Made by a program: the position numbers and the translations under genes. This document shows, one piece after another, positions 1-64,000 of a stretch of DNA of 64,000 bases (its first letter is position 1; each line of letters starts with the position of its first letter). The notes below the pieces were generated by a model. That model worked only from the letters and a program-made list of their open reading frames with translations, had not been told where the DNA came from and did not search any database. This stretch comes from Pseudobdellovibrionaceae bacterium (GTDB lineage: Bacteria; Bdellovibrionota; Bdellovibrionia; Bdellovibrionales; Bdellovibrionaceae): NCBI GenBank assembly GCA_019637915.1, contig JAHBUV010000001.1:1272565-1336564 (forward strand), read 5' to 3'.

Positions 1-1
1 C

Positions 2-382
2 GTGGCGGAAGTGCCCTTCGTCGACGTCATCACCACCATGCTCGACGATTCCATCCCGTTGACCACCGGCGAGTACGACGAGTGGGGCAACCCCAACCGC
101 AAAGCGGATTACGGCTACATCCGGCGCTACTCGCCCTATGACAACCTGAAGGCCGCCGCTTACCCGAACCTGCTGGTCACGACGGGCCTGCACGATTCGC
201 AGGTGCAGTACTGGGAACCGGCCAAATGGGTGGCGAAGCTCCGCACCCTGCGCACCAACGACCGTCTCACCCTGCTCAAAACCGACATGACCTCGGGCCA
301 TGGCGGCGCCTCCGGGCGCTATGACGTCATGAAGGACGAGGCCTTCGTGCAGGACTTCCTACTTCTGATGGGCGAGAAATGA
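2..382 (+). CDS. ptrB: Oligopeptidase B, C-terminal part (partial gene)
   Basis: The 5' end lies outside the window; 126 residues of the C-terminal catalytic domain are visible. It matches prolyl-oligopeptidase family S9A, oligopeptidase B, which cleaves short peptides after Lys or Arg. The segment carries the family's late catalytic residues: an Asp in the context [17 protein letters not shown] and a His in [11 protein letters not shown]. The nucleophile Ser would lie upstream, outside the window. The last 24 nt overlap the convergent Nudix gene. Assignment is from motif recognition; distinction from other S9 peptidases rests on the [11 protein letters not shown] context. Confidence 0.88.
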
Positions 383-892
383 GTAATATCCGCATAAGGT
401 CTTGGCGTCGGTGACTTCGCCGGCCAGGACCATGCGGTGGAACTCATTGCGGCTGACCGTGAACACCTCGACGTGCTCCCCGGGATCGAGGTCCGCCGTC
501 CCCTTGACCAGGCCCCGAGCCACGAACAGGTCGATGAACTCGTTCGAGTAACCGATGCAGGGGTGGATCCGTCCCAGGCGCGTCCATTCGCGGGCGGTGT
601 AACCGGTTTCCTCTTTCAATTCGCGGCGGGCCGTTTCCTCGGGGTCTTCACCCGGGTCCAGCTTCCCCGCCGGGAACTCGATGAACTCGCGGCGCAGGGC
701 CGGCCGGTACTGTTTTTCCAGGATGAAACGGTCGTCGTCGGTGATCGGCACGATCAAGGCCGCCCCGGGATGCAGGACGTAGTCCACCGTCGATGCCCGC
801 CCTTCGGGTTCGAGGAGGTGATCGCGCTGGATCTTGAGAAAACTTCCCTGGTAAACCAATTCCGACTTAGTGATTTTCGCGTCTTTCTTCAT
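359..892 (-). CDS. Nudix hydrolase, ADP-ribose pyrophosphatase type
   Basis: A 177-residue protein with a complete Nudix box ([20 protein letters not shown], continuing TGY), the Mg-binding signature G-x5-E-x7-RE-x2-EE-x-G. The length and the PGAALIVP and [21 protein letters not shown] segments match the ADP-ribose/ADP-sugar pyrophosphatase branch (NudF-like), which hydrolyses ADP-ribose to AMP and ribose 5-phosphate in the cytosol. The ATG at 892 is chosen over an upstream one at 985 because a GGAGG site sits directly before it and homology begins with MKKDAK. It converges on and overlaps the ptrB 3' end. The exact substrate is inferred. Confidence 0.9.
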
Positions 893-1008
893 TCCCCCAT
901 CCTCCCACAAATCCGGACGAAGATCGAGGGCGACTCGACTTGCCCGCGCGGCTTTCCGGCGGCATCCTGGGAAGGATGATGACAATCAGATCAAGGAGGA
1001 TCTAGGCC

Positions 1009-1767
1009 ATGAAGATCTTGAGAAAAATCCTTTTGATGGTGACGGCGGCCGCGGCCGTTCTGACGCTGGCTGCGGCCAGCGCTTACGCGGCCCCTTCGCG
1101 CGGTCGCGGCATCGCGAGCAGCCTGAGCGGAAGCAGCTCCATGTCCTTCGGTTTGGCCCTGATCACGGCGGACCAGAAGGACCTGAACTCGGTCATCGAC
1201 CACTACGGCGGCACCAACCCCGGTTTGAAGAATATCGGATCCGGCCTGGAAGTTTTCGCCGAATACGCTTTCCGCTTCGACCGCAGCATCTACGGCCTGG
1301 TCTTCCGCCCGTCCTATTTCATGCAAAGCACCGACGGCAAATGCGGCAGCGGCAGCTGTGAATACAAACTCAACGGTTTGACCTTCTTCCCCATGCTGCG
1401 CCTGACGCCGCTTGAGAACGACTTCATCAAGTTCTACATGCAGGCCGGCGTCGGCTACGGCAACCTCAAAGCCAGCGTGAAGCAGGACAGCGCCAGCGGC
1501 GATTTCTCCGGCAGCGCTTTCGGCGGCATGGCCGGTATCGGCGTGAACTTCTGCTTCACGGAAAGCCATTGCATGACCATCGAAGGCAACGTGCGCTACC
1601 TGCCCATCGAGCGCAACACCTCCGACGGCGTCAGCGGCACCTTCGACCCCAACACCAGCGGTTTTTCGCAGTTCGAACGCGGCCGCGAGGTCGAATACAA
1701 CGGCAACGACTTGTCGACCACCCTCTCGGGCATCCAGGGCGTCCTCGCCTACACGATGAATTTCTGA
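1009..1767 (+). CDS. Exported outer-membrane beta-barrel-like protein
   Basis: 252 residues with a Sec signal peptide (MKILRKILLMVTAAAAVLTL, cleavage near AYA) and then glycine- and aromatic-rich alternating strands typical of a small outer-membrane barrel of the OmpW/OprF-N type. The sequence ends in a C-terminal Phe (AYTMNF), a usual BAM recognition feature. Two cysteines lie close together (CGSGSC) near residue 118 and another pair near 182. An AGGAGG site precedes the ATG and a clear intrinsic terminator follows. The specific family is not recognised; no transport function can be assigned. Confidence 0.75.
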   Translation: MKILRKILLMVTAAAAVLTLAAASAYAAPSRGRGIASSLSGSSSMSFGLALITADQKDLNSVIDHYGGTNPGLKNIGSGLEVFAEYAFRFDRSIYGLVFRPSYFMQSTDGKCGSGSCEYKLNGLTFFPMLRLTPLENDFIKFYMQAGVGYGNLKASVKQDSASGDFSGSAFGGMAGIGVNFCFTESHCMTIEGNVRYLPIERNTSDGVSGTFDPNTSGFSQFERGREVEYNGNDLSTTLSGIQGVLAYTMNF

Positions 1768-1796
1768 GGGAGCGCACGACAACCAGCCGCGCGCGG

Positions 1797-1823
1797 ACCC
1801 CGCCGGAAGAGCGGGGTTTTTTT
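1797..1823 (+). terminator. Rho-independent terminator after barrel gene
   Basis: A 7-bp GC stem (ACCCCGC / GCGGGGT) with a 7-nt loop is followed by a run of seven T. It lies 30 nt after the stop of the barrel protein and overlaps the last bases of the convergent gene on the other strand. Confidence 0.85.
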
Positions 1824-2916
1824 ATTGCAACCGCGACTCGTAATAATCGCCGATCAGGCGGTCCAGGCGCTGCACGGCCCGCGTGCGCAGAACGCCCAAG
1901 CGGTCCTCCTCACGCACGTGCAGGGACTTGATGCCCCTCGCCTCCAGGCCCAGGTGCTGTTGCGGGGTGAGCTCCCCGCCGCGGGAGATGTAGAGGATGT
2001 ATTTGCCGTTCAGAGGCAGGTGCAGGTAGATCTCGAAATCGACTCCCTGGCCCGAGCGCACTTCGTTCAAAGGGATCTTCAGGAAGGCCGGATCCTGGGA
2101 TTTTTCGAAACGGAAAAGCTCCGCATCGGTCGGGAAAAAGGCCAAGGCGACCTCGATCCCGCGGTGCACGCCTGTCTCGATGAAACTCGCCATGCTGTCG
2201 GACCATTTTTTGAATTCGACCTTTTGCAATTCGACGGGAAAGGCGTCCGTCGTTTCCACCTCGTAGCCCAGTTGCTTCATCAGGGACACCAGGGCGTCCT
2301 TCACCACGAACATCAAATGCTCGTCCAAGGCCCGGTCCGACCCCAGGGCCACGACGAAATGCCCGCAGAGCACGGGCGTTTTCACCTGAATGCAGGTCAG
2401 GTTCGTGTTCCAGGTCAAAGCGCGGCGGATCCGCCCGTCCCCCTTCTCGAAACTGATCTCCAGGATCCGGGCGACGCCTTTGCGGAGTTCCTCCTCGCGT
2501 CCTTCCGACAGGGATTTTTCCCGGCGTGCCAGAGTCTGGGGCATCAGGCGGTGCAGGGCACGCTCCAAAGCGGGACCGGTCAGATAACCGTAGATTTTCT
2601 GGGCGTGGCCGATGGCTTTGAGTTTTTCCCAGGATTCCAGGGTCTGTTCTTCGGCGAAGTCGATGAGATGGACCTGCCCGGTCTGCGAAATGGCGCGGCG
2701 GGCTTCCTGCATGTTGGGGTGCTCGTAATCCACGCTCAGCAGGACGTACTGCGGCCGCCACTTCACCACGTCGTTGAGAAAACTCTTTAAATCCGAGTGC
2801 AACCGGATGGTCCAGCCGCGGCGGCTCAAAAAACGGTCAAACTCCTGCAGGCGCCCGGGGAAGGACGCCAGAACAAGGATGATTCTGTTTGTTGAGTCGG
2901 CCATAAAATGAGCCAT
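1822..2916 (-). CDS. Receiver-like protein of unknown function
   Basis: 364 residues, soluble. The N-terminal 120 residues look like a CheY-type receiver fold (IILVLASFPGRLQEFDRFL and a VLLSVDYEHP strand), but the usual phosphoacceptor position at the end of strand 3 appears to be Ser, with an Asp two residues later, so it may be a pseudo-receiver. A middle segment has no family I recognise. The C-terminal part (LKIPLNEVRSGQGVDFEIYL, then GIKSLHVREED) resembles the small N-terminal domain found ahead of HD-GYP phosphodiesterases. It is monocistronic. An alternative ATG lies four codons in. Function is unknown; a signalling role is inference. Confidence 0.6.
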   Translation of the reverse strand: MAHFMADSTNRIILVLASFPGRLQEFDRFLSRRGWTIRLHSDLKSFLNDVVKWRPQYVLLSVDYEHPNMQEARRAISQTGQVHLIDFAEEQTLESWEKLKAIGHAQKIYGYLTGPALERALHRLMPQTLARREKSLSEGREEELRKGVARILEISFEKGDGRIRRALTWNTNLTCIQVKTPVLCGHFVVALGSDRALDEHLMFVVKDALVSLMKQLGYEVETTDAFPVELQKVEFKKWSDSMASFIETGVHRGIEVALAFFPTDAELFRFEKSQDPAFLKIPLNEVRSGQGVDFEIYLHLPLNGKYILYISRGGELTPQQHLGLEARGIKSLHVREEDRLGVLRTRAVQRLDRLIGDYYESRLQ

Positions 2917-3140
2917 AGCCTAGGTCTAAAGCAAGGCCGGCGCCAACCGGTTTGGGCCCTCAATGCTCAAAAGTCCCCTCTTTTTGTGCATCCACAATGA
3001 GAAGCCCCCCCCGGATTCGGCGGAAATTCAAGGCGCCGCGCCCTCTTAGCGGGGCACTGTTGTTCTTCCAGGCATGTCGAAAAGAAGAACGCCCCAAGGA
3101 CGTTTTTGACGTTTCATCCGGGGACGCGCAAAATGAAAGC

Positions 3141-3614
3141 ATGGATTTGAAAAACCTCAAGATGACGGCCATTGTGAATGGAATCAGTTTATTAAAACTC
3201 CCCTTGCTGGCTTTCACGGCGCCCTCCGTGGTGGCCTTGACGGACCGGCAAAGCATCGTCCGCGTCCGTCTGGGCTGGCGGACGCGCAACCACCTGGGCG
3301 TGATGTATTTCGGCGCCCTCGCCATGGGGGCCGAGCTCTCGATCGCCCTCAAGGCCGTTGAAAGCATCCAGGCCAGCGGCCAGCGCATTGATTTCCTGTT
3401 CAAGGATTTCCAGGCCCGGTTCCTGAAGCGCGCCGACGGGCACGTGCACTTCGTCTGCGACGAAGCCGACGGCGTGGCGGCCCTGATCGAAAAAGCCTGC
3501 GGGACCCAAGAGCGCCTGGAGGCGAAATTCAAAGGCTTCGCCATCGTGCCCGACAAGGGCGCCGATCCGGTGATGACTTACGAACTGACTTTGTCGGTGA
3601 AGAACCGCTCCTGA
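3141..3614 (+). CDS. DUF4442-type hotdog-fold protein (thioesterase-like)
   Basis: 157 residues. The pattern of a central LGWRTRNHLGVMYFGALAMGAELS segment (quoted here in part) fits the DUF4442/hotdog thioesterase-like family, in which the HLGVMYFGA helix packs against the sheet. Such proteins are thought to act on acyl-CoA or acyl-ACP thioesters, but the substrate is unknown. The start at 3141 is where homology begins (MDLKNLKM); the reading frame extends upstream without coding character. It is divergent from the receiver-like gene and its 3' end faces the nitronate monooxygenase gene. Confidence 0.65.
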   Translation: MDLKNLKMTAIVNGISLLKLPLLAFTAPSVVALTDRQSIVRVRLGWRTRNHLGVMYFGALAMGAELSIALKAVESIQASGQRIDFLFKDFQARFLKRADGHVHFVCDEADGVAALIEKACGTQERLEAKFKGFAIVPDKGADPVMTYELTLSVKNRS

Positions 3615-3624
3615 AAAGGCGGCC

Positions 3625-4611
3625 TCACAGGCGGCCTTTGGCCTCGCCGTACTCCCGCGCCAATTTCGCGTAGATCTCTTTCACGCTGAGGATCCCGTCC
3701 ACCAGCCCCACGGACTGGCCGGCACTCCACACGGTTTTCCAGGTGGGCTTTTCCGCCGCGGTTTCCAGCTGCTTCATCCCCGCCAGATGAATCAAGGGAA
3801 CGACGTATTTTTTGGTGAGGGGATGCTCTTTCAGAATCCGCACGGCCCAGGGCAGGTCCGATCCGAGCTTCTCCGTGTAAGGCGTGCGGATCACCGCCGC
3901 CGGAGTGCCCGAAATCCTCGTCGTCATCAAGATGTCTTCCGGCGTCGCTTTCACCACGGCCTCTTTGTAGGCCGCTTCCACCGAGGCCTCGCGGCTGGCG
4001 ATGAAACGCGTGCCGACGCTGACCCCGTCGGCGCCCAAGGCGATGGCGGCGGCGATCTGCGAACCGGTGGCGATGCCGCCGGCCGCGATGATGGGGATGT
4101 TCAGGCGCGTCTTCAGCCAGGGGATCAGCACCAAGGGGGAAATGGGCCCGGCGTGCCCGCCCGCCCCGCTGCCCACGGCGATGACGCCGTCGGCGCCCAG
4201 GTCCTGGACCTTCATGGCGTGCTCGAGATTGGTGACATCGCACAAAACCTTCGCGCCGTTTTTGCGCGCTTCCTGGATCACGGTTTTCGGGCTGCCCAGG
4301 GACGTGATGAAGAGCTCGACGCCGGCGTCCAGGGCGAGCTTGAGGTCCTCGTTCTGGCGGGTGTTGCTCTTGTTGACGATGATGTTCACGCAAACCGGCT
4401 TGCTCGTGCGTTTTTTGATTTCGCGCAAAGCTTCGGCGTATTTCTCCAGCGGGCGGTAGTTCAGGGCCGGGAAGGCGCCGATGCCGCCCGCGTTGCTGGC
4501 CTCCGAGACCAGGTCGACGTTGCTGACCAAAAACATCGGCGCGGCGATGATCGGCAGGTCGACGTTCATGAGGCGGCTGAAAGCGGTGTCGATTTTCACA
4601 GGGATCTCCAT
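3625..4611 (-). CDS. Nitronate monooxygenase / FMN-dependent dioxygenase family
   Basis: 328 residues of a TIM-barrel flavoprotein of the 2-nitropropane dioxygenase/FabK superfamily. Visible features: N-terminal LPIIAAPMFLVSN, the substrate- and FMN-contacting AVGSGAGGHAGP with the family His, and the phosphate-binding IIAAGGIATGSQIAAAIALG followed by GADGVSVGTRF. Expected chemistry is FMN-dependent oxidation of alkyl nitronates, or a related enoyl reduction; the sequence alone does not decide. The gene overlaps the 3' end of the LpxH-like gene by 16 nt, so the two are probably cotranscribed. Confidence 0.88.
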   Translation of the reverse strand: MEIPVKIDTAFSRLMNVDLPIIAAPMFLVSNVDLVSEASNAGGIGAFPALNYRPLEKYAEALREIKKRTSKPVCVNIIVNKSNTRQNEDLKLALDAGVELFITSLGSPKTVIQEARKNGAKVLCDVTNLEHAMKVQDLGADGVIAVGSGAGGHAGPISPLVLIPWLKTRLNIPIIAAGGIATGSQIAAAIALGADGVSVGTRFIASREASVEAAYKEAVVKATPEDILMTTRISGTPAAVIRTPYTEKLGSDLPWAVRILKEHPLTKKYVVPLIHLAGMKQLETAAEKPTWKTVWSAGQSVGLVDGILSVKEIYAKLAREYGEAKGRL

Positions 4612-5336
4612 TCAAAACGGCCTTGATCCAGGATCAGCACGGGGGCCTCCCGGTGCCAACTTCCCAGGTTGATGGCCCGCACGGTTTTGCCGGCGCGCTC
4701 GAAGCTCCAGTCGTCCCTGACGTGCATGTGCCCGCTGATGATGGCGTCGAAAGGATCCTCCTCCCAGACCTTCTCGGCGTGGGCGCGGATCATGCGGCGG
4801 ATGTTTTCGTCGCGGTCCGGCCGGGGGCGCGTGCTGCGGCGGCGGCTTTTCCGCGACCAGCGCTGGCCCAGGCCATCCCAAAAACGGCCGGGCAGAAAAT
4901 GGGCGGTCATCTCCAGGACCGGGTGCCGCAGGATCGAGCGCATGAGCAGGTACCAGAAGTCCTCGTGGTTGATCTCATCGCCGTGCTCGCAACGGATGCG
5001 CAGGCCGCCGACCTCGAAAAGCGCCGGGCCGACGTGCACCTCGGCGCCGAGCTGCTTTTCCCAGTACGGCGCCAGATGCATATCGTGGTTGCCTTCGAAG
5101 TAGAGGATTTTCGAACCCCGCTCCCGCAAGCGGGCGAGCGAATCCAGCAGGGGCCGGTAGCGTTCGACGAAGACCCGGTGTTTGGAGACCCAGAGGTCGA
5201 AAATGTCTCCCAGCAGGAAGATCCGTTCCGGCGGTGAAGGCAGGGCCTCCAAAGAAGACAAAAAGCGCAACAGGGTCTCCCCGTTGCGCCCTTGCAGGGA
5301 CGTCAGATGAAGGTCGGATAAAAACACCGCGTCCAT
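4596..5336 (-). CDS. LpxH-like metallophosphoesterase (UDP-2,3-diacylglucosamine diphosphatase family)
   Basis: 246 residues with all calcineurin-type metal motifs in order: FLSDLHL, LGDIFDLW, FEGNHD, CEHGDE and SGHMHV. The FDLW variant and overall size fit LpxH, which removes UMP from UDP-2,3-diacylglucosamine in lipid A synthesis at the inner face of the membrane. LpxH normally has GN-R-D at the third motif; here it is GNHD, and there is a basic insert (SRKSRRRSTRPRP), so a related phosphoesterase is possible. It lies 13 nt downstream of ftsZ on the same strand and overlaps the next gene. Confidence 0.75.
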   Translation of the reverse strand: MDAVFLSDLHLTSLQGRNGETLLRFLSSLEALPSPPERIFLLGDIFDLWVSKHRVFVERYRPLLDSLARLRERGSKILYFEGNHDMHLAPYWEKQLGAEVHVGPALFEVGGLRIRCEHGDEINHEDFWYLLMRSILRHPVLEMTAHFLPGRFWDGLGQRWSRKSRRRSTRPRPDRDENIRRMIRAHAEKVWEEDPFDAIISGHMHVRDDWSFERAGKTVRAINLGSWHREAPVLILDQGRFEWRSL

Positions 5337-5349
5337 CTGGACCCGAATT

Positions 5350-6987
5350 CTATTCCTTGTTCAGATCGAAGTTCTGTTTCTTCCGGATGAAAGAGGGAAC
5401 TTCCAGATTCTGTCCGGAAAAAGGCGAGCTCAGCACTTCACGGGCCATGCGGCGGGCTTCCTCGAGGGAGGCTTCCTCCATGTTCATGCTCAGTTGCTCG
5501 GGTTGGTTGTACTTGGCTTTGATGGTCTCGCTCTCTTTGAAGGCTTTCATTTTCGCCACCAACAGATCACGGGAGGCCGGGGCGGAGTTGTCCACCGGCG
5601 TGAGCGGCGTCGCCGACTCCACCGGCGGCGTCACTTCCACCTGGGGCTGGGCGGGGGGCTGACCCTGCAAAGCCGACGGCACGTTGTCGATCACGGGGGC
5701 GATCTCCTGCGTGTAGCTGGCGACGGAGTTCTGCACCGTCGAGATCGGCGGCAGCGGCGGCATGTTGGGCATCAACGGCATGGTCGGCATCACCGTCGGG
5801 GCCGCCTGCGGCGGGGCCGGCGCGACCGGTTGCTGCGGCGACATGGCCGGCTGCGGCTGTTGTGTCTGATACATCGGCGGCGGTTGCGGCATCATGGGCG
5901 CGGCTTGCGGCTGCGGCTGGTAACTTTGCTGGTAAGCCGGCGGCACGGCCGGGGTCGTCATGACCGGGGCCGGGGCCTGCGCCATCAGGGTCGCCAGGTC
6001 GGGACGCAGGTCGGCCGCGCGCTTCTGATCTTCCTGCGCGAAACCGGTGGCGATGACCGTGATGCGGATCTCGTCGGTCAGGTTCGGATCGTGGACGGCG
6101 CCGAAGATGATGATGGCGTCCTCGTGGGCGGCTTCCGTGATCAGGGTCGACGCTTCGTTGACTTCATAGAGGCTCAGGTCCGGGCCGCCGGTGACGTTGA
6201 CGATGATGCCGGTGGCGCCGTGGATGCTGATGTTCTCGAGCAGCGGCGAGGAGATGGCCATGGTGGCGGCCTCGACGGCGCGGTTGTCGCCCTTGGCGAC
6301 GCCCGTGCCCATGATCGCCATGCCCTTGTCCTTCATGACGGTGCGGATATCGGCGAAGTCGAGGTTGATCAGACCGCGGATGTTGATGAGGTTCGAGATG
6401 CCCTTCACGGCCTGCAGCAAAACCTCATCGGCTTTTTTGAAGGTCTCGAGCAGGGGCGTTCTTTCCATGGCGATGGAAAGCAGCTTCTGGTTCGGGATCA
6501 CGATCAGGGTGTCGACGCTTTCGCGCAGTTCGCGCAAGCCTTCTTCGGCCTGCTTCATGCGGCGCTTGCCTTCGAACACGAAAGGCTTCGTCACCACGCC
6601 GACCGTCAGGGCGCCGAGCTCGCGGGCGATTTTCGCCACGACCGGGGCGCCGCCCGTGCCGGTGCCGCCGCCCATGCCGGCGGTCACGAACACCATGTCG
6701 GAGCCTTCGAGTTTCTCGACGATGTCATTGTAGGATTCGATGGCGGCGCGACGGCCGACGTCCGGGTTGGCGCCGGCGCCGAGGCCCTTCGTCAGGTCCG
6801 AGCCGAGCTGCAGCTTTTGCGAGGCTTTGTGGGAGTTGAGGGCCTGGATGTCGGTGTTCGCGACGATGAACTCGACCCCGGGCATCCCGGATTCGATCAT
6901 GGTCGAGACGGCGTTGCTGCCACCACCGCCGACGCCGACGACCTTGATGTTTGCGCCGATGCTGATGTTTTCTTCCAGTTCAAACAT
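5350..6987 (-). CDS. ftsZ: Cell division protein FtsZ
   Basis: 545 residues, well above the usual 380-400. The GTPase domain is complete: [13 protein letters not shown] near residue 15 and the tubulin signature [13 protein letters not shown] near 103. Residues about 330-490 form a long linker rich in Pro, Gln, Ala and Met. The tail [13 protein letters not shown] is the conserved C-terminal peptide that binds FtsA and other partners. FtsZ polymerises into the cytokinetic ring. A TTTGGAGGATTC ribosome site precedes the ATG. Last core gene of the dcw cluster, 15 nt after ftsA. Confidence 0.98.
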
Positions 6988-7002
6988 GAATCCTCCAAAG
7001 AT

Positions 7003-8253
7003 TTAAAACATTGATCCAAAAAAGTCCTTCACCTTGCGCGCGATCCCGTCGAGGGATTCGCCGATGTGGATCTCGTTGCCGTAATTCAGCAACTTGTCCT
7101 TGCGCTCGTTGAAGGCGTGAAGCAGGAGACCGACGACCACCGCCGATTCCCCGCCCTTCACGACGTCCATGAGTCCGCCGACCTTGCCCGGGTGTCCGCG
7201 ACGGACCGGGATGTCGAAAACGAACTCGCCCATCTCCACCAATCCATCGAGCTGGCTGGCGCCGCCGGTGAGCACGATGCCCGAACCGAGCATGGGCATC
7301 AGCCCGCTCAAACGAATGTCGTTGGCGATGAGGTTCAAGGTTTCTTCGGCGCGGGCTTCCAGCACGTCGGCCAGATCCTTGCGCGGAATGGTGCGGGACT
7401 TGCGTCCGCCGACGCCTTCGACGTCGATGCTTTCGCTCTCGTTGATCATGGAGGCCAGGGCCGAACCATGCTTGCGTTTCAGTTCTTCCGCGGCGACCTG
7501 CGGGGTGCGCAGGCCCACGGCCACGTCGTGCGTGAAGTGCGTGCCGCCCACCGGGATGACCGAGGTGTAGGCGACGCTGCCGTTGACGAGGTAGAGGAGG
7601 TTGCAGCAACCGCCGCCCATGTCCACCAGGCAGACACCGAGGTTTTTTTCGTCCTCGCTGAGCACGGCTTGCGAGGCCGCCAGGGTGTCCAGCACCATGC
7701 CCGCCACTTTCAGGCCGGCCTTTTCGATGCACTTCACCGAGTTGTTGAGGGCCGCTTGCGCCGCCGTGACGATGTGCACGTTGGCTTCGAGGCGCACGCC
7801 CGACATGCCGATGGGATCGGTGATGCCGTCCTGCGAGTCGACGCGGTATTCGCGGGGCAGAACGTGCAGCACGCGGCGGTCGCCGGGCACGGCGACGGCT
7901 TTCGCCGCCTCCAGCACGCGCTCGATGTCGGCGGAGGTGACTTCATTGTTCTTGATCGCCACCATGCCCTTCGAATCGAAGGACTTGATGTGCGGTCCGG
8001 CCACGCCCACCCACACGTCGTGGACCTGAACGCCGGCCATCAATTCCGCTTCCTCTTTGGCTTTGCGGATCGCCTCGGTGGTGGCCTCGATGTTGACCAC
8101 CACACCTTGTTTGACGCCAGTGTTGGGGGACCGTCCGATGCCGGAAACTTCAATTTTTCCGTCCGGACTGACCGTCGATATGATGAACTTGACCGTTGTC
8201 GAGCCGAGGTCGAGTCCTGCGAGCACGGGGACTTTTGGTTTCTGCGAGCTCAT
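7003..8253 (-). CDS. ftsA: Cell division protein FtsA
   Basis: 416 residues of an actin-like ATPase that tethers FtsZ to the membrane. Visible: phosphate-1 loop VLAGLDLGSTTVKFI, the 1C-domain region with EVSGIGRSPNTGVKQG, phosphate-2 VCLVDMGGGCCNLLYL, adenosine loop IVLTGGASQLDGL, and the C-terminal amphipathic membrane-targeting helix GIARKVKDFFGSMF. The ATG at 8253 is preferred over an upstream frame extension because the conserved domain begins there and AAAGGA lies upstream. Located between ftsQ and ftsZ as in most dcw clusters. Confidence 0.97.
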   Translation of the reverse strand: MSSQKPKVPVLAGLDLGSTTVKFIISTVSPDGKIEVSGIGRSPNTGVKQGVVVNIEATTEAIRKAKEEAELMAGVQVHDVWVGVAGPHIKSFDSKGMVAIKNNEVTSADIERVLEAAKAVAVPGDRRVLHVLPREYRVDSQDGITDPIGMSGVRLEANVHIVTAAQAALNNSVKCIEKAGLKVAGMVLDTLAASQAVLSEDEKNLGVCLVDMGGGCCNLLYLVNGSVAYTSVIPVGGTHFTHDVAVGLRTPQVAAEELKRKHGSALASMINESESIDVEGVGGRKSRTIPRKDLADVLEARAEETLNLIANDIRLSGLMPMLGSGIVLTGGASQLDGLVEMGEFVFDIPVRRGHPGKVGGLMDVVKGGESAVVVGLLLHAFNERKDKLLNYGNEIHIGESLDGIARKVKDFFGSMF

Positions 8254-8415
8254 CCTGAATCCTTTTTCGCAATTCTTTTTGAGCAGTTGCTGGGTCGCGC
8301 CTTCATGGTCAACCCCGACTTCAGGGTAGCAAGGACCCCATGGATTCACGCAAGGACTTTTAGATGAAAGGCCGGATTATTTTTTACGCGGGGCGTTTAT
8401 GATTGGGTGAAGTTT

Positions 8416-9309
8416 TTAGCGCAAGATCGCGCTTTGAGTTCCGTCTTCGAGTTTCACCAGCACTTTTTTCGACAGATTCGCATCGAGGCTTTTGGCGTTC
8501 ATGCCGCGATTTTGCAGATACTCGAGCACCTGTCCCACGCGATTCGCCTTCAGCGCGATTTGATCGTCGCCGATTTTCACTTCCAATCCCGTGCGCACCA
8601 TCTTCATCAGGAAACCGTCCTTCGGATGCCAACGGACCTCCGAAATGGTTTTGCGCGAGAACGCCCCGTCGTCGGGAATCTCGTTCAGGACTTCGATGGC
8701 GCGCTTGCGGAGATCGGCGCGCGCTTGAAAAGCGTCGCCGTCGAGGATCGCCACGTCCGGCGCGAGTTTCGGCTCGACGGGATCGAGCAGGCGCCCTTCG
8801 CGGATCACCGGGATGAAGCGGTTGTTCTTCGCGAGGTAAAGGGCCTTCACGTCCTGGGGTTTGATTTTCACCACGAGGCCGCTCGGCCAGTTGCGCGACA
8901 GCGAGTGGACCTCCACCCAGTTCAGGCCGCCGATGGCCTTGGAGATCAAATTCATGTCGAGCTTCCACAGCGAAGCCCCGCGGTAAAGCTCCAACGAGCG
9001 ATCCAGCTCTGCCACCAGGGGTTTCAAATGCAACGCCTGCGCGGGCGTGTCCTCGAGGACGATTTCAATCTGATCGAGGTCGAAAAAGCCGTGGCCGTCC
9101 AGATGATACAGGAAGCCCAGCACCGCTCCGGGAAGAACGATCAGAGCGAACAACCACTTCGTCAGACTTTTCCAAAAAGGCTTCACCACAGAACCCTCGT
9201 GCCGTCCCTCGAGATTACCATACAGCGCCGCCAAGGCGGAAAGATTCCCTTCATGCGCGAATGGCCATGAAGCGGAGCCGGACTTCCGTCGAGACGGTTT
9301 TTTCCCCAT
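8416..9309 (-). CDS. ftsQ: Cell division protein FtsQ
   Basis: 297 residues: basic cytoplasmic tail, one membrane segment (WLFALIVLPGAVLGFLYHL, residues about 52-70), a POTRA domain starting at FFDLDQIEIVLEDTPAQALH, then the FtsQ beta domain (LNWVEVHSLSRNWPSGLVVK). It links FtsL/FtsB to FtsK and recruits late divisome proteins in the periplasm. Spacing is 162 nt to ftsA and about 200 nt from the upstream palindrome, so a local promoter is possible. Assignment rests on domain order and position. Confidence 0.93.
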   Translation of the reverse strand: MGKKPSRRKSGSASWPFAHEGNLSALAALYGNLEGRHEGSVVKPFWKSLTKWLFALIVLPGAVLGFLYHLDGHGFFDLDQIEIVLEDTPAQALHLKPLVAELDRSLELYRGASLWKLDMNLISKAIGGLNWVEVHSLSRNWPSGLVVKIKPQDVKALYLAKNNRFIPVIREGRLLDPVEPKLAPDVAILDGDAFQARADLRKRAIEVLNEIPDDGAFSRKTISEVRWHPKDGFLMKMVRTGLEVKIGDDQIALKANRVGQVLEYLQNRGMNAKSLDANLSKKVLVKLEDGTQSAILR

Positions 9310-9516
9310 GTCCTTCTACCTTGAACTCGCCACCACGGCCAATGAAAGCAAAAAGTCGATCACCGCCAAAAAGACAAGAGGGGGCACCACCCATCTCACT
9401 CCCGGCCTCGCTGTTTCTTTTTTGGGACTTGAAGGGACGCGCAAAAGAGGATTTTCCATCATGTAAAATAGATGTAAATCATTTCCCCGCCCTTGTCGAT
9501 CTTTTTCGGGGCCGGC

Positions 9517-9563
9517 AACAGTTCCCTTTTTGTCGCGCGGCGCGCGACAAAAAGGGAACTGTT
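9517..9563. repeat. Perfect palindrome, copy 1 (murB end / before ftsQ)
   Basis: Two 23-nt arms are exact reverse complements around a single central G; allowing one mismatch the pairing extends to 9510-9570. Each arm contains GTTCCCTTTTTGTCGCGCG. The murB stop codon (TAA) falls within the arm. A nearly identical copy lies at 10464-10518. No T-run follows the hairpin on the operon strand, so it is not a standard terminator. Confidence 0.95.
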
Positions 9564-10452
9564 ACCGGCCGAGCCAGATCACTTCCGTGCGCAGCTCGAC
9601 GCCTTTTTGGGATTTCACGGTTTGGCGGACATGTTCAATGACACCCTTCACGTCGCGCGCGGTCGCGCCGCCGGTGTTGACGATGAAGTTGGCGTGTTTC
9701 AGCGATACCTGGGCGCCGCCGATTTTGAAGCCCTTCAAACCGCAACCATCGATCAGTTGCGCCGCCTTGTGCCCCGGCGGGTTCACGAAGACGGAACCGC
9801 AGCTCGGCATGTCCAAAGGCTGCTTGCTCAGGCGCACGCGGTTGGCATCACGAACTTTGTTGAGGATCTCGGGATCGGCTTTCTTCTCCCACCCCAGGCG
9901 GGCCCGCAGCACGATCCCCGGCTGCCAGCCATCCGAGTGGCGGTAGCTCCAGCGGATGTCGTCTTTTGGCAGGATCACGCGGCGGAGATCCCGCCCCTCG
10001 ATCTTCAGCACTTCCACCCACTCGACGATCTCGTGGAACTCGCGCGGCACCATGGCCTCGGACACGCCGGCGTTCATCACCACGCCGCCGCCCACGTCGC
10101 CGGGCAGACCCGCCAGGAACAACGCCGGCGCCAGCTTGTGCTTCAAAAACACCTTGAGCAGGTCCGACTTGCCGGTGCCGGCCAGGCACTCGATGGAAAC
10201 GCGGTCATCGCTTTCAACGATTTGCAATCCGTTCATGCGGCGCAGGCAGATGGTGAGCCCCGCGATGCCCTCGTCGGACACCAGGACGTTGGAGCCGCCG
10301 CTCAGAACCGTCCAAGGCAAAGCGTTCGCCAGGGCGTAACGGACCGCCTCTTCCACTTCCTCCGCGTTTTTCGGAAGACAAAAGAAATCGGCCTTCCCGC
10401 CGATCAACCACGACGTGTAATCAGCCAAAGGAATGTCCCGCTGAATCTCCAT
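9562..10452 (-). CDS. murB: UDP-N-acetylenolpyruvoylglucosamine reductase MurB
   Basis: 296 residues; FAD/NADPH reductase that converts UDP-GlcNAc-enolpyruvate to UDP-MurNAc. The FAD-binding PP-loop is seen (YTSWLIGGKADFFCLP, then TVLSGGSNVLVSDEGIAGL). The active-site tract ALFLAGLPGDVGGGVVMNAG differs slightly from the usual GIPGxxGGA, and MPSCGSVFVNPPG carries the catalytic Ser region. Short form lacking the E. coli type I insert, i.e. type II MurB. The ribosome site (GGAGG at 10457-10461) lies 2 nt from a palindrome, and the stop codon lies in the second palindrome. Confidence 0.95.
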   Translation of the reverse strand: MEIQRDIPLADYTSWLIGGKADFFCLPKNAEEVEEAVRYALANALPWTVLSGGSNVLVSDEGIAGLTICLRRMNGLQIVESDDRVSIECLAGTGKSDLLKVFLKHKLAPALFLAGLPGDVGGGVVMNAGVSEAMVPREFHEIVEWVEVLKIEGRDLRRVILPKDDIRWSYRHSDGWQPGIVLRARLGWEKKADPEILNKVRDANRVRLSKQPLDMPSCGSVFVNPPGHKAAQLIDGCGLKGFKIGGAQVSLKHANFIVNTGGATARDVKGVIEHVRQTVKSQKGVELRTEVIWLGR

Positions 10453-10463
10453 GATTCCTCCGC

Positions 10464-10518
10464 GGGTAACGGTTCCCTTTTTGTCGCGCGGCGCGCGACA
10501 AAAAGGGAACCGTTACCC
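10464..10518. repeat. Perfect palindrome, copy 2 (murC end / before murB)
   Basis: Two 27-nt arms match exactly around a single central G (10491). It shares its core with the copy at 9517-9563; the one internal difference (A to G) is matched by the compensating change in the other arm (T to C). It contains the murC stop codon TAA and ends 2 nt from the murB ribosome-binding site. Confidence 0.95.
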
Positions 10519-11868
10519 CAGTTGCTTCAAGACATCGAGGCCGAGCTTCCAGCCGTCGCCGGCGCCGAGGGTGACGAAGACGTCGCCTTCGCGCAACAGG
10601 CCCGCGATGGCGCGCCCGGAATCGGCGTCGCGCACGAAGTAGGTCTTGTCGTCGTGCTTGAGTTCTTCCGTGAGTTTTTCGCCCGTGATGCCCGGAATCG
10701 GCGTCTCACCGGCCGGATAAATGTCGGTCAAAAGGATTTTATCGGCCTGCACGAAACAGCCCAGGAAATCATGCCAGCTGTGCTGCGTGCGCGAGAAACG
10801 ATGGGGCTGGAAATAAACCACCAGGCGGCGATCGGGGTATTTCTCCTTGAAGGCCTGCAGCACCGCCCGCACTTCCGTGGGATGATGGCCATAATCGTCG
10901 TACACGGCGATGCCGCGTTTTTCGCCCTTGAAATGAAAGCGGCGGTCGACGCCGCCGAATTTCGCCAGGCCCCGCAAAGCCTCCTCCACCGTCACGCCGG
11001 CGGCCCGGGCGGCGGCGAACGCGGCCAGGGCGTTCAAGGCGTTGTGACGGCCGGGCACGTTCAGCTTCATCCTCCCCAGGGGCTTCGCCGAACCGTTCTG
11101 CTCGATGATGTCGTAGGAGCCGTTCTCGCCCTGCAGGACCAGGTCGTTCCGGGGGTCGAAGCCGTAAAACAGCAAGCGCTTGGTGTGGGTCTCGAAGATC
11201 TGCCGCATGCGCGGGTCGTCGCCGCAGATGATGCACAATCCGTAGAAAGGCACTTTCAGGGCGAAATCGACGAAAGCCTTCTGCAGATTCTCGAAGCTCT
11301 TGAAGTGGTCGAGGTGGTCCGAATCGATGTTGGTGATGATGGCGATCTCGGGCGCGAGCTTGTGGAAGCTGCCGTCGCTCTCGTCGGCCTCCGCCACCAT
11401 CCACTCGCCGTCGCCCAGGAACGCCGTCGACTGGATCTGGTCGAAACGGCCGCCGACGAAAATCGTCGGGCCTTTTTTGGCCTCGAGCAGGATCGAGGCC
11501 GTCATGCTCGTCGTCGTTGTTTTGCCGTGGGTGCCGGCCACCGCGATGCCGCGCTTGAGGCGCATGATCTCGGCCAGGGCCTCGGCCCGCGGGATCAGCG
11601 GGATGCCGCGGGCGCGCGCCTCGCGGATCTCCGGGTTTTCGGCGTTGATGGCGCTCGAATAAACGACCACGTCGGCCTCGCCCACCTGTTCGGCGCGATG
11701 GCCCTGGTGAACGATCACGCCCAAAGCCTTCAAACGTTCCGTGTGGGAATTCTCAGCGACATCGCTGCCGGAAACCCTGACGCCGAGGTTGTGCAGCAGC
11801 TCCGCCAGGCCGCACATGCCGATGCCGCCGATACCGACAAAATGAAAACGCGCTTTTTGCAGTTTCAT
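10513..11868 (-). CDS. murC: UDP-N-acetylmuramate--L-alanine ligase MurC
   Basis: 451 residues. N-terminal Rossmann motif HFVGIGGIGMCGLAELLH, then the Mur ligase ATP loop AGTHGKTTTTS near residue 111, the central EADESDGSFHKLAPEIAIIT, and the MurC-specific C-terminal VYDDYGHHPTEVRAVLQAF. It adds the first L-Ala to UDP-MurNAc in the cytosol. The ATG at 11868 is chosen because the conserved N-terminus starts at MKLQKARF; the longer frame is not coding. Two nt separate it from murG. Confidence 0.97.
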   Translation of the reverse strand: MKLQKARFHFVGIGGIGMCGLAELLHNLGVRVSGSDVAENSHTERLKALGVIVHQGHRAEQVGEADVVVYSSAINAENPEIREARARGIPLIPRAEALAEIMRLKRGIAVAGTHGKTTTTSMTASILLEAKKGPTIFVGGRFDQIQSTAFLGDGEWMVAEADESDGSFHKLAPEIAIITNIDSDHLDHFKSFENLQKAFVDFALKVPFYGLCIICGDDPRMRQIFETHTKRLLFYGFDPRNDLVLQGENGSYDIIEQNGSAKPLGRMKLNVPGRHNALNALAAFAAARAAGVTVEEALRGLAKFGGVDRRFHFKGEKRGIAVYDDYGHHPTEVRAVLQAFKEKYPDRRLVVYFQPHRFSRTQHSWHDFLGCFVQADKILLTDIYPAGETPIPGITGEKLTEELKHDDKTYFVRDADSGRAIAGLLREGDVFVTLGAGDGWKLGLDVLKQLG

Positions 11869-11870
11869 AA

Positions 11871-12962
11871 TTAAGCTTCCCCGGGAGAGAGCATCAACTC
11901 GGCGATCCGGTGGGCCGCTTGCGGCTTGTGGAATCGCTGCAGTTTTTCTCTCATGCGGGCGCGGCGTTGTGAATCGTTTTTCAGGGCCAGGATCTCGCGG
12001 ATCAAACGCTCCGTGGTGAGATCCTTCTGGGGCACCATCACCGCCGCTTCCTGGCTCACCAGGCTCTCGGCGTTCTTGCGCTGGTGATCGTCCGCGGCCC
12101 AGGGCAGCGGCACGAGGATCGCCGGCTTGCGCGCCGCCGCCAGCTCCGCCACGGTGCTCGCCCCCGAGCGGCAGATCACCAGATCCGCCCATTGGTAGCG
12201 CTGATCCATGTCGTGCAGGTACTCGTGCACCTCCACGTTGGTCAGATTGCGGCAGGCCTTGGAGGTTTCCGCGAAATCATAAGCCCCTGTTTGCAAAATG
12301 AAACGCATGCCCTCGCGCCAGGCGGGGTCCAGGGACAGGACTTCCGTGAGGATGCGGTTGATGGCGCGCGCGCCCTGACTGCCGCCGAAAATCAGCACGT
12401 GGAAATCGGGCTCCACCGCGCCCATGCTCTTTTCCCCGATCTTTTCCACTTCCGCCCGCACCGGCAATCCCACCGGCACGATCTGACGGCTTTTCAATTC
12501 GCGCACGGCCTCGTCGAACACCACGAAACTGCGGCGCACGAAACGCGACAACCAGCGGTTGGTCAAACCGGGCTTGGCGTTGGGTTCCCAGATCGTCGCC
12601 TTGAATCCCAGCAAGGCCGCCATCAGAACGAAAGGGCCCGAGGCGTAACCGCCCACGCCGAGAACGGCTTCGGGCTTGAGTTCCATCAGCAGGGCCGCCG
12701 ACTGCACCAGGGCTTTCGGGATGCCCAGGAGAGTGCGCATTTTGCCGACCAGGCCGCCGCCGGTGTTGAGCTTGCCGATCTTCATCAGGTGCAGGGGCAA
12801 ACCTTCCTTGGGGATGATTTTGGTTTCCAACCCCGCCGGCGTGCCGACGAAGTGCACCTCGATGGAGGGATCCTTTTCGCGCAAGGCCCGGGCGATCGCG
12901 ATGGCGGGATAGATGTGTCCACCGGTTCCGCCACCGGCGATCACCACGGTTCTTCGCGGCAT
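11871..12962 (-). CDS. murG: UDP-GlcNAc:lipid I transferase MurG
   Basis: 363 residues of a GT-B glycosyltransferase (GT28). The N-terminal G-loop VVIAGGGTGGHIYPAIAIA binds lipid I, and the second, GGSQGARAINRIL, contacts the UDP-GlcNAc phosphates; ICRSGASTVAELAAARKPAI is the C-terminal donor site. It makes lipid II at the inner face of the membrane. The ATG overlaps the ftsW stop by one base (TGATG), indicating translational coupling. Confidence 0.97.
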   Translation of the reverse strand: MPRRTVVIAGGGTGGHIYPAIAIARALREKDPSIEVHFVGTPAGLETKIIPKEGLPLHLMKIGKLNTGGGLVGKMRTLLGIPKALVQSAALLMELKPEAVLGVGGYASGPFVLMAALLGFKATIWEPNAKPGLTNRWLSRFVRRSFVVFDEAVRELKSRQIVPVGLPVRAEVEKIGEKSMGAVEPDFHVLIFGGSQGARAINRILTEVLSLDPAWREGMRFILQTGAYDFAETSKACRNLTNVEVHEYLHDMDQRYQWADLVICRSGASTVAELAAARKPAILVPLPWAADDHQRKNAESLVSQEAAVMVPQKDLTTERLIREILALKNDSQRRARMREKLQRFHKPQAAHRIAELMLSPGEA

Positions 12963-14104
12963 CAGGCCCGTCCTTTGTTGCGCTTTTTCAGGCGCTGGAA
13001 GCGCTCCGTGAACGGATCCCCCTCGACGGCGCTTTCCACCGACAGCAGCAATCCGAACATGAAGGCCAGACACAGGAGGGAGCTGCCGCCGTAGCTCAGG
13101 AAAGGCAGGGTCAGACCCTTCGTCGGCAGCAGGCCCGTCACCACGCCCGCGTTGATGAACACGCTCAAACCGAAAACCATGGAGAAGCCGAGGGCCGTGG
13201 CGCGCTTGAAAGAGTCCTCGGCTTTGACGGCGATCTGCACGCCGCGGAAAACGATGAAGGCGTAAAGCGCCAGCAGGAGCATCACGCCGACGAAACCCAT
13301 CTCCTCGCCGAACACGGCCAGGGTGAAATCGGTGTGGGCCTCGGGCAGGAAGAACAACTTGCCCTGTCCCTGACCCAGGCCCGCGCCGGTGAGGCCGCCC
13401 GCATGGAAGCTCATCATGCTCTGGATGGCCTGAAAGCCTTTCTGTTCCGGATCCGCCCAAGGATCGAGGAAAGCGTGCACGCGGGCGGCGCGGTAGGGAA
13501 CCTTCATGACCAGCAGGTAGAAGGCCGGCACCAGCACCGCGAAGGTCGTGACGATCCAGCGCCAGCGCAGGCCGAAAGCGAAGAGCAGCGACACGCCCAC
13601 CAGCATGATGATGGCGAAGCTGCCGAAATCGGGCTGTTTCAGCAGCAGCACGAAGGGCGCGGTGATGCCGATGATGATCCAGAACCAATGGACCCGCGAC
13701 AAAAAGTGCTCGCGCCGGTTGAGCAGGCTCGCGAACAACAGCACGAAAGAGATCTTCAACAGCTCGGAGGGTTCGAAGCGGATGCCGAAGGGCAATTGCA
13801 ACCAGCGCAGGGCGCCCCCGACCCGCACGCCGAACCCCGGCACGAAGGTGAGGGCCACCAGGGCCGCGGCCGCCGGCCACACCGTCCATCCCCAACGCTC
13901 AATGTATTTGAAGGGGATCGAGGCCGTTCCGAACAGCACGACCAGCGCCATCAGGGTGAACAGCAGTTGTCGTTGGAAAAAATAAAGGCCGTCGCCGTAG
14001 GACTCGGTCGCGAAGATGTAGCTGGAGCTGTACACCTGCACGAGGCCGATGCCGAACAAGGCGATCACGCCCAAAAGCAAACTGGAGGACAATATACGGG
14101 CCAT
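12962..14104 (-). CDS. ftsW: Septal peptidoglycan polymerase FtsW
   Basis: 380 residues, polytopic SEDS-family protein with about ten hydrophobic segments. Key motifs: FEPSELLKISFVLLFASLL, KQPDFGSFAIIM, the catalytic-Asp region PEAHTDFTLAVFGEEMGFVG, and LPFLSYGGSSLLCLAF. FtsW polymerises lipid II with FtsI at the septum. It sits in the normal dcw position before murG, with a lipoprotein gene between it and murD. RodA is excluded by genomic context rather than by sequence. Confidence 0.95.
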   Translation of the reverse strand: MARILSSSLLLGVIALFGIGLVQVYSSSYIFATESYGDGLYFFQRQLLFTLMALVVLFGTASIPFKYIERWGWTVWPAAAALVALTFVPGFGVRVGGALRWLQLPFGIRFEPSELLKISFVLLFASLLNRREHFLSRVHWFWIIIGITAPFVLLLKQPDFGSFAIIMLVGVSLLFAFGLRWRWIVTTFAVLVPAFYLLVMKVPYRAARVHAFLDPWADPEQKGFQAIQSMMSFHAGGLTGAGLGQGQGKLFFLPEAHTDFTLAVFGEEMGFVGVMLLLALYAFIVFRGVQIAVKAEDSFKRATALGFSMVFGLSVFINAGVVTGLLPTKGLTLPFLSYGGSSLLCLAFMFGLLLSVESAVEGDPFTERFQRLKKRNKGRA

Positions 14105-14136
14105 GAATCGAGTCTATGCCAGGACCGCGCCCGGCG

Positions 14137-14538
14137 TCAGTCCAGAATCCCGCCGTTGGCGTCGGGTTTTTTCTCGGTGTCCGCGGGCTTGCCGGCGGGG
14201 GCCGCGCCCGGGGTGAACAAAGAGGTGGCGGCCTTTTTGTCCTTGTCCCGGGAGTCCTCTTTCCTCACGGTGGCGCAGCAGTAGAGGATGCCGCTGACTT
14301 CCGAGGAGTTTTTGTAGGACGTCATGCTGAACGGCTTGGCGGCGTCACAGCGGCGGGCCATGGACATATTGACCTCAACGTCGACATCGCGATGCTCGTC
14401 CCCGTTGATGAAATCACAGTAAAGGCCCGATGAAGCGGCGAGTTTCTCCCGTTGCTCCGCGCGCTGCTTTTGAGCGCTGGAGCAGGCGGTGAGCGTCAGG
14501 GCCGACAAAAACAAGACGAACAACGGCATCGATCTCAA
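14137..14538 (-). CDS. Small lipoprotein within dcw cluster
   Basis: 133 residues with a lipoprotein signal (FVLFLSALTLTAC, lipobox LTAC). The mature part has a Cys-containing central segment (LYCDFINGDEHRDVDVEVNM and a CC pair) and a charged, Pro/Lys-rich tail. No family is recognised. It lies on the dcw strand between murD (20 nt upstream) and ftsW (32 nt downstream), so it is probably cotranscribed. An alternative ATG is three codons further in. A cell-envelope role is inference from location only. Confidence 0.7.
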   Translation of the reverse strand: MRSMPLFVLFLSALTLTACSSAQKQRAEQREKLAASSGLYCDFINGDEHRDVDVEVNMSMARRCDAAKPFSMTSYKNSSEVSGILYCCATVRKEDSRDKDKKAATSLFTPGAAPAGKPADTEKKPDANGGILD

Positions 14539-14558
14539 GGATCCCCCTCCGCCCGTCT

Positions 14559-15947
14559 TCAGTGGAATTTGCCGACGAGCTCCTTGAAATAGTCACCTCT
14601 CTCCTCATAGCTGTCAAACATGTCGAAGCTCGAACAGCCGGGGGAAAGCAGGATGACGTCGCCGATCCTGGACTTTTGGTAGGCGATCAGGACCGCTTCC
14701 TCGAACGTGCCGATCAGGAAGGTCTCGCTGAAATCACCCAGGTCGCGGTTGATGCGTTCCTTCGCCTCCCCGACCAGGATCAAAGTCTTGACCTTGCGTT
14801 TCACGATGGTGCGCAGGGGCTCGTAATTCAGATTCGTTTCTTTGCCGCCCATGATGAGGATGACGTTCTCGTCGAAGGTGTCCAGGGCGCGCAACACGGC
14901 GTGGACGTTGGTGGCCTTCGAGTCGTTGAAGAACTGCACGCCGCCCACCTTGCGCACGTACTCGATCCGGTGCGGGAGGTTCTTGTAGCTGTCGATCACG
15001 CGCTGGATGGCCTCGTGCTTGCCGCCGTGTTCGCGGGCGGCCAGGATGGCGGCCATGATGTTCTCGATGTTGTGCTTGCCGCGCATTCTCATGCCCTTGA
15101 TCGAGTAGTACTCGATGTCCGGGCCGGTGCGCACGCGGATCTCGTCGCCGATGTTGACGGCTCCGCCGATGTTCATGATCTGCGGCTCGAGCAGGGGCTT
15201 GCGCGAGAAATAGAAGATCTTGCCGCGCTGAACGGCCGGGTCGCGCGCCAGCTCCACCACGGCGTTGTCGTCGGCGTTCAGGATGGACGTCGTCGCCAGG
15301 TTGGTGTTCTTGAAGATGCGTCGCTTGGCGTTCACGTACTCTTCCATCGAGCGGTAGCGGTCGAGATGGTTCTCGGCCAAGTTGGTGAAGATGACGTTGC
15401 CGGGATTGAAGGTGTCGACGTGCTCGAGCATGAAGCTCGAGACTTCGGCGATCACGACCTGCACCTTCTCGCCGGAAGCGAGGTAATCGGTCAGGGGCCG
15501 CTCGGCGGCGCCGCCCACCCAGGAGGTGATGCCGGATTCCTTCAGGAAGGCCTCGAGCAGGCGCGACACCGTCGTCTTGCCGTTCGTTCCCGTGATGGCG
15601 ATGACCGGCTCCTTGATGAACCAGGTGGTGAACTCGAACTCGCCGGTGATTTTCACGCCCTGGCTGCGGGCGTAGTCGAAGATCTTCAGGTTGGAGGGCA
15701 CGCCCGGCGACAGGATCACCAGATCCTGCTGCAGGAAGGTCTTCGGGCTGTGGCTGCCCAATTCGTACTTGATCGGCAGGTCGCCCATCTGCTCCAGCTG
15801 GGCCGACAGCTCCGGCTTCGACTTGTGGTCGGTGATGGTCACCTGGGCGCCCTGCTTCACCAGGAAGCGCGCCAGGGCGGAACCGGTTTTACCCAGGCCG
15901 ACGACGAGAATGCGTTTGTCTTTCAATTCGGAGAACTCTTTCCACAT
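14559..15947 (-). CDS. murD: UDP-MurNAc-L-alanine--D-glutamate ligase MurD
   Basis: 462 residues. N-terminal ILVVGLGKTGSALARFL, the ATP loop AITGTNGKTTVSRLLEAF at about 117-134, EVSSFMLEHVDTFNPGNVIF and LAENHLDRY, and the C-terminal FFNDSKATNVHAVLRAL and LLSPGCSSFDMFDSYEERG specific to MurD. It adds D-Glu to UDP-MurNAc-L-Ala. Four nt separate it from mraY. Confidence 0.97.
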   Translation of the reverse strand: MWKEFSELKDKRILVVGLGKTGSALARFLVKQGAQVTITDHKSKPELSAQLEQMGDLPIKYELGSHSPKTFLQQDLVILSPGVPSNLKIFDYARSQGVKITGEFEFTTWFIKEPVIAITGTNGKTTVSRLLEAFLKESGITSWVGGAAERPLTDYLASGEKVQVVIAEVSSFMLEHVDTFNPGNVIFTNLAENHLDRYRSMEEYVNAKRRIFKNTNLATTSILNADDNAVVELARDPAVQRGKIFYFSRKPLLEPQIMNIGGAVNIGDEIRVRTGPDIEYYSIKGMRMRGKHNIENIMAAILAAREHGGKHEAIQRVIDSYKNLPHRIEYVRKVGGVQFFNDSKATNVHAVLRALDTFDENVILIMGGKETNLNYEPLRTIVKRKVKTLILVGEAKERINRDLGDFSETFLIGTFEEAVLIAYQKSRIGDVILLSPGCSSFDMFDSYEERGDYFKELVGKFH

Positions 15948-15951
15948 ACAC

Positions 15952-17028
15952 TTACCTCAGTTTCAGCGTGGCGAGGGACAGGACGGCTAACAACAGCGAA
16001 ATGATCCAGAAACGGACGATGATCTTCGTTTCGGTGAGACCACCCAATTCAAAGTGATGGTGGATGGGGGCCATCTTGAAAACGCGGCGGCCGGTCATCT
16101 TGAAGCTGATCACCTGGGTGATCACCGACAGCGCCTCGACGACGAAAACGCCGCCCAGGATCAGCATCAGCAGCTCGTTGTGCGTGAGCACGGCCATGAT
16201 GCCGAGGAAACCGCCCAACGACAGGGAACCGACGTCCCCCATGAAAACCTGCGCCGGATAGGCGTTGAACCACAGGAAGCCCAGGCCCGCGGCCACGATG
16301 GCGGCGGCGATGGGCGCGAGCTCCCCGGAGCCCACCACATGCGGGATCTGCAGGTAGCTGGCGATGGCGAAGTGGCCCGCCACGTAAGCGAAGAGCCCGA
16401 GGGTCACGGCCGAGATCATCACCGGCACGATGGCCAGTCCGTCCAGGCCGTCCGTCAGGTTCACGGCGTTGGCCGTGCCCGCGATCACCAGGGCCGCGAA
16501 CACCGGGTAGAACCAGCCGAAATCCAGGGAGATGCTTTTCACGAAGGGGATGCTGACCGTGGTGGACAGGCCGAACCATTGGATCAGCACGGCCACCGTC
16601 ACGCCCGAGATCAGGAACTCGGCGATCAGACGCAGTTTGCCCGACAGGCCTTTGGAGTTTTTCTTGCTCACTTTGAGGTAGTCGTCGATGTAACCGATCA
16701 GGCCGAAGCCCCAGGTGACGATCAGGGCGGCCCACACCAGCGGGTTCGTCATGTCCACCCACAAGAGGCAGGGCACGAGGGTGCTGAGCAGGATCAGGCC
16801 GCCGCCCATGGTGGGCGTGCCGGCTTTTTTCTTGTGCTCCTGGGGACCGTCGTCGCGGATCGATTGGCCGAAGTGCTTTTCGCGCAGACGGCGGATGAAA
16901 TAAGGGCCCCAGATCAGGCACATGAAAAACGCGGTGAAGAAGGAAATGAAGGTTCGGACCGTGATGTAACGAAAGACATTGAGGGCCGAAAACTCGCCAG
17001 CGAAACTATAAAGCCATTGATAAAGCAT
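15952..17028 (-). CDS. mraY: Phospho-N-acetylmuramoyl-pentapeptide transferase MraY
   Basis: 358 residues with about ten membrane segments. Signature motifs: [15 protein letters not shown], the catalytic-region [54 protein letters not shown] and the C-terminal [11 protein letters not shown]. It transfers phospho-MurNAc-pentapeptide to undecaprenyl phosphate, giving lipid I. The ATG at 17028 begins the conserved N-terminus; upstream is about 220 nt of AT-richer DNA, suggesting a promoter for mraY onward. Confidence 0.97.
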
Positions 17029-17251
17029 GAGTGTTGAATCCCCTTGGTGCAGAAGGGTCGTGTAACACAAAGGCTTTCAACAACGCAAGTGGAAGTTTAT
17101 AAGTATTCGTAATCAATATGTTATTTTGAAATCACAAAAAACGTGCCTTGAAATTTTGCCCCACGATCGTGGTCTGAAATTCGAGAGGGACGCCGCCAGC
17201 GTCGTCGCCGTCGGTCACCAACGCGAAGGCCCGCGGCATCCGAGTTTTCAC

Positions 17252-17710
17252 TCATTCAAAGCGCACGCTGGCGGGGCTTCTCTGGCGGAACTTGAATTTA
17301 TGCGCCACCATGCTTTCTTTTTCCGGAGGAGCGAAGGTCCAGGTGCGGATCTGGTCGACGACGCAGCTGAGGAGCTCCTCATCCTGCAGATCGCTGTGGC
17401 GGACTTCGGCCACGGCCACCTGCCCGCGGCGATCGATGAGCCAATCCACTTTCACCGCGCCTTCCGTGACGGCGGGATCGCGGGTGAGGTAGCTGTTGTA
17501 GCACTCCTGCAGTTCGGACGTGCGGGCCAGGATGGCGCCTTGGACGGAAGCCCGCTGAGCGGACTTCCTCGCGGGCGATTCGCGGAGCGTCTCATTCCGC
17601 GACGGCGCCGGCGCGGGCCCCTGCGACCGATGCCACAGCACGGACCCCGTCAGCAGAGTGGTGGTGACGAGGGCAAAAACGGCGATTTTCTTTCCAGCGA
17701 GTGTTTTCAT
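17252..17710 (-). CDS. AgmX/PglI C-terminal domain protein, membrane-anchored
   Basis: About 152 residues: short basic N-terminus, one membrane anchor (VFALVTTTLLTGSVL), a basic linker, then a TonB-like/AgmX domain with ELQECYNSYLTRDPAVTEGA and VDWLIDRRGQVAVAEVRHS and two Cys (ECY and SCV) that could form a disulphide. AgmX-type domains occur in myxobacterial gliding and in energy-transducer-like periplasmic proteins. The start at 17710 gives a normal anchor and has GGAAAAG upstream; an alternative ATG is at 17737. It sits inside the dcw cluster between mraY and the PilZ gene. Confidence 0.75.
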   Translation of the reverse strand: MKTLAGKKIAVFALVTTTLLTGSVLWHRSQGPAPAPSRNETLRESPARKSAQRASVQGAILARTSELQECYNSYLTRDPAVTEGAVKVDWLIDRRGQVAVAEVRHSDLQDEELLSCVVDQIRTWTFAPPEKESMVAHKFKFRQRSPASVRFE

Positions 17711-17869
17711 CTTTTCCAATTTAATCCGGAAAGCCATCTCAGTGGGAGAATCACGCCCAATCGCAGGAATTCGTCCAGGTTGTTTTCATTTAAAACGACG
17801 TCGAAAAGTTCGCCGGATTCGGGGAATTTCGGAAGCGGGGGAAGAGGCCGCGCACCGGCCGCCACGGCC

Positions 17870-18559
17870 TCACGGACGGCGGAGGTTGAAAACGTCCTGG
17901 CGCAGGTTCAATAGAAGTTGTTGCAGCAGATCCTCCGTCTGGTGGACGCCGTGGTCGAAGGCCAGGCCGACCTGCGGGCCTTCGCCTGATTCGCGCACGA
18001 AACGGACTTTCGAGGCGAACTTCACCGGCCGGTGCCGGCCCAGGGTCAGGACGCCCTCGACGTTTTCGTCGGCGCTGAACTTCTCGCCGATCGGCACGAG
18101 CAGGCCCAGGCCGAAGGTGTGCACGTCGATCAGGCGCGCCACCAAGGGCACGCGCCCCTGGGCGCGCGACGTGATCTCGACGCTGGCCTCGTAATCCGCG
18201 GGGATCGCCAGGCGGAAATCCTGGCGGGGTTGCAGCCGCAGGAAATCCTCGTGGGCCCATCCCAGCACGGCGCCGCCCGGGACGTAGAAGGGCTGGCATT
18301 TGAAAAAATAAACCTGGCCGCGCAGTTCGAACCACACGCTGACCCGGGCGTTTTCATCCAGATTCGGCGGCGGACTCCCCGCCCACACCACCTTCAGATC
18401 ACCGCCCGGTTCCTGGCCGATCACGTTCACGGACGCCCGGAAGCCGTCCCCCTCCAGCCGCAAAGACGAGGACAACGCCACCAGCGAGGAAACCAGATCC
18501 TTCTTGCGCTGAACATCCGTCACCAGATCGTAGATGGCCGCGTCGTCCTGATTTCCCAT
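17870..18559 (-). CDS. PilZ-domain protein (putative c-di-GMP effector)
   Basis: 229 residues. The N-terminal half resembles a YcgR-N-like flagellar-brake domain (SVWFELRGQVYFFKCQPFYV). The C-terminal half is a PilZ-like barrel beginning LQPRQDFRLAIPADY, which contains the RxxxR c-di-GMP contact (R-QDF-R), followed by ARLIDVHTFGLGLLVP in place of the usual D/NxSxxG. The second motif is therefore degenerate and binding needs testing. It ends RQDVFNLRRP. Located 20 nt after murF on the same strand, with a good GGAGG site before the ATG at 18559. Confidence 0.78.
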   Translation of the reverse strand: MGNQDDAAIYDLVTDVQRKKDLVSSLVALSSSLRLEGDGFRASVNVIGQEPGGDLKVVWAGSPPPNLDENARVSVWFELRGQVYFFKCQPFYVPGGAVLGWAHEDFLRLQPRQDFRLAIPADYEASVEITSRAQGRVPLVARLIDVHTFGLGLLVPIGEKFSADENVEGVLTLGRHRPVKFASKVRFVRESGEGPQVGLAFDHGVHQTEDLLQQLLLNLRQDVFNLRRP

Positions 18560-18579
18560 TCGTATCCCCCCTCCGGGAA

Positions 18580-19986
18580 TTATTTGCCGAAATCCAAAGG
18601 TTCGCAAGGATAGACAAAGCGCTCGAGTTTGGTCCCGCGCGACGCCTTCACCACGACGATGTCGCCCTCGCCCAGGCCCGCCGCCAGCCGCCGGCCCATG
18701 TCCTCGGTGTAATCCGCGCCGATCACGGCGGGGCCGCCGAAGCTCGACGCCCGCAGCCCCTGACGGAAGGCCTCGGCGTCATCGCCGATGAAGAAAATGC
18801 TGTCGAAGCCGGCCTGCCCGGCCAGGCGCCCGACCTCCTCGTGGTAGCGGGGCGAATCCGGGCCCAATTCGCGCATCTGACCGAACACGCCGATCTTGCG
18901 GCCCGTGGCGCGCACCAGTTTCATGTTGTCGATCAAGGCTTTCATGCTGTCCGGATTGGCGTTGTAGGCGTCGAAGATCATCTCCGCCCCCGACTTGAGC
19001 TTCACGAACTGATTGCGCCCCCAAGCCGTCCGGCAATGCAGCAACCCCTGCCACACCTCTTCCGGCTCCAGCCCCGCCGCCAGGGAGGCCGCCGCCGCCG
19101 CCATCAGGTTCACCAGGTTCTGCGCGCCGAACACCGGCACGCGCACGCGGCCCTCCTCGCCCTGGACATGGCCCTCGATCTCGATCTCCCGCATGGTCAG
19201 CGAGGCGATCTTCAAATGCACGTCCGCCCCGGCGTCCGCGCCGGAGAAGGTCAGCACGCGGGATTTCGAAAAATCGCGGCGGGCGCGCTCGCGCATCGCC
19301 CTCGTCTGCGGGTCGTCCATGTTGTAGATGCGGATGGCGTCGGGCCGTGCCGCCACGTAGATCTCCTCCTTCGCCGCCGCGATCTTCTCGAGGCTGCCGA
19401 AGTGCTCGATGTGGGCCCGCCCCACCATGGTGCAAAGAACGATGTCCGGCTCGGCGATGCCCACGAGTTCCGTGATCTCGCCGGCGTGGTTCATGCCCAT
19501 CTCGATGACGGCCACTTCCTGGCGCGGCTCCAATTGCAGCAAGGTGAAGGGCACGCCCCAGTGGTTGTTGAACGAGCCTTTCGAGTAATGCACGTCACGG
19601 AAAGGCGACAGGATCGCCGCGATGAATTCCTTCGTCGTCGTTTTGCCGTTGGACCCCGTCAGGGCGATCACCTTGGCGCGCGACTCGCGCCGGGCGGCGC
19701 GCCCCAAAGCCTGCAACGCCTTCAAGGTGTCCGGCACCTCGATCAGGGTCAACCGCCCTTTCAAAGGCTCCATCGCCGGGGTCAGCCGGTGCACCAGCAG
19801 GCCCGCCGCCCCCTGCCCGGCCGCCGCTTCGGCGAAATCGTGGGCGTCGAAGCTTTCGCCCCGCAGGGCGATGAACAATTGCCCCTTCAGGTCGGCCCGG
19901 CTGTCGGTGCCGATGCCGCTGAATTTCTCGAAAGGTCGGGACAGCGCGCGTCCCCCCGTCACCTGCAGAATCGTTTCAAGACTCAT
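18580..19986 (-). CDS. murF: UDP-MurNAc-tripeptide--D-Ala-D-Ala ligase MurF
   Basis: 468 residues. Mur ligase ATP loop ALTGSNGKTTTKEFIAAIL near residue 110, VIEMGMNHAGEITELVGIA, and the C-terminal IFDAYNANPDSMKALIDNM and FGQMRELGPDSPRYHEEVG, which are MurF hallmarks. It completes the UDP-MurNAc-pentapeptide. The ATG at 19986 overlaps the end of murE by 11 nt, so the two are coupled. No ddl gene for the D-Ala-D-Ala substrate is present in this window. Confidence 0.97.
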   Translation of the reverse strand: MSLETILQVTGGRALSRPFEKFSGIGTDSRADLKGQLFIALRGESFDAHDFAEAAAGQGAAGLLVHRLTPAMEPLKGRLTLIEVPDTLKALQALGRAARRESRAKVIALTGSNGKTTTKEFIAAILSPFRDVHYSKGSFNNHWGVPFTLLQLEPRQEVAVIEMGMNHAGEITELVGIAEPDIVLCTMVGRAHIEHFGSLEKIAAAKEEIYVAARPDAIRIYNMDDPQTRAMRERARRDFSKSRVLTFSGADAGADVHLKIASLTMREIEIEGHVQGEEGRVRVPVFGAQNLVNLMAAAAASLAAGLEPEEVWQGLLHCRTAWGRNQFVKLKSGAEMIFDAYNANPDSMKALIDNMKLVRATGRKIGVFGQMRELGPDSPRYHEEVGRLAGQAGFDSIFFIGDDAEAFRQGLRASSFGGPAVIGADYTEDMGRRLAAGLGEGDIVVVKASRGTKLERFVYPCEPLDFGK

Positions 19987-21487
19987 GGCTCTCAAAGCGG
20001 GAACTCCTTTGGAAAAACTCGCGCGCGACATCGAAGTCGCTGAAGGGCGTTTTTTCCGTACCGATGATTTGATAATCCTCATGACCCTTGCCGGCGATCA
20101 AAACCGCGTCGCCGGAGCGGGCGTTTTCCAGGGCGAACAAAATGGCGTCGCGGCGATCGACGATGGTGTGCAGGTGGCGGGCGTCCGCCCCCCCCGTGCC
20201 CTGCAGGATGTCCTGGATGATCCGCTGCGGGTCCTCGGTGCGCGGGTTGTCGGAGGTCACCACCACCTCGTCGGATAGCTGCACCGCCAGCCGCGCCATC
20301 TCCGGCCGCTTGCCCTTGTCGCGATCGCCGCCGCAACCGAACACCGTCCACAGGCGGCCGTTCGAGCCCGACTGCTCCCGCACCTTGCGTAAGGCGCTCA
20401 AGACATTCTCCAGGGCGTCGGGCGAGTGCGCGTAGTCCACGAACACGGCCACGCCGCGGTTGTTCGGCACGCTCTGCAGGCGCCCGGGAACGCCCGGAAA
20501 CGCCGACAAGGCCTGCGCGCACGCCGCGAGACCGATTCCCGCCGACAAACCCACGGCGATCGCCGCCACGGCGTTTTGCACGTTGTGCTCGCCGCCCATG
20601 GGCAAATCGACCGTCGCCGTCCCTTGCGGCGTCTTCAGTTCGAACACCGCGCGGGTCATTTCCAGGCGCGTGATGCGGAATGAAAAATCCGCGTCCCCGC
20701 GTCCATAGGTCCACAAACGGGCCGGATCGGCGATGCGCAGCCGCCGTCCCCAGGCGTCGTCGACGTTGACGATGGCCCGGCAAGGCCGCTTCGACGTTTT
20801 CCACAGCAGATCGAGGAACAAACGCTGCTTCGCCTGGAAATAGTCCTCCATGTCGGCGTGGTAATCCAGGTGGTCGCGGGTGAGGTTCGTGAACACCACC
20901 GTGTTGAACGGCACGCTGTCGGCGCGGCGCTGATCCAGGGCGTGGCTGGAAATCTCCATGGACACCGCGGCGGCCCCGGCGTCCCGGAACTCGCGCAAAC
21001 GCCGCTGCAGGAACACCGGGTCGGGCGTCGTCATCTCGCTCGGCCAGACGTGCTCCTTCAGATGGTGGTTCACCGTCCCGATCACGCCGCAAGGCATGCC
21101 GGCGGCGTTGAGGATGGCCTCCACCAGGTAAGCCGTCGACGTTTTCCCGTTGGTGCCGGTGATGCCGACGCAGAACATCTCCTGCGCGGGCTGGTGGTAA
21201 AAACGGCTGGCGAGCACGTCCAGCATGGCGCGCGTCTGCTCCACCTGCAGCACGAAGCCCTGGAAGTCCGCGGGCACTTTCGAGACGTCCGCGACCACCA
21301 GGGCCGCCGCGCCCCGGTCCACGGCCTGACGGAGGAAATCATGCCCGTCCGCCTTGCCGCCGGCGATGGCCACGAAGACGCCGCCCGGAACGACCCGGCG
21401 GGCGTCATGGAAAAGGCCCGTCACGTCCACTTCGGGAATCTCTCGGGACAAGCCGGGAATGACGGCAAAAAGCTCTTGGAGGTTCAT
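19976..21487 (-). CDS. murE: UDP-MurNAc-L-Ala-D-Glu--meso-DAP ligase MurE
   Basis: 503 residues. ATP loop GITGTNGKTSTAYLVEAIL at about 108-126, SMEISSHALDQRRADSVPF, FTNLTRDHLDYHADMEDYF with the usual carbamylated-Lys context (FQAKQRLF), and the C-terminal DNPRTEDP motif that identifies meso-diaminopimelate rather than Lys specificity. It starts 51 nt from the divergent esterase gene, so the murE-to-ftsZ stretch probably has its own promoter in that gap. Confidence 0.97.
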   Translation of the reverse strand: MNLQELFAVIPGLSREIPEVDVTGLFHDARRVVPGGVFVAIAGGKADGHDFLRQAVDRGAAALVVADVSKVPADFQGFVLQVEQTRAMLDVLASRFYHQPAQEMFCVGITGTNGKTSTAYLVEAILNAAGMPCGVIGTVNHHLKEHVWPSEMTTPDPVFLQRRLREFRDAGAAAVSMEISSHALDQRRADSVPFNTVVFTNLTRDHLDYHADMEDYFQAKQRLFLDLLWKTSKRPCRAIVNVDDAWGRRLRIADPARLWTYGRGDADFSFRITRLEMTRAVFELKTPQGTATVDLPMGGEHNVQNAVAAIAVGLSAGIGLAACAQALSAFPGVPGRLQSVPNNRGVAVFVDYAHSPDALENVLSALRKVREQSGSNGRLWTVFGCGGDRDKGKRPEMARLAVQLSDEVVVTSDNPRTEDPQRIIQDILQGTGGADARHLHTIVDRRDAILFALENARSGDAVLIAGKGHEDYQIIGTEKTPFSDFDVAREFFQRSSRFESHES

Positions 21488-21538
21488 CCGGAGAATTGTA
21501 GAACGGAAGCCTCAAAGGCGACAAGCTCCGGGGGATCT

Positions 21539-22234
21539 ATGCGCAAAATCGGCTCAATGCAGTGTTTGGAAGTCGTTCAGGATCCGGACGCCCCGTGGAT
21601 GATTCTCTTTCACGGCTTCGGGGCGGACGCCTGGGACCTCAAACCCCTGGCGGAGCTGATCCCCCTCAACCGTCCCTGCAACTTTCTCTTCCCCCAGGGC
21701 GTGCTGGAAGTTCCGATCGGCCCCGCCTGGAGCGGCCTCGCCTGGTGGAATCTCGATCTCGCCCGAGTGCAGCGCGACCTGGACGCAGGTCTGGAGTGGG
21801 ACACGAGCGCCGAAGTCCCGGCCACTCTGCCCCAGGTGCGGCAAAAAGTCCTCGCCATGATCGAAGGCATGAAAGTGCCCTGGGAAAAAATCATTCTCGG
21901 CGGTTTCAGCCAGGGCGGCATGGTCGCGGTCGACACCGCCCTGCACGCGCCGGTGAACCCCATGGGCCTGGCCCTGCTCTCGACCGCCTTGATCAACAAG
22001 AGCGACTGGAAAGAAAAAGCCCCGGCCCGCGCCGGCCTCGAGTTTTTCCAGTGCCACGGCCAACAGGACATGGTGCTCTCGATCAAAAACGCCCAACGAC
22101 TAGAGACCTTGCTCAACCAGGCCGGGCTCAAAGGCTCCCTCCTGAGCTTCCGCGGCGGTCACGAGATCCCCACCGCCATGCTGGAGCGGCTGGGAAAATA
22201 TCTCGACAATAAACTCAACAGGACTAGCACCTGA
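21539..22234 (+). CDS. Phospholipase/carboxylesterase family alpha/beta hydrolase
   Basis: 231 residues of the small carboxylesterase/acyl-protein-thioesterase family. Oxyanion region ILFHGFGADAWDLKPLA, nucleophile GGFSQGGMVAVDTAL (G-x-S-x-G), an Asp in QCHGQQDMVLSI and a His in FRGGHEIPTAML complete the triad. Likely cytosolic esterase or thioesterase; substrate unknown. The ATG at 21539 has GGGGGA upstream, and the reading frame beyond it overlaps murE in antisense and is not coding. It lies against the dcw direction. Confidence 0.87.
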   Translation: MRKIGSMQCLEVVQDPDAPWMILFHGFGADAWDLKPLAELIPLNRPCNFLFPQGVLEVPIGPAWSGLAWWNLDLARVQRDLDAGLEWDTSAEVPATLPQVRQKVLAMIEGMKVPWEKIILGGFSQGGMVAVDTALHAPVNPMGLALLSTALINKSDWKEKAPARAGLEFFQCHGQQDMVLSIKNAQRLETLLNQAGLKGSLLSFRGGHEIPTAMLERLGKYLDNKLNRTST

Positions 22235-22259
22235 GTTTTTTTACGGACAGAATCAGGGG

Positions 22260-23093
22260 ATGCCGAAGCTCAAGATTGAAGAGAAATCCAGCGCCGTCCT
22301 GTTGTCGCTCCCCCTCGATCTCACCGACGACCTGCTCGCCGAGTTCGAGGCCGCTCACGACGACTGGCTGAAAAAAGAGCCCAAGCTTTTCCTCATCGAT
22401 TTCCACGACGTCATGACCTTGCCGCAAAAATGGGTGGCGCCCCTGGTGCGTTTCTGCCGCGAGGCCCGCACCCGGAAAAAAACCCTGCACTCGCTGAACA
22501 TCAACAAAGCCCTGCTGAAAACCCTGACGTCCGAAGGCCTGGAGCTGACCCTGCAACCGGTGGGCTCCCTGAAAGAAGCCTACGAAAAGGCCGGTCTCAC
22601 TCCCCCGGCGGCGGGCGCGAAACCCCGCCTCGACACCGAATTCATCAACCCCTTCATCGACGCGGTCATTAACACCTTCAAGGTGCAGCTGAACCTCGAG
22701 ATCCAACCCGGCAAAGCCCTCCTCAAAAAAGACGTCAAGCCCCTGCCGCTGGAAATCGCCGGCGTCATCAGCCTGGCCAGCACGCATTTCCACGGCACCA
22801 TCTCGCTGGGGTTTCCCGGGCAGGTGTTCCTGAAAGTCTACGAGACCTGGCTGGGCGAGACCCACGCCGCGATCAACCAGGACATCCAGGACGCGGCCGG
22901 TGAGCTGATGAACATCGTCTACGGGCAGGCGAAGGCCGAACTGAACAAAAAGAACTACAATATCGAAAAGGCCCTGCCGACCGTCGTGACCGGCGAGAAA
23001 CTGCATCTCGCCGACACCAACAAAGGCACCACGCTCGTCATCGAGTTCAGCAGCGTGCACGGCCCGTTCATCATCGAAATCGCCATGGATTGA
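22260..23093 (+). CDS. STAS-CheX fusion protein (putative CheY-P phosphatase)
   Basis: 277 residues. Residues 1-110 look like a STAS domain (SAVLLSLPLDLTDDLLAEFE, LFLIDFHDVMTLPQKWVAPL). Residues about 125-277 are CheX-like: INQDIQDAAGELMNIVYGQA carries the E-x2-N phosphatase signature followed 22 residues later by Pro (ALPTVVTG), and the end is LVIEFSSVHGPFIIEIAMD. CheX dephosphorylates CheY-P or other receivers. It follows the esterase by 25 nt and ends 4 nt before the ftsI stop, convergent. STAS assignment is less certain than CheX. Confidence 0.8.
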   Translation: MPKLKIEEKSSAVLLSLPLDLTDDLLAEFEAAHDDWLKKEPKLFLIDFHDVMTLPQKWVAPLVRFCREARTRKKTLHSLNINKALLKTLTSEGLELTLQPVGSLKEAYEKAGLTPPAAGAKPRLDTEFINPFIDAVINTFKVQLNLEIQPGKALLKKDVKPLPLEIAGVISLASTHFHGTISLGFPGQVFLKVYETWLGETHAAINQDIQDAAGELMNIVYGQAKAELNKKNYNIEKALPTVVTGEKLHLADTNKGTTLVIEFSSVHGPFIIEIAMD

Positions 23094-23097
23094 TCGC

Positions 23098-25059
23098 TCA
23101 GCGCAGGAACACCGTGATCTCGCGGTCCGCCGGCACCGGTTCCCCGGCGGCGGGGATGGTTTCGCTCACCACGCCGCGACCGAGCATCTTCAGCTGCAAT
23201 TCCTTGCCGTTCACCCGGCGCAGAACTTCGCGCAGGGTCAGTTTCGACAGGTCAGGAACGATCTCGACCTCTTTGGCGGCCTTGCCGTTCAGCAAATCCG
23301 CCGCGGCCATCACGTCCGGCGCGTCTTCCGCCGGCGCGACCGCGACCGCCCGGGATTTCTTGCGCACCAGATTGCGCTCCGACAGCAGCAGGGGCGCCAC
23401 GCCGGATTTGCGGACGGCGTAGGAGGCGATCTTCGCGAAGATCGGCGCCGCCACTTGCGAGGCGTAGTAGGCCTTGCGGGGCTGATCGACGGCGATGTAA
23501 ATCACGAAGCGCGGATCATGGGCCGGGATGAAACCCGCGAAACTCGAGATGTAGGCGCCCGGCAGGTAACCGCGGCCTTTCGGATTCGGTTTCTGCGCGG
23601 TGCCGGTTTTCCCGCCGACGATGAAACCGTTGACGTTGGCGGCGACCCCCGTCCCTCCGGGCGCGGCGACCCCGGCCAGCATCAGGCGCATCTGGGCCGA
23701 CTCTTCCGGCGTGAGCACGCGGCGGATCGGTTTCGGCGCGATCTCCTTCAACAACCCGCTTTCGCTGTCGCGGACGGCGTCGACGATGTAGGGCGAGTTC
23801 AGCATGCCGCCGTTCACCGCCGCCGCGTAGGCGTTGGCGACCTGCAGGGCCGTGGTGGACACGCCTTGCCCGAAGGACACGTTCGACAGCAAATGCGAGC
23901 GCCACGGCAAAGGCAACAGGCTGCCGCGCGCCTCGCCGGGCAGGTCCACGCCGAGCTTGGCACCGAAACCGAAATCGCTCAGCGTCCGGCGCAGGCTTTC
24001 CTCGCCAAGCTGGAAGGCGATCTTGGTGGTGCCGATGTTGGAGGAAAAAGACAGGATCTCGCTCACCGACAGCCAGCCGAATTTGTGCTGGTCATCGCGG
24101 ATGATGCGGTCGGCGATCTTGAAGGTGCCGTTCTCGCAGAAATACTTCGAATTCGGCTGCAATTTTTTTTCGCGCAGGGCGCCCGCGATCACGAAAGGTT
24201 TCATGGTGGAGCCGGGCTCCATCAGGTCCGTGATGGCGCGGTTGCGGCGGGTGTCCGCGCCGGTTTTCATGGCCTTGTTCGCGTCGAAGGTGGGGACCGT
24301 CGCCATGGCGCGGATCGCCGAGGTCTGCGCGTCGAGGACGATGCCCACGGCGGAGTCCGCCTCGAAGCCGCTCACGGCGGCGCGCAGTTCGGACTCGAGC
24401 ATGTACTGCAGTTCGGAGTCCACCGTCAGGCGCAGGTCGTGCCCGTCGGGATTCTGCTGGAACAACAGACCATCGGCCACCAAGGGGCGGCCGCGGGCGT
24501 CGCGGCGGACCATGACCTTTTTCTGATTGCCGCGAAGGCTCTCGTCGTATTGCAGTTCGAGCCCTTCCAGGGCCTGGCCGTCGATGCCCAGGAAACCCAG
24601 GGTGTGCGACAACACGGACTCGTTCGGGTAAATGCGGCGCCATTCCTCCACCAGGGACAGGCCGCGGATGTCGAGGGCCTTGATTTTTTCCGCCATGGAG
24701 GGATCCATCATGCGCTGGATCCACACGAAACGGCGGCGGGAGTCCTTGATCTTGGAATAAACCGTGGCCGGGCTGTGACCGAGGATCTTCGCGACCTTGC
24801 GGGCGACCGAGCGGCGGCCCTCGATGATCTTCGGATCGGCGTAGAGGGAAAAGGCCGTGGTCGACAGGGCGAGCTCGCGCCCCTGGTGATCGGTGATGGC
24901 GCCACGGCGGGATTGCAAGGTCACGACCGTGCGGAACTGTCTTTCCTGCAGGGTCTTCAGGCGCTCGTGGGGGATCACCTGCAGGCTGGCGGCGCGCAGG
25001 ATCAGCAGCCCCCACAGGCAGCAGAAACCGACGAACAGGATCACGATGCGCGACTTCAT
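23098..25059 (-). CDS. ftsI: Septal transpeptidase FtsI (PBP2x/PBP3) with C-terminal PASTA domain
   Basis: 653 residues. One membrane segment at 5-25, a PBP dimerisation domain, then the transpeptidase domain with S-x-x-K at PGSTMKPF (Ser 284), S-x-N at FSSNIG (339-341) and K-T-G at GGKTGTAQ (484-486). Residues about 595-653 (IVPDLSKLTLREVLRRVNGK, ending REITVFLR) form a single PASTA domain, which classical proteobacterial FtsI lacks. It cross-links septal peptidoglycan with FtsW. The ATG overlaps the ftsL stop (ATGA). Confidence 0.96.
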   Translation of the reverse strand: MKSRIVILFVGFCCLWGLLILRAASLQVIPHERLKTLQERQFRTVVTLQSRRGAITDHQGRELALSTTAFSLYADPKIIEGRRSVARKVAKILGHSPATVYSKIKDSRRRFVWIQRMMDPSMAEKIKALDIRGLSLVEEWRRIYPNESVLSHTLGFLGIDGQALEGLELQYDESLRGNQKKVMVRRDARGRPLVADGLLFQQNPDGHDLRLTVDSELQYMLESELRAAVSGFEADSAVGIVLDAQTSAIRAMATVPTFDANKAMKTGADTRRNRAITDLMEPGSTMKPFVIAGALREKKLQPNSKYFCENGTFKIADRIIRDDQHKFGWLSVSEILSFSSNIGTTKIAFQLGEESLRRTLSDFGFGAKLGVDLPGEARGSLLPLPWRSHLLSNVSFGQGVSTTALQVANAYAAAVNGGMLNSPYIVDAVRDSESGLLKEIAPKPIRRVLTPEESAQMRLMLAGVAAPGGTGVAANVNGFIVGGKTGTAQKPNPKGRGYLPGAYISSFAGFIPAHDPRFVIYIAVDQPRKAYYASQVAAPIFAKIASYAVRKSGVAPLLLSERNLVRKKSRAVAVAPAEDAPDVMAAADLLNGKAAKEVEIVPDLSKLTLREVLRRVNGKELQLKMLGRGVVSETIPAAGEPVPADREITVFLR

Positions 25060-25355
25060 CGCACCACCTTCAGGCCCTCGCCGGAGAGATGGATGATCTG
25101 GCTCGCCTGCACTTTTTTGAGGGTGAAACGGCTGTGGGCCATGGACTCGAGCAATTGCGGGCGGGTGATTTTCGCCAGCTGGATCTCGCGCGTGCGTTTC
25201 TCCTCGAGCAGGATTTTGTGCTCGCGGCGCAGCTTCAAAAGGGCGTAGCCGTTGCGGCGCTCCTCCATCTGCAGGAAAACGATGCCGAACAAAGTCATGA
25301 TGATCAGCATGACGCTGATAAACGGTTTAAGGGCTTGAGCGGTGACCCGGTTCAT
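25056..25355 (-). CDS. ftsL: Cell division protein FtsL
   Basis: 99 residues: short cytoplasmic part, one membrane segment (PFISVMLIIMTLFGIVFLQM), then a periplasmic coiled coil (LLKLRREHKILLEEKRTREI). This architecture plus the location between rsmH and ftsI identifies FtsL, which with FtsB and FtsQ activates FtsWI. The ATG at 25355 lies inside the end of rsmH (29-nt overlap) and the stop overlaps ftsI by 4 nt, so all three are translationally coupled. Confidence 0.9.
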   Translation of the reverse strand: MNRVTAQALKPFISVMLIIMTLFGIVFLQMEERRNGYALLKLRREHKILLEEKRTREIQLAKITRPQLLESMAHSRFTLKKVQASQIIHLSGEGLKVVR

Positions 25356-26289
25356 CCTGAACTCCTCGCTGAAAAATCCGCAGTTTCGCCGAACGCGACC
25401 GCGAATTGCGCTTGCACTCTTCCTGAGTGGGAACAATGACTTTTTTGTGCACAGCCCGGCCGTCCACGTCCGGCTGTTTGAAAATGTTCTTCACGATGCG
25501 GTCTTCCAGAGAGTGGAAGGTCAGCACCGCCAGCCGCCCGCCGGGCGACAGGGCCGCCATCATCGCGGGCAACGTCGTCCGCAACACGCCCAGCTCGTCG
25601 TTCACCGCCAGCCGCAGGGCCATGAAGTACTGCGTGGCCGGGTGAACGCCCTTGTGCCTCCAGCCGTCCACTCTTTCGATCAGGCCGGCGAGCTCGCGGG
25701 TGGTTTTGAAAGCCTTGGTCTTGCGGTCGTGCACGACGGCGCGGGTGACGCGGAAAGGACGGCGCACTTCACCCAACTCGCGGAACAGATTGTTCAGTTC
25801 GTCTTCGGAAGCCGTGTTCAAGATGATCTCCGCCGTCAATTCCTGCTGCTGGTTCATGCGCATGTCCAAGGGACCGTCATGATAAAAACTGAAGCCGCGG
25901 TCCGCGGTGTCGAGCTGCGGTGAGCTCACGCCGAGGTCCAACATCATGATATCAAAGGGACCTTGAACATGCTCCGAAAACTCTGAAAAATTTCCGTGCA
26001 CGACCTTCAACCGGCCGGCCTCGACCTCGGTCTGAAAATCCCGACGCGCGTGCTCCACCGCCGTCATGTCCTGATCCATGACCACGGCTTCGCGCACGTC
26101 TTGGCCGAACAACGCCATCAACAGTTTGAAATGACCGCCGCGGCCGAAGGTGCCATCGAACGTGCGCAAAGGCGAACGCCCCTTCAAAGGCAGGAAGGCC
26201 TCCAGGATTTCGACCGGCATCACGGGCTCGTGCCCAGGGTCAAATGACACGGATTGCAGGACTTTGGTCAAAACCTCGGCGTTCTCCAT
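25327..26289 (-). CDS. rsmH: 16S rRNA (cytosine-1402-N4)-methyltransferase RsmH (MraW)
   Basis: 320 residues. HEPVMPVEILEAF at the start, SAM-binding RTFDGTFGRGGHFKLLMA, LDLGVSSPQLDTADRGFSF, and LTFHSLEDRIVKNIFK near the C-terminus are the RsmH signatures. It methylates C1402 of 16S rRNA. It is the first gene of the dcw cluster here; mraZ, usually upstream, is not present, and a divergent gene begins 100 nt away. A GGAGA site precedes the ATG. The C-terminal end is basic (KRNSRSRSAKLRIFQ). Confidence 0.96.
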   Translation of the reverse strand: MENAEVLTKVLQSVSFDPGHEPVMPVEILEAFLPLKGRSPLRTFDGTFGRGGHFKLLMALFGQDVREAVVMDQDMTAVEHARRDFQTEVEAGRLKVVHGNFSEFSEHVQGPFDIMMLDLGVSSPQLDTADRGFSFYHDGPLDMRMNQQQELTAEIILNTASEDELNNLFRELGEVRRPFRVTRAVVHDRKTKAFKTTRELAGLIERVDGWRHKGVHPATQYFMALRLAVNDELGVLRTTLPAMMAALSPGGRLAVLTFHSLEDRIVKNIFKQPDVDGRAVHKKVIVPTQEECKRNSRSRSAKLRIFQRGVQDEPGHRSSP

Positions 26290-26388
26290 GGGTCTCCGTC
26301 AGAAGTCGGTTGAGCGCACATCGCGGATACTTTAACCTGAAAGGGAAACGACAACCAGACAAATGAGCGGAATCAAAGGACAATCTTC

Positions 26389-27465
26389 ATGCTCGTGAAT
26401 TGCCCGCGTTGCGGGTTCACGCAACCTCAAGATAAATACTGCGCCCGTTGCGGCGTGGACATGGAGAGTTTCCGCCCTCCGCAGCCGTCTTTTCTCCGGC
26501 GCACGCTGGGCAATCCGGTTCTGCAGATCGCCCTTGTGCTGGGCATCGCCGGCGTCGTGGGCTTCGGCCTTTACCAGAAACGCCGGCACGAGCTCGCCGA
26601 GCGCATGAGCTACCTGAAAGGCGGCGGCGCGCAGGTGGCGCGCAGTCTTCACAGCTCCGCGGCCTCGAGCCCGGAGGATTCCCCGGAGGGCGGCAGCGCC
26701 GCTTCGGAAAGCGCGCCCCGCGAATTGGTTTCGGATGACGGCCCGGAAGAGGTGACGGACACGGCCGGAACCGCTCCCGGTCCCGCGGTCGCGGCGGCGG
26801 CCCCCACGGTGAGCGACGCCGCCAAACGCGAGAAGGCCGCCGATCCCGCCAAGCCCGCGGCCAACAAGAACAACATCGTGCGTTTCACTTTCGCCGAAGT
26901 GAATCAACAATCTTTGCTGCAGATCTTCGAGGAAAGCCGCAGCACCGGGCAGTTCAATTCCCTGGGCGATTACGTGGCGGGAATCCTGCCGGACGCGCAA
27001 CGCCGCCTGGGTCCCCGCCAGCGCGACATCAAATCCCTGGCCCGCGAAGAGAAACCCATCGCTCCCGGTCAGGCCGTGCAGTTCTTCCAGGGCATTCGCG
27101 CCGGCGAACCGGACTCCGAGATGGGCTTCACCTACTACATTGAATTGAGCGAGGGCGAAAACGGCCTGTTCCGCGGCAATCTCGAGATCGTGCGCAGCTG
27201 GCGGGTGCCGCCGACCCCGAGCGCGCCGCAACCCACCATGCAGAAAACCAATTTCCCGGCGGTTTTCGAGCTCATGAAGGGCGCGGCTTTTTTCATGTCA
27301 GGCCCCCTGGCGGGCGGCGCCAGCCCCACCAGCGGCTTCATGCCGCGCGCCAACCTCATGGAGCCCGACATGCCCCTGCTTTCCGTGCGTCCTTTCCAGA
27401 TCCTGCGCTCCAACGATTTCCGTTCTTACAACAGCGAGTACGTTCTCTTCGTCGAATTCGAATGA
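26389..27465 (+). CDS. Zinc-ribbon membrane protein of unknown function
   Basis: 358 residues. An N-terminal zinc ribbon with C5-x2-C8 and C18-x2-C21 (NCPRCGF, YCARCGVD), a membrane segment around 45-63 (VLQIALVLGIAGVVGFGLY), an Ala/Ser/Pro-rich acidic linker to about 160, and a C-terminal domain rich in aromatic strands (FTYYIELSEGENGLFRGNLE). Topology predicts a cytoplasmic ribbon and an extracytoplasmic C-terminal domain. No function is recognised. Divergent from rsmH, so it shares that 100-nt promoter region. Confidence 0.75.
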   Translation: MLVNCPRCGFTQPQDKYCARCGVDMESFRPPQPSFLRRTLGNPVLQIALVLGIAGVVGFGLYQKRRHELAERMSYLKGGGAQVARSLHSSAASSPEDSPEGGSAASESAPRELVSDDGPEEVTDTAGTAPGPAVAAAAPTVSDAAKREKAADPAKPAANKNNIVRFTFAEVNQQSLLQIFEESRSTGQFNSLGDYVAGILPDAQRRLGPRQRDIKSLAREEKPIAPGQAVQFFQGIRAGEPDSEMGFTYYIELSEGENGLFRGNLEIVRSWRVPPTPSAPQPTMQKTNFPAVFELMKGAAFFMSGPLAGGASPTSGFMPRANLMEPDMPLLSVRPFQILRSNDFRSYNSEYVLFVEFE

Positions 27466-27552
27466 CCGGTTGATTTCATCCGCGGTTTGGGTTTTGTTGG
27501 GATCCGGAATCGAATCCCCAGGACATCTTTCGGCGAGAGAGGACCGCTTTCC

Positions 27553-28323
27553 ATGCAGCATCACTACGGCCCGCAAGTCCACCTGCTCGACAACCCCTTC
27601 CTCTCCGGCGTGCTGGCGCGCCTGTGCGCGCCGGAATCCGTGCAGCCGGAGATCAACCGTCTGGTGGAGCTGCTGTACACGCAGCTGATCTCCGCCGCGG
27701 TCAACGAGCAGTTCGACACCGAGGACTTCCGTCAGCCGACGCGCATGACGGCGGCCCATCCGGAACTTTTGCTGCAAGGCCGGCGCCCCGACCGCCGGCA
27801 AAAAGCCATCGTCGTCAATCTGGCCCGCGCCGGCACCTGGCCCTCGCACCTGTGTTATGACTTCCTCCACCATGCCCTGCCGGCGGAAAACCTGCGCCAG
27901 GATCACATCATGGCGGCGCGCATGACGGACACCCACGAGCACGTCACCGGCACCAACTTCGGGGGCGTGAAAATCGGCGGCGGTGTGAAGGACTCCCATG
28001 TCATCATCCCCGACCCCATGGGGGCGACGGGCAACACCATCGTCTCCGCCATCGACCACTATAAGCGCCGCGTGGAGGGCCCCGCCCGGCGTTACATCGC
28101 CCTGCACCTGATCGTGACGCCGGAATACCTGAAAAGAGTGCTCGGCGCCCACCCGGATGCCGTGATCTATGCCTTGAGACTTGACCGGGGGCTGTCGCCG
28201 CGGCAGGTTTTAGAGACACCGCCGGGCCTGCATTGGGATCAGGAAAAGGGTCTCAATGAAAAGGATTACATCGTCCCCGGAGGCGGGGGATTCGGCGAAA
28301 TCATGAACAACTCTTTCGTGTGA
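27553..28323 (+). CDS. Uracil-phosphoribosyltransferase-like protein
   Basis: 256 residues. The PRPP loop VIIPDPMGATGNTIVSAID and the upstream VVNLARAGTWPS fit uracil phosphoribosyltransferase (Upp), and YIALHLIVTPEYLKRVLGAH matches the following strand-helix. The normal uracil-binding tail (PGLGDAGDR in classical Upp) is replaced by VPGGGGFGEIMNNSFV, and the protein is about 45 residues longer than Upp, so the accepted base may differ. The ATG at 27553 starts the homology. hpt follows after 7 nt, suggesting a purine/pyrimidine salvage operon. Confidence 0.8.
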   Translation: MQHHYGPQVHLLDNPFLSGVLARLCAPESVQPEINRLVELLYTQLISAAVNEQFDTEDFRQPTRMTAAHPELLLQGRRPDRRQKAIVVNLARAGTWPSHLCYDFLHHALPAENLRQDHIMAARMTDTHEHVTGTNFGGVKIGGGVKDSHVIIPDPMGATGNTIVSAIDHYKRRVEGPARRYIALHLIVTPEYLKRVLGAHPDAVIYALRLDRGLSPRQVLETPPGLHWDQEKGLNEKDYIVPGGGGFGEIMNNSFV

Positions 28324-28330
28324 GGCGGCC

Positions 28331-28858
28331 ATGACCCATTTGGATATCAAACCCTACATCAGCGAAGAAAAAATCCAAAAGAAGGTCGCCGAGATCGGCG
28401 CCACCCTGTCGAAGAAATTCAAGGGCGAACCCGTCGTCGCCATCTGCGTGCTGAAGGGCTCGTTCATGTTCTATTCGGACCTGATCCGCGAGATCAACGC
28501 CGACATCACCTGCGAGTTTTTCGGCGTGTCGAGCTACCATGGCTCTTCATCCTCCGGCGAAGTGAAGGTCACGCTGGATCTGGCCAATCCCGTCGAGGGC
28601 AAGCACGTCCTGCTGGTGGAGGACATCGTCGACACCGGCCTGACGATGAATTACCTGATGAACTCCATCCAATCCCGCAAACCGAAATCCCTGACCACCG
28701 TGGCCCTGCTGGAAAAACCGGAAGCCCTGAAGGTGCCCTGCAAGATCGATCATGTGGGATTTCAGATCTCGAATGAATTCGTCGTCGGTTACGGCCTGGA
28801 CTACCAGGGCTACTACCGCAACCTGCCCTACATCGGCCAGGTGCAGAACTTCCAGTGA
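28331..28858 (+). CDS. hpt: Hypoxanthine phosphoribosyltransferase
   Basis: 175 residues. VVAICVLKGSFMFYSDLIRE, the flexible-loop SSYHGSSSSGEVKVTLDL, the PRPP-binding VLLVEDIVDTGLTMNYLM and the base-stacking region HVGFQISNEFVVGYGLDYQG are all standard for HPRT. It salvages hypoxanthine and guanine to IMP and GMP. GAGG precedes the ATG. It ends 43 nt from the convergent histidine kinase stop. Confidence 0.95.
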   Translation: MTHLDIKPYISEEKIQKKVAEIGATLSKKFKGEPVVAICVLKGSFMFYSDLIREINADITCEFFGVSSYHGSSSSGEVKVTLDLANPVEGKHVLLVEDIVDTGLTMNYLMNSIQSRKPKSLTTVALLEKPEALKVPCKIDHVGFQISNEFVVGYGLDYQGYYRNLPYIGQVQNFQ

Positions 28859-28901
28859 AAGACATCGGATATCCGATATCGATATCCGTTCTGCGAACAG
28901 C

Positions 28902-30635
28902 TCATGCCGCCCACTGGCTGATCTTGGCGCTCAGGTCGTTCAGCAGCAGCGGCTTCGAGAGGTAGTCGTTCATGCCGATCTCCAGGCAGCGTTCCTTTTC
29001 GCCTTTGATGGCGCTGGCGGAGACGGCGATGATGGGGATCTCCTTGACGCTTGACCCTTCGCTTTCGCGGATGCGCGTGACGGTCTGATAGCCGTCCAGC
29101 ACGGGCATGTGGCAATCCATCAGGATCAGGTCGTAATGTTCGCCGGCGGCCAGTTTGTCCAGGGCGATCTGGCCGTTCTCCGCCATCTCGTACACGTGAC
29201 CCAGTTTTTCGAGCATGCCGGCCATGACCAGGCGGTTGATCTCGTTGTCTTCGGCGACCAGGATGCGCAGCTGGCGCGCCGTCTTGCTGGTCACCGACAA
29301 GTCCGTGGCGGATCCGTAGACGATGTCCTTCGCCGACGGCAGCGGCAGGCGGAACCAGAAGGTCGAACCGCGGCCGGGCTCGCTGTCCACGCCGATGCGG
29401 CCGCCCATCAGCTGCACGAGTTCCTTGCTGATGGACAGTCCCAGGCCCGTGCCGCCGAAAGCGTGCGTGGTCGCCAGGCTGCCTTGCGTGAAGGGGCTGA
29501 ACAGGCGCTTCACCACGTCGGAGGGGATGCCGGGCCCTTGGTCGCTGACTTCGAATTGCAATTCGCCCGACACGGTCTTCGACGCGCGCACGGTGATCAG
29601 GCCTTTTTCGGAGAACTTCACGGCGTTGCCGATCAGATTCACCAGCACCTGGCGGATACGGAAGGGGTCGCCGCGGAAAGCCATGTTCTCCGGCACCTGG
29701 TTGTTGAACTCGAGCCGCAGTTTTTTGGCGCCGGCGGCGTAAGCCATGCTCTCGCTGATTTCGCCCAAGAGGCGCGACAGCTGGAAATCCGCGGCGTCGA
29801 TCTCGAGGCGCCCCGATTCCACTTTCGACAGATCCAGGATGTCGTTGATCAAAGCCAGCAACGACGTCGCCGACTGGTGGATGATGCCGATGTTTTTCAA
29901 CTGCAAGGGCGTCATCGGCGTCCGCTGCAGCAGCTCCGCCATGCCGAGGATGCCGTTCATCGGCGTGCGGATCTCGTGGCTCATGCGGGCCAGAAACATC
30001 GACTTCGTTTTGGAGGCCTCGAGGGCCTTGCTCTGCGCGTCCTGCAAATGGTTCTCGCGGCGGCGGCGCAGACGCAGTTCGGTCATCATGAAAACGCCCG
30101 AACTCAGCAGCAGCACGAAGGCCACCATGGAACTCACCAGGACCAGCGAGATGGTGCGCGAAAACTCGTCGTCACGGGCGGCGGATCTTTGTTTCAGCAG
30201 CTCCATCTCGTAGGCGCGCATGGCCGCCAGATGGGCGTGGGCCGACAGGGAGGTCTCGCGGCTGTCCGGGGAACGCAGGAAGTGGTTTTCATCGCCCAAT
30301 GACAACAGCAATTGGTTCACGCGGCGGGCGGCGACGGATTGACTGGCCTCATTACCCACCAGGGCGGACAGGCGGTCCATGCGCTCCAGCAAACGGGCGC
30401 GCCCTTCGGAGGCGGGACGGCGGTCCTGCACGTGGGGCGGGCGGCGATGGACGTTCTCGGCCTCGAGCAGGGCCATCTGCACTTCGCGGACCTCCGTGAG
30501 GACCGCGCTGCTGTGGTGCTGCCAGTGCACGGCTTCGTTGTAACGAACGGTCGCGAAAGAGGTGATGAAACCGACGCCGATCAGGGTGGCGAGGCCGGCT
30601 CCGGCCAGAAGAATGTACCAACGTTCCCGCTTCAT
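28902..30635 (-). CDS. Membrane hybrid histidine kinase with receiver domain
   Basis: 577 residues. Two membrane segments (about 7-27 and 160-182) flank a helical periplasmic sensor of the CHASE3/four-helix type. Then come HisKA with the phospho-acceptor His (MSHEIRTPMNGILGMAEL), HATPase_c with NLIGNAVKFSEKG, SDQGPGIPSD and FGGTGLGLSISKELV, and a C-terminal receiver (RILVAEDNEINRLVMAGML) with phosphoacceptor Asp in YDLILMDCHMPVLDG. No HPt is fused, so a separate phosphotransfer partner or direct regulation is expected. No response regulator is adjacent. The ATG at 30635 gives a normal N-terminal anchor. Confidence 0.92.
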   Translation of the reverse strand: MKRERWYILLAGAGLATLIGVGFITSFATVRYNEAVHWQHHSSAVLTEVREVQMALLEAENVHRRPPHVQDRRPASEGRARLLERMDRLSALVGNEASQSVAARRVNQLLLSLGDENHFLRSPDSRETSLSAHAHLAAMRAYEMELLKQRSAARDDEFSRTISLVLVSSMVAFVLLLSSGVFMMTELRLRRRRENHLQDAQSKALEASKTKSMFLARMSHEIRTPMNGILGMAELLQRTPMTPLQLKNIGIIHQSATSLLALINDILDLSKVESGRLEIDAADFQLSRLLGEISESMAYAAGAKKLRLEFNNQVPENMAFRGDPFRIRQVLVNLIGNAVKFSEKGLITVRASKTVSGELQFEVSDQGPGIPSDVVKRLFSPFTQGSLATTHAFGGTGLGLSISKELVQLMGGRIGVDSEPGRGSTFWFRLPLPSAKDIVYGSATDLSVTSKTARQLRILVAEDNEINRLVMAGMLEKLGHVYEMAENGQIALDKLAAGEHYDLILMDCHMPVLDGYQTVTRIRESEGSSVKEIPIIAVSASAIKGEKERCLEIGMNDYLSKPLLLNDLSAKISQWAA

Positions 30636-30708
30636 GAGCCCACGTCCTTGTGTGGTGATTGTCATGAAACGGATCGGACCGATGTCGGGACGTGTGAAGT
30701 CGAGAAAT

Positions 30709-30743
30709 AAAAAAAGCGGCCGCGAAGAGGGGGATGCAGCCGC
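30709..30743 (-). terminator. Possible intrinsic terminator downstream of hydrolase gene
   Basis: Read on the minus strand, a short GC stem (GCGGC / GCCGC) with an 18-nt loop is followed by seven T. It lies about 145 nt after the stop of the alpha/beta hydrolase gene and before the kinase start. The stem is short, so this is tentative. Confidence 0.3.
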
Positions 30744-30887
30744 CGTCCTGGATTTCCGTCAGAGGGGGAGGGAATTGAAAACCCCGGACTTAAAACGTCG
30801 GGTTAGGACGAGAGAGGTTGTAACACATCCCCGGACGCCGCCGAAACTGTCAGGATTCTGACAGGGAAAAACTGCCCGTTCCCCGCC

Positions 30888-32015
30888 TCAGGGCGACGGA
30901 GCGCGGTCGCCGCGCCCCTGACGGAGGCTGCGGGCCCATTGCGTGAGCTCCGCCCTCACCGGCTCACCGACCGGTCCTTGCGTCATGTCCACCAAAGGCT
31001 GGCGGCGCGGCGGGCGCGGGATGGAAAAATCATGCCCCACATAAGGCCAGAGGCGGGTCCAGCAATTTTTTTTGCCGCGCTGGCGGCAGGCCTCGCGCAT
31101 TTTCAGCATTTCCGTCGCCGGCGTCTGCACATCCTGGTCGCCCCCCATGACGTAGAGGTCCTGGGGCAACAGCGCCGTGCGCGCGAACCAGGGTCCGCGG
31201 CGGAACACGCCGCCCGCGTACAAGGGCGACTCCTCCGCCTGCCTGAAAATTTCCAGGCGCGCGGGATCCTGGCGACGGGCCGTCTCGATCTCCTCGAAGC
31301 TGACCTTGTCGACGCCGTCCTGCCAGGTCCAAACGAATTCCGGCCAACGGGCCGCTTCCGCGCGCGAGATCATGCCGTCGCGATCGAGGTCGACGTCCGG
31401 CTTCAGGAAAAGCTCGATCTCGCGGCGATAGAGCTGCCAGTCCAGCAGGGTCGCCGGATCGTGGCCCGAGTAACCGATCAGCAGCAATCCCGTGAGCGCG
31501 CGCTGGCGGGCCGCCACATCGACGGCGATCTGCGCCCCTTCGCCCTGGCCGAGCAGGTAAATCGGCGAGTTCCGCCAGGCGGCCTGCTGGCGCACCCATT
31601 GAATGCTCTGCTCCACATTGGCGATCAAATCCGTCCAACGCAGGCGACGGTAAAGCGCCTCGTCATAAAACCACAGGCGCGGCTCGAAAGAGCGGAAGAA
31701 CTCGATGCCGGGTTTGCCCAGCTGCAAGGTGACCGCGCCGCCCTGATTGAGGGCCTCGGCCACCTGATTGAACAAAAAAGCCGGGCGGCGATCCAGCGTG
31801 AAGGGCGCGGCCATGGCGAGTTCGGGATTCTGCGGGCCGCCGCCGGGAACCAGGATCACCACGGGCGGGGAGATCGGCGCCGGAACGGGCACGGACACGA
31901 TCACGCGGCTGCGGTAGGAGCCGACGCTGATCTTGCTCGTCGAGGTCGATGACGCCGCCACGAGGGTCAGCGGTTGGAAAGCGAGGGCAAGCAAAACAAA
32001 AAAACATGTTTTCAT
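30888..32015 (-). CDS. Exported alpha/beta-hydrolase-like protein, nucleophile missing, with EF-hand loop
   Basis: 375 residues with a signal peptide (FFVLLALAFQPLTLVAA). The fold is alpha/beta hydrolase (VVILVPGGGPQNPE oxyanion region, LLGQGEGAQIAVDVA at the nucleophile elbow, GGDQDVQTP for the Asp, YVGHDFS for the His). At the elbow the usual G-x-S-x-G Ser is Gly158 (codon GGC at 31542-31544), so classical catalysis is not expected. Residues 209-220 (DLDRDGMISRAE) form a perfect EF-hand calcium loop in the cap region. Probably a periplasmic pseudoenzyme or an enzyme using other residues. Confidence 0.75.
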   Translation of the reverse strand: MKTCFFVLLALAFQPLTLVAASSTSTSKISVGSYRSRVIVSVPVPAPISPPVVILVPGGGPQNPELAMAAPFTLDRRPAFLFNQVAEALNQGGAVTLQLGKPGIEFFRSFEPRLWFYDEALYRRLRWTDLIANVEQSIQWVRQQAAWRNSPIYLLGQGEGAQIAVDVAARQRALTGLLLIGYSGHDPATLLDWQLYRREIELFLKPDVDLDRDGMISRAEAARWPEFVWTWQDGVDKVSFEEIETARRQDPARLEIFRQAEESPLYAGGVFRRGPWFARTALLPQDLYVMGGDQDVQTPATEMLKMREACRQRGKKNCWTRLWPYVGHDFSIPRPPRRQPLVDMTQGPVGEPVRAELTQWARSLRQGRGDRAPSP

Positions 32016-32190
32016 GTCTTCGGGCTAACCCCGCCCCGGAAGAGGGTCAATGGAGGATTTCGATAAAAACACGGCTTCCCTTCGCGACCCCCGGCGGCGC
32101 GCCCCGGCCTCCCCTTTATTTCGCCCCCATGACCCCCGGCGCTGGGCGTTTTCGCTGGGTCCGCGTCACAAAAAAGCTTAGTCTGGGCCC

Positions 32191-32985
32191 ATGAAACAAT
32201 ATCACGATCTTCTCCGTCACGTTCTGGATCAAGGCACGTTCAAGGATGACCGCACCGGCACCGGCACCTCCAGCGTCTTCGGTTATCAGATGCGCTTCGA
32301 TCTCAGCGAAGGTTTTCCCCTTTTGACCACCAAGAAACTGCACCTGCGCTCCATCATCCACGAGCTGCTGTGGTTCCTGAGAGGCGACACCAACGTCGGT
32401 TACCTGCGCGACAACAAAGTCAGCATCTGGGACGAATGGGCCGATGAGAACGGCGACCTGGGCCCGGTGTACGGCAAGCAATGGCGCTCGTGGGAAACGG
32501 CCGACGGCCGCAAGATCGACCAGATCGCGCGGGTCATCCGGCAGATCAAGGACAATCCGGATTCACGCCGCCTTCTCGTCGTGGCCTTCAATCCCGGCGA
32601 CGTCGACAAAATGGCGCTGCCGCCCTGCCACGCTTTCTTCCAGTTCTACGTGGCGAACGGGCGCCTGTCCTGCCAGCTCTACCAGCGCTCCGCGGACATT
32701 TTCCTGGGCGTGCCCTTCAACATCGCCAGCTACGCCCTGCTCACCCACATGGTGGCGCAGGTCTGCGGCCTCGCGCCGGGCGACTTCATCCACACCCTGG
32801 GCGACGCGCACCTGTACTCGAACCATGTCGAACAAGCCCGCCTGCAATTGTCGCGCGAACCGAAAAAACTGCCCACCCTGAGCCTGAACCCGGCGGTGAA
32901 AGACATCTTCGGTTTCCGTTTCGAGGACGTGCAGATCCTCGGCTACGAACCCCATCCGCCCATCAAAGCCGAGGTCGCCGTATGA
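32191..32985 (+). CDS. thyA: Thymidylate synthase
   Basis: 264 residues, the standard ThyA length. [20 protein letters not shown] near the N-terminus, [15 protein letters not shown], the catalytic Cys in [33 protein letters not shown] and the folate-site [12 protein letters not shown] are present. It makes dTMP from dUMP with methylene-tetrahydrofolate. The stop overlaps the folA start by 4 nt (ATGA), so the pair that makes and recycles dihydrofolate is coupled. Confidence 0.98.
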
Positions 32986-33488
32986 TCCTCGCGCAAATCG
33001 CCGCCATGGCGAAAAACCGCGTGATCGGCAAGGACAACGACCTGCCCTGGCGTTTGCCCGAGGACTTGAAGTTCTTCAAAAAAATGACCAGCGGGAAGAT
33101 CCTGATCATGGGCCGCAAAACCTTCATGAGCCTGCCGGGCCATCTGCCCAACCGCCACCATGTCGTCATCACCCGCAGCCCCGTGGTCAGCGAAGAGGAG
33201 GACGTCACCTTCGCCGGCTCCGTGGACGAGGCCCTCGAAATCGCCCGGCGCCTGTCGCCAGATTATCCCGGCGAGGTCTTCATCGCCGGTGGCGGCGAGA
33301 TCTTCAAAGAGACGCTGCCGATCGCGGACAAGATCTACCTCACGGTCATCGACGAGGACTTCGACGGCGACGCGTTTTTCCCGGAATTCCCGGAAAAAGA
33401 CTTCGAACTTGTCGAACAAAACGACCGTCCGGGCCCCCCGCCCTTCTCTTTCCGGACCTACGTCCGGCGCGCCGAAGCCGGTCGTTAA
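32982..33488 (+). CDS. folA: Dihydrofolate reductase
   Basis: 168 residues. [20 protein letters not shown] and [16 protein letters not shown] carry the Met20-loop and catalytic acidic residue region; [19 protein letters not shown] and [19 protein letters not shown] bind NADPH. It regenerates tetrahydrofolate after ThyA. Start chosen at the ATG overlapping the thyA stop. Confidence 0.97.
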
Positions 33489-33493
33489 CCCCG

Positions 33494-33517
33494 CCGTTCT
33501 TTCCTCCGAAAGAACGG
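33494..33517 (+). promoter_or_regulatory. Leader hairpin 2 nt before PilZ start codon
   Basis: A 9-bp perfect stem (CCGTTCTTT / AAAGAACGG) with a 6-nt loop ends two bases before the ATG of the PilZ gene and covers the place where a ribosome-binding site should be. No T-run follows, so it is not a terminator. A role in limiting translation is inference. Confidence 0.45.
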
Positions 33518-33519
33518 TC

Positions 33520-33822
33520 ATGAGCGCGCATCGCTATCAAACAGCCGAATTGGTCCACATCGAAATCTACGGTCGCATGGGCCGCGCCCTGGCGCGCATG
33601 AAGAACCTCTCTTCGACGGGCGCCTTCCTCGAGCTCTCGAACGGCGAGTACGTGCCGCGCAAGGGCGATCTGATGAAAGCCACCGTGCACCTTCACTCCC
33701 TCGGCCGCAGCCGCGCCGTGGACGCCGAAGTGATCTGGAGCAACGGCCTGGGTTTCGGGGTGAGTTTCCTGAAAAAGACGGAGCTCCTCGAAAGAATGTT
33801 CCAGAAACCCGCCTCGACCTAA
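33520..33822 (+). CDS. Small PilZ-like protein
   Basis: 100 residues, single domain. MKNLSSTGAFLELSNGEYVP contains the D/N-x-S-x-x-G type motif (NLSSTG) of PilZ domains, followed by KGDLMKATVHLHSLGRSRAV and WSNGLGFGVSFL. The upstream RxxxR of c-di-GMP binders is not evident, so ligand binding is uncertain. It lies 31 nt after folA; a hairpin occupies the leader and no clear ribosome site is visible. Confidence 0.75.
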   Translation: MSAHRYQTAELVHIEIYGRMGRALARMKNLSSTGAFLELSNGEYVPRKGDLMKATVHLHSLGRSRAVDAEVIWSNGLGFGVSFLKKTELLERMFQKPAST

Positions 33823-33903
33823 GTCCGGGTCGCGGCATTCATGAAAAATACGGTGGACTCCCCGCGCCGAGCGACTAGCCTTTTTTGCTAGGGAGGGGAA
33901 CCC

Positions 33904-35121
33904 ATGAGAAAATTTATTTTGATCACCGCGATGGCGGTTTTGGCCTTCTTGCCCTTGCGGCAGGCCGAGTCCGTCGACAGCACACAGTACTGGATGAAGA
34001 TCAGCGCCGCCGACAAGTTCCAGCGCAGCCTGGTCGCCGACACCGGCGTCGCCATCGAGGCCATCGCCGACGATTACGTCACGGCCGTGGGGAATCTCGA
34101 GGAGCTGAAGCACCTCCGCGAGCGCGGCCTGAAGGTGGACGTGAGCTTCCCGCTGACGGCGAAGATGAACTTCCCGCCGCAGGACCAGGAGTTCCACGAC
34201 TACGGGGAGCTGACGGCGGAGCTGCGCTCCCTCGAAAGCCGCTACCCGAATCTGGTGAAGGTGTTCTCCATCGGCAAGACCGTCGAGAACCGCGACATCT
34301 GGGCGATGCGCATCAGCGGCGACCTGGCTCACGCCGATCAACTGCCCGGCATCATCTTCATGGCCGGACACCACGCGCGCGAGCACCTCTCCGTGGAGAC
34401 GCCCTTGCGCATCTGGATGAACCTGCTCGAGCGCTACGCCAACGGCGACGAACGCGTGCGCCGCCTGATCGACGGCCGCGACATCCATTTCATTCCCGCC
34501 GTCAACCCGGACGGCCTCGAGTACGACATCGAGGGCGGGCGTTACCACATGTGGCGCAAGAACCGCCGCCTCAACGCCGACGGCACTTACGGCATCGACC
34601 TCAACCGCAACTACGGTTACAAGTGGGGCACCGGCGGCGCCTCGGCGAGTCCCGGCTCGGAAACTTTCCGCGGCCCGACGCCGTTCAGCGAACCGGAAAC
34701 GCAAGCCGTGAAGAACCACATCGAAGCCCACCAGAACATCACGGTGCTTTTGTCCTTCCACACCTTTTCGAAGCTGATCCTCTATCCCTGGGGCTGGAGT
34801 TACGACGGCGTCGAGAACGCCCGCGACAAGGCGGTGCACGAGACCATGGCCAAAAAGATGGCCGAGTGGAACGGCTACACCCCGCAACAGAGTTCGGAGC
34901 TCTACGTTTCGAGCGGCGACACCAACGACTGGTCGTACGGGGAATACAAGATGATCTCGTTCACTTTCGAGCTGGATCCCGCCAGCATGTGGAACGGCGG
35001 ATTCTATCCCGGCGCCGGCGTCATCCCGGAGGTCGTGAACAAGAACACGGAGCCTGTTTTGTATCTGCTGGAGTACGCCGACAACCCTTACCGCGTGCTC
35101 GAGGCGGATCCCGTTTTTTAA
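33904..35121 (+). CDS. Secreted M14 zinc carboxypeptidase
   Basis: 405 residues with an N-terminal signal (MRKFILITAMAVLAFLPL). A propeptide-like region to about 95 precedes the peptidase M14 domain, which has the zinc-binding H157-A-R-E160 (MAGHHAREHLSVET), FIPAVNPDGLEYD, IDLNRNYGYKW, the third zinc ligand His in LLSFHTFSKLI, and the catalytic Glu in FTFELDPAS. It removes C-terminal residues from peptides outside the cytoplasm. Such carboxypeptidases are numerous in predatory bacteria. A GGGAGGGG site precedes the ATG. Confidence 0.93.
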   Translation: MRKFILITAMAVLAFLPLRQAESVDSTQYWMKISAADKFQRSLVADTGVAIEAIADDYVTAVGNLEELKHLRERGLKVDVSFPLTAKMNFPPQDQEFHDYGELTAELRSLESRYPNLVKVFSIGKTVENRDIWAMRISGDLAHADQLPGIIFMAGHHAREHLSVETPLRIWMNLLERYANGDERVRRLIDGRDIHFIPAVNPDGLEYDIEGGRYHMWRKNRRLNADGTYGIDLNRNYGYKWGTGGASASPGSETFRGPTPFSEPETQAVKNHIEAHQNITVLLSFHTFSKLILYPWGWSYDGVENARDKAVHETMAKKMAEWNGYTPQQSSELYVSSGDTNDWSYGEYKMISFTFELDPASMWNGGFYPGAGVIPEVVNKNTEPVLYLLEYADNPYRVLEADPVF

Positions 35122-35630
35122 AGGGAGGGGCCGAGACGGATGCGCAAGCTGTGCGCGCTCGTCCCCTCGGCCTGCAGACTGAAGCGTTCGTTCAGCCGTC
35201 TCTGGCAATCGTCCAGGATTCGCCGGGCTTCGGCGAAAGACTCCGAATTCAAATACAGAATGAGAAAAGCGTTCATTTCCTGAAGCGGCTCCCCGACGGG
35301 GCCGCTGCTGATTTCCGCCAGGGCGTGGCGCGCTTTCTCGCGGGCGGAAGCGCTGCGCGCGTGGGCCACCTCCACCATCAGCACGAAGCGCCGTGATTCC
35401 TCCGGCGGCAGGGCGATGCGCTCCGCGATCCGCAGCGCCGCCCGGCCCGACATGCCCCTCAGGCCGCGCATGATTTCCGACATCTTCGACGCCGACAAAC
35501 CGAGGTCCCGGGCGTAAGCCCGCAAGGAATAGCGCGGGTTTTTTTTCACCCTGCGCTGAAACTCGATTTCAAGGATTTGCCGGTAAGTGATGCCCATCTC
35601 TTTGCAATCTAACAAAGTGCGCGGCCGCAT
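35118..35630 (-). CDS. TIGR02147-like regulator, short form
   Basis: About 170 residues. The start YRQILEIEFQRRVKKNPRYS and RDLGLSASKMSEIMRGLRGM are the N-terminal helix-turn-helix-like region of the TIGR02147 family, and the C-terminal EMNAFLILYLNSESFAEARR matches the family's last domain (DUF4423). The middle is shorter than in the 270-residue paralogue at 62660, so part of the domain appears deleted. A later ATG at 35597 is possible. It converges on the carboxypeptidase gene with a 4-nt overlap. Probably a DNA-binding regulator of unknown targets. Confidence 0.68.
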   Translation of the reverse strand: MRPRTLLDCKEMGITYRQILEIEFQRRVKKNPRYSLRAYARDLGLSASKMSEIMRGLRGMSGRAALRIAERIALPPEESRRFVLMVEVAHARSASAREKARHALAEISSGPVGEPLQEMNAFLILYLNSESFAEARRILDDCQRRLNERFSLQAEGTSAHSLRIRLGPSL

Positions 35631-35831
35631 CTCAAACTTGTGGAGACGGAACTGTTCCTCTTCGCTCCCCTGTGTTCCCTCGGTCGCGCCGCCGGCTCTT
35701 TGAGGGCGCCCCGCCCCGCTTTTGTTCCCTCTGTCGCAAAGATCAACACCGCCGTCGCCTTGAAATCCAACCATTGCCGTCCCGGGCGCGGCCCGGCGCT
35801 TGCAATCCCGTCGAACGCGAACGAGGTGAAC

Positions 35832-36281
35832 GTGAAAGGGACGTTGTTGATGCTGGCGTTTCTGTTGAGCGCGCCGGCCCACGCATCAATCGAATTTTGT
35901 TTAAATCGGGCGGGGCTGGCGGCGGACCCCCTGCAACGCGATCAGGCCCGCATGGCATGCCTGCGCCACCACCGCGCGCGCCTGTCCTTCGGCAGCTGCT
36001 TGAAGATCGTCAAGGGTCTTGAGTATTCTATCCATTCCGAGGAAATGAGATCCTATTGTCTTTTTCAGAAGAATGCTCTGAAGCCCTCCCAGTGCGCGCG
36101 CGCCGCCCGTTCCATGGAGTATGGCTCCAACAGAGATGCTTTACTTTGGAGTTGTCTGAAGCGTCTCAATCTCACGATCGAACGTCAGGAATGCCTGCAA
36201 CTGGGCGATTTGATGACCTTCTCATTCAACAAAAATCGCGCCTCCTCGTATTGTCTTGAGGAAATCAGGTCAGTCCGTTAA
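35832..36281 (+). CDS. Secreted cysteine-repeat protein (four C-x19-C units)
   Basis: 149 residues starting at GTG 35832, preceded by GAGGTG; this start gives a compact signal peptide (GTLLMLAFLLSAPAHA). The mature protein has eight Cys at 23, 43, 56, 76, 88, 108, 121 and 141. Each pair is separated by exactly 19 residues and each pair is 11-12 residues from the next, so it is built of four tandem 32-33-residue units, each opening with a Cys and closing with C-L or C-x. No known family is recognised. Disulphide-pinned helical hairpins in the periplasm or outside are likely. Confidence 0.72.
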   Translation: MKGTLLMLAFLLSAPAHASIEFCLNRAGLAADPLQRDQARMACLRHHRARLSFGSCLKIVKGLEYSIHSEEMRSYCLFQKNALKPSQCARAARSMEYGSNRDALLWSCLKRLNLTIERQECLQLGDLMTFSFNKNRASSYCLEEIRSVR

Positions 36282-36314
36282 CATATATTAAGTATTTATA
36301 ATTGCTTCATATTT

Positions 36315-36357
36315 TAAGAACGTAACAATCTCTTCACCAGTTCTTAGGGGGCATAAT
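36315..36357 (+). promoter_or_regulatory. Candidate promoter and TetR operator
   Basis: A 7-bp inverted repeat TAAGAAC / GTTCTTA (36315-36321 and 36340-36346) brackets a weak -35 (TCTTCA) and lies just before CATAAT at 36352-36357, a plausible -10. The region lies about 100 nt upstream of the TetR gene in AT-rich DNA. Autoregulation is inferred from this geometry only. Confidence 0.35.
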
Positions 36358-36450
36358 ACTTGTGTTTTTACCCAATAAGTAGTCTCATATTTGGAGGTAC
36401 TTAGGCCACGAAGAAATCACGCACAAGGATCGGCGTGAAGGAGTAAAAAG

Positions 36451-37101
36451 ATGAACTCAAATATGGCTGGGCCGCTTGGGGCCGAATCCAAGCCGAAGAA
36501 AAAGAAGACAAAAATTCAGGTCAAAGCTCCGACCCAGGAACGCTCCCGTCAGACGGTGGCGACGATTCTCGAGGCTTGCTCGAAAATTCTGATTCGCGAG
36601 GGTTTCTTCGGGGTGACCACGGACAAAATCGCCAAGGAAGCCGGCGTCAGCATCGGTTCCCTTTATCAGTTTTTCGGAAACAAGGAGTCCGTCGTTTCCG
36701 CCGTCATCCACAATATGTTCAAAACGGACCAGGATTACATCCTGGCGCGCACCAAGGAACTGGATGCCCTGCAAACGGTGGAGGAAAAAGTTCGCCGCCT
36801 GATCGACATCGGCGTCGAGGTCTACCGTCGCAATGCGGAGCTGCGCTCGAAGCTGCAGAACATCCAGACCTACCTGACGGACGAAAGCTTCTACCAGACC
36901 ACGATGAAAAGCTACCAGGAGCTCGTGTTGCGCTACCTGCCGGTCAACCCGGGACGCGACCCCCAGCGCGTGGCCTACATCCTCGTCACCACTTTCGTGG
37001 GACTGATGGATCGGGCCATCCTGGAAATGGGCGACATTTCCCAGGACAAGGCCTTCATGGACGAGACCTACCGCTTGTTCACGAACTACATCACCAAGTA
37101 G
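36451..37101 (+). CDS. TetR family transcriptional regulator
   Basis: 216 residues. A basic N-terminal tail (KPKKKKTKIQVK) precedes the TetR helix-turn-helix (ERSRQTVATILEACSKILI, then TTDKIAKEAGVSIGSLYQFF), residues about 30-80. The C-terminal ligand domain is all-helical and resembles the TetR_C group with FVGLMDRAILE. Ligand and targets unknown; no transporter gene is adjacent. AAGGAG precedes the ATG and a strong bidirectional terminator follows. Confidence 0.9.
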   Translation: MNSNMAGPLGAESKPKKKKTKIQVKAPTQERSRQTVATILEACSKILIREGFFGVTTDKIAKEAGVSIGSLYQFFGNKESVVSAVIHNMFKTDQDYILARTKELDALQTVEEKVRRLIDIGVEVYRRNAELRSKLQNIQTYLTDESFYQTTMKSYQELVLRYLPVNPGRDPQRVAYILVTTFVGLMDRAILEMGDISQDKAFMDETYRLFTNYITK

Positions 37102-37123
37102 CCCGCGCCGCGAACCGCGAAAT

Positions 37124-37157
37124 AAAAAAACCCGCCTCCCCAGGGAGGCGGGTTTTT
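37124..37157. terminator. Bidirectional intrinsic terminator
   Basis: A run of A, a GC-rich inverted repeat (CCCGCCTCCC / GGGAGGCGGG) with a minimal loop, and a run of T. It lies between the convergent tetR and MltD-like genes and would end transcription from both sides. Confidence 0.9.
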
Positions 37158-37198
37158 CATTTTTCACGGCTTTCGCCGCGGCGGCCGGAGCGGAACGC

Positions 37199-38728
37199 TC
37201 AGTGCGGGATGCGCAGGCGCTGTCCCGGCAGGATGGCCGCGCCCATCTCCAGGTTGTTGGCCTGGAGCAGGGCCTTGACTTCGACGCCGTAAACGCGCGC
37301 GATGCGGCTCAGGTTCTCCCCGCGCGACACGCGATGGACTTTCTTTTTCGAGCGCGACTGGCGGCCCGCCGGAACCGGTTCCGCGGCGCGCGCGGGATTC
37401 GTTTTGACCGTGTCGGAGGCGACGGCGCGACCGCGGCGGCCCAAAGCCATCAAAGCCTGGCTGTATTTTTCGGAAGGGATCGCCACGGATGTGCCCGCCG
37501 GGATGCCGTGCCCGCGGCGCACCCGCCACGTCAGGTGCGGGTTCAGGATCTGCAATTTGTTGTCGTCGCGGCCGAACCAACCCAGCAGGTCCGCGTATTT
37601 GATCGTTTGCGGCAGCTTCAGGTCCTCGCTGTCGAATTTTTTCGACCAGGTGATGCCGGGGAAGTAACGATCGGCGTTTTTCTCGACGTGATAGGCGGCC
37701 AGGAAACTCGCGTAGAAATTCCGCGAGGCGAAGCCGAAACTCGCGCGCGAGCGGACGTTCTCCACCAGATCCGTGAGGTTCGAGGTGCCGTAGCGCTCGA
37801 CGATCTGGCGAACGCCCGCGGGACCGTGATTGTAACCCGTCACCGCCAGGGGCCAGCTGCCGAGCATTTTATAATTGCTCGCCAGGAGCTTCGCCGCGAT
37901 CCGCGTCGCCGTCAGCGGGTGGTTGCGGCCGTCCACGGCCGGCGACATCACGCGATGGGGCTTGGCGGTGCCGGGCATGAGCTGCCACAGCCCGCTGGCG
38001 CCGACTTTCGAGCGCGCCAGGACGTTGAAGGAGCTCTCGACGAACACCAGGCGGGTCAACTCCACCGGCAGGCCCTGTTCGCGGAAGACCTGTTCGAAGT
38101 CCTCGAGGTAACGCCCCGACAGGAAGATCGCCGACCGCATGCGGTTCTTCTGACCCAGCTGGAAGCGCAGGCGCTGCGGGTTCATCGCCTTGGCGAATTT
38201 TTCGGGATCGGGATCATGGGAGAAGTAAGTCCAGACGCGGCGCTGGGCCGGCGTGAGCCCGAAGGGCGATTTCGCCGACGCCACTTTCTCCAAGGTGCGT
38301 TGGGCGCGTTTTTTCGCGTCGTCCACCATCTGACGCTTCATCTTTTCCTTCAACATCGCCGTGAGGCCGAGCTGATCGAGATCGCGGAAATCGACGACCT
38401 CGTAAACCATGTCGACGTTTTCGGCGTCGTGCACGACGCCTTGGGAGGTGTCGTACTTCGTGTAGATGTCGACCCAGAAACCGACGCGTTTTTCGAGGCC
38501 CTTCGGGGTCTCGAAGGTTTTTTCGTTCCAGCCGAGGGTGCCGTCCTGCGCGGAGTAATCCGGCTGGCGCCAATCACGCTCGCCGGTCAGCGCGCGGTGC
38601 GCGGACAGCGGATCCAGGGTCACCGGCGTGTTGGCGTCGAAGGCCGCTTTCGGCGCGGCGGAGACGGGTGAAAGGGGCAGCAAAAGGGCGGCGATCAAGC
38701 TCATTCTGAGCAAGTGGAAATCTCTCAA
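37199..38728 (-). CDS. MltD-like lytic transglycosylase with LysM domain
   Basis: 509 residues. Starts at TTG 38728, chosen because AGGAGG lies 7 nt upstream and it opens a full signal peptide (MSLIAALLLPLSPVSAAP). Residues about 195-350 are an SLT domain: the catalytic Glu in LVFVESSFN, SGLWQLMPGTAK and VTGYNHGPAGVRQI. A degenerate LysM-like segment near 365-420 and a clear LysM at the end (HRVSRGENLSRIARVYGVEV) bind glycan strands. It cleaves peptidoglycan with anhydro-MurNAc formation in the periplasm, as MltD does. The N-terminal 170 residues are not recognised. Confidence 0.9.
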   Translation of the reverse strand: MRDFHLLRMSLIAALLLPLSPVSAAPKAAFDANTPVTLDPLSAHRALTGERDWRQPDYSAQDGTLGWNEKTFETPKGLEKRVGFWVDIYTKYDTSQGVVHDAENVDMVYEVVDFRDLDQLGLTAMLKEKMKRQMVDDAKKRAQRTLEKVASAKSPFGLTPAQRRVWTYFSHDPDPEKFAKAMNPQRLRFQLGQKNRMRSAIFLSGRYLEDFEQVFREQGLPVELTRLVFVESSFNVLARSKVGASGLWQLMPGTAKPHRVMSPAVDGRNHPLTATRIAAKLLASNYKMLGSWPLAVTGYNHGPAGVRQIVERYGTSNLTDLVENVRSRASFGFASRNFYASFLAAYHVEKNADRYFPGITWSKKFDSEDLKLPQTIKYADLLGWFGRDDNKLQILNPHLTWRVRRGHGIPAGTSVAIPSEKYSQALMALGRRGRAVASDTVKTNPARAAEPVPAGRQSRSKKKVHRVSRGENLSRIARVYGVEVKALLQANNLEMGAAILPGQRLRIPH

Positions 38729-38765
38729 ACTCCATCCTCCTGATGTCGTTTTCTGCCGTGGTCTT

Positions 38766-40139
38766 TCAGTCTAGCAGGGAAACCAGCCAGTCATCAAAAA
38801 GGCGTCTGACTTTCGACTCATCTCTGGACCCGTTGTGGATGAAAACGAACGTATAGACCCGACCATCCTCCCGGCCGGCGTAGCCCGCCAGGGCCGTCAC
38901 GCCCGTCAAAAGTCCCGTCTTGGCGCGCACCCAGCGCTCGGCCTTCGATCCCTTCATGCGTTTTTTCAGCGTGCCGTCGACGCCCGCGATGGGCAGCGAC
39001 GTCAGCAGCTCCGGCTGCACGCGGAAATCGTTGCGCAGGTGGTGCAGCACTTTCCACAGGGCGAAGGCGCTCATGCGGTTGTCGCGGGTCAGTCCCGACG
39101 GGTTCAGGATGACGTACTCCTTCTCGGGCAGCTCGAGTTTCCTGAGGTGCTGATTGATCATCTCGACGCCCGTGGAAAGGCGCGCCGGTTTTTCCTTCGA
39201 CGAGGCGAGGTTTTTCGTCAGCATCTCGGCCACGTAATTGTTCGAGAACTTGTTCATGTCGGCGAGGATCAGCTCCACCGCTTTCGATTCCGACTCCGCC
39301 ACCTGGCGGGCGGCGGGCGGCACCGCGCCCGCGCGGATCCTGCCGGCGACGGTGATCCCGCGCTGCGCGAGGAAGGCCTTCAGGTTCTCCCCGGCCCACA
39401 GGTCCGGCTTGGTGATGTTCTTGTACACGACGTGCTCGTCGCGATCGGCGCCGATCGTGCCCGACACGACGAGGGTGTCGCCGCTTTCATCGCCGCCTTT
39501 TTTCCGTTCGACGCTGATGTTCTGCCCCGAGCCTTTCGAGGTCTTGGTGCGGTTCACGAGCTTGGTGTAGTCGTTCTGCGGATCCAGGAACACCGACGCC
39601 GGCTCCCCGGCCTTCCCCGGCCGCACGTAAACGTTCACCGAGTTCCAGTTGAAGGACATCGCCCCCACCGGCGCGTCGTAGGCGCGGTCGACGCGGGCGT
39701 CCTCGCGGCTCCCGTCGAAGCGCACGGGATCGAAGAGGCCGTCGTCCACCACGATGTCGCCCTCGATGCGCTTGATGCCGGCGCGGGTGAAGTGGTTCAC
39801 CAGGAACCACATGTTCTCGGAGACGAAGGAAGGATCGCCGCCGCCCTTCAGGTAAAGGTTTTTCCCGTCGGACCACAGCGTGGTCTTGAAGCGCGTTCCC
39901 GGGGGAAAGGCGTCCAGCACCGCCGAGGCCGTGATCAGTTTCGTCACGGAGGCGGGGATCAGCGCCTTGCGCGCGTTCACGTCGAGGACGACCGCGGGTT
40001 CGCTCTCGGCGCTGGCGACGTAAAGGGTGAACTCCGAGGCCGGAACGCCGGAGGACCGGACCTTGGCCTCGAGGCGCGAGCGCAAACTTTCATCCGTCGG
40101 TTTCGCGAAAGCCAAAAGGGCGGTGAGCAGAAGAACCAT
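38766..40139 (-). CDS. dacB: D-alanyl-D-alanine carboxypeptidase/endopeptidase (PBP4, DacB family)
   Basis: 457 residues of peptidase family S13. A short signal-like N-terminus (MVLLLTALLAFAKP), S-x-x-K in IPASVTKLITASAVL, S-x-N in MNKFSNNYVAEM and K-T-G in RAKTGLLTGVTA. The large insert typical of PBP4 lies between the first two motifs. It trims pentapeptides and cuts cross-links in the periplasm. Start at the ATG 40139 with GGTGGAG upstream. Neighbouring cell-wall genes (MltD-like, LspA fusion) are unrelated in pathway but share the envelope theme. Confidence 0.92.
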   Translation of the reverse strand: MVLLLTALLAFAKPTDESLRSRLEAKVRSSGVPASEFTLYVASAESEPAVVLDVNARKALIPASVTKLITASAVLDAFPPGTRFKTTLWSDGKNLYLKGGGDPSFVSENMWFLVNHFTRAGIKRIEGDIVVDDGLFDPVRFDGSREDARVDRAYDAPVGAMSFNWNSVNVYVRPGKAGEPASVFLDPQNDYTKLVNRTKTSKGSGQNISVERKKGGDESGDTLVVSGTIGADRDEHVVYKNITKPDLWAGENLKAFLAQRGITVAGRIRAGAVPPAARQVAESESKAVELILADMNKFSNNYVAEMLTKNLASSKEKPARLSTGVEMINQHLRKLELPEKEYVILNPSGLTRDNRMSAFALWKVLHHLRNDFRVQPELLTSLPIAGVDGTLKKRMKGSKAERWVRAKTGLLTGVTALAGYAGREDGRVYTFVFIHNGSRDESKVRRLFDDWLVSLLD

Positions 40140-40219
40140 ATCTCCACCTTTGTCTAAGAGAGCACCATGATATGTCTCATGGTTTGCCGCGCGCAAATCC
40201 TTTCCGGTAAAGTGGGTGG

Positions 40220-41176
40220 ATGCGGAAAAGAGACTGGCTTTGGGTCTTGCTCCCCTTGGTGCTCACCTGGGGGCTCGACCGGATCACGAAAGAATGGGCG
40301 ACGAACCTGACCGGGGTGCTGAGCATCCGTCCTTTCAGCTTCGTTCTTCACCACAATCACGGCGCCATGCTCGGGCTCTTCACCGATCTGCCCGGCGTCC
40401 TGCGCGTCGTGACGCTGTCGACGGGCGGCGCCTTCATCCTCTGCACCTACGCCATGATCCAGTTTCTCCTGCCGATCAAATCCATGCTCCTGCGCATGGG
40501 ACTGTCGACCCTGGTCGGCGGCATCCTCGGCAACGTCGCCGACCGCATCTTCTGGGGTTACGTCGTCGACTTCATCGTCATCGGCAACCCGAACCTGTCG
40601 AGCCCCGCCTTCAACCTGGCGGACGCCTTCCAGTGGGTCGGTTACGCGATGATCGTCATCGCCATCATCCGCGAAGGCCAGATCCTGTGGCCCGAAAACG
40701 ACGTGCGCAAACGCTACTGGATCAACAAGCGCTTCCAGCTGAAGTACTCCTTCTTTCTGGCCAGCGTCGGCCTCGGCCTCACGCTGGTGAGCCTGGTTTT
40801 CTCCTACACTTATTTGCGCGTCACCATCTCGGAGCTGGTGGGCAACAACCAGTACCTGATCAATAAATTCCTGGTGCCCTTCATCATCACTTACGGGCTG
40901 ATCTGCATGATTTTCTGCGGGGTGCTTTTCGCCCTGGGGAAATACGTTTCCCACCGCATCGCCGGTCCCCTGTACGCTTTCGAACGTTTTCTGCTGGACG
41001 CTTTGGACGGCAAGAACCGCAACCTGAAATTGCGCGCCGGCGATGACTTCAAACACCTGGAGCTGCTGGGCGCCCAGATTCAGCAGCGCCTGCAGGACCT
41101 GCGCGCCGCCGCCGCCCCGGAGGAATCCGCCGGCGGCCTCAATCCTGGGGAATCTCCCAAGGTTTCCCCGGAATGA
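40220..41176 (+). CDS. lspA: Signal peptidase II fused to a HAMP-type membrane module
   Basis: 318 residues, twice the normal LspA length. Residues 1-155 are LspA: DRITKEW near the start, LHHNHGAMLGLF, the first catalytic Asp in GNVADRIFWGYVVDF (Asp108) and the second in FNLADAF (Asp135). Residues 165-318 add two further membrane segments (about 178-198 and 220-243) and then a HAMP-like segment (YVSHRIAGPLYAFERFLLDA) with a short helical tail, but no output domain. The LspA part should cleave prolipoproteins; what the second part does is unknown. It converges on the exonuclease gene with a 38-nt overlap. Confidence 0.88.
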   Translation: MRKRDWLWVLLPLVLTWGLDRITKEWATNLTGVLSIRPFSFVLHHNHGAMLGLFTDLPGVLRVVTLSTGGAFILCTYAMIQFLLPIKSMLLRMGLSTLVGGILGNVADRIFWGYVVDFIVIGNPNLSSPAFNLADAFQWVGYAMIVIAIIREGQILWPENDVRKRYWINKRFQLKYSFFLASVGLGLTLVSLVFSYTYLRVTISELVGNNQYLINKFLVPFIITYGLICMIFCGVLFALGKYVSHRIAGPLYAFERFLLDALDGKNRNLKLRAGDDFKHLELLGAQIQQRLQDLRAAAAPEESAGGLNPGESPKVSPE

Positions 41177-41984
41177 CCACCGCCTCGCGCATCTTGCCGA
41201 GGTAAAAACGCTTCTTCGAACGGTCCCGCAGGCAATAAGCCTGCATGAAATCCCCGTCCGGGTTGCGCACGACGCCCAAGGGGACCGCCTGGCGCGGCGT
41301 CGTGGCCTTGTCATAGAGGAATTCCAACGGCACGCCGGCGCGGGTGGCTTCGACCACGGCGCGGATGGTGGCGTTGTTGTTGTGCAGGACCGTGTAATCC
41401 GCCCAGCGCAGGTTTTTCCCCTGCATGGCGATCACGTCGCGCAAGGTGGCTTTCTCCCCCATCGTCTGCATGCACTTCACCCCCACCGCCAGGCAGGAAC
41501 GCGCATCATCGAGCGCGCGGTGGGCCGAACCGCCGTCCACGCCCAGGAACTTCACCAGGGTCTGCAGTTTGTGGTTTTCCACGCCGTGAATGAGTTTGCG
41601 CGCCAGCAGGCTCGTGCACAGGACCGGCTCGACGGGGAAGCCCACCTGGTTCGCCTCGAAATCGACGGCGATGAAACCCATGTCGAAGGGCGCATGATGG
41701 GCCATGGGCACCGTGCCTTTGAAAAACTCCGCGATCTCGCGGATCTTCCCGGGCATCGCCGGGGCGTCGGCCACCATCTCGTTGGTGATGCCGTGGATGC
41801 CGATGATGAAAGCGCTCATGGGCCGCCGGGGTTTCAAGAGGAACTGCAGGCGCCCGATCTCCTGACCCTGGAACCATTTGACGGCGCCGAATTCGACCAC
41901 GTCGCAGCCGACGGGCCAGGCCCCCGAGGTTTCCGTGTCAAAAGCCGTGTAGGTGTATTCATTCCAGGGGAGATCCAAGTTCAT
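41139..41984 (-). CDS. DEDDh 3'-5' exonuclease fused to a WYL-like domain
   Basis: 281 residues. Residues 1-180 are a DnaQ-type exonuclease: D16 and E18 in TAFDTETSGAW, the middle Asp in AHHAPFDMGF, and the final His and Asp in SAHRALDDARSC. Residues about 205-275 (TIRAVVEATRAGVPLEFLYD and FMQAYCLRDRSKKRFYLGKM) look like a WYL domain, a ligand-binding module often found in DNA-damage and phage-defence regulators. It may be a repair or proofreading nuclease with a nucleic-acid-sensing domain; not a Pol III epsilon subunit by context. Confidence 0.82.
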   Translation of the reverse strand: MNLDLPWNEYTYTAFDTETSGAWPVGCDVVEFGAVKWFQGQEIGRLQFLLKPRRPMSAFIIGIHGITNEMVADAPAMPGKIREIAEFFKGTVPMAHHAPFDMGFIAVDFEANQVGFPVEPVLCTSLLARKLIHGVENHKLQTLVKFLGVDGGSAHRALDDARSCLAVGVKCMQTMGEKATLRDVIAMQGKNLRWADYTVLHNNNATIRAVVEATRAGVPLEFLYDKATTPRQAVPLGVVRNPDGDFMQAYCLRDRSKKRFYLGKMREAVVIPGKPWEIPQD

Positions 41985-42061
41985 CCGCAGGATCTTAGCC
42001 CGGCCCGGGGTCGAGGTCCAGTTTGTCTTTTCCCCTGCCTTCAGTGAGAGTGAAGAAAGAC

Positions 42062-42745
42062 ATGAGAACCTCCCTCTTCGCGCTGCTGCTCAGCGTTTTC
42101 ATTTTTTCGTCGGCCCGCGCGCAGACGAACAGCGTGCCGACCTATAAAATGGACGGCATGGCGAGCCTCATGACGAACTACGTCGATTACGGCCTCAGCC
42201 ACACCACCCAGGATCCCGCCCTGCACGCCGCCTTCTGGTTCAACTGGGGACCGCAGTTCCGCATGGGCCTGTGGGGGAGCAACGTCAGCTACAAGGACAG
42301 CGACTCGCACTTCCTGCTGAAGGTCAGCGCCGACCTGCGGATCCAATTCTCCGAAAACAGCGATCTGACGATCAAATACTCGGACAACCACTACTTCAAG
42401 CCCGAAAGCCGCGACGGCAACGTCCTCGGCCTGCACCTGAACCTTTTCACCTACGGCATCCGCTACGAGAAACTCTCCAACTTCCTGAACACCAGGAAAG
42501 GCGCCACGGCCTACGCCTTCACCAAAACCTGGGACGCGTTCCAGACGTGGAAATGGGAGAACGTGTTCGGTTACATGATGATGGGTTCCGACGTGCTGAC
42601 GAATTATTTCTACTGGGAGACTTACCTGGGCACCCAACCCGGCGCGATCTACTACCAGATCGGCTCGTCCTACAATTCCGGCGCCTCGCAATTCGACGGC
42701 GCCGCCGATCCGACCCTGATCTTCAAGGCGAGCGTTTCTTTTTAA
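42062..42745 (+). CDS. Exported TorF/gcw_chp-type outer-membrane protein
   Basis: 227 residues with a signal peptide ending in SARA. The mature N-terminus (MASLMTNYVDYGLSHTTQDP) resembles the TIGR02001 (gcw_chp) family, where a strand-turn with D-Y-x-x-G-x-S-x-T is conserved, followed by aromatic strands (AAFWFNWGPQFRMGLWGSNV) and a C-terminal Phe (FKASVSF). An outer-membrane barrel is expected. Function unknown. It converges on motB, with 6 nt between stops. Confidence 0.72.
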   Translation: MRTSLFALLLSVFIFSSARAQTNSVPTYKMDGMASLMTNYVDYGLSHTTQDPALHAAFWFNWGPQFRMGLWGSNVSYKDSDSHFLLKVSADLRIQFSENSDLTIKYSDNHYFKPESRDGNVLGLHLNLFTYGIRYEKLSNFLNTRKGATAYAFTKTWDAFQTWKWENVFGYMMMGSDVLTNYFYWETYLGTQPGAIYYQIGSSYNSGASQFDGAADPTLIFKASVSF

Positions 42746-42751
42746 ACGCCC

Positions 42752-43645
42752 CTATTTCTTCTCTTTGTCTTTTTTCGACTTCGAGTTCACGGCCTGCGAG
42801 ACGAAATTGTCGTAGACCGACATGTCCGCCTTGGAGTCGCCGAACAGGGTGTCGAGCTTGCGCGGCTTCTTGCCGTCCGAGCGCACCGGCTTCTGCGACA
42901 CCTTGACGCGGATGAAGCCGACCAGTTTGCCGGGATCGATCTCGCCTTTTTTGTCCTTGACGTTGATGCCCGTCGAGACCGTCACCGTGTTGTGCTCGAG
43001 TCCGGCTTTGACCTTGGCCGCCACCAGATCGGCGCGCTGGGCGGCGACCCGGTTGGCCGCTTCCGGATTCTGTTCGCGCACCGCCTGCACGAAGAACAGC
43101 GACGTCAGATTGACGTTGGATTCCTCGAGGCCCGTGGTCAGGGTTTTCAGCTTTTCCATGACGTCGACGAAGCCCTGGTTCGGATCCGCCGTGCCCGGTT
43201 TGAACAGCTCGTAGTCCGGGATGTCGAATTCGAAACCGTCTTCGGTGACGCTGTAATTCTTGGCCATCTCGCGCATGTTGTCGGCGACGAAAGAGGTCAC
43301 CACTTTCGCGGAGCCGAAATCCAGGATGTTCGGCGTTTTGTCCGCCGGTTCCATGAACTGCTCGAAGGCTTTCAGGGGCTCGTTCACCAGGTCCAGGAAC
43401 AGTTTCTCGAGCGTCAGCTCCGCGCCGAAGTTCTGGAAGTTGTACTCGATGATGGACGGCGTGGAGAAATAATCCGACACGGCTTTCTTCGATTCGGCGC
43501 TTTGCGCCAGCAGCCACATCACGAGGAAGAAGGCCATCAAGGCGGTCATGAAGTCGGCCAGGGCCACCTTCCAAGAACCACCGTGGTGGCCGGCGCCGGC
43601 CACGGTGATTTTCTTGATGACGATGATCGGCTTTTTTTCTGCCAC
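42752..43645 (-). CDS. motB: Flagellar stator protein MotB
   Basis: 297 residues starting at GTG 43645 with GGGGAACC upstream. A basic N-terminal tail, then the single membrane helix KVALADFMTALMAFFLVMWL with the proton-binding Asp31. The periplasmic part corresponds to an OmpA/MotB peptidoglycan-binding domain (FEFDIPDYELFKPGTADPNQ, residues about 145-275), and there is a Lys-rich tail. The OmpA motif NLxLSxxRA is only weakly recognisable (AANRVAAQRADLVAAK). It forms the torque-generating stator with MotA, whose gene lies 20 nt upstream. Confidence 0.9.
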   Translation of the reverse strand: MAEKKPIIVIKKITVAGAGHHGGSWKVALADFMTALMAFFLVMWLLAQSAESKKAVSDYFSTPSIIEYNFQNFGAELTLEKLFLDLVNEPLKAFEQFMEPADKTPNILDFGSAKVVTSFVADNMREMAKNYSVTEDGFEFDIPDYELFKPGTADPNQGFVDVMEKLKTLTTGLEESNVNLTSLFFVQAVREQNPEAANRVAAQRADLVAAKVKAGLEHNTVTVSTGINVKDKKGEIDPGKLVGFIRVKVSQKPVRSDGKKPRKLDTLFGDSKADMSVYDNFVSQAVNSKSKKDKEKK

Positions 43646-43665
43646 GGTTCCCCAGTCTTTCCCGC

Positions 43666-44532
43666 TCAGGCGGCTTTCTTGATGTCTTTGGTCGCTTTGT
43701 CGACTTCATCGAAGTTCGGGCGCTCATCGGGCGTGATCGAGCGGCGCGCGTACTCCACGCACACGATCGGCGGCGCCCCGCGCTGCAAGGCCACCATGGC
43801 GTTCTTGATGACTTCCAGGTATTGGCCCTCGAGATCGGCGTCGGCGCCCATCTTGGCGGCGGTCGGCGCGATCAGACCGTAAGCGCAGAACACCCCGAGC
43901 ATCGTTCCGACGAGGGCGTGGGCGACGAGGCCCCCGATGACTTCCGTTCCTTCCGTCAAGTGGGCCATCGTTTTCACGATACCCAACACGGCGGCGACGA
44001 TCCCGAGGCCCGGGAAACCGTCGGCGACGGTCTGCACGGCGTGGGCGGCGGCGTGTTCTTCCTTGTGGATGGCCTTGATGTCGCCGCTCAGCAGATCGTC
44101 CACGTCATAGGGGGACAATTCCGCCGACAGCGTCACCTTCATCGTGTCGCACAGGAAGTGGACGGCGTGGTGGTTGTGCATGAAGCTCGGGTACGCCTTG
44201 AAGATTTCCGACTTGTCCGGGTTCTCGATGTGTTTTTCGATCCCTTGCGGGCCCTCTTTCCGGAAAACCTGGAAGAGTTGGAACAGGAGCTGCATCAGCT
44301 CGAGGTAATCCTTCTTCTGCGGCCCCTTGGCCGTCATGGATTTGATCGCCAGCTTGAAACCCGCCTTGATGGTCTTCATCGGGTTGGCGATGATGTAACC
44401 GCCCAACGCGGCGCCACCGATGATGACCATCTCCAGAGGAGCGGCGTGAAGGATCACATGCAGATGACCGCCGGAAGCCAGAAAGCCCCCGAACACCATC
44501 CCGAACACAACGATAATACCGACAAATCCCAT
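43666..44532 (-). CDS. motA: Flagellar stator protein MotA
   Basis: 288 residues, four membrane segments. MEMVIIGGAALGGYIIANP-like start of helix 2 (seen as EMVIIGGAALGGYIIAN), the cytoplasmic region with NPDKSEIFKAYPSFMHN, and the conserved VADGFPGLGIVAAVLGIVKT and LVAHALVGTMLGVFCAYGLI that line the proton path. Proton-driven type by similarity. First gene of the motAB operon, with GAGG before the ATG; divergent from dsbD across 116 nt. Confidence 0.93.
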   Translation of the reverse strand: MGFVGIIVVFGMVFGGFLASGGHLHVILHAAPLEMVIIGGAALGGYIIANPMKTIKAGFKLAIKSMTAKGPQKKDYLELMQLLFQLFQVFRKEGPQGIEKHIENPDKSEIFKAYPSFMHNHHAVHFLCDTMKVTLSAELSPYDVDDLLSGDIKAIHKEEHAAAHAVQTVADGFPGLGIVAAVLGIVKTMAHLTEGTEVIGGLVAHALVGTMLGVFCAYGLIAPTAAKMGADADLEGQYLEVIKNAMVALQRGAPPIVCVEYARRSITPDERPNFDEVDKATKDIKKAA

Positions 44533-44648
44533 GGGTGGACCTCGCTGCTTTCTTCTTCGGCTCTCTCTTTTTGAGAATTGAGCGAAACCCTCGCGCGGGC
44601 GAAAGAACTTGTCCTCGGTCCAGGGCGGGGATAAAATGAAGAACCTCT

Positions 44649-46460
44649 ATGAGCTTACTTCGCTGGCTCCTGCCTTTGGCCTTCATGCTCCCGACGCTTC
44701 CCGCCTGGTCCTTCGACGAGGCCGATCCCCTGTTGGTCGAGGCCCGCCTCGAGCCCGTCGACTGGAACCCCGGCCAGGCCGGGCGTTTGACGCTGAAGCT
44801 CACGTTGCCGGAAGGCTACCACGGCTACGAGGACCAGTTCCGCCTGACGCTGCTGGAACCCGACGGCTTCCATCTGGGCCCCTGGAAAGTGGCGCCGGTC
44901 CATGAGTTCTACGACAAGTTCTCCAAAAAACACCGCCGCGGCATGAAGACCACGGCCGAGATGACGGCGGGCGTGGAAGCGCCGTCGCGTTTCGCCCGCG
45001 ACGAAAAGCGCATGCGTTTGGAGCTCGTCTACCAGGCCTGCTCGGACAGTTTCTGCCTGTTCCCGACAACAAAAATCATTGATGTTCCTTTGACTCTGGT
45101 CGGAGCGCCCGTTTCCGAAAAGCCCGCCGGCGGCCGCGTCGCCTCCCCGCCCGCCGACGACGGCATGATGCCGATGTCGTGGCTGTCGACGGATCAGCTG
45201 AACCGCCTGTTGGGCGAGAGCCGCGTGCTCGCCTTGTTCTTCGTTTTCCTGGCGGGCATTCTCACCAGCTTCACGCCCTGCATTTTCCCGATGATCCCGA
45301 TCACCCTCGCCATTCTCGGCCATCATGCCGAACAGCGCAGCCGGCTGCAGAACTTTTTGCTGAGCGTGTGTTACGTCCTGGGCATCGCTTCCACCTACTC
45401 GATCATGGGCGTGATCGCCGCCACCAGCGGCGCCGTGTTCGGCGCGAGCCTCGGCAACCCGTGGGTGCTGGGCGTGATCTGTTTTCTGTTCCTGGTCATG
45501 TCCTTCAGCATGTACGGCTTTTACGAACTGCAGGTGCCGGCTTTCCTGCGCAACTCCCTGGGCGCGCGCAAATCCGGGCCGGGCTACGTGGGCGCTTACG
45601 GCTCGGGTTTGATCGCCGGCATCGTCGCCAGTCCCTGCGTCGGGCCGGTGCTGGTCGGCATCCTCGCCTGGGTGGCGACGACGGGTTCGAAGCTTTTCGG
45701 TTTCCTGCTTTTGTTCTCTTACGCCCTGGGCCTGGGCCTGATCTTCCTGTTCCTGGGCGTCTTCACGGAGTTCACGCGCCGCCTGCCGCGCTCGGGGCCC
45801 TGGCTCGAGACGGTGAAGTTCGTGCTGGGCTCTTTGATGCTGGGGGCGTTTTATTACTACCTGTCTTTGCTGGTGCCGCAGAGCTGGCACGACGCCGCGC
45901 TCGGTTTGGGCCTGGTCATTCTCGGCAGCTTGGGCGGCGCCTTCGCGCCGCTGAAGGGCACGACGGCTTTCAAGAAAATCAAGAAGGGCCTGTCGCAGGC
46001 TTTTTTGATCCTCGGTTTCGGCTATCTGGTTCTGGGCGTTTTCGATCTGCGGCCGTTCATTCAGGTGCGCATGATGGATCCGGGGGCTTCAGCAGGGCCG
46101 GGCGTCCGTTCTCTGGAGTGGCAGCCTTACAGCGAAGAGGCCCTGCAGGCCGCGGCAGTGGCCCGTCAACCGGTCATCATCGACTTCTGGGCCGAATGGT
46201 GCGCCGCCTGCCACGAGCTCGAGCAGCACAGTTTCAGCCATCCCCGCGTGCGGGCATTGCTCGGCTCTTTCGTGCGCTTGAAATACGATGCCACCAAGGA
46301 CAGCGCCGACCTGCGCGCTTTGAAAAAGCGCTGGAAGATCCAGGGCCTGCCGACGGTCCTGTTCGTGAATCCCAACGGCGTGTGGCTGGAAGGCCTGACC
46401 CTGACGGAGTTCGAAAAGCCCGAGGCTTTCATCCGCCGCGTTGAGAAGGCGATGAATTAG
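44649..46460 (+). CDS. dsbD: Thiol:disulphide interchange protein DsbD
   Basis: 603 residues. After a signal peptide, an N-terminal immunoglobulin-like domain with ACSDSFCLFP (the CxxxxC pair), then eight membrane helices with SFTPCIFPMIPITLAIL and VASPCVGPVLVGILAW carrying the two central Cys, and a C-terminal thioredoxin domain with DFWAEWCAACHELEQHSF. All three redox pairs are intact. It moves electrons from cytoplasmic thioredoxin to periplasmic DsbC, DsbG or cytochrome-maturation proteins. The ATG start gives the signal peptide directly. Confidence 0.95.
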   Translation: MSLLRWLLPLAFMLPTLPAWSFDEADPLLVEARLEPVDWNPGQAGRLTLKLTLPEGYHGYEDQFRLTLLEPDGFHLGPWKVAPVHEFYDKFSKKHRRGMKTTAEMTAGVEAPSRFARDEKRMRLELVYQACSDSFCLFPTTKIIDVPLTLVGAPVSEKPAGGRVASPPADDGMMPMSWLSTDQLNRLLGESRVLALFFVFLAGILTSFTPCIFPMIPITLAILGHHAEQRSRLQNFLLSVCYVLGIASTYSIMGVIAATSGAVFGASLGNPWVLGVICFLFLVMSFSMYGFYELQVPAFLRNSLGARKSGPGYVGAYGSGLIAGIVASPCVGPVLVGILAWVATTGSKLFGFLLLFSYALGLGLIFLFLGVFTEFTRRLPRSGPWLETVKFVLGSLMLGAFYYYLSLLVPQSWHDAALGLGLVILGSLGGAFAPLKGTTAFKKIKKGLSQAFLILGFGYLVLGVFDLRPFIQVRMMDPGASAGPGVRSLEWQPYSEEALQAAAVARQPVIIDFWAEWCAACHELEQHSFSHPRVRALLGSFVRLKYDATKDSADLRALKKRWKIQGLPTVLFVNPNGVWLEGLTLTEFEKPEAFIRRVEKAMN

Positions 46461-47056
46461 GGCTGCTCTCTGGCGGGGGCGCCGTTTCCGTCCAGTTGAC
46501 GATTCACCTGAACCCAGCTTGCTCCTAGCCAAATCACCGGTTGAGGCAGATCGCCTTGTCCCCACCGGTCCTCCTCTTTTTTGCGACTGCGGCCATCGAA
46601 GCCAGCTTTCGAAAAAAAGGCGATTCCCTGTTCACGAGAGATCGGCAGGACAAAACCCACTTCCGCTCCAAAAGCATAATAGACTTGTCCTTTTTCGGCC
46701 CACCCAAGGCCCAAGGCTTCCACCCGATAATAAGGGCTCACCGTACTGGCGTCGGAGAGCATGGGATGCCGACCGAAATTAAAGAGGTTCAGCTGGGCAT
46801 AACGCGGCTTCGTCTGATTCAAGAATCCAAATTCAGCGGATAAGCCGAACGGAAGACCACGGGCATTCGCAAGCCCCACTCGCAACGCCTCGGAATAATG
46901 AAAATCATTCGATTCCGAACTGACAGGTGCCATCAAACTGTATTCAAAATTCCCTAAAATCTCCCCCAGTTTGGGAGCAGATGTCGCCCATGCAGTTTGC
47001 GACAAAATTAAGATGCAATTGGCGACGACAACTCTATACCGAGAACTGATTCCCAT
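46457..47056 (-). CDS. Exported protein of unknown function, barrel-like
   Basis: 199 residues with a signal-like N-terminus (VVVANCILILSQTAWATSA). The rest alternates short aromatic strands (LGLGWAEKGQVYYAFGAEVG, GIAFFSKAGFDGRSRKKEED), as in small outer-membrane barrels. GC content drops from this gene into the island to the right, and its ribosome site is weak. It overlaps the dsbD stop by 4 nt, convergent. No family recognised; possibly recent arrival or a decaying gene. Confidence 0.55.
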   Translation of the reverse strand: MGISSRYRVVVANCILILSQTAWATSAPKLGEILGNFEYSLMAPVSSESNDFHYSEALRVGLANARGLPFGLSAEFGFLNQTKPRYAQLNLFNFGRHPMLSDASTVSPYYRVEALGLGWAEKGQVYYAFGAEVGFVLPISREQGIAFFSKAGFDGRSRKKEEDRWGQGDLPQPVIWLGASWVQVNRQLDGNGAPAREQP

Positions 47057-47090
47057 TTCGCCAATATAATGCAGGCGTCCTATTAGGACA

Positions 47091-47218
47091 ATGGATTGAA
47101 TGGATTGAATGGATTGAATGGATTGAATGGATTGAATGGATTGAATGGATTGAATGGATTGAATGGATTGAATGGATTGAATGGATTGAATGGATTGAAT
47201 GGATTGAATGGATTGAAT
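47091..47218. repeat. Tandem array of a 9-bp unit (ATGGATTGA), about 14.2 copies
   Basis: Fourteen exact head-to-tail copies of ATGGATTGA plus two bases, with no mismatch. It starts 34 nt upstream of the start codon of the exported-protein gene. The unit is a multiple of three, so a frame stays open across it (N-G-L repeats on one strand, I-H-S on the other), but nothing suggests translation. Confidence 0.97.
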
Positions 47219-47474
47219 CAGACTTCCAAAAATTTGGAAGCAGAAATTTCATACGATTTGGTCCGATGCGGACAAGCGCCGCAGCATTTTTATTTTTTCT
47301 CCATCTTGTCTTTTTATATTTATTCAGAGAGGCATTGACCATCATGCCCCCTGCATTTCTCTTATACAGCTACACACTGTATATGCGCCTATGGGGACGG
47401 CACAATTTTTCGAATCGTCCGCCTATTTTAGGCTCTACAAGTGACCGCTAAAAAATCCCACACTCTACAACTGA
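47219..47474. other. AT-rich spacer between two arrays
   Basis: 256 nt without a convincing gene. It contains a 13-nt near-palindrome GTCCGATGCGGAC (47261-47273) that recurs exactly inside the HNH gene (48573-48585). Nothing else is recognised. Confidence 0.6.
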
Positions 47475-47612
47475 ACCAATTACCAATTACCAATTACCAA
47501 TTACCAATTACCAATTACCAATTACCAATTACCAATTACCAACTACCAACTACCAACTACCAACTACCAACTACCAACTACCAACTACCAACTACCAACT
47601 ACCAACTACCAA
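47475..47612. repeat. Tandem array of a 7-bp unit in two blocks (ACCAATT x9, ACCAACT x10)
   Basis: Nineteen head-to-tail heptamers: nine ACCAATT (47475-47537) followed by ten ACCAACT (47538-47607) and a partial unit. Each block is internally perfect, differing by one base. It ends about 85 nt before the HNH protein start codon. Confidence 0.97.
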
Positions 47613-47697
47613 AAAACTTACGATCAACAATATAAAAATAATTGACCATTTGTGAACCTTTATTTATATCTTTTTTACATATTAAAAAGGACCTCAA

Positions 47698-48924
47698 ATG
47701 AGCCAAATCCTCCTGCAAGAAATCAAAAATCTCGTTCAACAAGAACGCCGGATCACGCGCTCGATCTTGGAAAAAATCAATGAAGTCGACCACCGCCGTC
47801 TCTATGCCACTTGGGGATACCCGAACCTCTATGAATGGCTCGTGAAAGACTTGGGCTATTCCCATTCGGCCGCCTACCGGCGAATGCAGGCGGCGAGACT
47901 GTTGAAAAGCGTTCCCGTCGTGTCTGAAAAAATGCAATCCGGCGGAGTGAATCTCTCAACGCTCGCGAAAGTCCAAACGGCCATCCGGCTCGAAGAGCGC
48001 CGCCGCGGGGGGAAAATCAGCTCAGAAACCAAACAAGAGCTCGTCCAAAAAATCGAAAATAAATCCGCCCAAGAAACCGATTTTCTTCTCGCCGAGATTT
48101 TCCCCGAACAAAAGCCCCGACAGGAACACATGCGCGCTCTGCCGGATCAAGAAGTGCGCTTATCCATCACCCTCAACAGCGAACAGCTCGGCAAACTCCA
48201 AAAAGTCCGCGAACTCAGCTCCCACACTCACCTCAACACCACCTGGTCCGAACTCATCGAAATGTTGAGCGACCAATTCCTCAACAAAAAAGACCCCGTG
48301 AGAATGAACCAGCGCGAGCAAAATAAAGCGCGCTCATCTTCCAACCCAATCAAAATTCAAGCTTTCCAACATCTTGTTCAAAAAAATCAAGACCCTCAAA
48401 AACCGTCTGACCATCAGATTTCTCAAGGTTCTCAAAGCCTCCCAGGCTCTCAAAAATCTCAATACCCCCGAAAGAACCAAATTGATCAAACCGCCCAGGA
48501 CTCTGAATCAAGCTCCAACGTTCCTGCTCGCAGCCCATCGCAACCCCTCAATGCCTCATTGACGCAACGCTTGTCCGATGCGGACCGCAAAAGAGTGCGT
48601 CCTGCTTCATTCAAAACTTCGTTCAAAACAAAGCCTCGCCCGGAACCTAAAGCCATCCCTTCAGCTCTTCGACGTAAGATCTGGCTTCGAGATGACGGCG
48701 CCTGCACCTACACCTACCCTCAAACCGGGCAGCGCTGTGGCAGTCGAATTTTAGTGGAAATTGATCATCTTGAACCCAAGGCCTTTGGAGGCCGCCACAC
48801 CGCCGACAATTTGCGTTGCCTTTGCCGCACTCACAACCATTTGGCAGCCGAACAGAAGCTGGGAAGAAATCTCATGGACTTTTACCGCCGTTCCTTCTCT
48901 TTCAAAGAAGTCCAACCTTCCTGA
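47698..48924 (+). CDS. HNH endonuclease-signature protein (DUF222-like N-terminus)
   Basis: 408 residues. Residues 1-200 are helical (RRLYATWGYPNLYEWLVKDL, YSHSAAYRRMQAARLLKSVP) and resemble the DUF222-like N-terminus of HNH proteins. Residues about 205-310 are a low-complexity Gln/Ser/Asn/Pro linker. Residues about 315-395 are an HNH nuclease domain: RRKIWLRDDGACTY, VEIDHLEPKAFGG (His), DNLRCLCRTHNHLA (Asn and His), with Cys residues for a structural zinc site. GC and codon use are unlike the flanking chromosome. AAAAGGACC lies upstream. Free-standing nuclease of unknown target; such genes are multicopy in Bdellovibrio relatives (family knowledge). Confidence 0.85.
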   Translation: MSQILLQEIKNLVQQERRITRSILEKINEVDHRRLYATWGYPNLYEWLVKDLGYSHSAAYRRMQAARLLKSVPVVSEKMQSGGVNLSTLAKVQTAIRLEERRRGGKISSETKQELVQKIENKSAQETDFLLAEIFPEQKPRQEHMRALPDQEVRLSITLNSEQLGKLQKVRELSSHTHLNTTWSELIEMLSDQFLNKKDPVRMNQREQNKARSSSNPIKIQAFQHLVQKNQDPQKPSDHQISQGSQSLPGSQKSQYPRKNQIDQTAQDSESSSNVPARSPSQPLNASLTQRLSDADRKRVRPASFKTSFKTKPRPEPKAIPSALRRKIWLRDDGACTYTYPQTGQRCGSRILVEIDHLEPKAFGGRHTADNLRCLCRTHNHLAAEQKLGRNLMDFYRRSFSFKEVQPS

Positions 48925-49058
48925 GAAAGGTCGAAAGGTCGAAAGGTCGAAAGGTCGAAAGGTCGAAAGGTCGAAAGGTCGAAAGGTCGAAAGGTCGAAA
49001 GGTCGAAAGGTCGAAAGGTCGAAAGGTCGAAAGGTCGAAAGGTCGAAAGGTCGAAAGG
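48925..49058. repeat. Tandem array of an 8-bp unit (GAAAGGTC), 16.75 copies
   Basis: Sixteen perfect GAAAGGTC units plus GAAAGG, beginning at the base right after the HNH stop codon (TGA 48922-48924). The unit is not a multiple of three, so all frames are cycled; frames read through on both strands but none looks coding. Confidence 0.97.
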
Positions 49059-49246
49059 ATTCGACCAGCCACCCTCGCTCATCAAGGGATTTCGTACAAA
49101 AACGTCCACTTTTTTTGTTCACGACTAGCACTTGAACAAGAAAAGCAGAAACCCGCTGAAAACAGGCAAGTTCAAGACAAAATCACAGACCCAAAAAGCC
49201 AATCCCGCATCCAGCATGAAACCAAGACAAGGCCAAAAGCGGAAAA
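49059..49246. other. Non-coding spacer in accessory island
   Basis: 188 nt of AT-richer sequence with no supported gene. No function seen. Confidence 0.6.
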
Positions 49247-49382
49247 GGTCCGTTGGGGGGAAGGGCGGCCTCCGATCGGGACCTCCCGCAAGCCGGAGGC
49301 GTTGGCCGCCAAAGGCGGCCATGCGGGCCTGAGGGCAGGAGCCCGTGTCCCGATCGGAGGCCGCCCTTCCCCCCGACGGACC
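49247..49382. mobile_element. 136-bp element with 36-bp terminal inverted repeats (MITE-like or structured DNA)
   Basis: Arms 49247-49282 and 49347-49382 match as reverse complements at 35 of 36 positions; each contains GGGCGGCCTCCGATCGGGAC or its complement. Inside are a second stem (CCCGCA 49285-49290 with TGCGGG 49322-49327) and a perfect 7-bp hairpin GGCCGCC-AAA-GGCGGCC at 49304-49320. No ORF of its own. A folded RNA, a MITE or a cruciform recombination site are all possible. Confidence 0.7.
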
Positions 49383-49455
49383 GCTCGATTCAAGCCCAGC
49401 CCAGGATTCACCCCAGCCGGTCAGAGCTCAAGCGCGATCCAAAGCCGCACCAGGT

Positions 49456-49959
49456 CTACAGCCGCTTCAGCCGGCTCAACTCCATCTTCGCCTCGTTCAA
49501 AGCCGCCTGAGCGCCCACGACCTGGGCCTCTTTCTCGCTCAGCAGGCGCTGCAGATGGTTCATCCGCACCTCGAAGCTCTTGATGACGTTCGTGTGCCGA
49601 TCCACCATTTCCTGGATTTTCGAATCCAACGCCTTGCGCTCGGCCAGGCGATGCCCCATCTGGCTGATTTTATGGCCGGTTTCCTGCACGAGCCCGTTGT
49701 GGCTCTGCTCCAGGCGGTGCACCTGCTGCTGCAGGCGTTCGAGCTTGAGGTGGCTCACCTTCATGAATTCCTGCGCCTGGGCTGCCATTTTCTTCAGTTC
49801 CTCGCCCACCATCAACACCTGATTGCGCAGCTCCAGGATCTGGCGATCGACGTTCAGGAAGCCCGCCGTCTCCGGCAGTCCCACGGGGATCGTTTCCGCG
49901 GGCGTTGTCCGCGCCGCTCGGCGCTCTCCGAAAATCTCGGGGTTCAGTTCCTTCTGCAT
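49456..49959 (-). CDS. Coiled-coil protein of unknown function
   Basis: 167 residues. After a 40-residue N-terminus, nearly all the rest is predicted coiled coil (heptads from ILELRNQVLMVGEELKKMAA through NEAKMELSRLKRL). No membrane segment or signal. AGGAGGGT precedes the ATG. Its end abuts the accessory island, and the gene to the other side is divergent. A structural or scaffold role is inference. Confidence 0.75.
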   Translation of the reverse strand: MQKELNPEIFGERRAARTTPAETIPVGLPETAGFLNVDRQILELRNQVLMVGEELKKMAAQAQEFMKVSHLKLERLQQQVHRLEQSHNGLVQETGHKISQMGHRLAERKALDSKIQEMVDRHTNVIKSFEVRMNHLQRLLSEKEAQVVGAQAALNEAKMELSRLKRL

Positions 49960-50033
49960 AGACCCTCCTGGGTGACAACTTCCATGCTAATTTCGCTAGA
50001 CCGAAAACACAATCCTTCTGTATGGTGGAGGGC

Positions 50034-51008
50034 ATGTTGAAGGTGGGACCCCTTCTCAAATTTCTATCGGATCTCAATCCCCAGAACACCCCGGCGCGTC
50101 TGGCGTTCTACAATTGGCTGAAAGGCTCCGCCTCCCCGGAGGAACCCCTGAGCCACGCCCTGCTCGAGCGCTTCTTCTGGGATTGCATGGATTATCCGCA
50201 TTGGGCGTCCAACAAAACCCAACTCGGCCATGAGATCCGTTTCCTGATCGAGAACTTCAACAACTTCTTCCAGCAGAAATTCGACCTCAGCGACCTGCGT
50301 TTCCCGGAAAGCCTGCAGGTGATCGAGATCGAGAACGTGCAGGACATCATCGAGACCCTGACCTGCCACCTGAACCAACGCATCGGCGCCGACGACAAAT
50401 TCCGCATCATCAACGACCAGAACAAGAAATTCATCGCCCTGGTCCTGCGCGCCGATCGCTCCCTGGAGGCGCGCCTCTACGACCGCAAGTTCACTTTGCG
50501 CGGCGGCCTGCTCGAGCCTTTGCGTCCCGACCTGGGCCTGTTCTACACGCCCGGCCTGGAGCTCTCGCCCCATCATCAGCACAAAATCGAGATCGCGCCC
50601 TACATCACGGCGCAGTTCACCTATGAAAACGGCCTGGTGAAAGGCACCGCCCTGCGCGGCTTCGTTTTCCAGAACTTCTTCGAAATGAAGAACGATCCCC
50701 TGCGCGAACATGCCCGTTTGCATCTGCCGATCCGACGCCTGGAGCAATTCTTCCTTGATCGCCGCACGGACACCGAATATCAGGAGCTGGTGCAGAAGCT
50801 GGAGCGCACGCGTTCCCTCGCCCAGGCCGGGGACGTCGAAGCGCAACGCTGGTCCTCCACGATCCTCTCCCAGGCCGAAGCGGCCATGGAGCAGATCTAC
50901 CAGGGTGACCGTCTCCTCGCCCTCTTGATCCGTGACCTGCGTCACACCCTGAAACTGGAAGGAAGCAAAGAATGTCCGACTCTCGCGCCGATCAATCCGT
51001 CCGTCTGA
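50034..51008 (+). CDS. Conserved-looking soluble protein of unknown function
   Basis: About 324 residues, no signal peptide or membrane segment. The sequence is complete and well-composed (ERFFWDCMDYPHWASNKTQL, ARLYDRKFTLRGGLLEPLRP, RLLALLIRDLRHTLKL), with coding-type GC at third positions. No domain recognised. The ATG at 50034 is preferred because GGTGGAGG lies just upstream, though the spacing is short; an ATG at 50022 is the alternative. Its last 37 nt overlap rluB, so the two are likely cotranscribed. Confidence 0.65.
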   Translation: MLKVGPLLKFLSDLNPQNTPARLAFYNWLKGSASPEEPLSHALLERFFWDCMDYPHWASNKTQLGHEIRFLIENFNNFFQQKFDLSDLRFPESLQVIEIENVQDIIETLTCHLNQRIGADDKFRIINDQNKKFIALVLRADRSLEARLYDRKFTLRGGLLEPLRPDLGLFYTPGLELSPHHQHKIEIAPYITAQFTYENGLVKGTALRGFVFQNFFEMKNDPLREHARLHLPIRRLEQFFLDRRTDTEYQELVQKLERTRSLAQAGDVEAQRWSSTILSQAEAAMEQIYQGDRLLALLIRDLRHTLKLEGSKECPTLAPINPSV

Positions 51009-51886
51009 ACAAGCTGATCGCCGACAGCGGGCTCGCCAGCCGCCGCCAGGCGGACCGCCTCATCGAGGAAGGTCACGTCACGGTGAACGGCAAGCGCGTT
51101 TTCGAATTGGGCGTCAAAGTCGATCCGGCCCACGACCGCGTGATGGTCGACGGCAAACCCTTGAAGAAACAATCGCAGAAGCTCTATCTGTTGTTCAACA
51201 AGCCCCTGGGCGTTCTGACCACCATGGACGATCCCCATGATCGCCCGACCATCGCCGACTACCTGGAGAAAGTCCCGGTGCGCGTGTTCCCGGTGGGACG
51301 TCTCGACTGGAACTCGGAAGGTTTGATCCTGCTGACCAACGACGGCGACTTCGCCAACAAGGTCATGCACCCCAGCGCCGAGGTCACCAAGACCTATCTG
51401 GTGAAAATCAACGGACAGGCCCGCCCCGATCAGATCCAGAAACTTCTGAAAGGCGTCACCATCATCGGCGGCCGCGTCGCCGCCAAGTCCATCGAGAAAA
51501 TCCGCCGTCCCGACGGTTCGGACCAGTACGATTGGTACAAGATGGTGATCACCGAGGGGAAAAACCGCCAGATCCGCCAGATGTTCGAGAAGATCGGCTT
51601 TGACGTGATGAAGCTGCAGCGGGTGGCGATCGGCTGCCTGCGTTTGGGTTCCTTGCGCAAGGGCGAAGTGGTCTTCCTGAACGACGCCGCTCTGGAAAAG
51701 GTGTTCGAACCGGACGCGCCCGAGAAAATCCGCGCGAAAAAGTCCTATCAGGGCCGCAGCACGAAAAACGCCTCCGCCAAACGGGCGCCCGCCCGCCGCC
51801 CGCCCGAGAAAAGCGCGCCGTCGACCAGGGGGGCGGCCCCCAAAGGCCGCGCCAAGCCCGCCGTGAGAAAATCCAGCCGCGCATGA
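50972..51886 (+). CDS. rluB: Pseudouridine synthase RluB (RsuA family)
   Basis: 304 residues. N-terminal S4 RNA-binding domain (RLNKLIADSGLASRRQADRL), then the RsuA catalytic core with the active Asp in VGRLDWNSEGLILLTNDGD, KTYLVKINGQ and TEGKNRQIRQMFEKIG. A basic Ala/Lys/Arg-rich tail of about 55 residues (RSTKNASAKRAPARRPPEK) extends the end. Expected to make pseudouridine in 23S rRNA; RsuA versus RluB is judged from the RluB-like YLLFNKPLGVLTTMDD. Its stop overlaps the transporter start (ATGA). Confidence 0.92.
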   Translation: MSDSRADQSVRLNKLIADSGLASRRQADRLIEEGHVTVNGKRVFELGVKVDPAHDRVMVDGKPLKKQSQKLYLLFNKPLGVLTTMDDPHDRPTIADYLEKVPVRVFPVGRLDWNSEGLILLTNDGDFANKVMHPSAEVTKTYLVKINGQARPDQIQKLLKGVTIIGGRVAAKSIEKIRRPDGSDQYDWYKMVITEGKNRQIRQMFEKIGFDVMKLQRVAIGCLRLGSLRKGEVVFLNDAALEKVFEPDAPEKIRAKKSYQGRSTKNASAKRAPARRPPEKSAPSTRGAAPKGRAKPAVRKSSRA

Positions 51887-52758
51887 GCCCCCACCGCCGA
51901 GGCCTTCTGCAAGTCGCCATCGCCTCGGTGTGTTTCGGCCTGATCGGCATTTTCGGCAAAAAAATCTACGAGGCCGGGCTCAGCGTCGGCGAGCTTCTGT
52001 CCCTGCGTTTCACGATCGCCACGATCGTGCTGGGCGCGGCCTTGCTCTTGAGCCGGCCCCGCGTCCTGCGGCTGTCGCGCCGGCAGTGGGTGATCAGTTC
52101 CTTGCTGGGGCTGTTGGGTTACGCCGTCTTCTCGACGCTTTATTTCCTTTCGATTCAAGGCGTGTCGGCGGCGCTGGCGGTCCTGCTGCTTTACACCTTC
52201 CCGTTCTGGACGGTGCTGATTAATTTTTTTCTCGGCCAGCGCCTGACGGGAAAACAGATGGGCGCGCTCCTCGGCGCGTCGGCCGGTCTGGCTTTGCTTC
52301 TGTGGGGGCAGCTCGAAGTGCGCACCCTGATGGCGGTGGCGGCCGGCATCGGTTCCGCCATCGCTTACGCGGCTTTCATCGTGATCTCCGGTCGATGGAC
52401 CAAAGGCGTTCATCCTTTGGGCTCGGGGTTCTGGATCATCGCCGCCGCCACCGTGGGCCTGCTTCTTTTCCACCGGCCGGATCCCGCGCAAGCGATGCAT
52501 TGGGATTTCAGGGTGTGGGCCTTGCTGCTGGGAATCGCCGTGATCGGCACCGTGATCCCGCTGACGCTCATTCAAGCGGGCCTGCAAAAACTCAGCAGCA
52601 CGGAAACCGCGTTGCTGAGCATGATCGAACCCGTCACCGCCGCCGCCGCATCGACCTTAGTCCTGGGTGAAAGCCTGAGCCCGCGTCAGATGCTGGGGGG
52701 CGTGGTCGTCCTGGGCTGCCTGATCCTGGTGAACCGCCGCGTGCAACCGGCCGGGTGA
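51883..52758 (+). CDS. EamA/DMT-superfamily transporter
   Basis: 291 residues, ten hydrophobic segments in two EamA repeats of about 140 residues (first helix IASVCFGLIGIFGKKIYEAG; second repeat from AAGIGSAIAYAAFIVISGRW). The end of each repeat has the P-V-x-A-A motif (SMIEPVTAAAASTLVLGESL). Such proteins export amino acids, nucleobases or other small metabolites across the inner membrane; substrate not predictable. Coupled to rluB by a 4-nt overlap. Confidence 0.9.
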   Translation: MSPHRRGLLQVAIASVCFGLIGIFGKKIYEAGLSVGELLSLRFTIATIVLGAALLLSRPRVLRLSRRQWVISSLLGLLGYAVFSTLYFLSIQGVSAALAVLLLYTFPFWTVLINFFLGQRLTGKQMGALLGASAGLALLLWGQLEVRTLMAVAAGIGSAIAYAAFIVISGRWTKGVHPLGSGFWIIAAATVGLLLFHRPDPAQAMHWDFRVWALLLGIAVIGTVIPLTLIQAGLQKLSSTETALLSMIEPVTAAAASTLVLGESLSPRQMLGGVVVLGCLILVNRRVQPAG

Positions 52759-52899
52759 CCCCGCTTCCCGGACGAAGGTCCGTGCGCGCCTCGCCGACCC
52801 CCCGCTCTCTCCAGTTTTCCCAATGAAAAACCGAAAAAAGACCTGGGATCAAAGAGATCCCGGACCCACGGATGGCGTCGAATCACGGGAAGGATTTTT

Positions 52900-53508
52900 A
52901 TGAAACCTGTGCACGCCATTTTATTCATCTGCCTGGCTTTCGCCGCCATCGCCGCCGAGGCCGATGACTTGCGCATCGTCGACGTCCGCCGCAATATTCC
53001 GCTCTCCGACGACGAGCCCGTCTACAAGGACTATTACCTGAGCGCCGGCGAAACGGGCGGTTTGAAAAAGAACCTCGTCGTGACCGCCGTCCGCAAGATC
53101 ACCGTGCGCGACGCCAACGGCACGCAAACCTACGGCGAGATGGAAGTCCCCGTCGGCCAACTGCGCGTGATCGGCGTTTTCGGAAAGATCGCCGTGGCCC
53201 GCGAATACAAGCTGCTCTCCCGCGATGACAACCCCATGCTGGAGCAAACTGGCCTGATGGTGGGGGACGCGATCGAGATCAAGGGCTCTTTCGTGGACGA
53301 CAAGCCGCTCAGCCTGAAGAAAAAGGTCAGTGAGGTCAAGCTGCCGGCGGCGGAAGAGGCCGCCCGGACGACGGCCTCCCTCGTCGAAGCCTCGGCGAAG
53401 GCGGACGAATCGACGGCGAGGCTCATGCCCCCCGTGCCCGCGGCGACGGTGGTTCCGGCCGCTCTTCCGGAGCCGGTGGCTTCCGCGACCGCCGCCCCGG
53501 TTCAATAA
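52900..53508 (+). CDS. Exported protein of unknown function
   Basis: 202 residues with a signal peptide (HAILFICLAFAAIAAEA). The mature part to about 150 contains IVDVRRNIPLSDDEPVYKDY, GLKKNLVVTAVRKITVRD and GDAIEIKGSFVDDKPLS, a beta-rich domain reminiscent of FlgT-like or conserved periplasmic proteins, but no family is certain. The tail is a low-complexity Ala/Pro/Val segment. AAGGA precedes the ATG. An 8-bp hairpin without a T-run lies about 40 nt upstream. Confidence 0.65.
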   Translation: MKPVHAILFICLAFAAIAAEADDLRIVDVRRNIPLSDDEPVYKDYYLSAGETGGLKKNLVVTAVRKITVRDANGTQTYGEMEVPVGQLRVIGVFGKIAVAREYKLLSRDDNPMLEQTGLMVGDAIEIKGSFVDDKPLSLKKKVSEVKLPAAEEAARTTASLVEASAKADESTARLMPPVPAATVVPAALPEPVASATAAPVQ

Positions 53509-53539
53509 ATCACTTTGAGTTCAAATCCGCCCTTGGGGA

Positions 53540-54622
53540 TCAGGGAGGCGTCAGCGCCAGGAACGCGTTGACCTCGGCCGCCACGCCGCCCGTCGCGAGG
53601 TTCGAATCCCGCACGGCCTTCATGATGGCCCTCATCACGCGCGCCTGGTATTGCGCGTCCTTCTGATCGGACTCCGCCCAGGACACGGGATCCCAGGATT
53701 TTTCCTTGGAAATCTTTTTCGATTCCTCTTCGACGTTCTCGAGCATCTTCCTGATCAAGGGATAACCCCACAGCAGGCGGTCCTTGAAAATCAAGCTGCC
53801 GTCCGTGTAGGCGCCCGCGAACAGGGCCGGGTTCAAGGGCATGTCCGCCGCCTGATCCTGCTCAGCGAGATAAGCCAGCCGGTCGAAAAGCGCGTTGTAA
53901 GGAACCGCGTAGACGAGGGTGTCCAGGTCGTTTTGCGTCGCCGGCAGGGTCGTCGTGCCCATCCCCTTCACGCCGCCGACACGGATCACGCGCTCGGCGT
54001 AAGCCGTCATGCCTTCGAGAAACCAGCTCTGTTTGAACATCGAGTAGCCGTACTGGTACAAGTGGAACAATTCGTGGGCGACCACCGACCACGTCCCGGG
54101 AAAAGACGCGAGATTGTTCGACAGATCGATGCGGACCCCGCAGACGTCTTTCATCAACGGGTTGTTGTCGTAGGTGATCGCCTCGTCGTAAGCCAGGCCG
54201 TTGTCCGCCATGGCGCGCACGTGGATATCGATGAACTTCACGCCGAAAGCCTTGTAGCGGGGGCTGTTCAAGGGGTCGCGGAACCCCAGGCCATTGTAGG
54301 CGGCGCGGGCGTGCACGGCCTGGCGGAGGATGTTTTCCACGTAGTCCGGCACCCCGTCGCCGTCCGCGTCGGTCAGATCCGGCAGCACGTCCGCGTCCGC
54401 GGGATTCGTGGTGTAAAAAACTCTCACGCCGTCCCGCTGGGCGACGTCCAGGAGAGTCGCGGCATAGGAGGAGCTCAGCACCGCGCAGGGCCGGGGCTTC
54501 GGCTCCAGGGCACCCCCGTCGCCGGAACCGCCGCTCGTGCTGTCATTGACGACAAAACCCCCCAGACCCTGCCCCGTGCAGCTCGTGAGAAAAATAAAGA
54601 GACCGGCGAGCAAAAGCCTCAA
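53540..54622 (-). CDS. Lipoprotein metallopeptidase-like protein with calcium loop
   Basis: 360 residues from a TTG start at 54622. This start is chosen because GGAGAGGGGGG lies just upstream and it gives a compact lipoprotein signal (RLLLAGLFIFLTSC, lipobox LTSC). An acidic EF-hand-like loop DADGDGVPDYVE follows near residue 90. The central AHELFHLYQYGYSMFKQSWF and LEGMTAYAERVI form an H-E-x-x-H with a downstream Glu, the gluzincin zinc pattern. Probably a periplasmic or surface zinc protease. An ATG at 54673 would add 17 residues before the signal. Confidence 0.72.
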   Translation of the reverse strand: MRLLLAGLFIFLTSCTGQGLGGFVVNDSTSGGSGDGGALEPKPRPCAVLSSSYAATLLDVAQRDGVRVFYTTNPADADVLPDLTDADGDGVPDYVENILRQAVHARAAYNGLGFRDPLNSPRYKAFGVKFIDIHVRAMADNGLAYDEAITYDNNPLMKDVCGVRIDLSNNLASFPGTWSVVAHELFHLYQYGYSMFKQSWFLEGMTAYAERVIRVGGVKGMGTTTLPATQNDLDTLVYAVPYNALFDRLAYLAEQDQAADMPLNPALFAGAYTDGSLIFKDRLLWGYPLIRKMLENVEEESKKISKEKSWDPVSWAESDQKDAQYQARVMRAIMKAVRDSNLATGGVAAEVNAFLALTPP

Positions 54623-54785
54623 GGACCCCCCTCTCCGGATTTTTCGGCTGAAAACTGTCCAAACTGAATGCATTCCCGGGTGAAGAACGACCCCGCGTCC
54701 GAGGGAAACCTTCGAAAAACGTCTCAATCCGGGACATGAAGGAAACCTGGATCTTCGCCAACGCCTGTGGCATACCCAATCCCGC

Positions 54786-55697
54786 ATGTCAGATGCCGCA
54801 TCGACTTATTTCCGTGTCCGCCTCCGCCAGGTTCCCGATCACCTCGAGGACCTGATCACCACCCACTCCTTCGAACACAGCGCCCTCGGCGTGTCAGAGG
54901 CCCTGGCTTACGTGCAGCCGGATCTGACGTACGATCCCCGCCTGGTGCCGGTGAAAAACCGCGACCTCGATGTGTTCTTCGAAAAAAGCCCGGGCCGGGC
55001 GTTTTTCGACGGCCTCAAAGCCATCGACTCGCGCCTGAACTGGGAGATCAACGAGGAGGAAACCAAGGACTGGCTGGCCGAATGGAAAAAAGGCTTCAAA
55101 CCCTTCCGCCTGGTCGGTCCCTACTGGATCGTGCCCTCGTGGGAGGAAGTGCCGGCGGAATGCCTGAAACCTTTGCGCATCGATCCCGGCATGGCCTTCG
55201 GCACCGGCACCCACGCCACCACGCAGATGATGGCTTTTTTCATCCATAAACTGGCGGAGAAAAATCCCAAAGACGTCGCTGACTGGGGCCTGCTGGACGT
55301 CGGCACCGGCACGGCGGTCCTCGCCATGCTCGCGCACAAAGCGGGTTTCGGCCTGGTCACCGGCATCGAGATCGATCCGGAGGCGCGCCGCACGGCCCGC
55401 CAGAACGTCGAGTTGAATGGCCTGTCCGACATCGAGATTTCGGACGAGATGCTGGAGGAGATCCGCGTCACTTACGACGTGGTCGTCGCCAACATCATCG
55501 ACGGCGTGCTCATTCAGCTGCAGAAAGACCTGATGCGGGTCACCCGGCACGGCGGTCAGCTCCTGCTCACCGGCATCCTCAAAGAGCGCGACGACGAATT
55601 TTTCCGCGACTTCATCGAGAAGCAGCCCGTGAAGGTCATCCGCCGCATCGAGAAGGACGAGTGGGTCGGTTACTGGCTGGAGAAAAATCAGCCGTGA
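54786..55697 (+). CDS. prmA: Ribosomal protein L11 methyltransferase PrmA
   Basis: 303 residues. Substrate-recognition N-terminal region, then the SAM-binding LLDVGTGTAVLAMLAHKAGF and VTGIEIDPEARRTARQNVE, with VVVANIIDGVLIQL (the N-I-I/L catalytic loop) and HGGQLLLTGIL. FGTGTHATTQMM is the PrmA signature (GTGTHxTT). Trimethylates ribosomal protein L11. Its stop overlaps the rsmE GTG start. Confidence 0.93.
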   Translation: MSDAASTYFRVRLRQVPDHLEDLITTHSFEHSALGVSEALAYVQPDLTYDPRLVPVKNRDLDVFFEKSPGRAFFDGLKAIDSRLNWEINEEETKDWLAEWKKGFKPFRLVGPYWIVPSWEEVPAECLKPLRIDPGMAFGTGTHATTQMMAFFIHKLAEKNPKDVADWGLLDVGTGTAVLAMLAHKAGFGLVTGIEIDPEARRTARQNVELNGLSDIEISDEMLEEIRVTYDVVVANIIDGVLIQLQKDLMRVTRHGGQLLLTGILKERDDEFFRDFIEKQPVKVIRRIEKDEWVGYWLEKNQP

Positions 55698-56455
55698 GAC
55701 GCTACTGGATCGAGTCGCGCGACAAAAACGGCGAGGTCATCCAATTCCAGGGTGATGTCTTCCATCACGTCTTCGACGTCTGCCGCCAGGCGGAAGGCTC
55801 GAAGTTCGAAGTGCTGACCGAAGAGGGCAAGGCCTACTTCGTCGAAGTGACGAACGTCGGCCGCAAATCCGCCCAGGCCCGCGTCCTCGAGGAGCGCCTC
55901 ATCCCGCCCCTCAAAGAACCCCTGATCCACCTGGTCCTGTCGGTCCCGCGCTTTCCCGTCATGGAGGCCGTTCTGGAAAAAGCCGTGGAGCTCGGGGTGA
56001 AGTCCGTGCAGCCCGTCTTCTCGGAATTCAGCTTCGTGCGCTCGGCGAACTCCCTTTCGGATGGCAAATGGCAGCGTTGGGAAAAGATCATCCGCTCGGC
56101 CACCCAGCAATGCGGCCGTGGTGAAAAAATGCTCCTTCACGAGCCCCATCCTCTTGAGAATTTTCTCGCGGAAATGAACCGGAACGGCGCCTTCGAGGGT
56201 CTCTTTGCTTATGAGGGGGGCTCGACTCTTGGCATCAAAGCGGAGATTCAAAACATCAAGGCCCGCAACCCCCGCGGCTTGAAAGAGATCTTCCTCTTCG
56301 TCGGCAGCGAGGGCGGCTTTTCCCATGCCGAAGTGGAAATGTTCCAGCGGGCGAAACTGACGCCGGTCACTTTAGGGGCCCAGGTTTTACGGGTTGAAAC
56401 GGCTTGCATGGCCCTGGTCTCCGTCCTAAAGTATGACTTTGATTTGATGTGTTAA
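55694..56455 (+). CDS. rsmE: 16S rRNA (uracil-1498-N3)-methyltransferase RsmE
   Basis: 253 residues from a GTG at 55694 that overlaps the prmA stop (GTGA). The SPOUT-class knot is shown by LFVGSEGGFSHAEVEMF and LGAQVLRVETACMALVSVL; QPVFSEFSFVRSANSL and WEKIIRSATQQCGRG are usual RsmE segments. Methylates U1498 of 16S rRNA. prmA-rsmE pairing is common in bacteria. Confidence 0.95.
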   Translation: MRRYWIESRDKNGEVIQFQGDVFHHVFDVCRQAEGSKFEVLTEEGKAYFVEVTNVGRKSAQARVLEERLIPPLKEPLIHLVLSVPRFPVMEAVLEKAVELGVKSVQPVFSEFSFVRSANSLSDGKWQRWEKIIRSATQQCGRGEKMLLHEPHPLENFLAEMNRNGAFEGLFAYEGGSTLGIKAEIQNIKARNPRGLKEIFLFVGSEGGFSHAEVEMFQRAKLTPVTLGAQVLRVETACMALVSVLKYDFDLMC

Positions 56456-56493
56456 GCGCATCAGTCCGACAAAGATGAAACCGAGGAGGCTTC

Positions 56494-57288
56494 ATGGGGA
56501 CGGATCCCTTTGAGGAATTTGAGTTCAAGCCGCTGACCGAGGGGCTTGGCTTTCACCAGACCAAAAATCAAAATCCCGTTGTGCCTCCTCCGGCCGCCAA
56601 GGCACCGGCGCCGACCTCGAACAATCTGAACTCGCGGGGCATCGGCTTTTCGGAAGAAGAGACCGTCAATCCCCTGAAGTCGCCGCTGCCGCGCCGGGAA
56701 CTGAAAAACCCCGGGGTTTCAGCCGCCGACATGAGCGCCCTGACGACGCCTTCGGCCTCCGCCGTCGACGACATCCTGAACACCCTCCATCAGAACCGCA
56801 AGATGGAGATCGAGATGGACCGCCGCCACCGTCAGGAGCTGCGCAATCCGAAAAAAACCGAAACCTGGAAGCCCTCGGCCCCGAAGTTCTCGCCGATGCT
56901 TTTGGACGGCATGCTGATCACCGCCGCGTCTTTGCTCTGCATGATCATCATGCTGATCATCACTCGCGTCGATCTGATCGCCAATCTGACGAAGCCGGAC
57001 AGCGAAGGCTTCGTCTACATGGCCACCGCCGCGTTGTTCGCGGGCGTGACCTTCATCTACGTCGTCGTTCACCGCGCCTTCCTGGGTTTCACGCCCGGCG
57101 AATGGGCCTATGACCTGCGCCTGGGCAAACCCGAAGAGCAGAACCAGGGTCTCTTCGCGCTGAAGGTCGTCGGCCGCCAGGTCGTGCTGACGGTGACCGG
57201 TCTGTTCCTGCTGCCGCTGATCGGATTGGTCATGGGCAAGGACGTCGCCGGGGCCCTGTCGGGCACGCAGCTCATGCGGAAACCCTGA
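56494..57288 (+). CDS. RDD-family membrane protein
   Basis: 264 residues. A disordered N-terminal 125 residues with charged and Pro-rich stretches (PPPAAKAPAPTSNNLNSRG) precedes an RDD-type membrane domain with three or four segments (MLLDGMLITAASLLCMIIML; FVYMATAALFAGVTFIYVVV; QVVLTVTGLFLLPLIGLVMG). The usual R-x-x-D-D is represented by MLLDGML with FTPGEWAYDLRLG following. Function of RDD proteins is unsettled. GAGGAGG precedes the ATG; the next gene starts 2 nt later. Confidence 0.82.
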   Translation: MGTDPFEEFEFKPLTEGLGFHQTKNQNPVVPPPAAKAPAPTSNNLNSRGIGFSEEETVNPLKSPLPRRELKNPGVSAADMSALTTPSASAVDDILNTLHQNRKMEIEMDRRHRQELRNPKKTETWKPSAPKFSPMLLDGMLITAASLLCMIIMLIITRVDLIANLTKPDSEGFVYMATAALFAGVTFIYVVVHRAFLGFTPGEWAYDLRLGKPEEQNQGLFALKVVGRQVVLTVTGLFLLPLIGLVMGKDVAGALSGTQLMRKP

Positions 57289-57289
57289 A

Positions 57290-57757
57290 GTGGGCCGGAT
57301 CTGTTCCTTTCAAGACATCGCCAAAGAGCTCGAGACGGTCCGGAAGGGCCGTCGCGTCGTTTTCACCAACGGATGTTTTGATCTCCTGCACGTCGGCCAC
57401 GTCCGTTACCTGCAGGAGGCCCGGCGGCAGGGGGATCTGCTGGTCATCGGCGTGAACGCGGACGACAGCGTCCGACGCCTGAAAGGCCCCACCCGTCCCA
57501 TTCAGAACGAGAATGACCGCGCCGAGATCCTGGCGGCTTTGGCTTGCGTCGATTACACGGTGATTTTCCCCGAGGACACGCCCGCCGAACTGATCCGCCG
57601 GGTGCGTCCCGAGGTCCTGGTCAAAGGCGGCGATTGGAAAATCGATCAGATCGTCGGCGGCGACTTCGTGCAATCCTACGGCGGTCAGGTGTTGTCCCTG
57701 CAATTCGTCGAAGGCAAATCGACGACCAGGATCATCGAGAAATCTCAGAACCGGTAA
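57290..57757 (+). CDS. HldE C-terminal-type nucleotidyltransferase
   Basis: 155 residues starting at GTG 57290. The cytidylyltransferase fold is clear: TNGCFDLLHVGHVRYLQEAR with the H-x-G-H ATP motif, LLVIGVNADDSVRRLKGP, and VKGGDWKIDQIVGGDFVQSY with GKSTTRIIEK at the end. This is the ADP-heptose synthase (RfaE2/HldE C-terminal) form, as a stand-alone enzyme without the kinase domain, so a separate HldA-type kinase should exist elsewhere. It contributes ADP-heptose for LPS core. Overlaps the convergent barrel gene by 13 nt. Confidence 0.9.
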   Translation: MGRICSFQDIAKELETVRKGRRVVFTNGCFDLLHVGHVRYLQEARRQGDLLVIGVNADDSVRRLKGPTRPIQNENDRAEILAALACVDYTVIFPEDTPAELIRRVRPEVLVKGGDWKIDQIVGGDFVQSYGGQVLSLQFVEGKSTTRIIEKSQNR

Positions 57758-58476
57758 CCGATGCGCCCGCCGTAGGCGGACTGGGCCACGCGGTTCACTT
57801 CGAAAGCCACGAACAGCTTTTCCATATTGAAGGCGAGACCGAACACCGTGTGCACGCCGGTCATGTCCTCTTCGCGGCTGTCGCCCTCCGCGGTGATGCC
57901 GCGGGCGCCGCCGGCGAAAGTGCCGATGGTGCGCGCGGTGCCGCCGCCGAAATAAAGCGCGATGTCGTCCATGGCCACGGTCATCACCAGGTCCGCCCCC
58001 GTCGTGCGGGTCGAGAGCAGGTTCGAGAAATTCATGCCGCCGCCGTGAATGACCAGGCTGAGCACGGCGGGAAAACGCGGCAGCTCGAAAAAGCCCCAGC
58101 GCAGCTGCGCCCCGTAGCCGAACGAGCCTTCGCTCTGCGGGATCGGCGTGAACTGCACGAAAGTGTCGACGTTGTAAGCGAGCCCCTTGCCCAGGTTGAT
58201 CGCCAGGTAGTTGTACTCCCCTTGGGCGGAACTCTTCGCGCCCAGACCGCCGATGTCCTCGACGGGGATGTACTCGCTCGACAGGCCCACCTCGAAACCC
58301 TGCTGGCCCCCGAGGGGGACGGGGCTCGACAGCAGCTTCACCTGGGCCCCGAAGCCCAGGATCTCCAGTGCCTTTTGCCGGTCGCCGGCGGTCAGGTTTT
58401 TGGGCAGGAAATCACCGGAAGCGGCGCGGGCCGCGACGGAGACCGATAAAATCAGGAGAAGGAGGACGTGCTTCAC
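57745..58476 (-). CDS. Exported barrel-like outer-membrane protein
   Basis: 243 residues from a GTG at 58476 with GGGAGG just upstream; this start opens a signal peptide (HVLLLLILSVSVAARAASG). The mature protein has alternating beta strands (GFEVGLSSEYIPVEDIGGLG, ADLVMTVAMDDIALYFGGGT) and ends with Phe (YGGRIGYRF), typical of an outer-membrane barrel. No family recognised. It lies 14 nt after the repeat protein gene on the same strand. Confidence 0.68.
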   Translation of the reverse strand: MKHVLLLLILSVSVAARAASGDFLPKNLTAGDRQKALEILGFGAQVKLLSSPVPLGGQQGFEVGLSSEYIPVEDIGGLGAKSSAQGEYNYLAINLGKGLAYNVDTFVQFTPIPQSEGSFGYGAQLRWGFFELPRFPAVLSLVIHGGGMNFSNLLSTRTTGADLVMTVAMDDIALYFGGGTARTIGTFAGGARGITAEGDSREEDMTGVHTVFGLAFNMEKLFVAFEVNRVAQSAYGGRIGYRF

Positions 58477-58490
58477 GCCCTCCCACTGTA

Positions 58491-59582
58491 TCAAGCTTGA
58501 GCGGTGGGGAGAAGTCCCAGAATCTGATTGGCGATGCCCTGCAAGGTAGCGTCCCCGCTGGCCGCCCACTTCTGGAAGATCGGCGCGAAGCTCGCGAAGG
58601 ACGTCGTGTTGCTCTGACGGATGTCACCGCGGCCCTGGCGGGGATCGCTCACCACCGAGTCGCCGTTCTTCGCCGCCTGCGCGCCGGCCAGGACCACCTG
58701 TGCGGCCTTCAGCGCCACGACGGGATCATTCATCTGCAAAGCCTGTTTCAAAGCCCCGTGCCGGGCCGGGGCCGCGTAAGACATCATCAACTGCTGGGCG
58801 GCGGGCTGCATGTCGGCCGGCAGGGTGTCCGCGGCGGTGGCGATGTAAGCGAAGCTTTTCGCCGTGCCGACGCGACCCAGGCCGTAGAGGGCCAGAGTCT
58901 GATCCTCTTTTTTCTGGCTCTTCATCAAGCCGTCGATGATCGAATAAAAAGTCGTCTCGTCCACTTCGCGGCGGCCCAGGGCCTCGACGAGTTTGTTCAT
59001 GTTCTCTTTGGTCGGTTGGGCCGCGAGCAAAGCGCGCCACTGATCCGGGCTCAGCTGATCTTTGTTGTCGTTTTTGTTGTCCGCACCGGTGTCTTCTTTG
59101 TTCCGGTTGCCGGCCACTTCGTTGGGATTGGAGTAAATCGGTCCGCCGTCGCTGCCGTCACCGGACAGATGACGTCCATCGCGGCCCGTGGGCGCATTCG
59201 AGTTCGGGCGTTTCACCCAAACCATGGGGCGCTGTTGCTGCTGTCGAGCACGAGCTGCGGCGGCCGCCGCCTGTTTGGCCTTCGCGGCCGCGGCCTGAGC
59301 CGCCGCGGGATTCGTCGCCGCCGGCTTCACGTTCTTCGCGTCCGCCGCGGCCTGAGCCGCTTTTTTCGCATAGGGATTCACGTAACGACGATCGATCTCG
59401 CGCCCACCGAGGCCGAACTCGCCGATCATCTCGCTTTTGGGCCGGCCCATCTCGTAAGAGATGTCCTGAACCTCGTTCACCGGGGAGTCTTTGACGGACC
59501 CGAAGAGTTGGAAAAGCCCGAGGACCATCACGGCCACCAGCAATCCAATGCCCAACTCCAGTTTGTTGTCTCGGAAGTCCAT
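58491..59582 (-). CDS. Membrane-anchored protein with Ala-rich linker and helical repeats
   Basis: 363 residues. An N-terminal membrane segment (LELGIGLLVAVMVLGLFQLF), a disordered Ala/Lys/Gln-rich stretch (about 75-115, AAAAKAKQAAAAAARARQQQ), a Gly/Asn/Asp-rich spacer, and a C-terminal helical domain (from about 175) with HEAT-like character (TLALYGLGRVGTAKSFAYIA; DPVVALKAAQVVLAGAQAA). No known family. AGGAGGGT precedes the ATG at 59582. A scaffold in the periplasm is inference. Confidence 0.68.
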   Translation of the reverse strand: MDFRDNKLELGIGLLVAVMVLGLFQLFGSVKDSPVNEVQDISYEMGRPKSEMIGEFGLGGREIDRRYVNPYAKKAAQAAADAKNVKPAATNPAAAQAAAAKAKQAAAAAARARQQQQRPMVWVKRPNSNAPTGRDGRHLSGDGSDGGPIYSNPNEVAGNRNKEDTGADNKNDNKDQLSPDQWRALLAAQPTKENMNKLVEALGRREVDETTFYSIIDGLMKSQKKEDQTLALYGLGRVGTAKSFAYIATAADTLPADMQPAAQQLMMSYAAPARHGALKQALQMNDPVVALKAAQVVLAGAQAAKNGDSVVSDPRQGRGDIRQSNTTSFASFAPIFQKWAASGDATLQGIANQILGLLPTAQA

Positions 59583-60083
59583 AGACCCTCCTACCGATGG
59601 ACCTAGCAGCCAACGTGCCAAGATCCCGGAACCAGGAGGCTTTTTATGGGTTTTGAGCTCTCAATCTGAGACAGAGTGACAATCCCCGTCTGAGACTGTC
59701 GAAAGGTTCGGCGAAGAGGCCTTGCCGGGAATCAACAAATTCACTCATCCTGAAAAGTCGTTCCATCTTTCTCGAGAGAGAAAAGCCACCGGGACAAAAG
59801 GCGACCGGCTCCTACGAAAACGGTTCTTCTCGCGGCGTCCGGAAGGGCGGGAGCAAAGTGTCTCAAAATTTGACAGAAATTATTTTCCAAATGCAATTCA
59901 ATCGTTCCCGCGTGGCTTTCTTTTTGATGAAGGCCCATTGGCGAATGGGTTTGATTTGAAGCCGGAATATTAGCCATTTGGTTAATTTTCTTGCTTACTT
60001 TTTACTACAAAGATCTCGCGAGGCTGGGAGGCCGGTTGTACAAACGCGTCATGGACGAACAACAACCAATCCCAGGAGGATGT
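59583..60083. other. Intergenic region, promoter-bearing but no gene
   Basis: 501 nt between divergent genes. The middle is AT-rich and holds a consensus-like TTGACA at 59870-59875, but no convincing -10 at the right spacing. A direct repeat TCTGAGAC lies at 59665 and 59689. Short frames here look non-coding. Confidence 0.5.
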
Positions 60084-61451
60084 ATGAAGTCGAACGTTTT
60101 GAAATTGGTGCTGTGCTCGGCACTCGCCGCCAGCCTGGCGGCCTGCCAAGGCGGCAAAGATAAAAAAGGCTCTTCGGGTCAAAACGAAGACAGCCCTCTC
60201 GGTGAACCGCAAACCGTCGTGGTTTCCAAAAACCAGGATTCCGCGGAACTCACGGACGCCGGCGAGCAGCTGATCTCCCCGTTCACTTTCCATTTGGCCG
60301 ACCGCGCTTTCGCCATGGCCGTGGAAAAGGATCGCGGCAACAAGAAAGCCCAGTTCTACCGCGAATTCCTCAAGCGCTTCATGGTGTTCAGGGGCATTTT
60401 GAGCCGCGTGCAACCTTACGCCCGCGTCCACGGCAACTCCGTGGCGTTGGAAAAAACCATCCGCGACATCCCGGACCACCCGGTGAAGAGCTTCCTGCTG
60501 GACAGCAAAGGATTGGCTCCCATCAAGGACAGTAGCGACATTCAAAGCTTCCTGGTGGAATACCGCAACGCCGTGAACAGTTTCCGCGAGTACCTGGCCC
60601 AAAACCCGGATCTGAGATTCGACATCTATCTCAATCCCCACGTTTTTGAAGCCGCCATCCGCGCCCGCTACGAAGCCACCTGCTCCGTGGACACGCAATC
60701 GCCGACGGAATTCGAAGTCTATTGCAACGCTTTGGATGTGGCGAAGGTGAAAGTGAACGCCGGTGACCTCGTCGTTCTGCGCCAGATGGCCGCGGGCGAA
60801 GTGCTGTTCTTCTCCCTTTACACCTCTTACAGCATCGCGGGTCTCGAGCCCTTGTTCAAGGACCTGGAAAAAGCCGGTCAGATGGAATGCTCCGGCGGTT
60901 ACTCCAGATACAACCCCAACACGAACAGCTATGACTATGCCGATTCGGAGTGCCGGCACCTGCACCGCCAGCTGAGCTCCCGTGAAATCATGCAACGGAT
61001 CGAAGCCACCCCCGGCGCCGCGAAACTGCGCAAAGACTCCGGCCTGAAATACGTCAAGCAAATCGGCCTGGATTTCATCCAAGCCGCCAAGTGGGCTCAA
61101 AAGTACAAAGCCACCCTGTGCCCTTCAGGCGATGACGGGGTCGAAAACCGCCCGGGCTTCCTGTTCTCCAAGGGCCTCTGCGCGGACACCAGCGAACAAG
61201 CCGGCGCCGACCTCGCCTTGTTCGACCGCGCCCTGCAAAGCGTGGTTGACGCGAAACTGCAGAACAACGACGGCGTCGAAACGCGCACCCAGGTGAACTA
61301 CATGGCCTTGTTCGAAAAGCCGGTCGCCGATCTGCGCGCCCTCATGCCGGCCTCCTGGAACGCCGAAGGCAAAGCCACCTCCCTGCGCGACAAAACGTTC
61401 GGGAACACCTTCCCCCGCGGCGACGCCGAACAGTTCATCCTCGAGAAGTAA
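60084..61451 (+). CDS. Large lipoprotein of unknown function
   Basis: 455 residues. Lipoprotein signal with lipobox LAAC (VLCSALAASLAAC) and a short Lys/Gly/Ser linker, then a helix-rich domain with several Cys (about 220, 235, 292, 311, 370, 389) that may pair. No domain recognised. AGGAGG precedes the ATG. First of three exported-protein genes with 3-nt gaps, so an operon. The following two encode a small secreted protein and another lipoprotein. Confidence 0.72.
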   Translation: MKSNVLKLVLCSALAASLAACQGGKDKKGSSGQNEDSPLGEPQTVVVSKNQDSAELTDAGEQLISPFTFHLADRAFAMAVEKDRGNKKAQFYREFLKRFMVFRGILSRVQPYARVHGNSVALEKTIRDIPDHPVKSFLLDSKGLAPIKDSSDIQSFLVEYRNAVNSFREYLAQNPDLRFDIYLNPHVFEAAIRARYEATCSVDTQSPTEFEVYCNALDVAKVKVNAGDLVVLRQMAAGEVLFFSLYTSYSIAGLEPLFKDLEKAGQMECSGGYSRYNPNTNSYDYADSECRHLHRQLSSREIMQRIEATPGAAKLRKDSGLKYVKQIGLDFIQAAKWAQKYKATLCPSGDDGVENRPGFLFSKGLCADTSEQAGADLALFDRALQSVVDAKLQNNDGVETRTQVNYMALFEKPVADLRALMPASWNAEGKATSLRDKTFGNTFPRGDAEQFILEK

Positions 61452-61454
61452 GCC

Positions 61455-61826
61455 ATGTTGAAATCAACGACGCTGATCATTCTCCTTCTCTCCCTCGGGG
61501 TCGCCGTCCAGGCGGCCCCGCGCCTCGGGGCCGAACACGGCCTCAAGGGCGCCGAAATGAAGAGTTGCGACCGCGCCGGCCGCCTCTGCGTGACGGTGAA
61601 ATCGGAAAGCACCGTCGGCAGTCAGTTGCAGAACCTGCACATGCTGACGGAGCCGGTGGTGACGATCGAGAACCGTCGAACCGGCCGCAAAGAGACGATT
61701 CATGGCCGGACGGGATACATCGATCTCGAGTTCAATCAGCTCGTTGTTTACTGGAAGAAAAACGGCAAAGAAAAAGAAACCAGCATCCATCTGACGACTT
61801 TCGAACGCATGGAACGGAACAGGTAA
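61455..61826 (+). CDS. Small secreted protein of unknown function
   Basis: 123 residues with a signal peptide (TLIILLLSLGVAVQAAPR). A pair of Cys (KSCDRAGRLCV) lies near residues 38 and 45, and the rest is a beta-type domain (PVVTIENRRTGRKETIHGRT; FNQLVVYWKKNGKEKETS). No family recognised. Sits 3 nt after the large lipoprotein and 3 nt before the next, so cotranscribed. Confidence 0.65.
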   Translation: MLKSTTLIILLLSLGVAVQAAPRLGAEHGLKGAEMKSCDRAGRLCVTVKSESTVGSQLQNLHMLTEPVVTIENRRTGRKETIHGRTGYIDLEFNQLVVYWKKNGKEKETSIHLTTFERMERNR

Positions 61827-61829
61827 CGC

Positions 61830-62675
61830 ATGAAATCCTTCCGCGCCCTTTTCATCGTGATGCTTCTCGGAGTGACGGGCTGTCAGCCCGGCACCCGTGA
61901 AGTCATCCGCGAAGGCGGCGTCGGGACCAAATCCCCCGGAACGGAAAGCCTGCCCGCCCCGCGCTCCGGCGGCGGCAACGGTGGCCCCACGGGCGGCAAC
62001 GGCGGCTCCGACCCCACCGGCGGCGGCAACGGCGTGAACAACCGTCCTCTCGAAAGTTTCATGGTGGACATCCGGAAGGACGAGGCGTTCAAGCGATTCG
62101 TCCTTCCGCTCATTCTGAAAATGGCGGACCTCTACCCGCGCCTTTCCTCGGACATCTATCACATCGCCCGGGAACGGCGGTGGTTCGTGCTTCCCGTCGC
62201 CTTGGATCGCCTGCCTTCGCAGCGTCTGGGCACGGCTTTCGCGACCGATCAGATGGCCGTGCAAACCCTGGGCGAGATCTGGATCGACCAGCGGTTGTAC
62301 GAAAAAATGGAGATCGAGGACCGCGGCATGCTGATCCTCCACGAGCTCCTCATGGGCGTCAGGCTCATGGAATTCCAGGACCCCGTCGATGAATGCCTTT
62401 CCTCCGTAGCCATCTTCTCCCTGCCCCGGGAAAAAGAGCAGGCGTCCCCGGCCACGACCTATCAGGACATGCGCACCCAGTGCTACAAGGGCCGCGGCTT
62501 CGGTTCCAACCGCGGGCGCGCCGATCAAATGAAACTCGCTGACGCCGACTATCTCGCCATCCGCGAATTGGGCGTTCGCCTCAAGCAGGGGCAGGGCGAG
62601 ATTTCCATGGAGGAAACCGGTCTCTGGCTTTCCGCCAAGGGCTTCCGCCGCTACGACAATCAGAATTCGAAATAA
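61830..62675 (+). CDS. Lipoprotein with Gly/Asn-rich linker and HE motif
   Basis: 281 residues. Lipobox GVTGC after LFIVMLL, a long Gly/Asn/Thr-rich linker (SGGGNGGPTGGNGGSDPTGG), then a helical domain with MLILHELLMGVRLMEFQDPV, an H-E motif reminiscent of short metallopeptidase-like sequences but lacking the second His at the usual place. Cys at about 189 and 217. No family recognised. Its 3' end overlaps the convergent TIGR02147 gene by 16 nt. Confidence 0.65.
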   Translation: MKSFRALFIVMLLGVTGCQPGTREVIREGGVGTKSPGTESLPAPRSGGGNGGPTGGNGGSDPTGGGNGVNNRPLESFMVDIRKDEAFKRFVLPLILKMADLYPRLSSDIYHIARERRWFVLPVALDRLPSQRLGTAFATDQMAVQTLGEIWIDQRLYEKMEIEDRGMLILHELLMGVRLMEFQDPVDECLSSVAIFSLPREKEQASPATTYQDMRTQCYKGRGFGSNRGRADQMKLADADYLAIRELGVRLKQGQGEISMEETGLWLSAKGFRRYDNQNSK

Positions 62676-63472
62676 TCGATCGACAGGCAGCGCACCACTT
62701 CCGACTTGGACGGCGTCACCTTGGCGTTCACTTTCTCCACGAACTCCGGCAGTTCGCGGCGGATCCAATCCGCCACCTCCCGCGAAAGCGACATCGGCAC
62801 CGTGTAGAAAAAATTGTCGTCATCGGGCTGGACCATCTTGTTCATGGCGTGCAGGCGCCAGTTCTGATGCTGCTTGTTCGCCAGATGGGACGAGGTCGAC
62901 AAGTAAATCCGCGTCGGCCCCAGTTTCAGGCGGTTTTTCTCGCTGACCACCAGTCCGTGCTGCAGCAGAAAATCCAGCACCTTCTGGATCTGCGGGCGCG
63001 GCAGGCGCAGATGATCCGCGATCACCGCCGAATCATTGAAGCTTTCCAGGTCCGACAGCATGCGCACGCCCGAATAAAGCCAGCTCGAGTAATAAATGGA
63101 TTTCTGGTCCGACGTGAGTTCGTGAACGTTCTTGATGCGGTTCTCGAGCTTCTTGGCGTGGTTCTGGCGGACTTTGATCTGTTTTTCGAAACGCTTGCGC
63201 AATTTCATGCTGCCCGCGCGGTTCGCCTCCACCAGCAGGAGGAAGTACTCCGCCTCTTGCTCGTCCAATTGCAGGTACTCGCACAGCTCCGCGGCCAGCT
63301 CGAGGCTCAGGTGCTTGTCGCCCTTGAAAACCTGGCTGATCATCGTCGTCGAGACGTTCAGGGCCTGCGAGATTCGGCGGTACTCCCCGAAACCCTGACG
63401 GGGCTGGTTCTCCACCCACTCCGTCACGTACTTTTTGTAGTCTTCATGATGGTAGATCGATATTCGCTGCAT
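62660..63472 (-). CDS. TIGR02147 family regulator (full length)
   Basis: 270 residues, the full-length form. N-terminal DYKKYVTEWVENQPRQGFGE and SQALNVSTTMISQVFKGDKH are a HTH-like DNA-binding region; the C-terminal EVVRCLSIDYFEF and the VIADHLRLPRPQIQKVLDFL winged-helix segment belong to DUF4423. These proteins are abundant in Bdellovibrio relatives and are thought to be transcription regulators; targets here unknown. It is convergent with the exported-protein operon rather than divergent. Confidence 0.88.
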   Translation of the reverse strand: MQRISIYHHEDYKKYVTEWVENQPRQGFGEYRRISQALNVSTTMISQVFKGDKHLSLELAAELCEYLQLDEQEAEYFLLLVEANRAGSMKLRKRFEKQIKVRQNHAKKLENRIKNVHELTSDQKSIYYSSWLYSGVRMLSDLESFNDSAVIADHLRLPRPQIQKVLDFLLQHGLVVSEKNRLKLGPTRIYLSTSSHLANKQHQNWRLHAMNKMVQPDDDNFFYTVPMSLSREVADWIRRELPEFVEKVNAKVTPSKSEVVRCLSIDYFEF

Positions 63473-63522
63473 AGTTAATAAAAGTATTAACTATTTGGTT
63501 TGCGAACACCAGGTCCAGGAAT

Positions 63523-63900
63523 TCACTCCTTCCGCACCGGGCAGAATCCCGGGCGCGGACCGATGGCCGGGAATTCCCGGCACACGTCCGGGCGGCGGTC
63601 ATAGACCGTGCAGAGCCGCGTGCGGCTGTTAAGAAACACACAGTCGGAGTTCGCCTGCTGCGTGAGCATGAAGAGATCCGTGCCCTGCCGGAAGGACACG
63701 ATCACACCCTCCCGCTTGAGGCGTTTTGCGACCTTCTTGATGGAACCCGCCGCCTCGTCCTCATGGACCACTCCCAAGCGCACGAGGTCCTGCAGCCTCA
63801 CCTCGACGGGCATCGTGCAACAAGAACCATGGCAACCGCGGCACAGGCCTTGGGAGTATGTTTTCCAAGTGGAGGGGCGGTCTTTGTCCGTCATCGACAT
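63523..63900 (-). CDS. YkgJ-type cysteine-cluster protein
   Basis: About 125 residues. Cysteine cluster C-R-G-C-x3-CC (GLCRGCHGSCCTMPV) followed by DCVFLNSRTRLCTVYDRRPD and VCREFPAIG, the pattern of the YkgJ/zinc-or-iron chelating family (CxxCxxxCC, CxF, CxIY, RPxxC). Probably binds a metal. Start taken at ATG 63900; ATG at 63894 is also possible, and no clear ribosome site is visible. Function not established for the family. Confidence 0.82.
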   Translation of the reverse strand: MSMTDKDRPSTWKTYSQGLCRGCHGSCCTMPVEVRLQDLVRLGVVHEDEAAGSIKKVAKRLKREGVIVSFRQGTDLFMLTQQANSDCVFLNSRTRLCTVYDRRPDVCREFPAIGPRPGFCPVRKE

Positions 63901-64000
63901 GCTTAAATAAATAGCACCAACCTGGACCAAAAGCCAGGCCCTCGACCAAGTGATGACGGACGAAAGGCGGACCCGTACAGTGGAAGGGGTGAGGACCGCA

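Follow-up and report, generated by a model that had tools for sequence, protein, structure and literature searches.

ParB, Noc and KorB proteins bind palindromic sites. Work on the long-standing question of how short tandem arrays originate and expand mostly relies on engineered nickases in yeast or mammalian cells, and nicks beside repeats have been found to yield large expansions in yeast and mouse cells, via fork collapse and template switching (PMC12493176). TIGR arrays are built of edge and loop repeats with spacers and go together with a Nop-domain protein (PMC12045711), and 13E12 repeats are counted among the mycobacterial repetitive elements (PMC10589994). DUF222-HNH proteins are uncharacterised, and in the literature that we searched no report ties arrays to this family. 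Here we describe a locus at which a DUF222-HNH gene is surrounded by short perfect arrays, together with its relatives, and suggest that the HNH nuclease, or the repair that follows its cuts, probably causes DNA in its vicinity to stutter into repeats.

The window, i.e. the whole stretch of 64,000 nucleotides of a Pseudobdellovibrionaceae genome that we analyzed, contains a DUF222-HNH gene encoding 408 aa (47698-48924, plus strand), as established from the open reading frame, Pfam, AlphaFold2 models and structure alignment. A 9-bp unit, AATGGATTG, is repeated 14.3 times in a perfect tandem array at 47090-47218 (100% identity; TRF and sequence), upstream of the left palindromes. A 7-bp unit follows at 47475-47612 with 19.7 copies within the leader of the gene (99% identity; TRF and perfect-run scan), composed of two sub-arrays, ACCAATT repeated 9.7 times and then ACCAACT repeated 10.9 times. 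The stop codon ends at 48924, and on the very next base begins a perfect array of the 8-bp unit GAAAGGTC with 16.8 copies (48925-49058, 100% identity; TRF). The original prediction had placed these three arrays, the HNH gene and an inverted repeat here, with the 8-bp array starting one base after the stop codon, and TRF, the list of open reading frames and the sequence itself locate all of them as described. In agreement with its further claims, TRF detects exactly three short arrays in the 64-kb window, the array units share nothing, and GC amounts to 0.38-0.54 across the block vs 0.58-0.65 in the flanks. No comparable array was found in the ~380 kb sampled elsewhere of this genome, and chance origin of such perfect arrays is essentially impossible. 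The perfect arrays of 129 and 134 bp are near a common assembler k-mer (127) in length and may in reality hold more copies. Still, such arrays are no assembly artefact as such, because closed genomes of relatives carry arrays of up to 166 bp.

The window protein is divided by Pfam and AlphaFold2 into a ParB-like N-domain (residues ~12-138), a second alpha/beta domain (143-214), a disordered linker (216-320) and an HNH nuclease domain (322-391). The HNH domain (PF01844) scores 23.6 bits against a cut-off of 21.4, and C336, C347, H357, N371, C376 and H379 are invariant in 40 sequences. The match to DUF222 is weak (17.4 bits, below the cut-off of 24.4), a cut-off that the relatives at L151, L174 and L094 pass. 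AlphaFold2 predicts the N-domain (pLDDT 94) and the HNH domain with confidence, connected by ~100 disordered residues. Structure alignment of residues 12-138 finds the DNA-binding domains of ParB, Noc, Spo0J, KorB and SopB, with Z scores of 5-8.7, the ten best rows all being ParB, Spo0J or Noc; the match to 7o0n (Z 8.7, rmsd 2.6 over 99 residues, ~12% identity) is one of fold only, and a Z near 8 can also come from a common helical arrangement. The structural alignment spans the HTH part only, Pfam gives no match to the N-terminal CTPase domain of ParB and no Nop domain is among its matches, and Foldseek alone returned no match below E 0.001. Structural matches of the HNH domain are McrA, Cap5 and a nicking enzyme from Geobacter. 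From the predicted fold, the N-domain most likely binds a short palindrome. The window gene is probably a mobile single-gene element of the DUF222-HNH (13E12) type, and the family is multicopy as predicted, with three copies in the window genome and up to 33 matches in one relative.

The gene is accompanied by candidate palindromic sites. Directly after the 9-bp array, at 47223-47240, lies the palindrome CTTCCAAAAATTTGGAAG, which resembles CACTTCC...GGAAGTG sites in relatives and for which no partner was found inside the window HNH gene. A left palindromic site, GTCCGATGCGGAC, at 47261-47273 is likely the left edge of the HNH element, as suggested by the paired-site analysis and the left sites of relatives. 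The same paired-site analysis locates a second copy at 48573-48585, in the linker-encoding part of the gene immediately before the HNH domain. These are the only two copies in the window, with zero in the ~380 kb sampled elsewhere. The non-coding leader of the gene (47274-47697, plus strand), broken by the 7-bp array, is assigned in the window by reference to leader alignments of relatives. The leader common to paralogues of one genome breaks off abruptly on its left ~255 bp ahead of the start codon; it begins with a palindrome of the ACCGCATCGGT type and contains promoter-like words, and this palindrome is found again within the gene, in the linker ahead of the HNH domain. The left site of relatives falls where leader homology ends, near the insertion edge. 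In genome G045, 9 of 12 loci (strict pattern) have the left site at -293 to -298 relative to the homology start, and 9 of 12 have the in-gene site at +660 to +765, with just three other copies of the palindrome in 240 kb. Across genera the site sequence varies by locus and the pairing persists, with a score of at least 14 in 25 of 101 loci vs none of 101 mismatched pairings. The paired palindrome is no clear predictor of arrays, which are present at 10 of 32 loci with a pair vs 15 of 71 without. A known structured RNA in the leader was rejected, as the leaders of six relatives match no Rfam family at the gathering threshold and nothing convincing appears in the window block.

The window HNH element is placed between dsbD and a coiled-coil gene (49456-49959). 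In the sole congener genome these two genes are separated by 569 bp without HNH gene, array or inverted repeat, the outcome of a presence/absence comparison of the block put forward with the original prediction, and in two other genera by 50-69 bp. Comparison of the junctions identifies the window HNH block as an insertion. Adjoining the block is a minus-strand open reading frame of 199 aa (46457-47056) with no Pfam match, missing from the congener junction and from those of the other genera; it may be part of the HNH insertion or of another one. At one insertion with a known HNH-free orthologue, host homology stops near the left palindrome, with the right edge just past the downstream arrays (approximate bases). 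Host flanks of close pairs are mostly 88-94% identical and HNH segments 80-85%. Unrelated HNH genes are found at one host locus in different species, sometimes in opposite orientation. The common host loci with unrelated HNH elements (30-45% identity) are L134, L146 and L164; L111, L149, L155, L125 and L176; and L120 and L178, the orientation being opposite twice. Such loci are recurrent insertion hot spots.

The inverted repeat was treated by the original prediction as part of the block. At 136 bp with 36-bp arms (49247-49382), it folds as one near-perfect hairpin. Four dispersed copies of 120-140 bp are present in the window genome (here and at L015, L016 and L017), two of them no more than 0.8 kb from an HNH gene and two next to different genes. 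They conserve a ~70-bp core, and their arms differ in sequence yet stay self-complementary, a pattern that a structured RNA or a hairpin-based mobile repeat would show. Three genomes of another genus contain matches to the core and the searched congener assembly contains none; no Rfam family matches convincingly. Proximity to HNH genes holds for half of the copies; the element as a whole is dispersed and mostly independent, and the 136-bp inverted repeat is a separate element from the HNH element.

For the relation between arrays and HNH genes, homologues were picked from relatives by protein similarity alone, together with surrounding stretches of up to 20 kb, giving 127 stretches, 2.46 Mb and 103 homologous HNH genes. 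Counting perfect arrays with a unit of 4-12 bp, at least 4 copies and at least 32 bp (the window 7-bp array as two), 42 lie within 1.5 kb of or inside HNH genes and none in the remaining 2.05 Mb. The enrichment near HNH homologues that the original prediction had proposed to check is accordingly strongly positive. In non-coding DNA only, 38 arrays are found in 84.6 kb near vs none in 193 kb far, with a density that peaks within 500 bp of HNH genes and is zero beyond 1.5 kb. Under equal density the chance of this is ~1e-13, taking the 25 array-bearing loci as the unit. Intergenic segments of at least 150 bp far from HNH genes (97 kb total) hold no array. There are 64 short arrays (at least 16 bp, 3 copies) near HNH genes vs none in far intergenic DNA, and a lax threshold (12 bp, 3 copies) gives 84 near vs 25 far; as far arrays show up at lax thresholds, the detector works in far DNA. 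Low-complexity 100-bp windows make up 5-6% within 500 bp of HNH genes, 2.4% at 0.5-1 kb and 0.04-0.25% beyond. At L139 (8732-11043), the HNH gene is flanked on either side by several hundred bases of almost nothing but degenerate purine-rich and GATA/TTGA repeats, which look like the remains of arrays that formed and decayed again and again.

Arrays occur at 25 of the 103 HNH genes. They are not obligatory, because the two other HNH paralogues of the window genome (two of its three) and two related genomes with 13 HNH genes are without them. Thirty Y1-transposase loci of the best-covered genus, g6, served as a control, and one has an array (p 0.0006 against the HNH genes of g6, computed with 22 of 63, the array table giving 21 of 62 with little change); fifteen other fetched loci have none. 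Hence, neither an absence of enrichment nor arrays equally common beside unrelated genes, the refuting outcome set in advance, was seen. The single control array (L254, 863-1135, genome G045) comprises 14 copies of the 7-bp unit ATGAGTG between two 35-bp inverted repeats, in non-coding DNA adjoining a Y1 (RAYT-type) transposase gene, a hint that other palindrome-acting nucleases may also collect arrays. Short paralogues with the ParB-like and second domains only are found at L112, L119, L145, L163, L165, L170 and L174; in L165 and L174, the paired site occurs a second time close to where the short gene ends. Arrays are present at three of these seven HNH-less paralogues (L112, L163 and L165), the term covering only the 205-225-aa forms. 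Strict cis dependence on an adjacent HNH domain is thus not supported, and any cutting may act in trans, since arrays occur at HNH-less paralogues too. No Ku (PF02735) was detected in G000, G001, G060, G067, G071, G076, G010 and G013, and is present in G007 and all other tested g6 genomes. Array-bearing loci amount to 22 of 66 in Ku-bearing genomes vs 3 of 31 without Ku (p 0.013, confounded by ancestry). Ku end joining as a necessary mechanism was rejected, as the window genome has no Ku gene.

Orthologous insertions allow the age of arrays to be compared. In G057 (L151), 41 copies of ACAG come after the HNH gene, and in the sister species G058 (L193) only 5 copies come after the orthologous HNH gene (89-94% identity), an 8-fold difference between species with a common insertion; the orthologous junction in G053 (L194) has neither HNH gene nor array. 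In other close orthologue pairs the array is present in one species and absent in the other. These alignments indicate that arrays appear or grow late, after the species split, at shared insertions.

Taken together, we propose, with a probability of about 0.47, that this nuclease family binds its own palindromes and cuts nearby, and that slippage during repair grows the arrays. The ParB-like N-domain would bind the short palindrome at the left edge of the element and in the gene before the HNH domain. The nuclease on its long flexible linker, or paralogues in trans, would nick or break DNA within ~1 kb of their own sites, and replication or repair across the breaks would slip on chance seeds, generating short tandem arrays of unrelated units. 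A ParB-like domain, two palindromic sites and a flexibly linked nuclease suggest that the protein sits on its own locus. Local nicking would explain the unrelated units, the arrays on both sides within ~1 kb, their youth and their absence elsewhere; arrays at HNH-less paralogues fit it only if related proteins act in trans. The proposal builds on observed clustering of arrays at HNH genes only, insertion, paired palindromes, a modelled ParB-type fold and in-place growth, from which we infer that the palindromes are bound, that DNA is cut locally and that this cutting makes the arrays grow. The suggestion of the original prediction, repeat growth driven by the nuclease or by the repair of its locus, is retained as the best-fitting reading, with the causal role being the inferred part, while the arrays are unlikely to be its substrate in a sequence-specific sense, as the units share nothing. 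Counted against the proposal are the HNH-less paralogues with arrays, the 78 of 103 genes that are array-free, the lack of clear prediction by the paired palindrome, and L254.

The main rival to local cutting assumes low-rate slippage everywhere, with arrays persisting only in the long unconstrained DNA that HNH elements bring or create, and no role for the nuclease. HNH genes indeed sit in long non-coding, AT-richer stretches (GC 0.42 vs 0.48), and the arrays at HNH-less paralogues and the one in non-coding DNA beside a Y1 transposase would be expected as well. This explanation is weakened, however, by the 97 kb of array-free far intergenic DNA, by the short arrays (64 near vs none far) and by the low count at another mobile single-gene family, the Y1 transposases (1 of 30), leaving it a serious yet rather unlikely account. 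Arrays could also be scars made once, at insertion or excision, with no continuing local cutting; their positions cluster at element edges, and the finding of several HNH families at one locus in either orientation shows that insertion recurs. Arrays that arise or grow after a species split at shared insertions, and the several different arrays that line one element at L139, are difficult to reconcile with a single event, and we consider such scars improbable.

Clustering at element edges would likewise be expected if arrays came first and the HNH element inserted beside them, the landing site that the original prediction had offered as an option. This is largely contradicted, and has very little probability left, in view of the 2.05 Mb without arrays away from HNH genes, the array-free orthologous sites lacking HNH genes such as L194, and the 8-fold growth in place at an HNH-bearing orthologue. 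Simple sequence repeats tune expression through promoter spacing in other bacteria, and the arrays in the leader and around the gene might similarly adjust expression of a costly nuclease. The window 7-bp array and an AAGCAA array at L150 do lie in the leader beside promoter or ribosome-binding sequence, but leaders hold only 6 of the 42 arrays, whereas 21 are upstream but not in the leader and 11 follow the stop codon, which makes such phase variation a distinctly remote explanation.

Local cutting by the nuclease, if causal, would make repeat birth and expansion switchable by deleting or supplying one gene. It is a tentative but real prospect that the mobile DUF222-HNH family binds palindromes of its own element and continually creates and expands microsatellites around itself by local nicking, i.e. 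that it represents a natural, encoded generator of tandem repeats. One gene family predicts the location of all short perfect arrays in the sampled sequence, and its many paralogues, HNH-less variants and HNH-free control sites provide natural material in bacteria. For the DUF222-HNH proteins, the system offers a test of function and, for many of them, a candidate recognition site.

Compared to described systems, the present genes share with the DUF222-HNH or 13E12 repeat (REP13E12) family the order of DUF222 followed by HNH and many copies per genome; unlike known REP13E12, they have arrays, and the left palindrome of their leader is matched by another in the linker. The predicted fold of residues 12-138 resembles the HTH domain of ParB, Noc and KorB, yet at ~12% identity, with no match to the ParB CTPase and with a nuclease fused. 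Free-standing HNH homing endonucleases likewise have an HNH gene between host genes, present or absent among relatives, with turnover at one site; self-palindromes and arrays are, however, not typical of them, and cleavage and homing are putative here. RAYT/REPIN systems, a Y1 transposase with palindromic repeats, also combine a single nuclease-like gene with short palindromes, and the L254 array is set between 35-bp inverted repeats, but their enzymes belong to the HUH class and arrays occur at only 1 of 30 Y1 loci. In TIGR-Tas (TasH), an HNH protein adjoins tandem arrays as well, whereas the arrays described here are spacer-free, with plain units of 4-12 bp (7-9 bp in the window), and lie beside a protein whose Pfam matches include HNH and not Nop.
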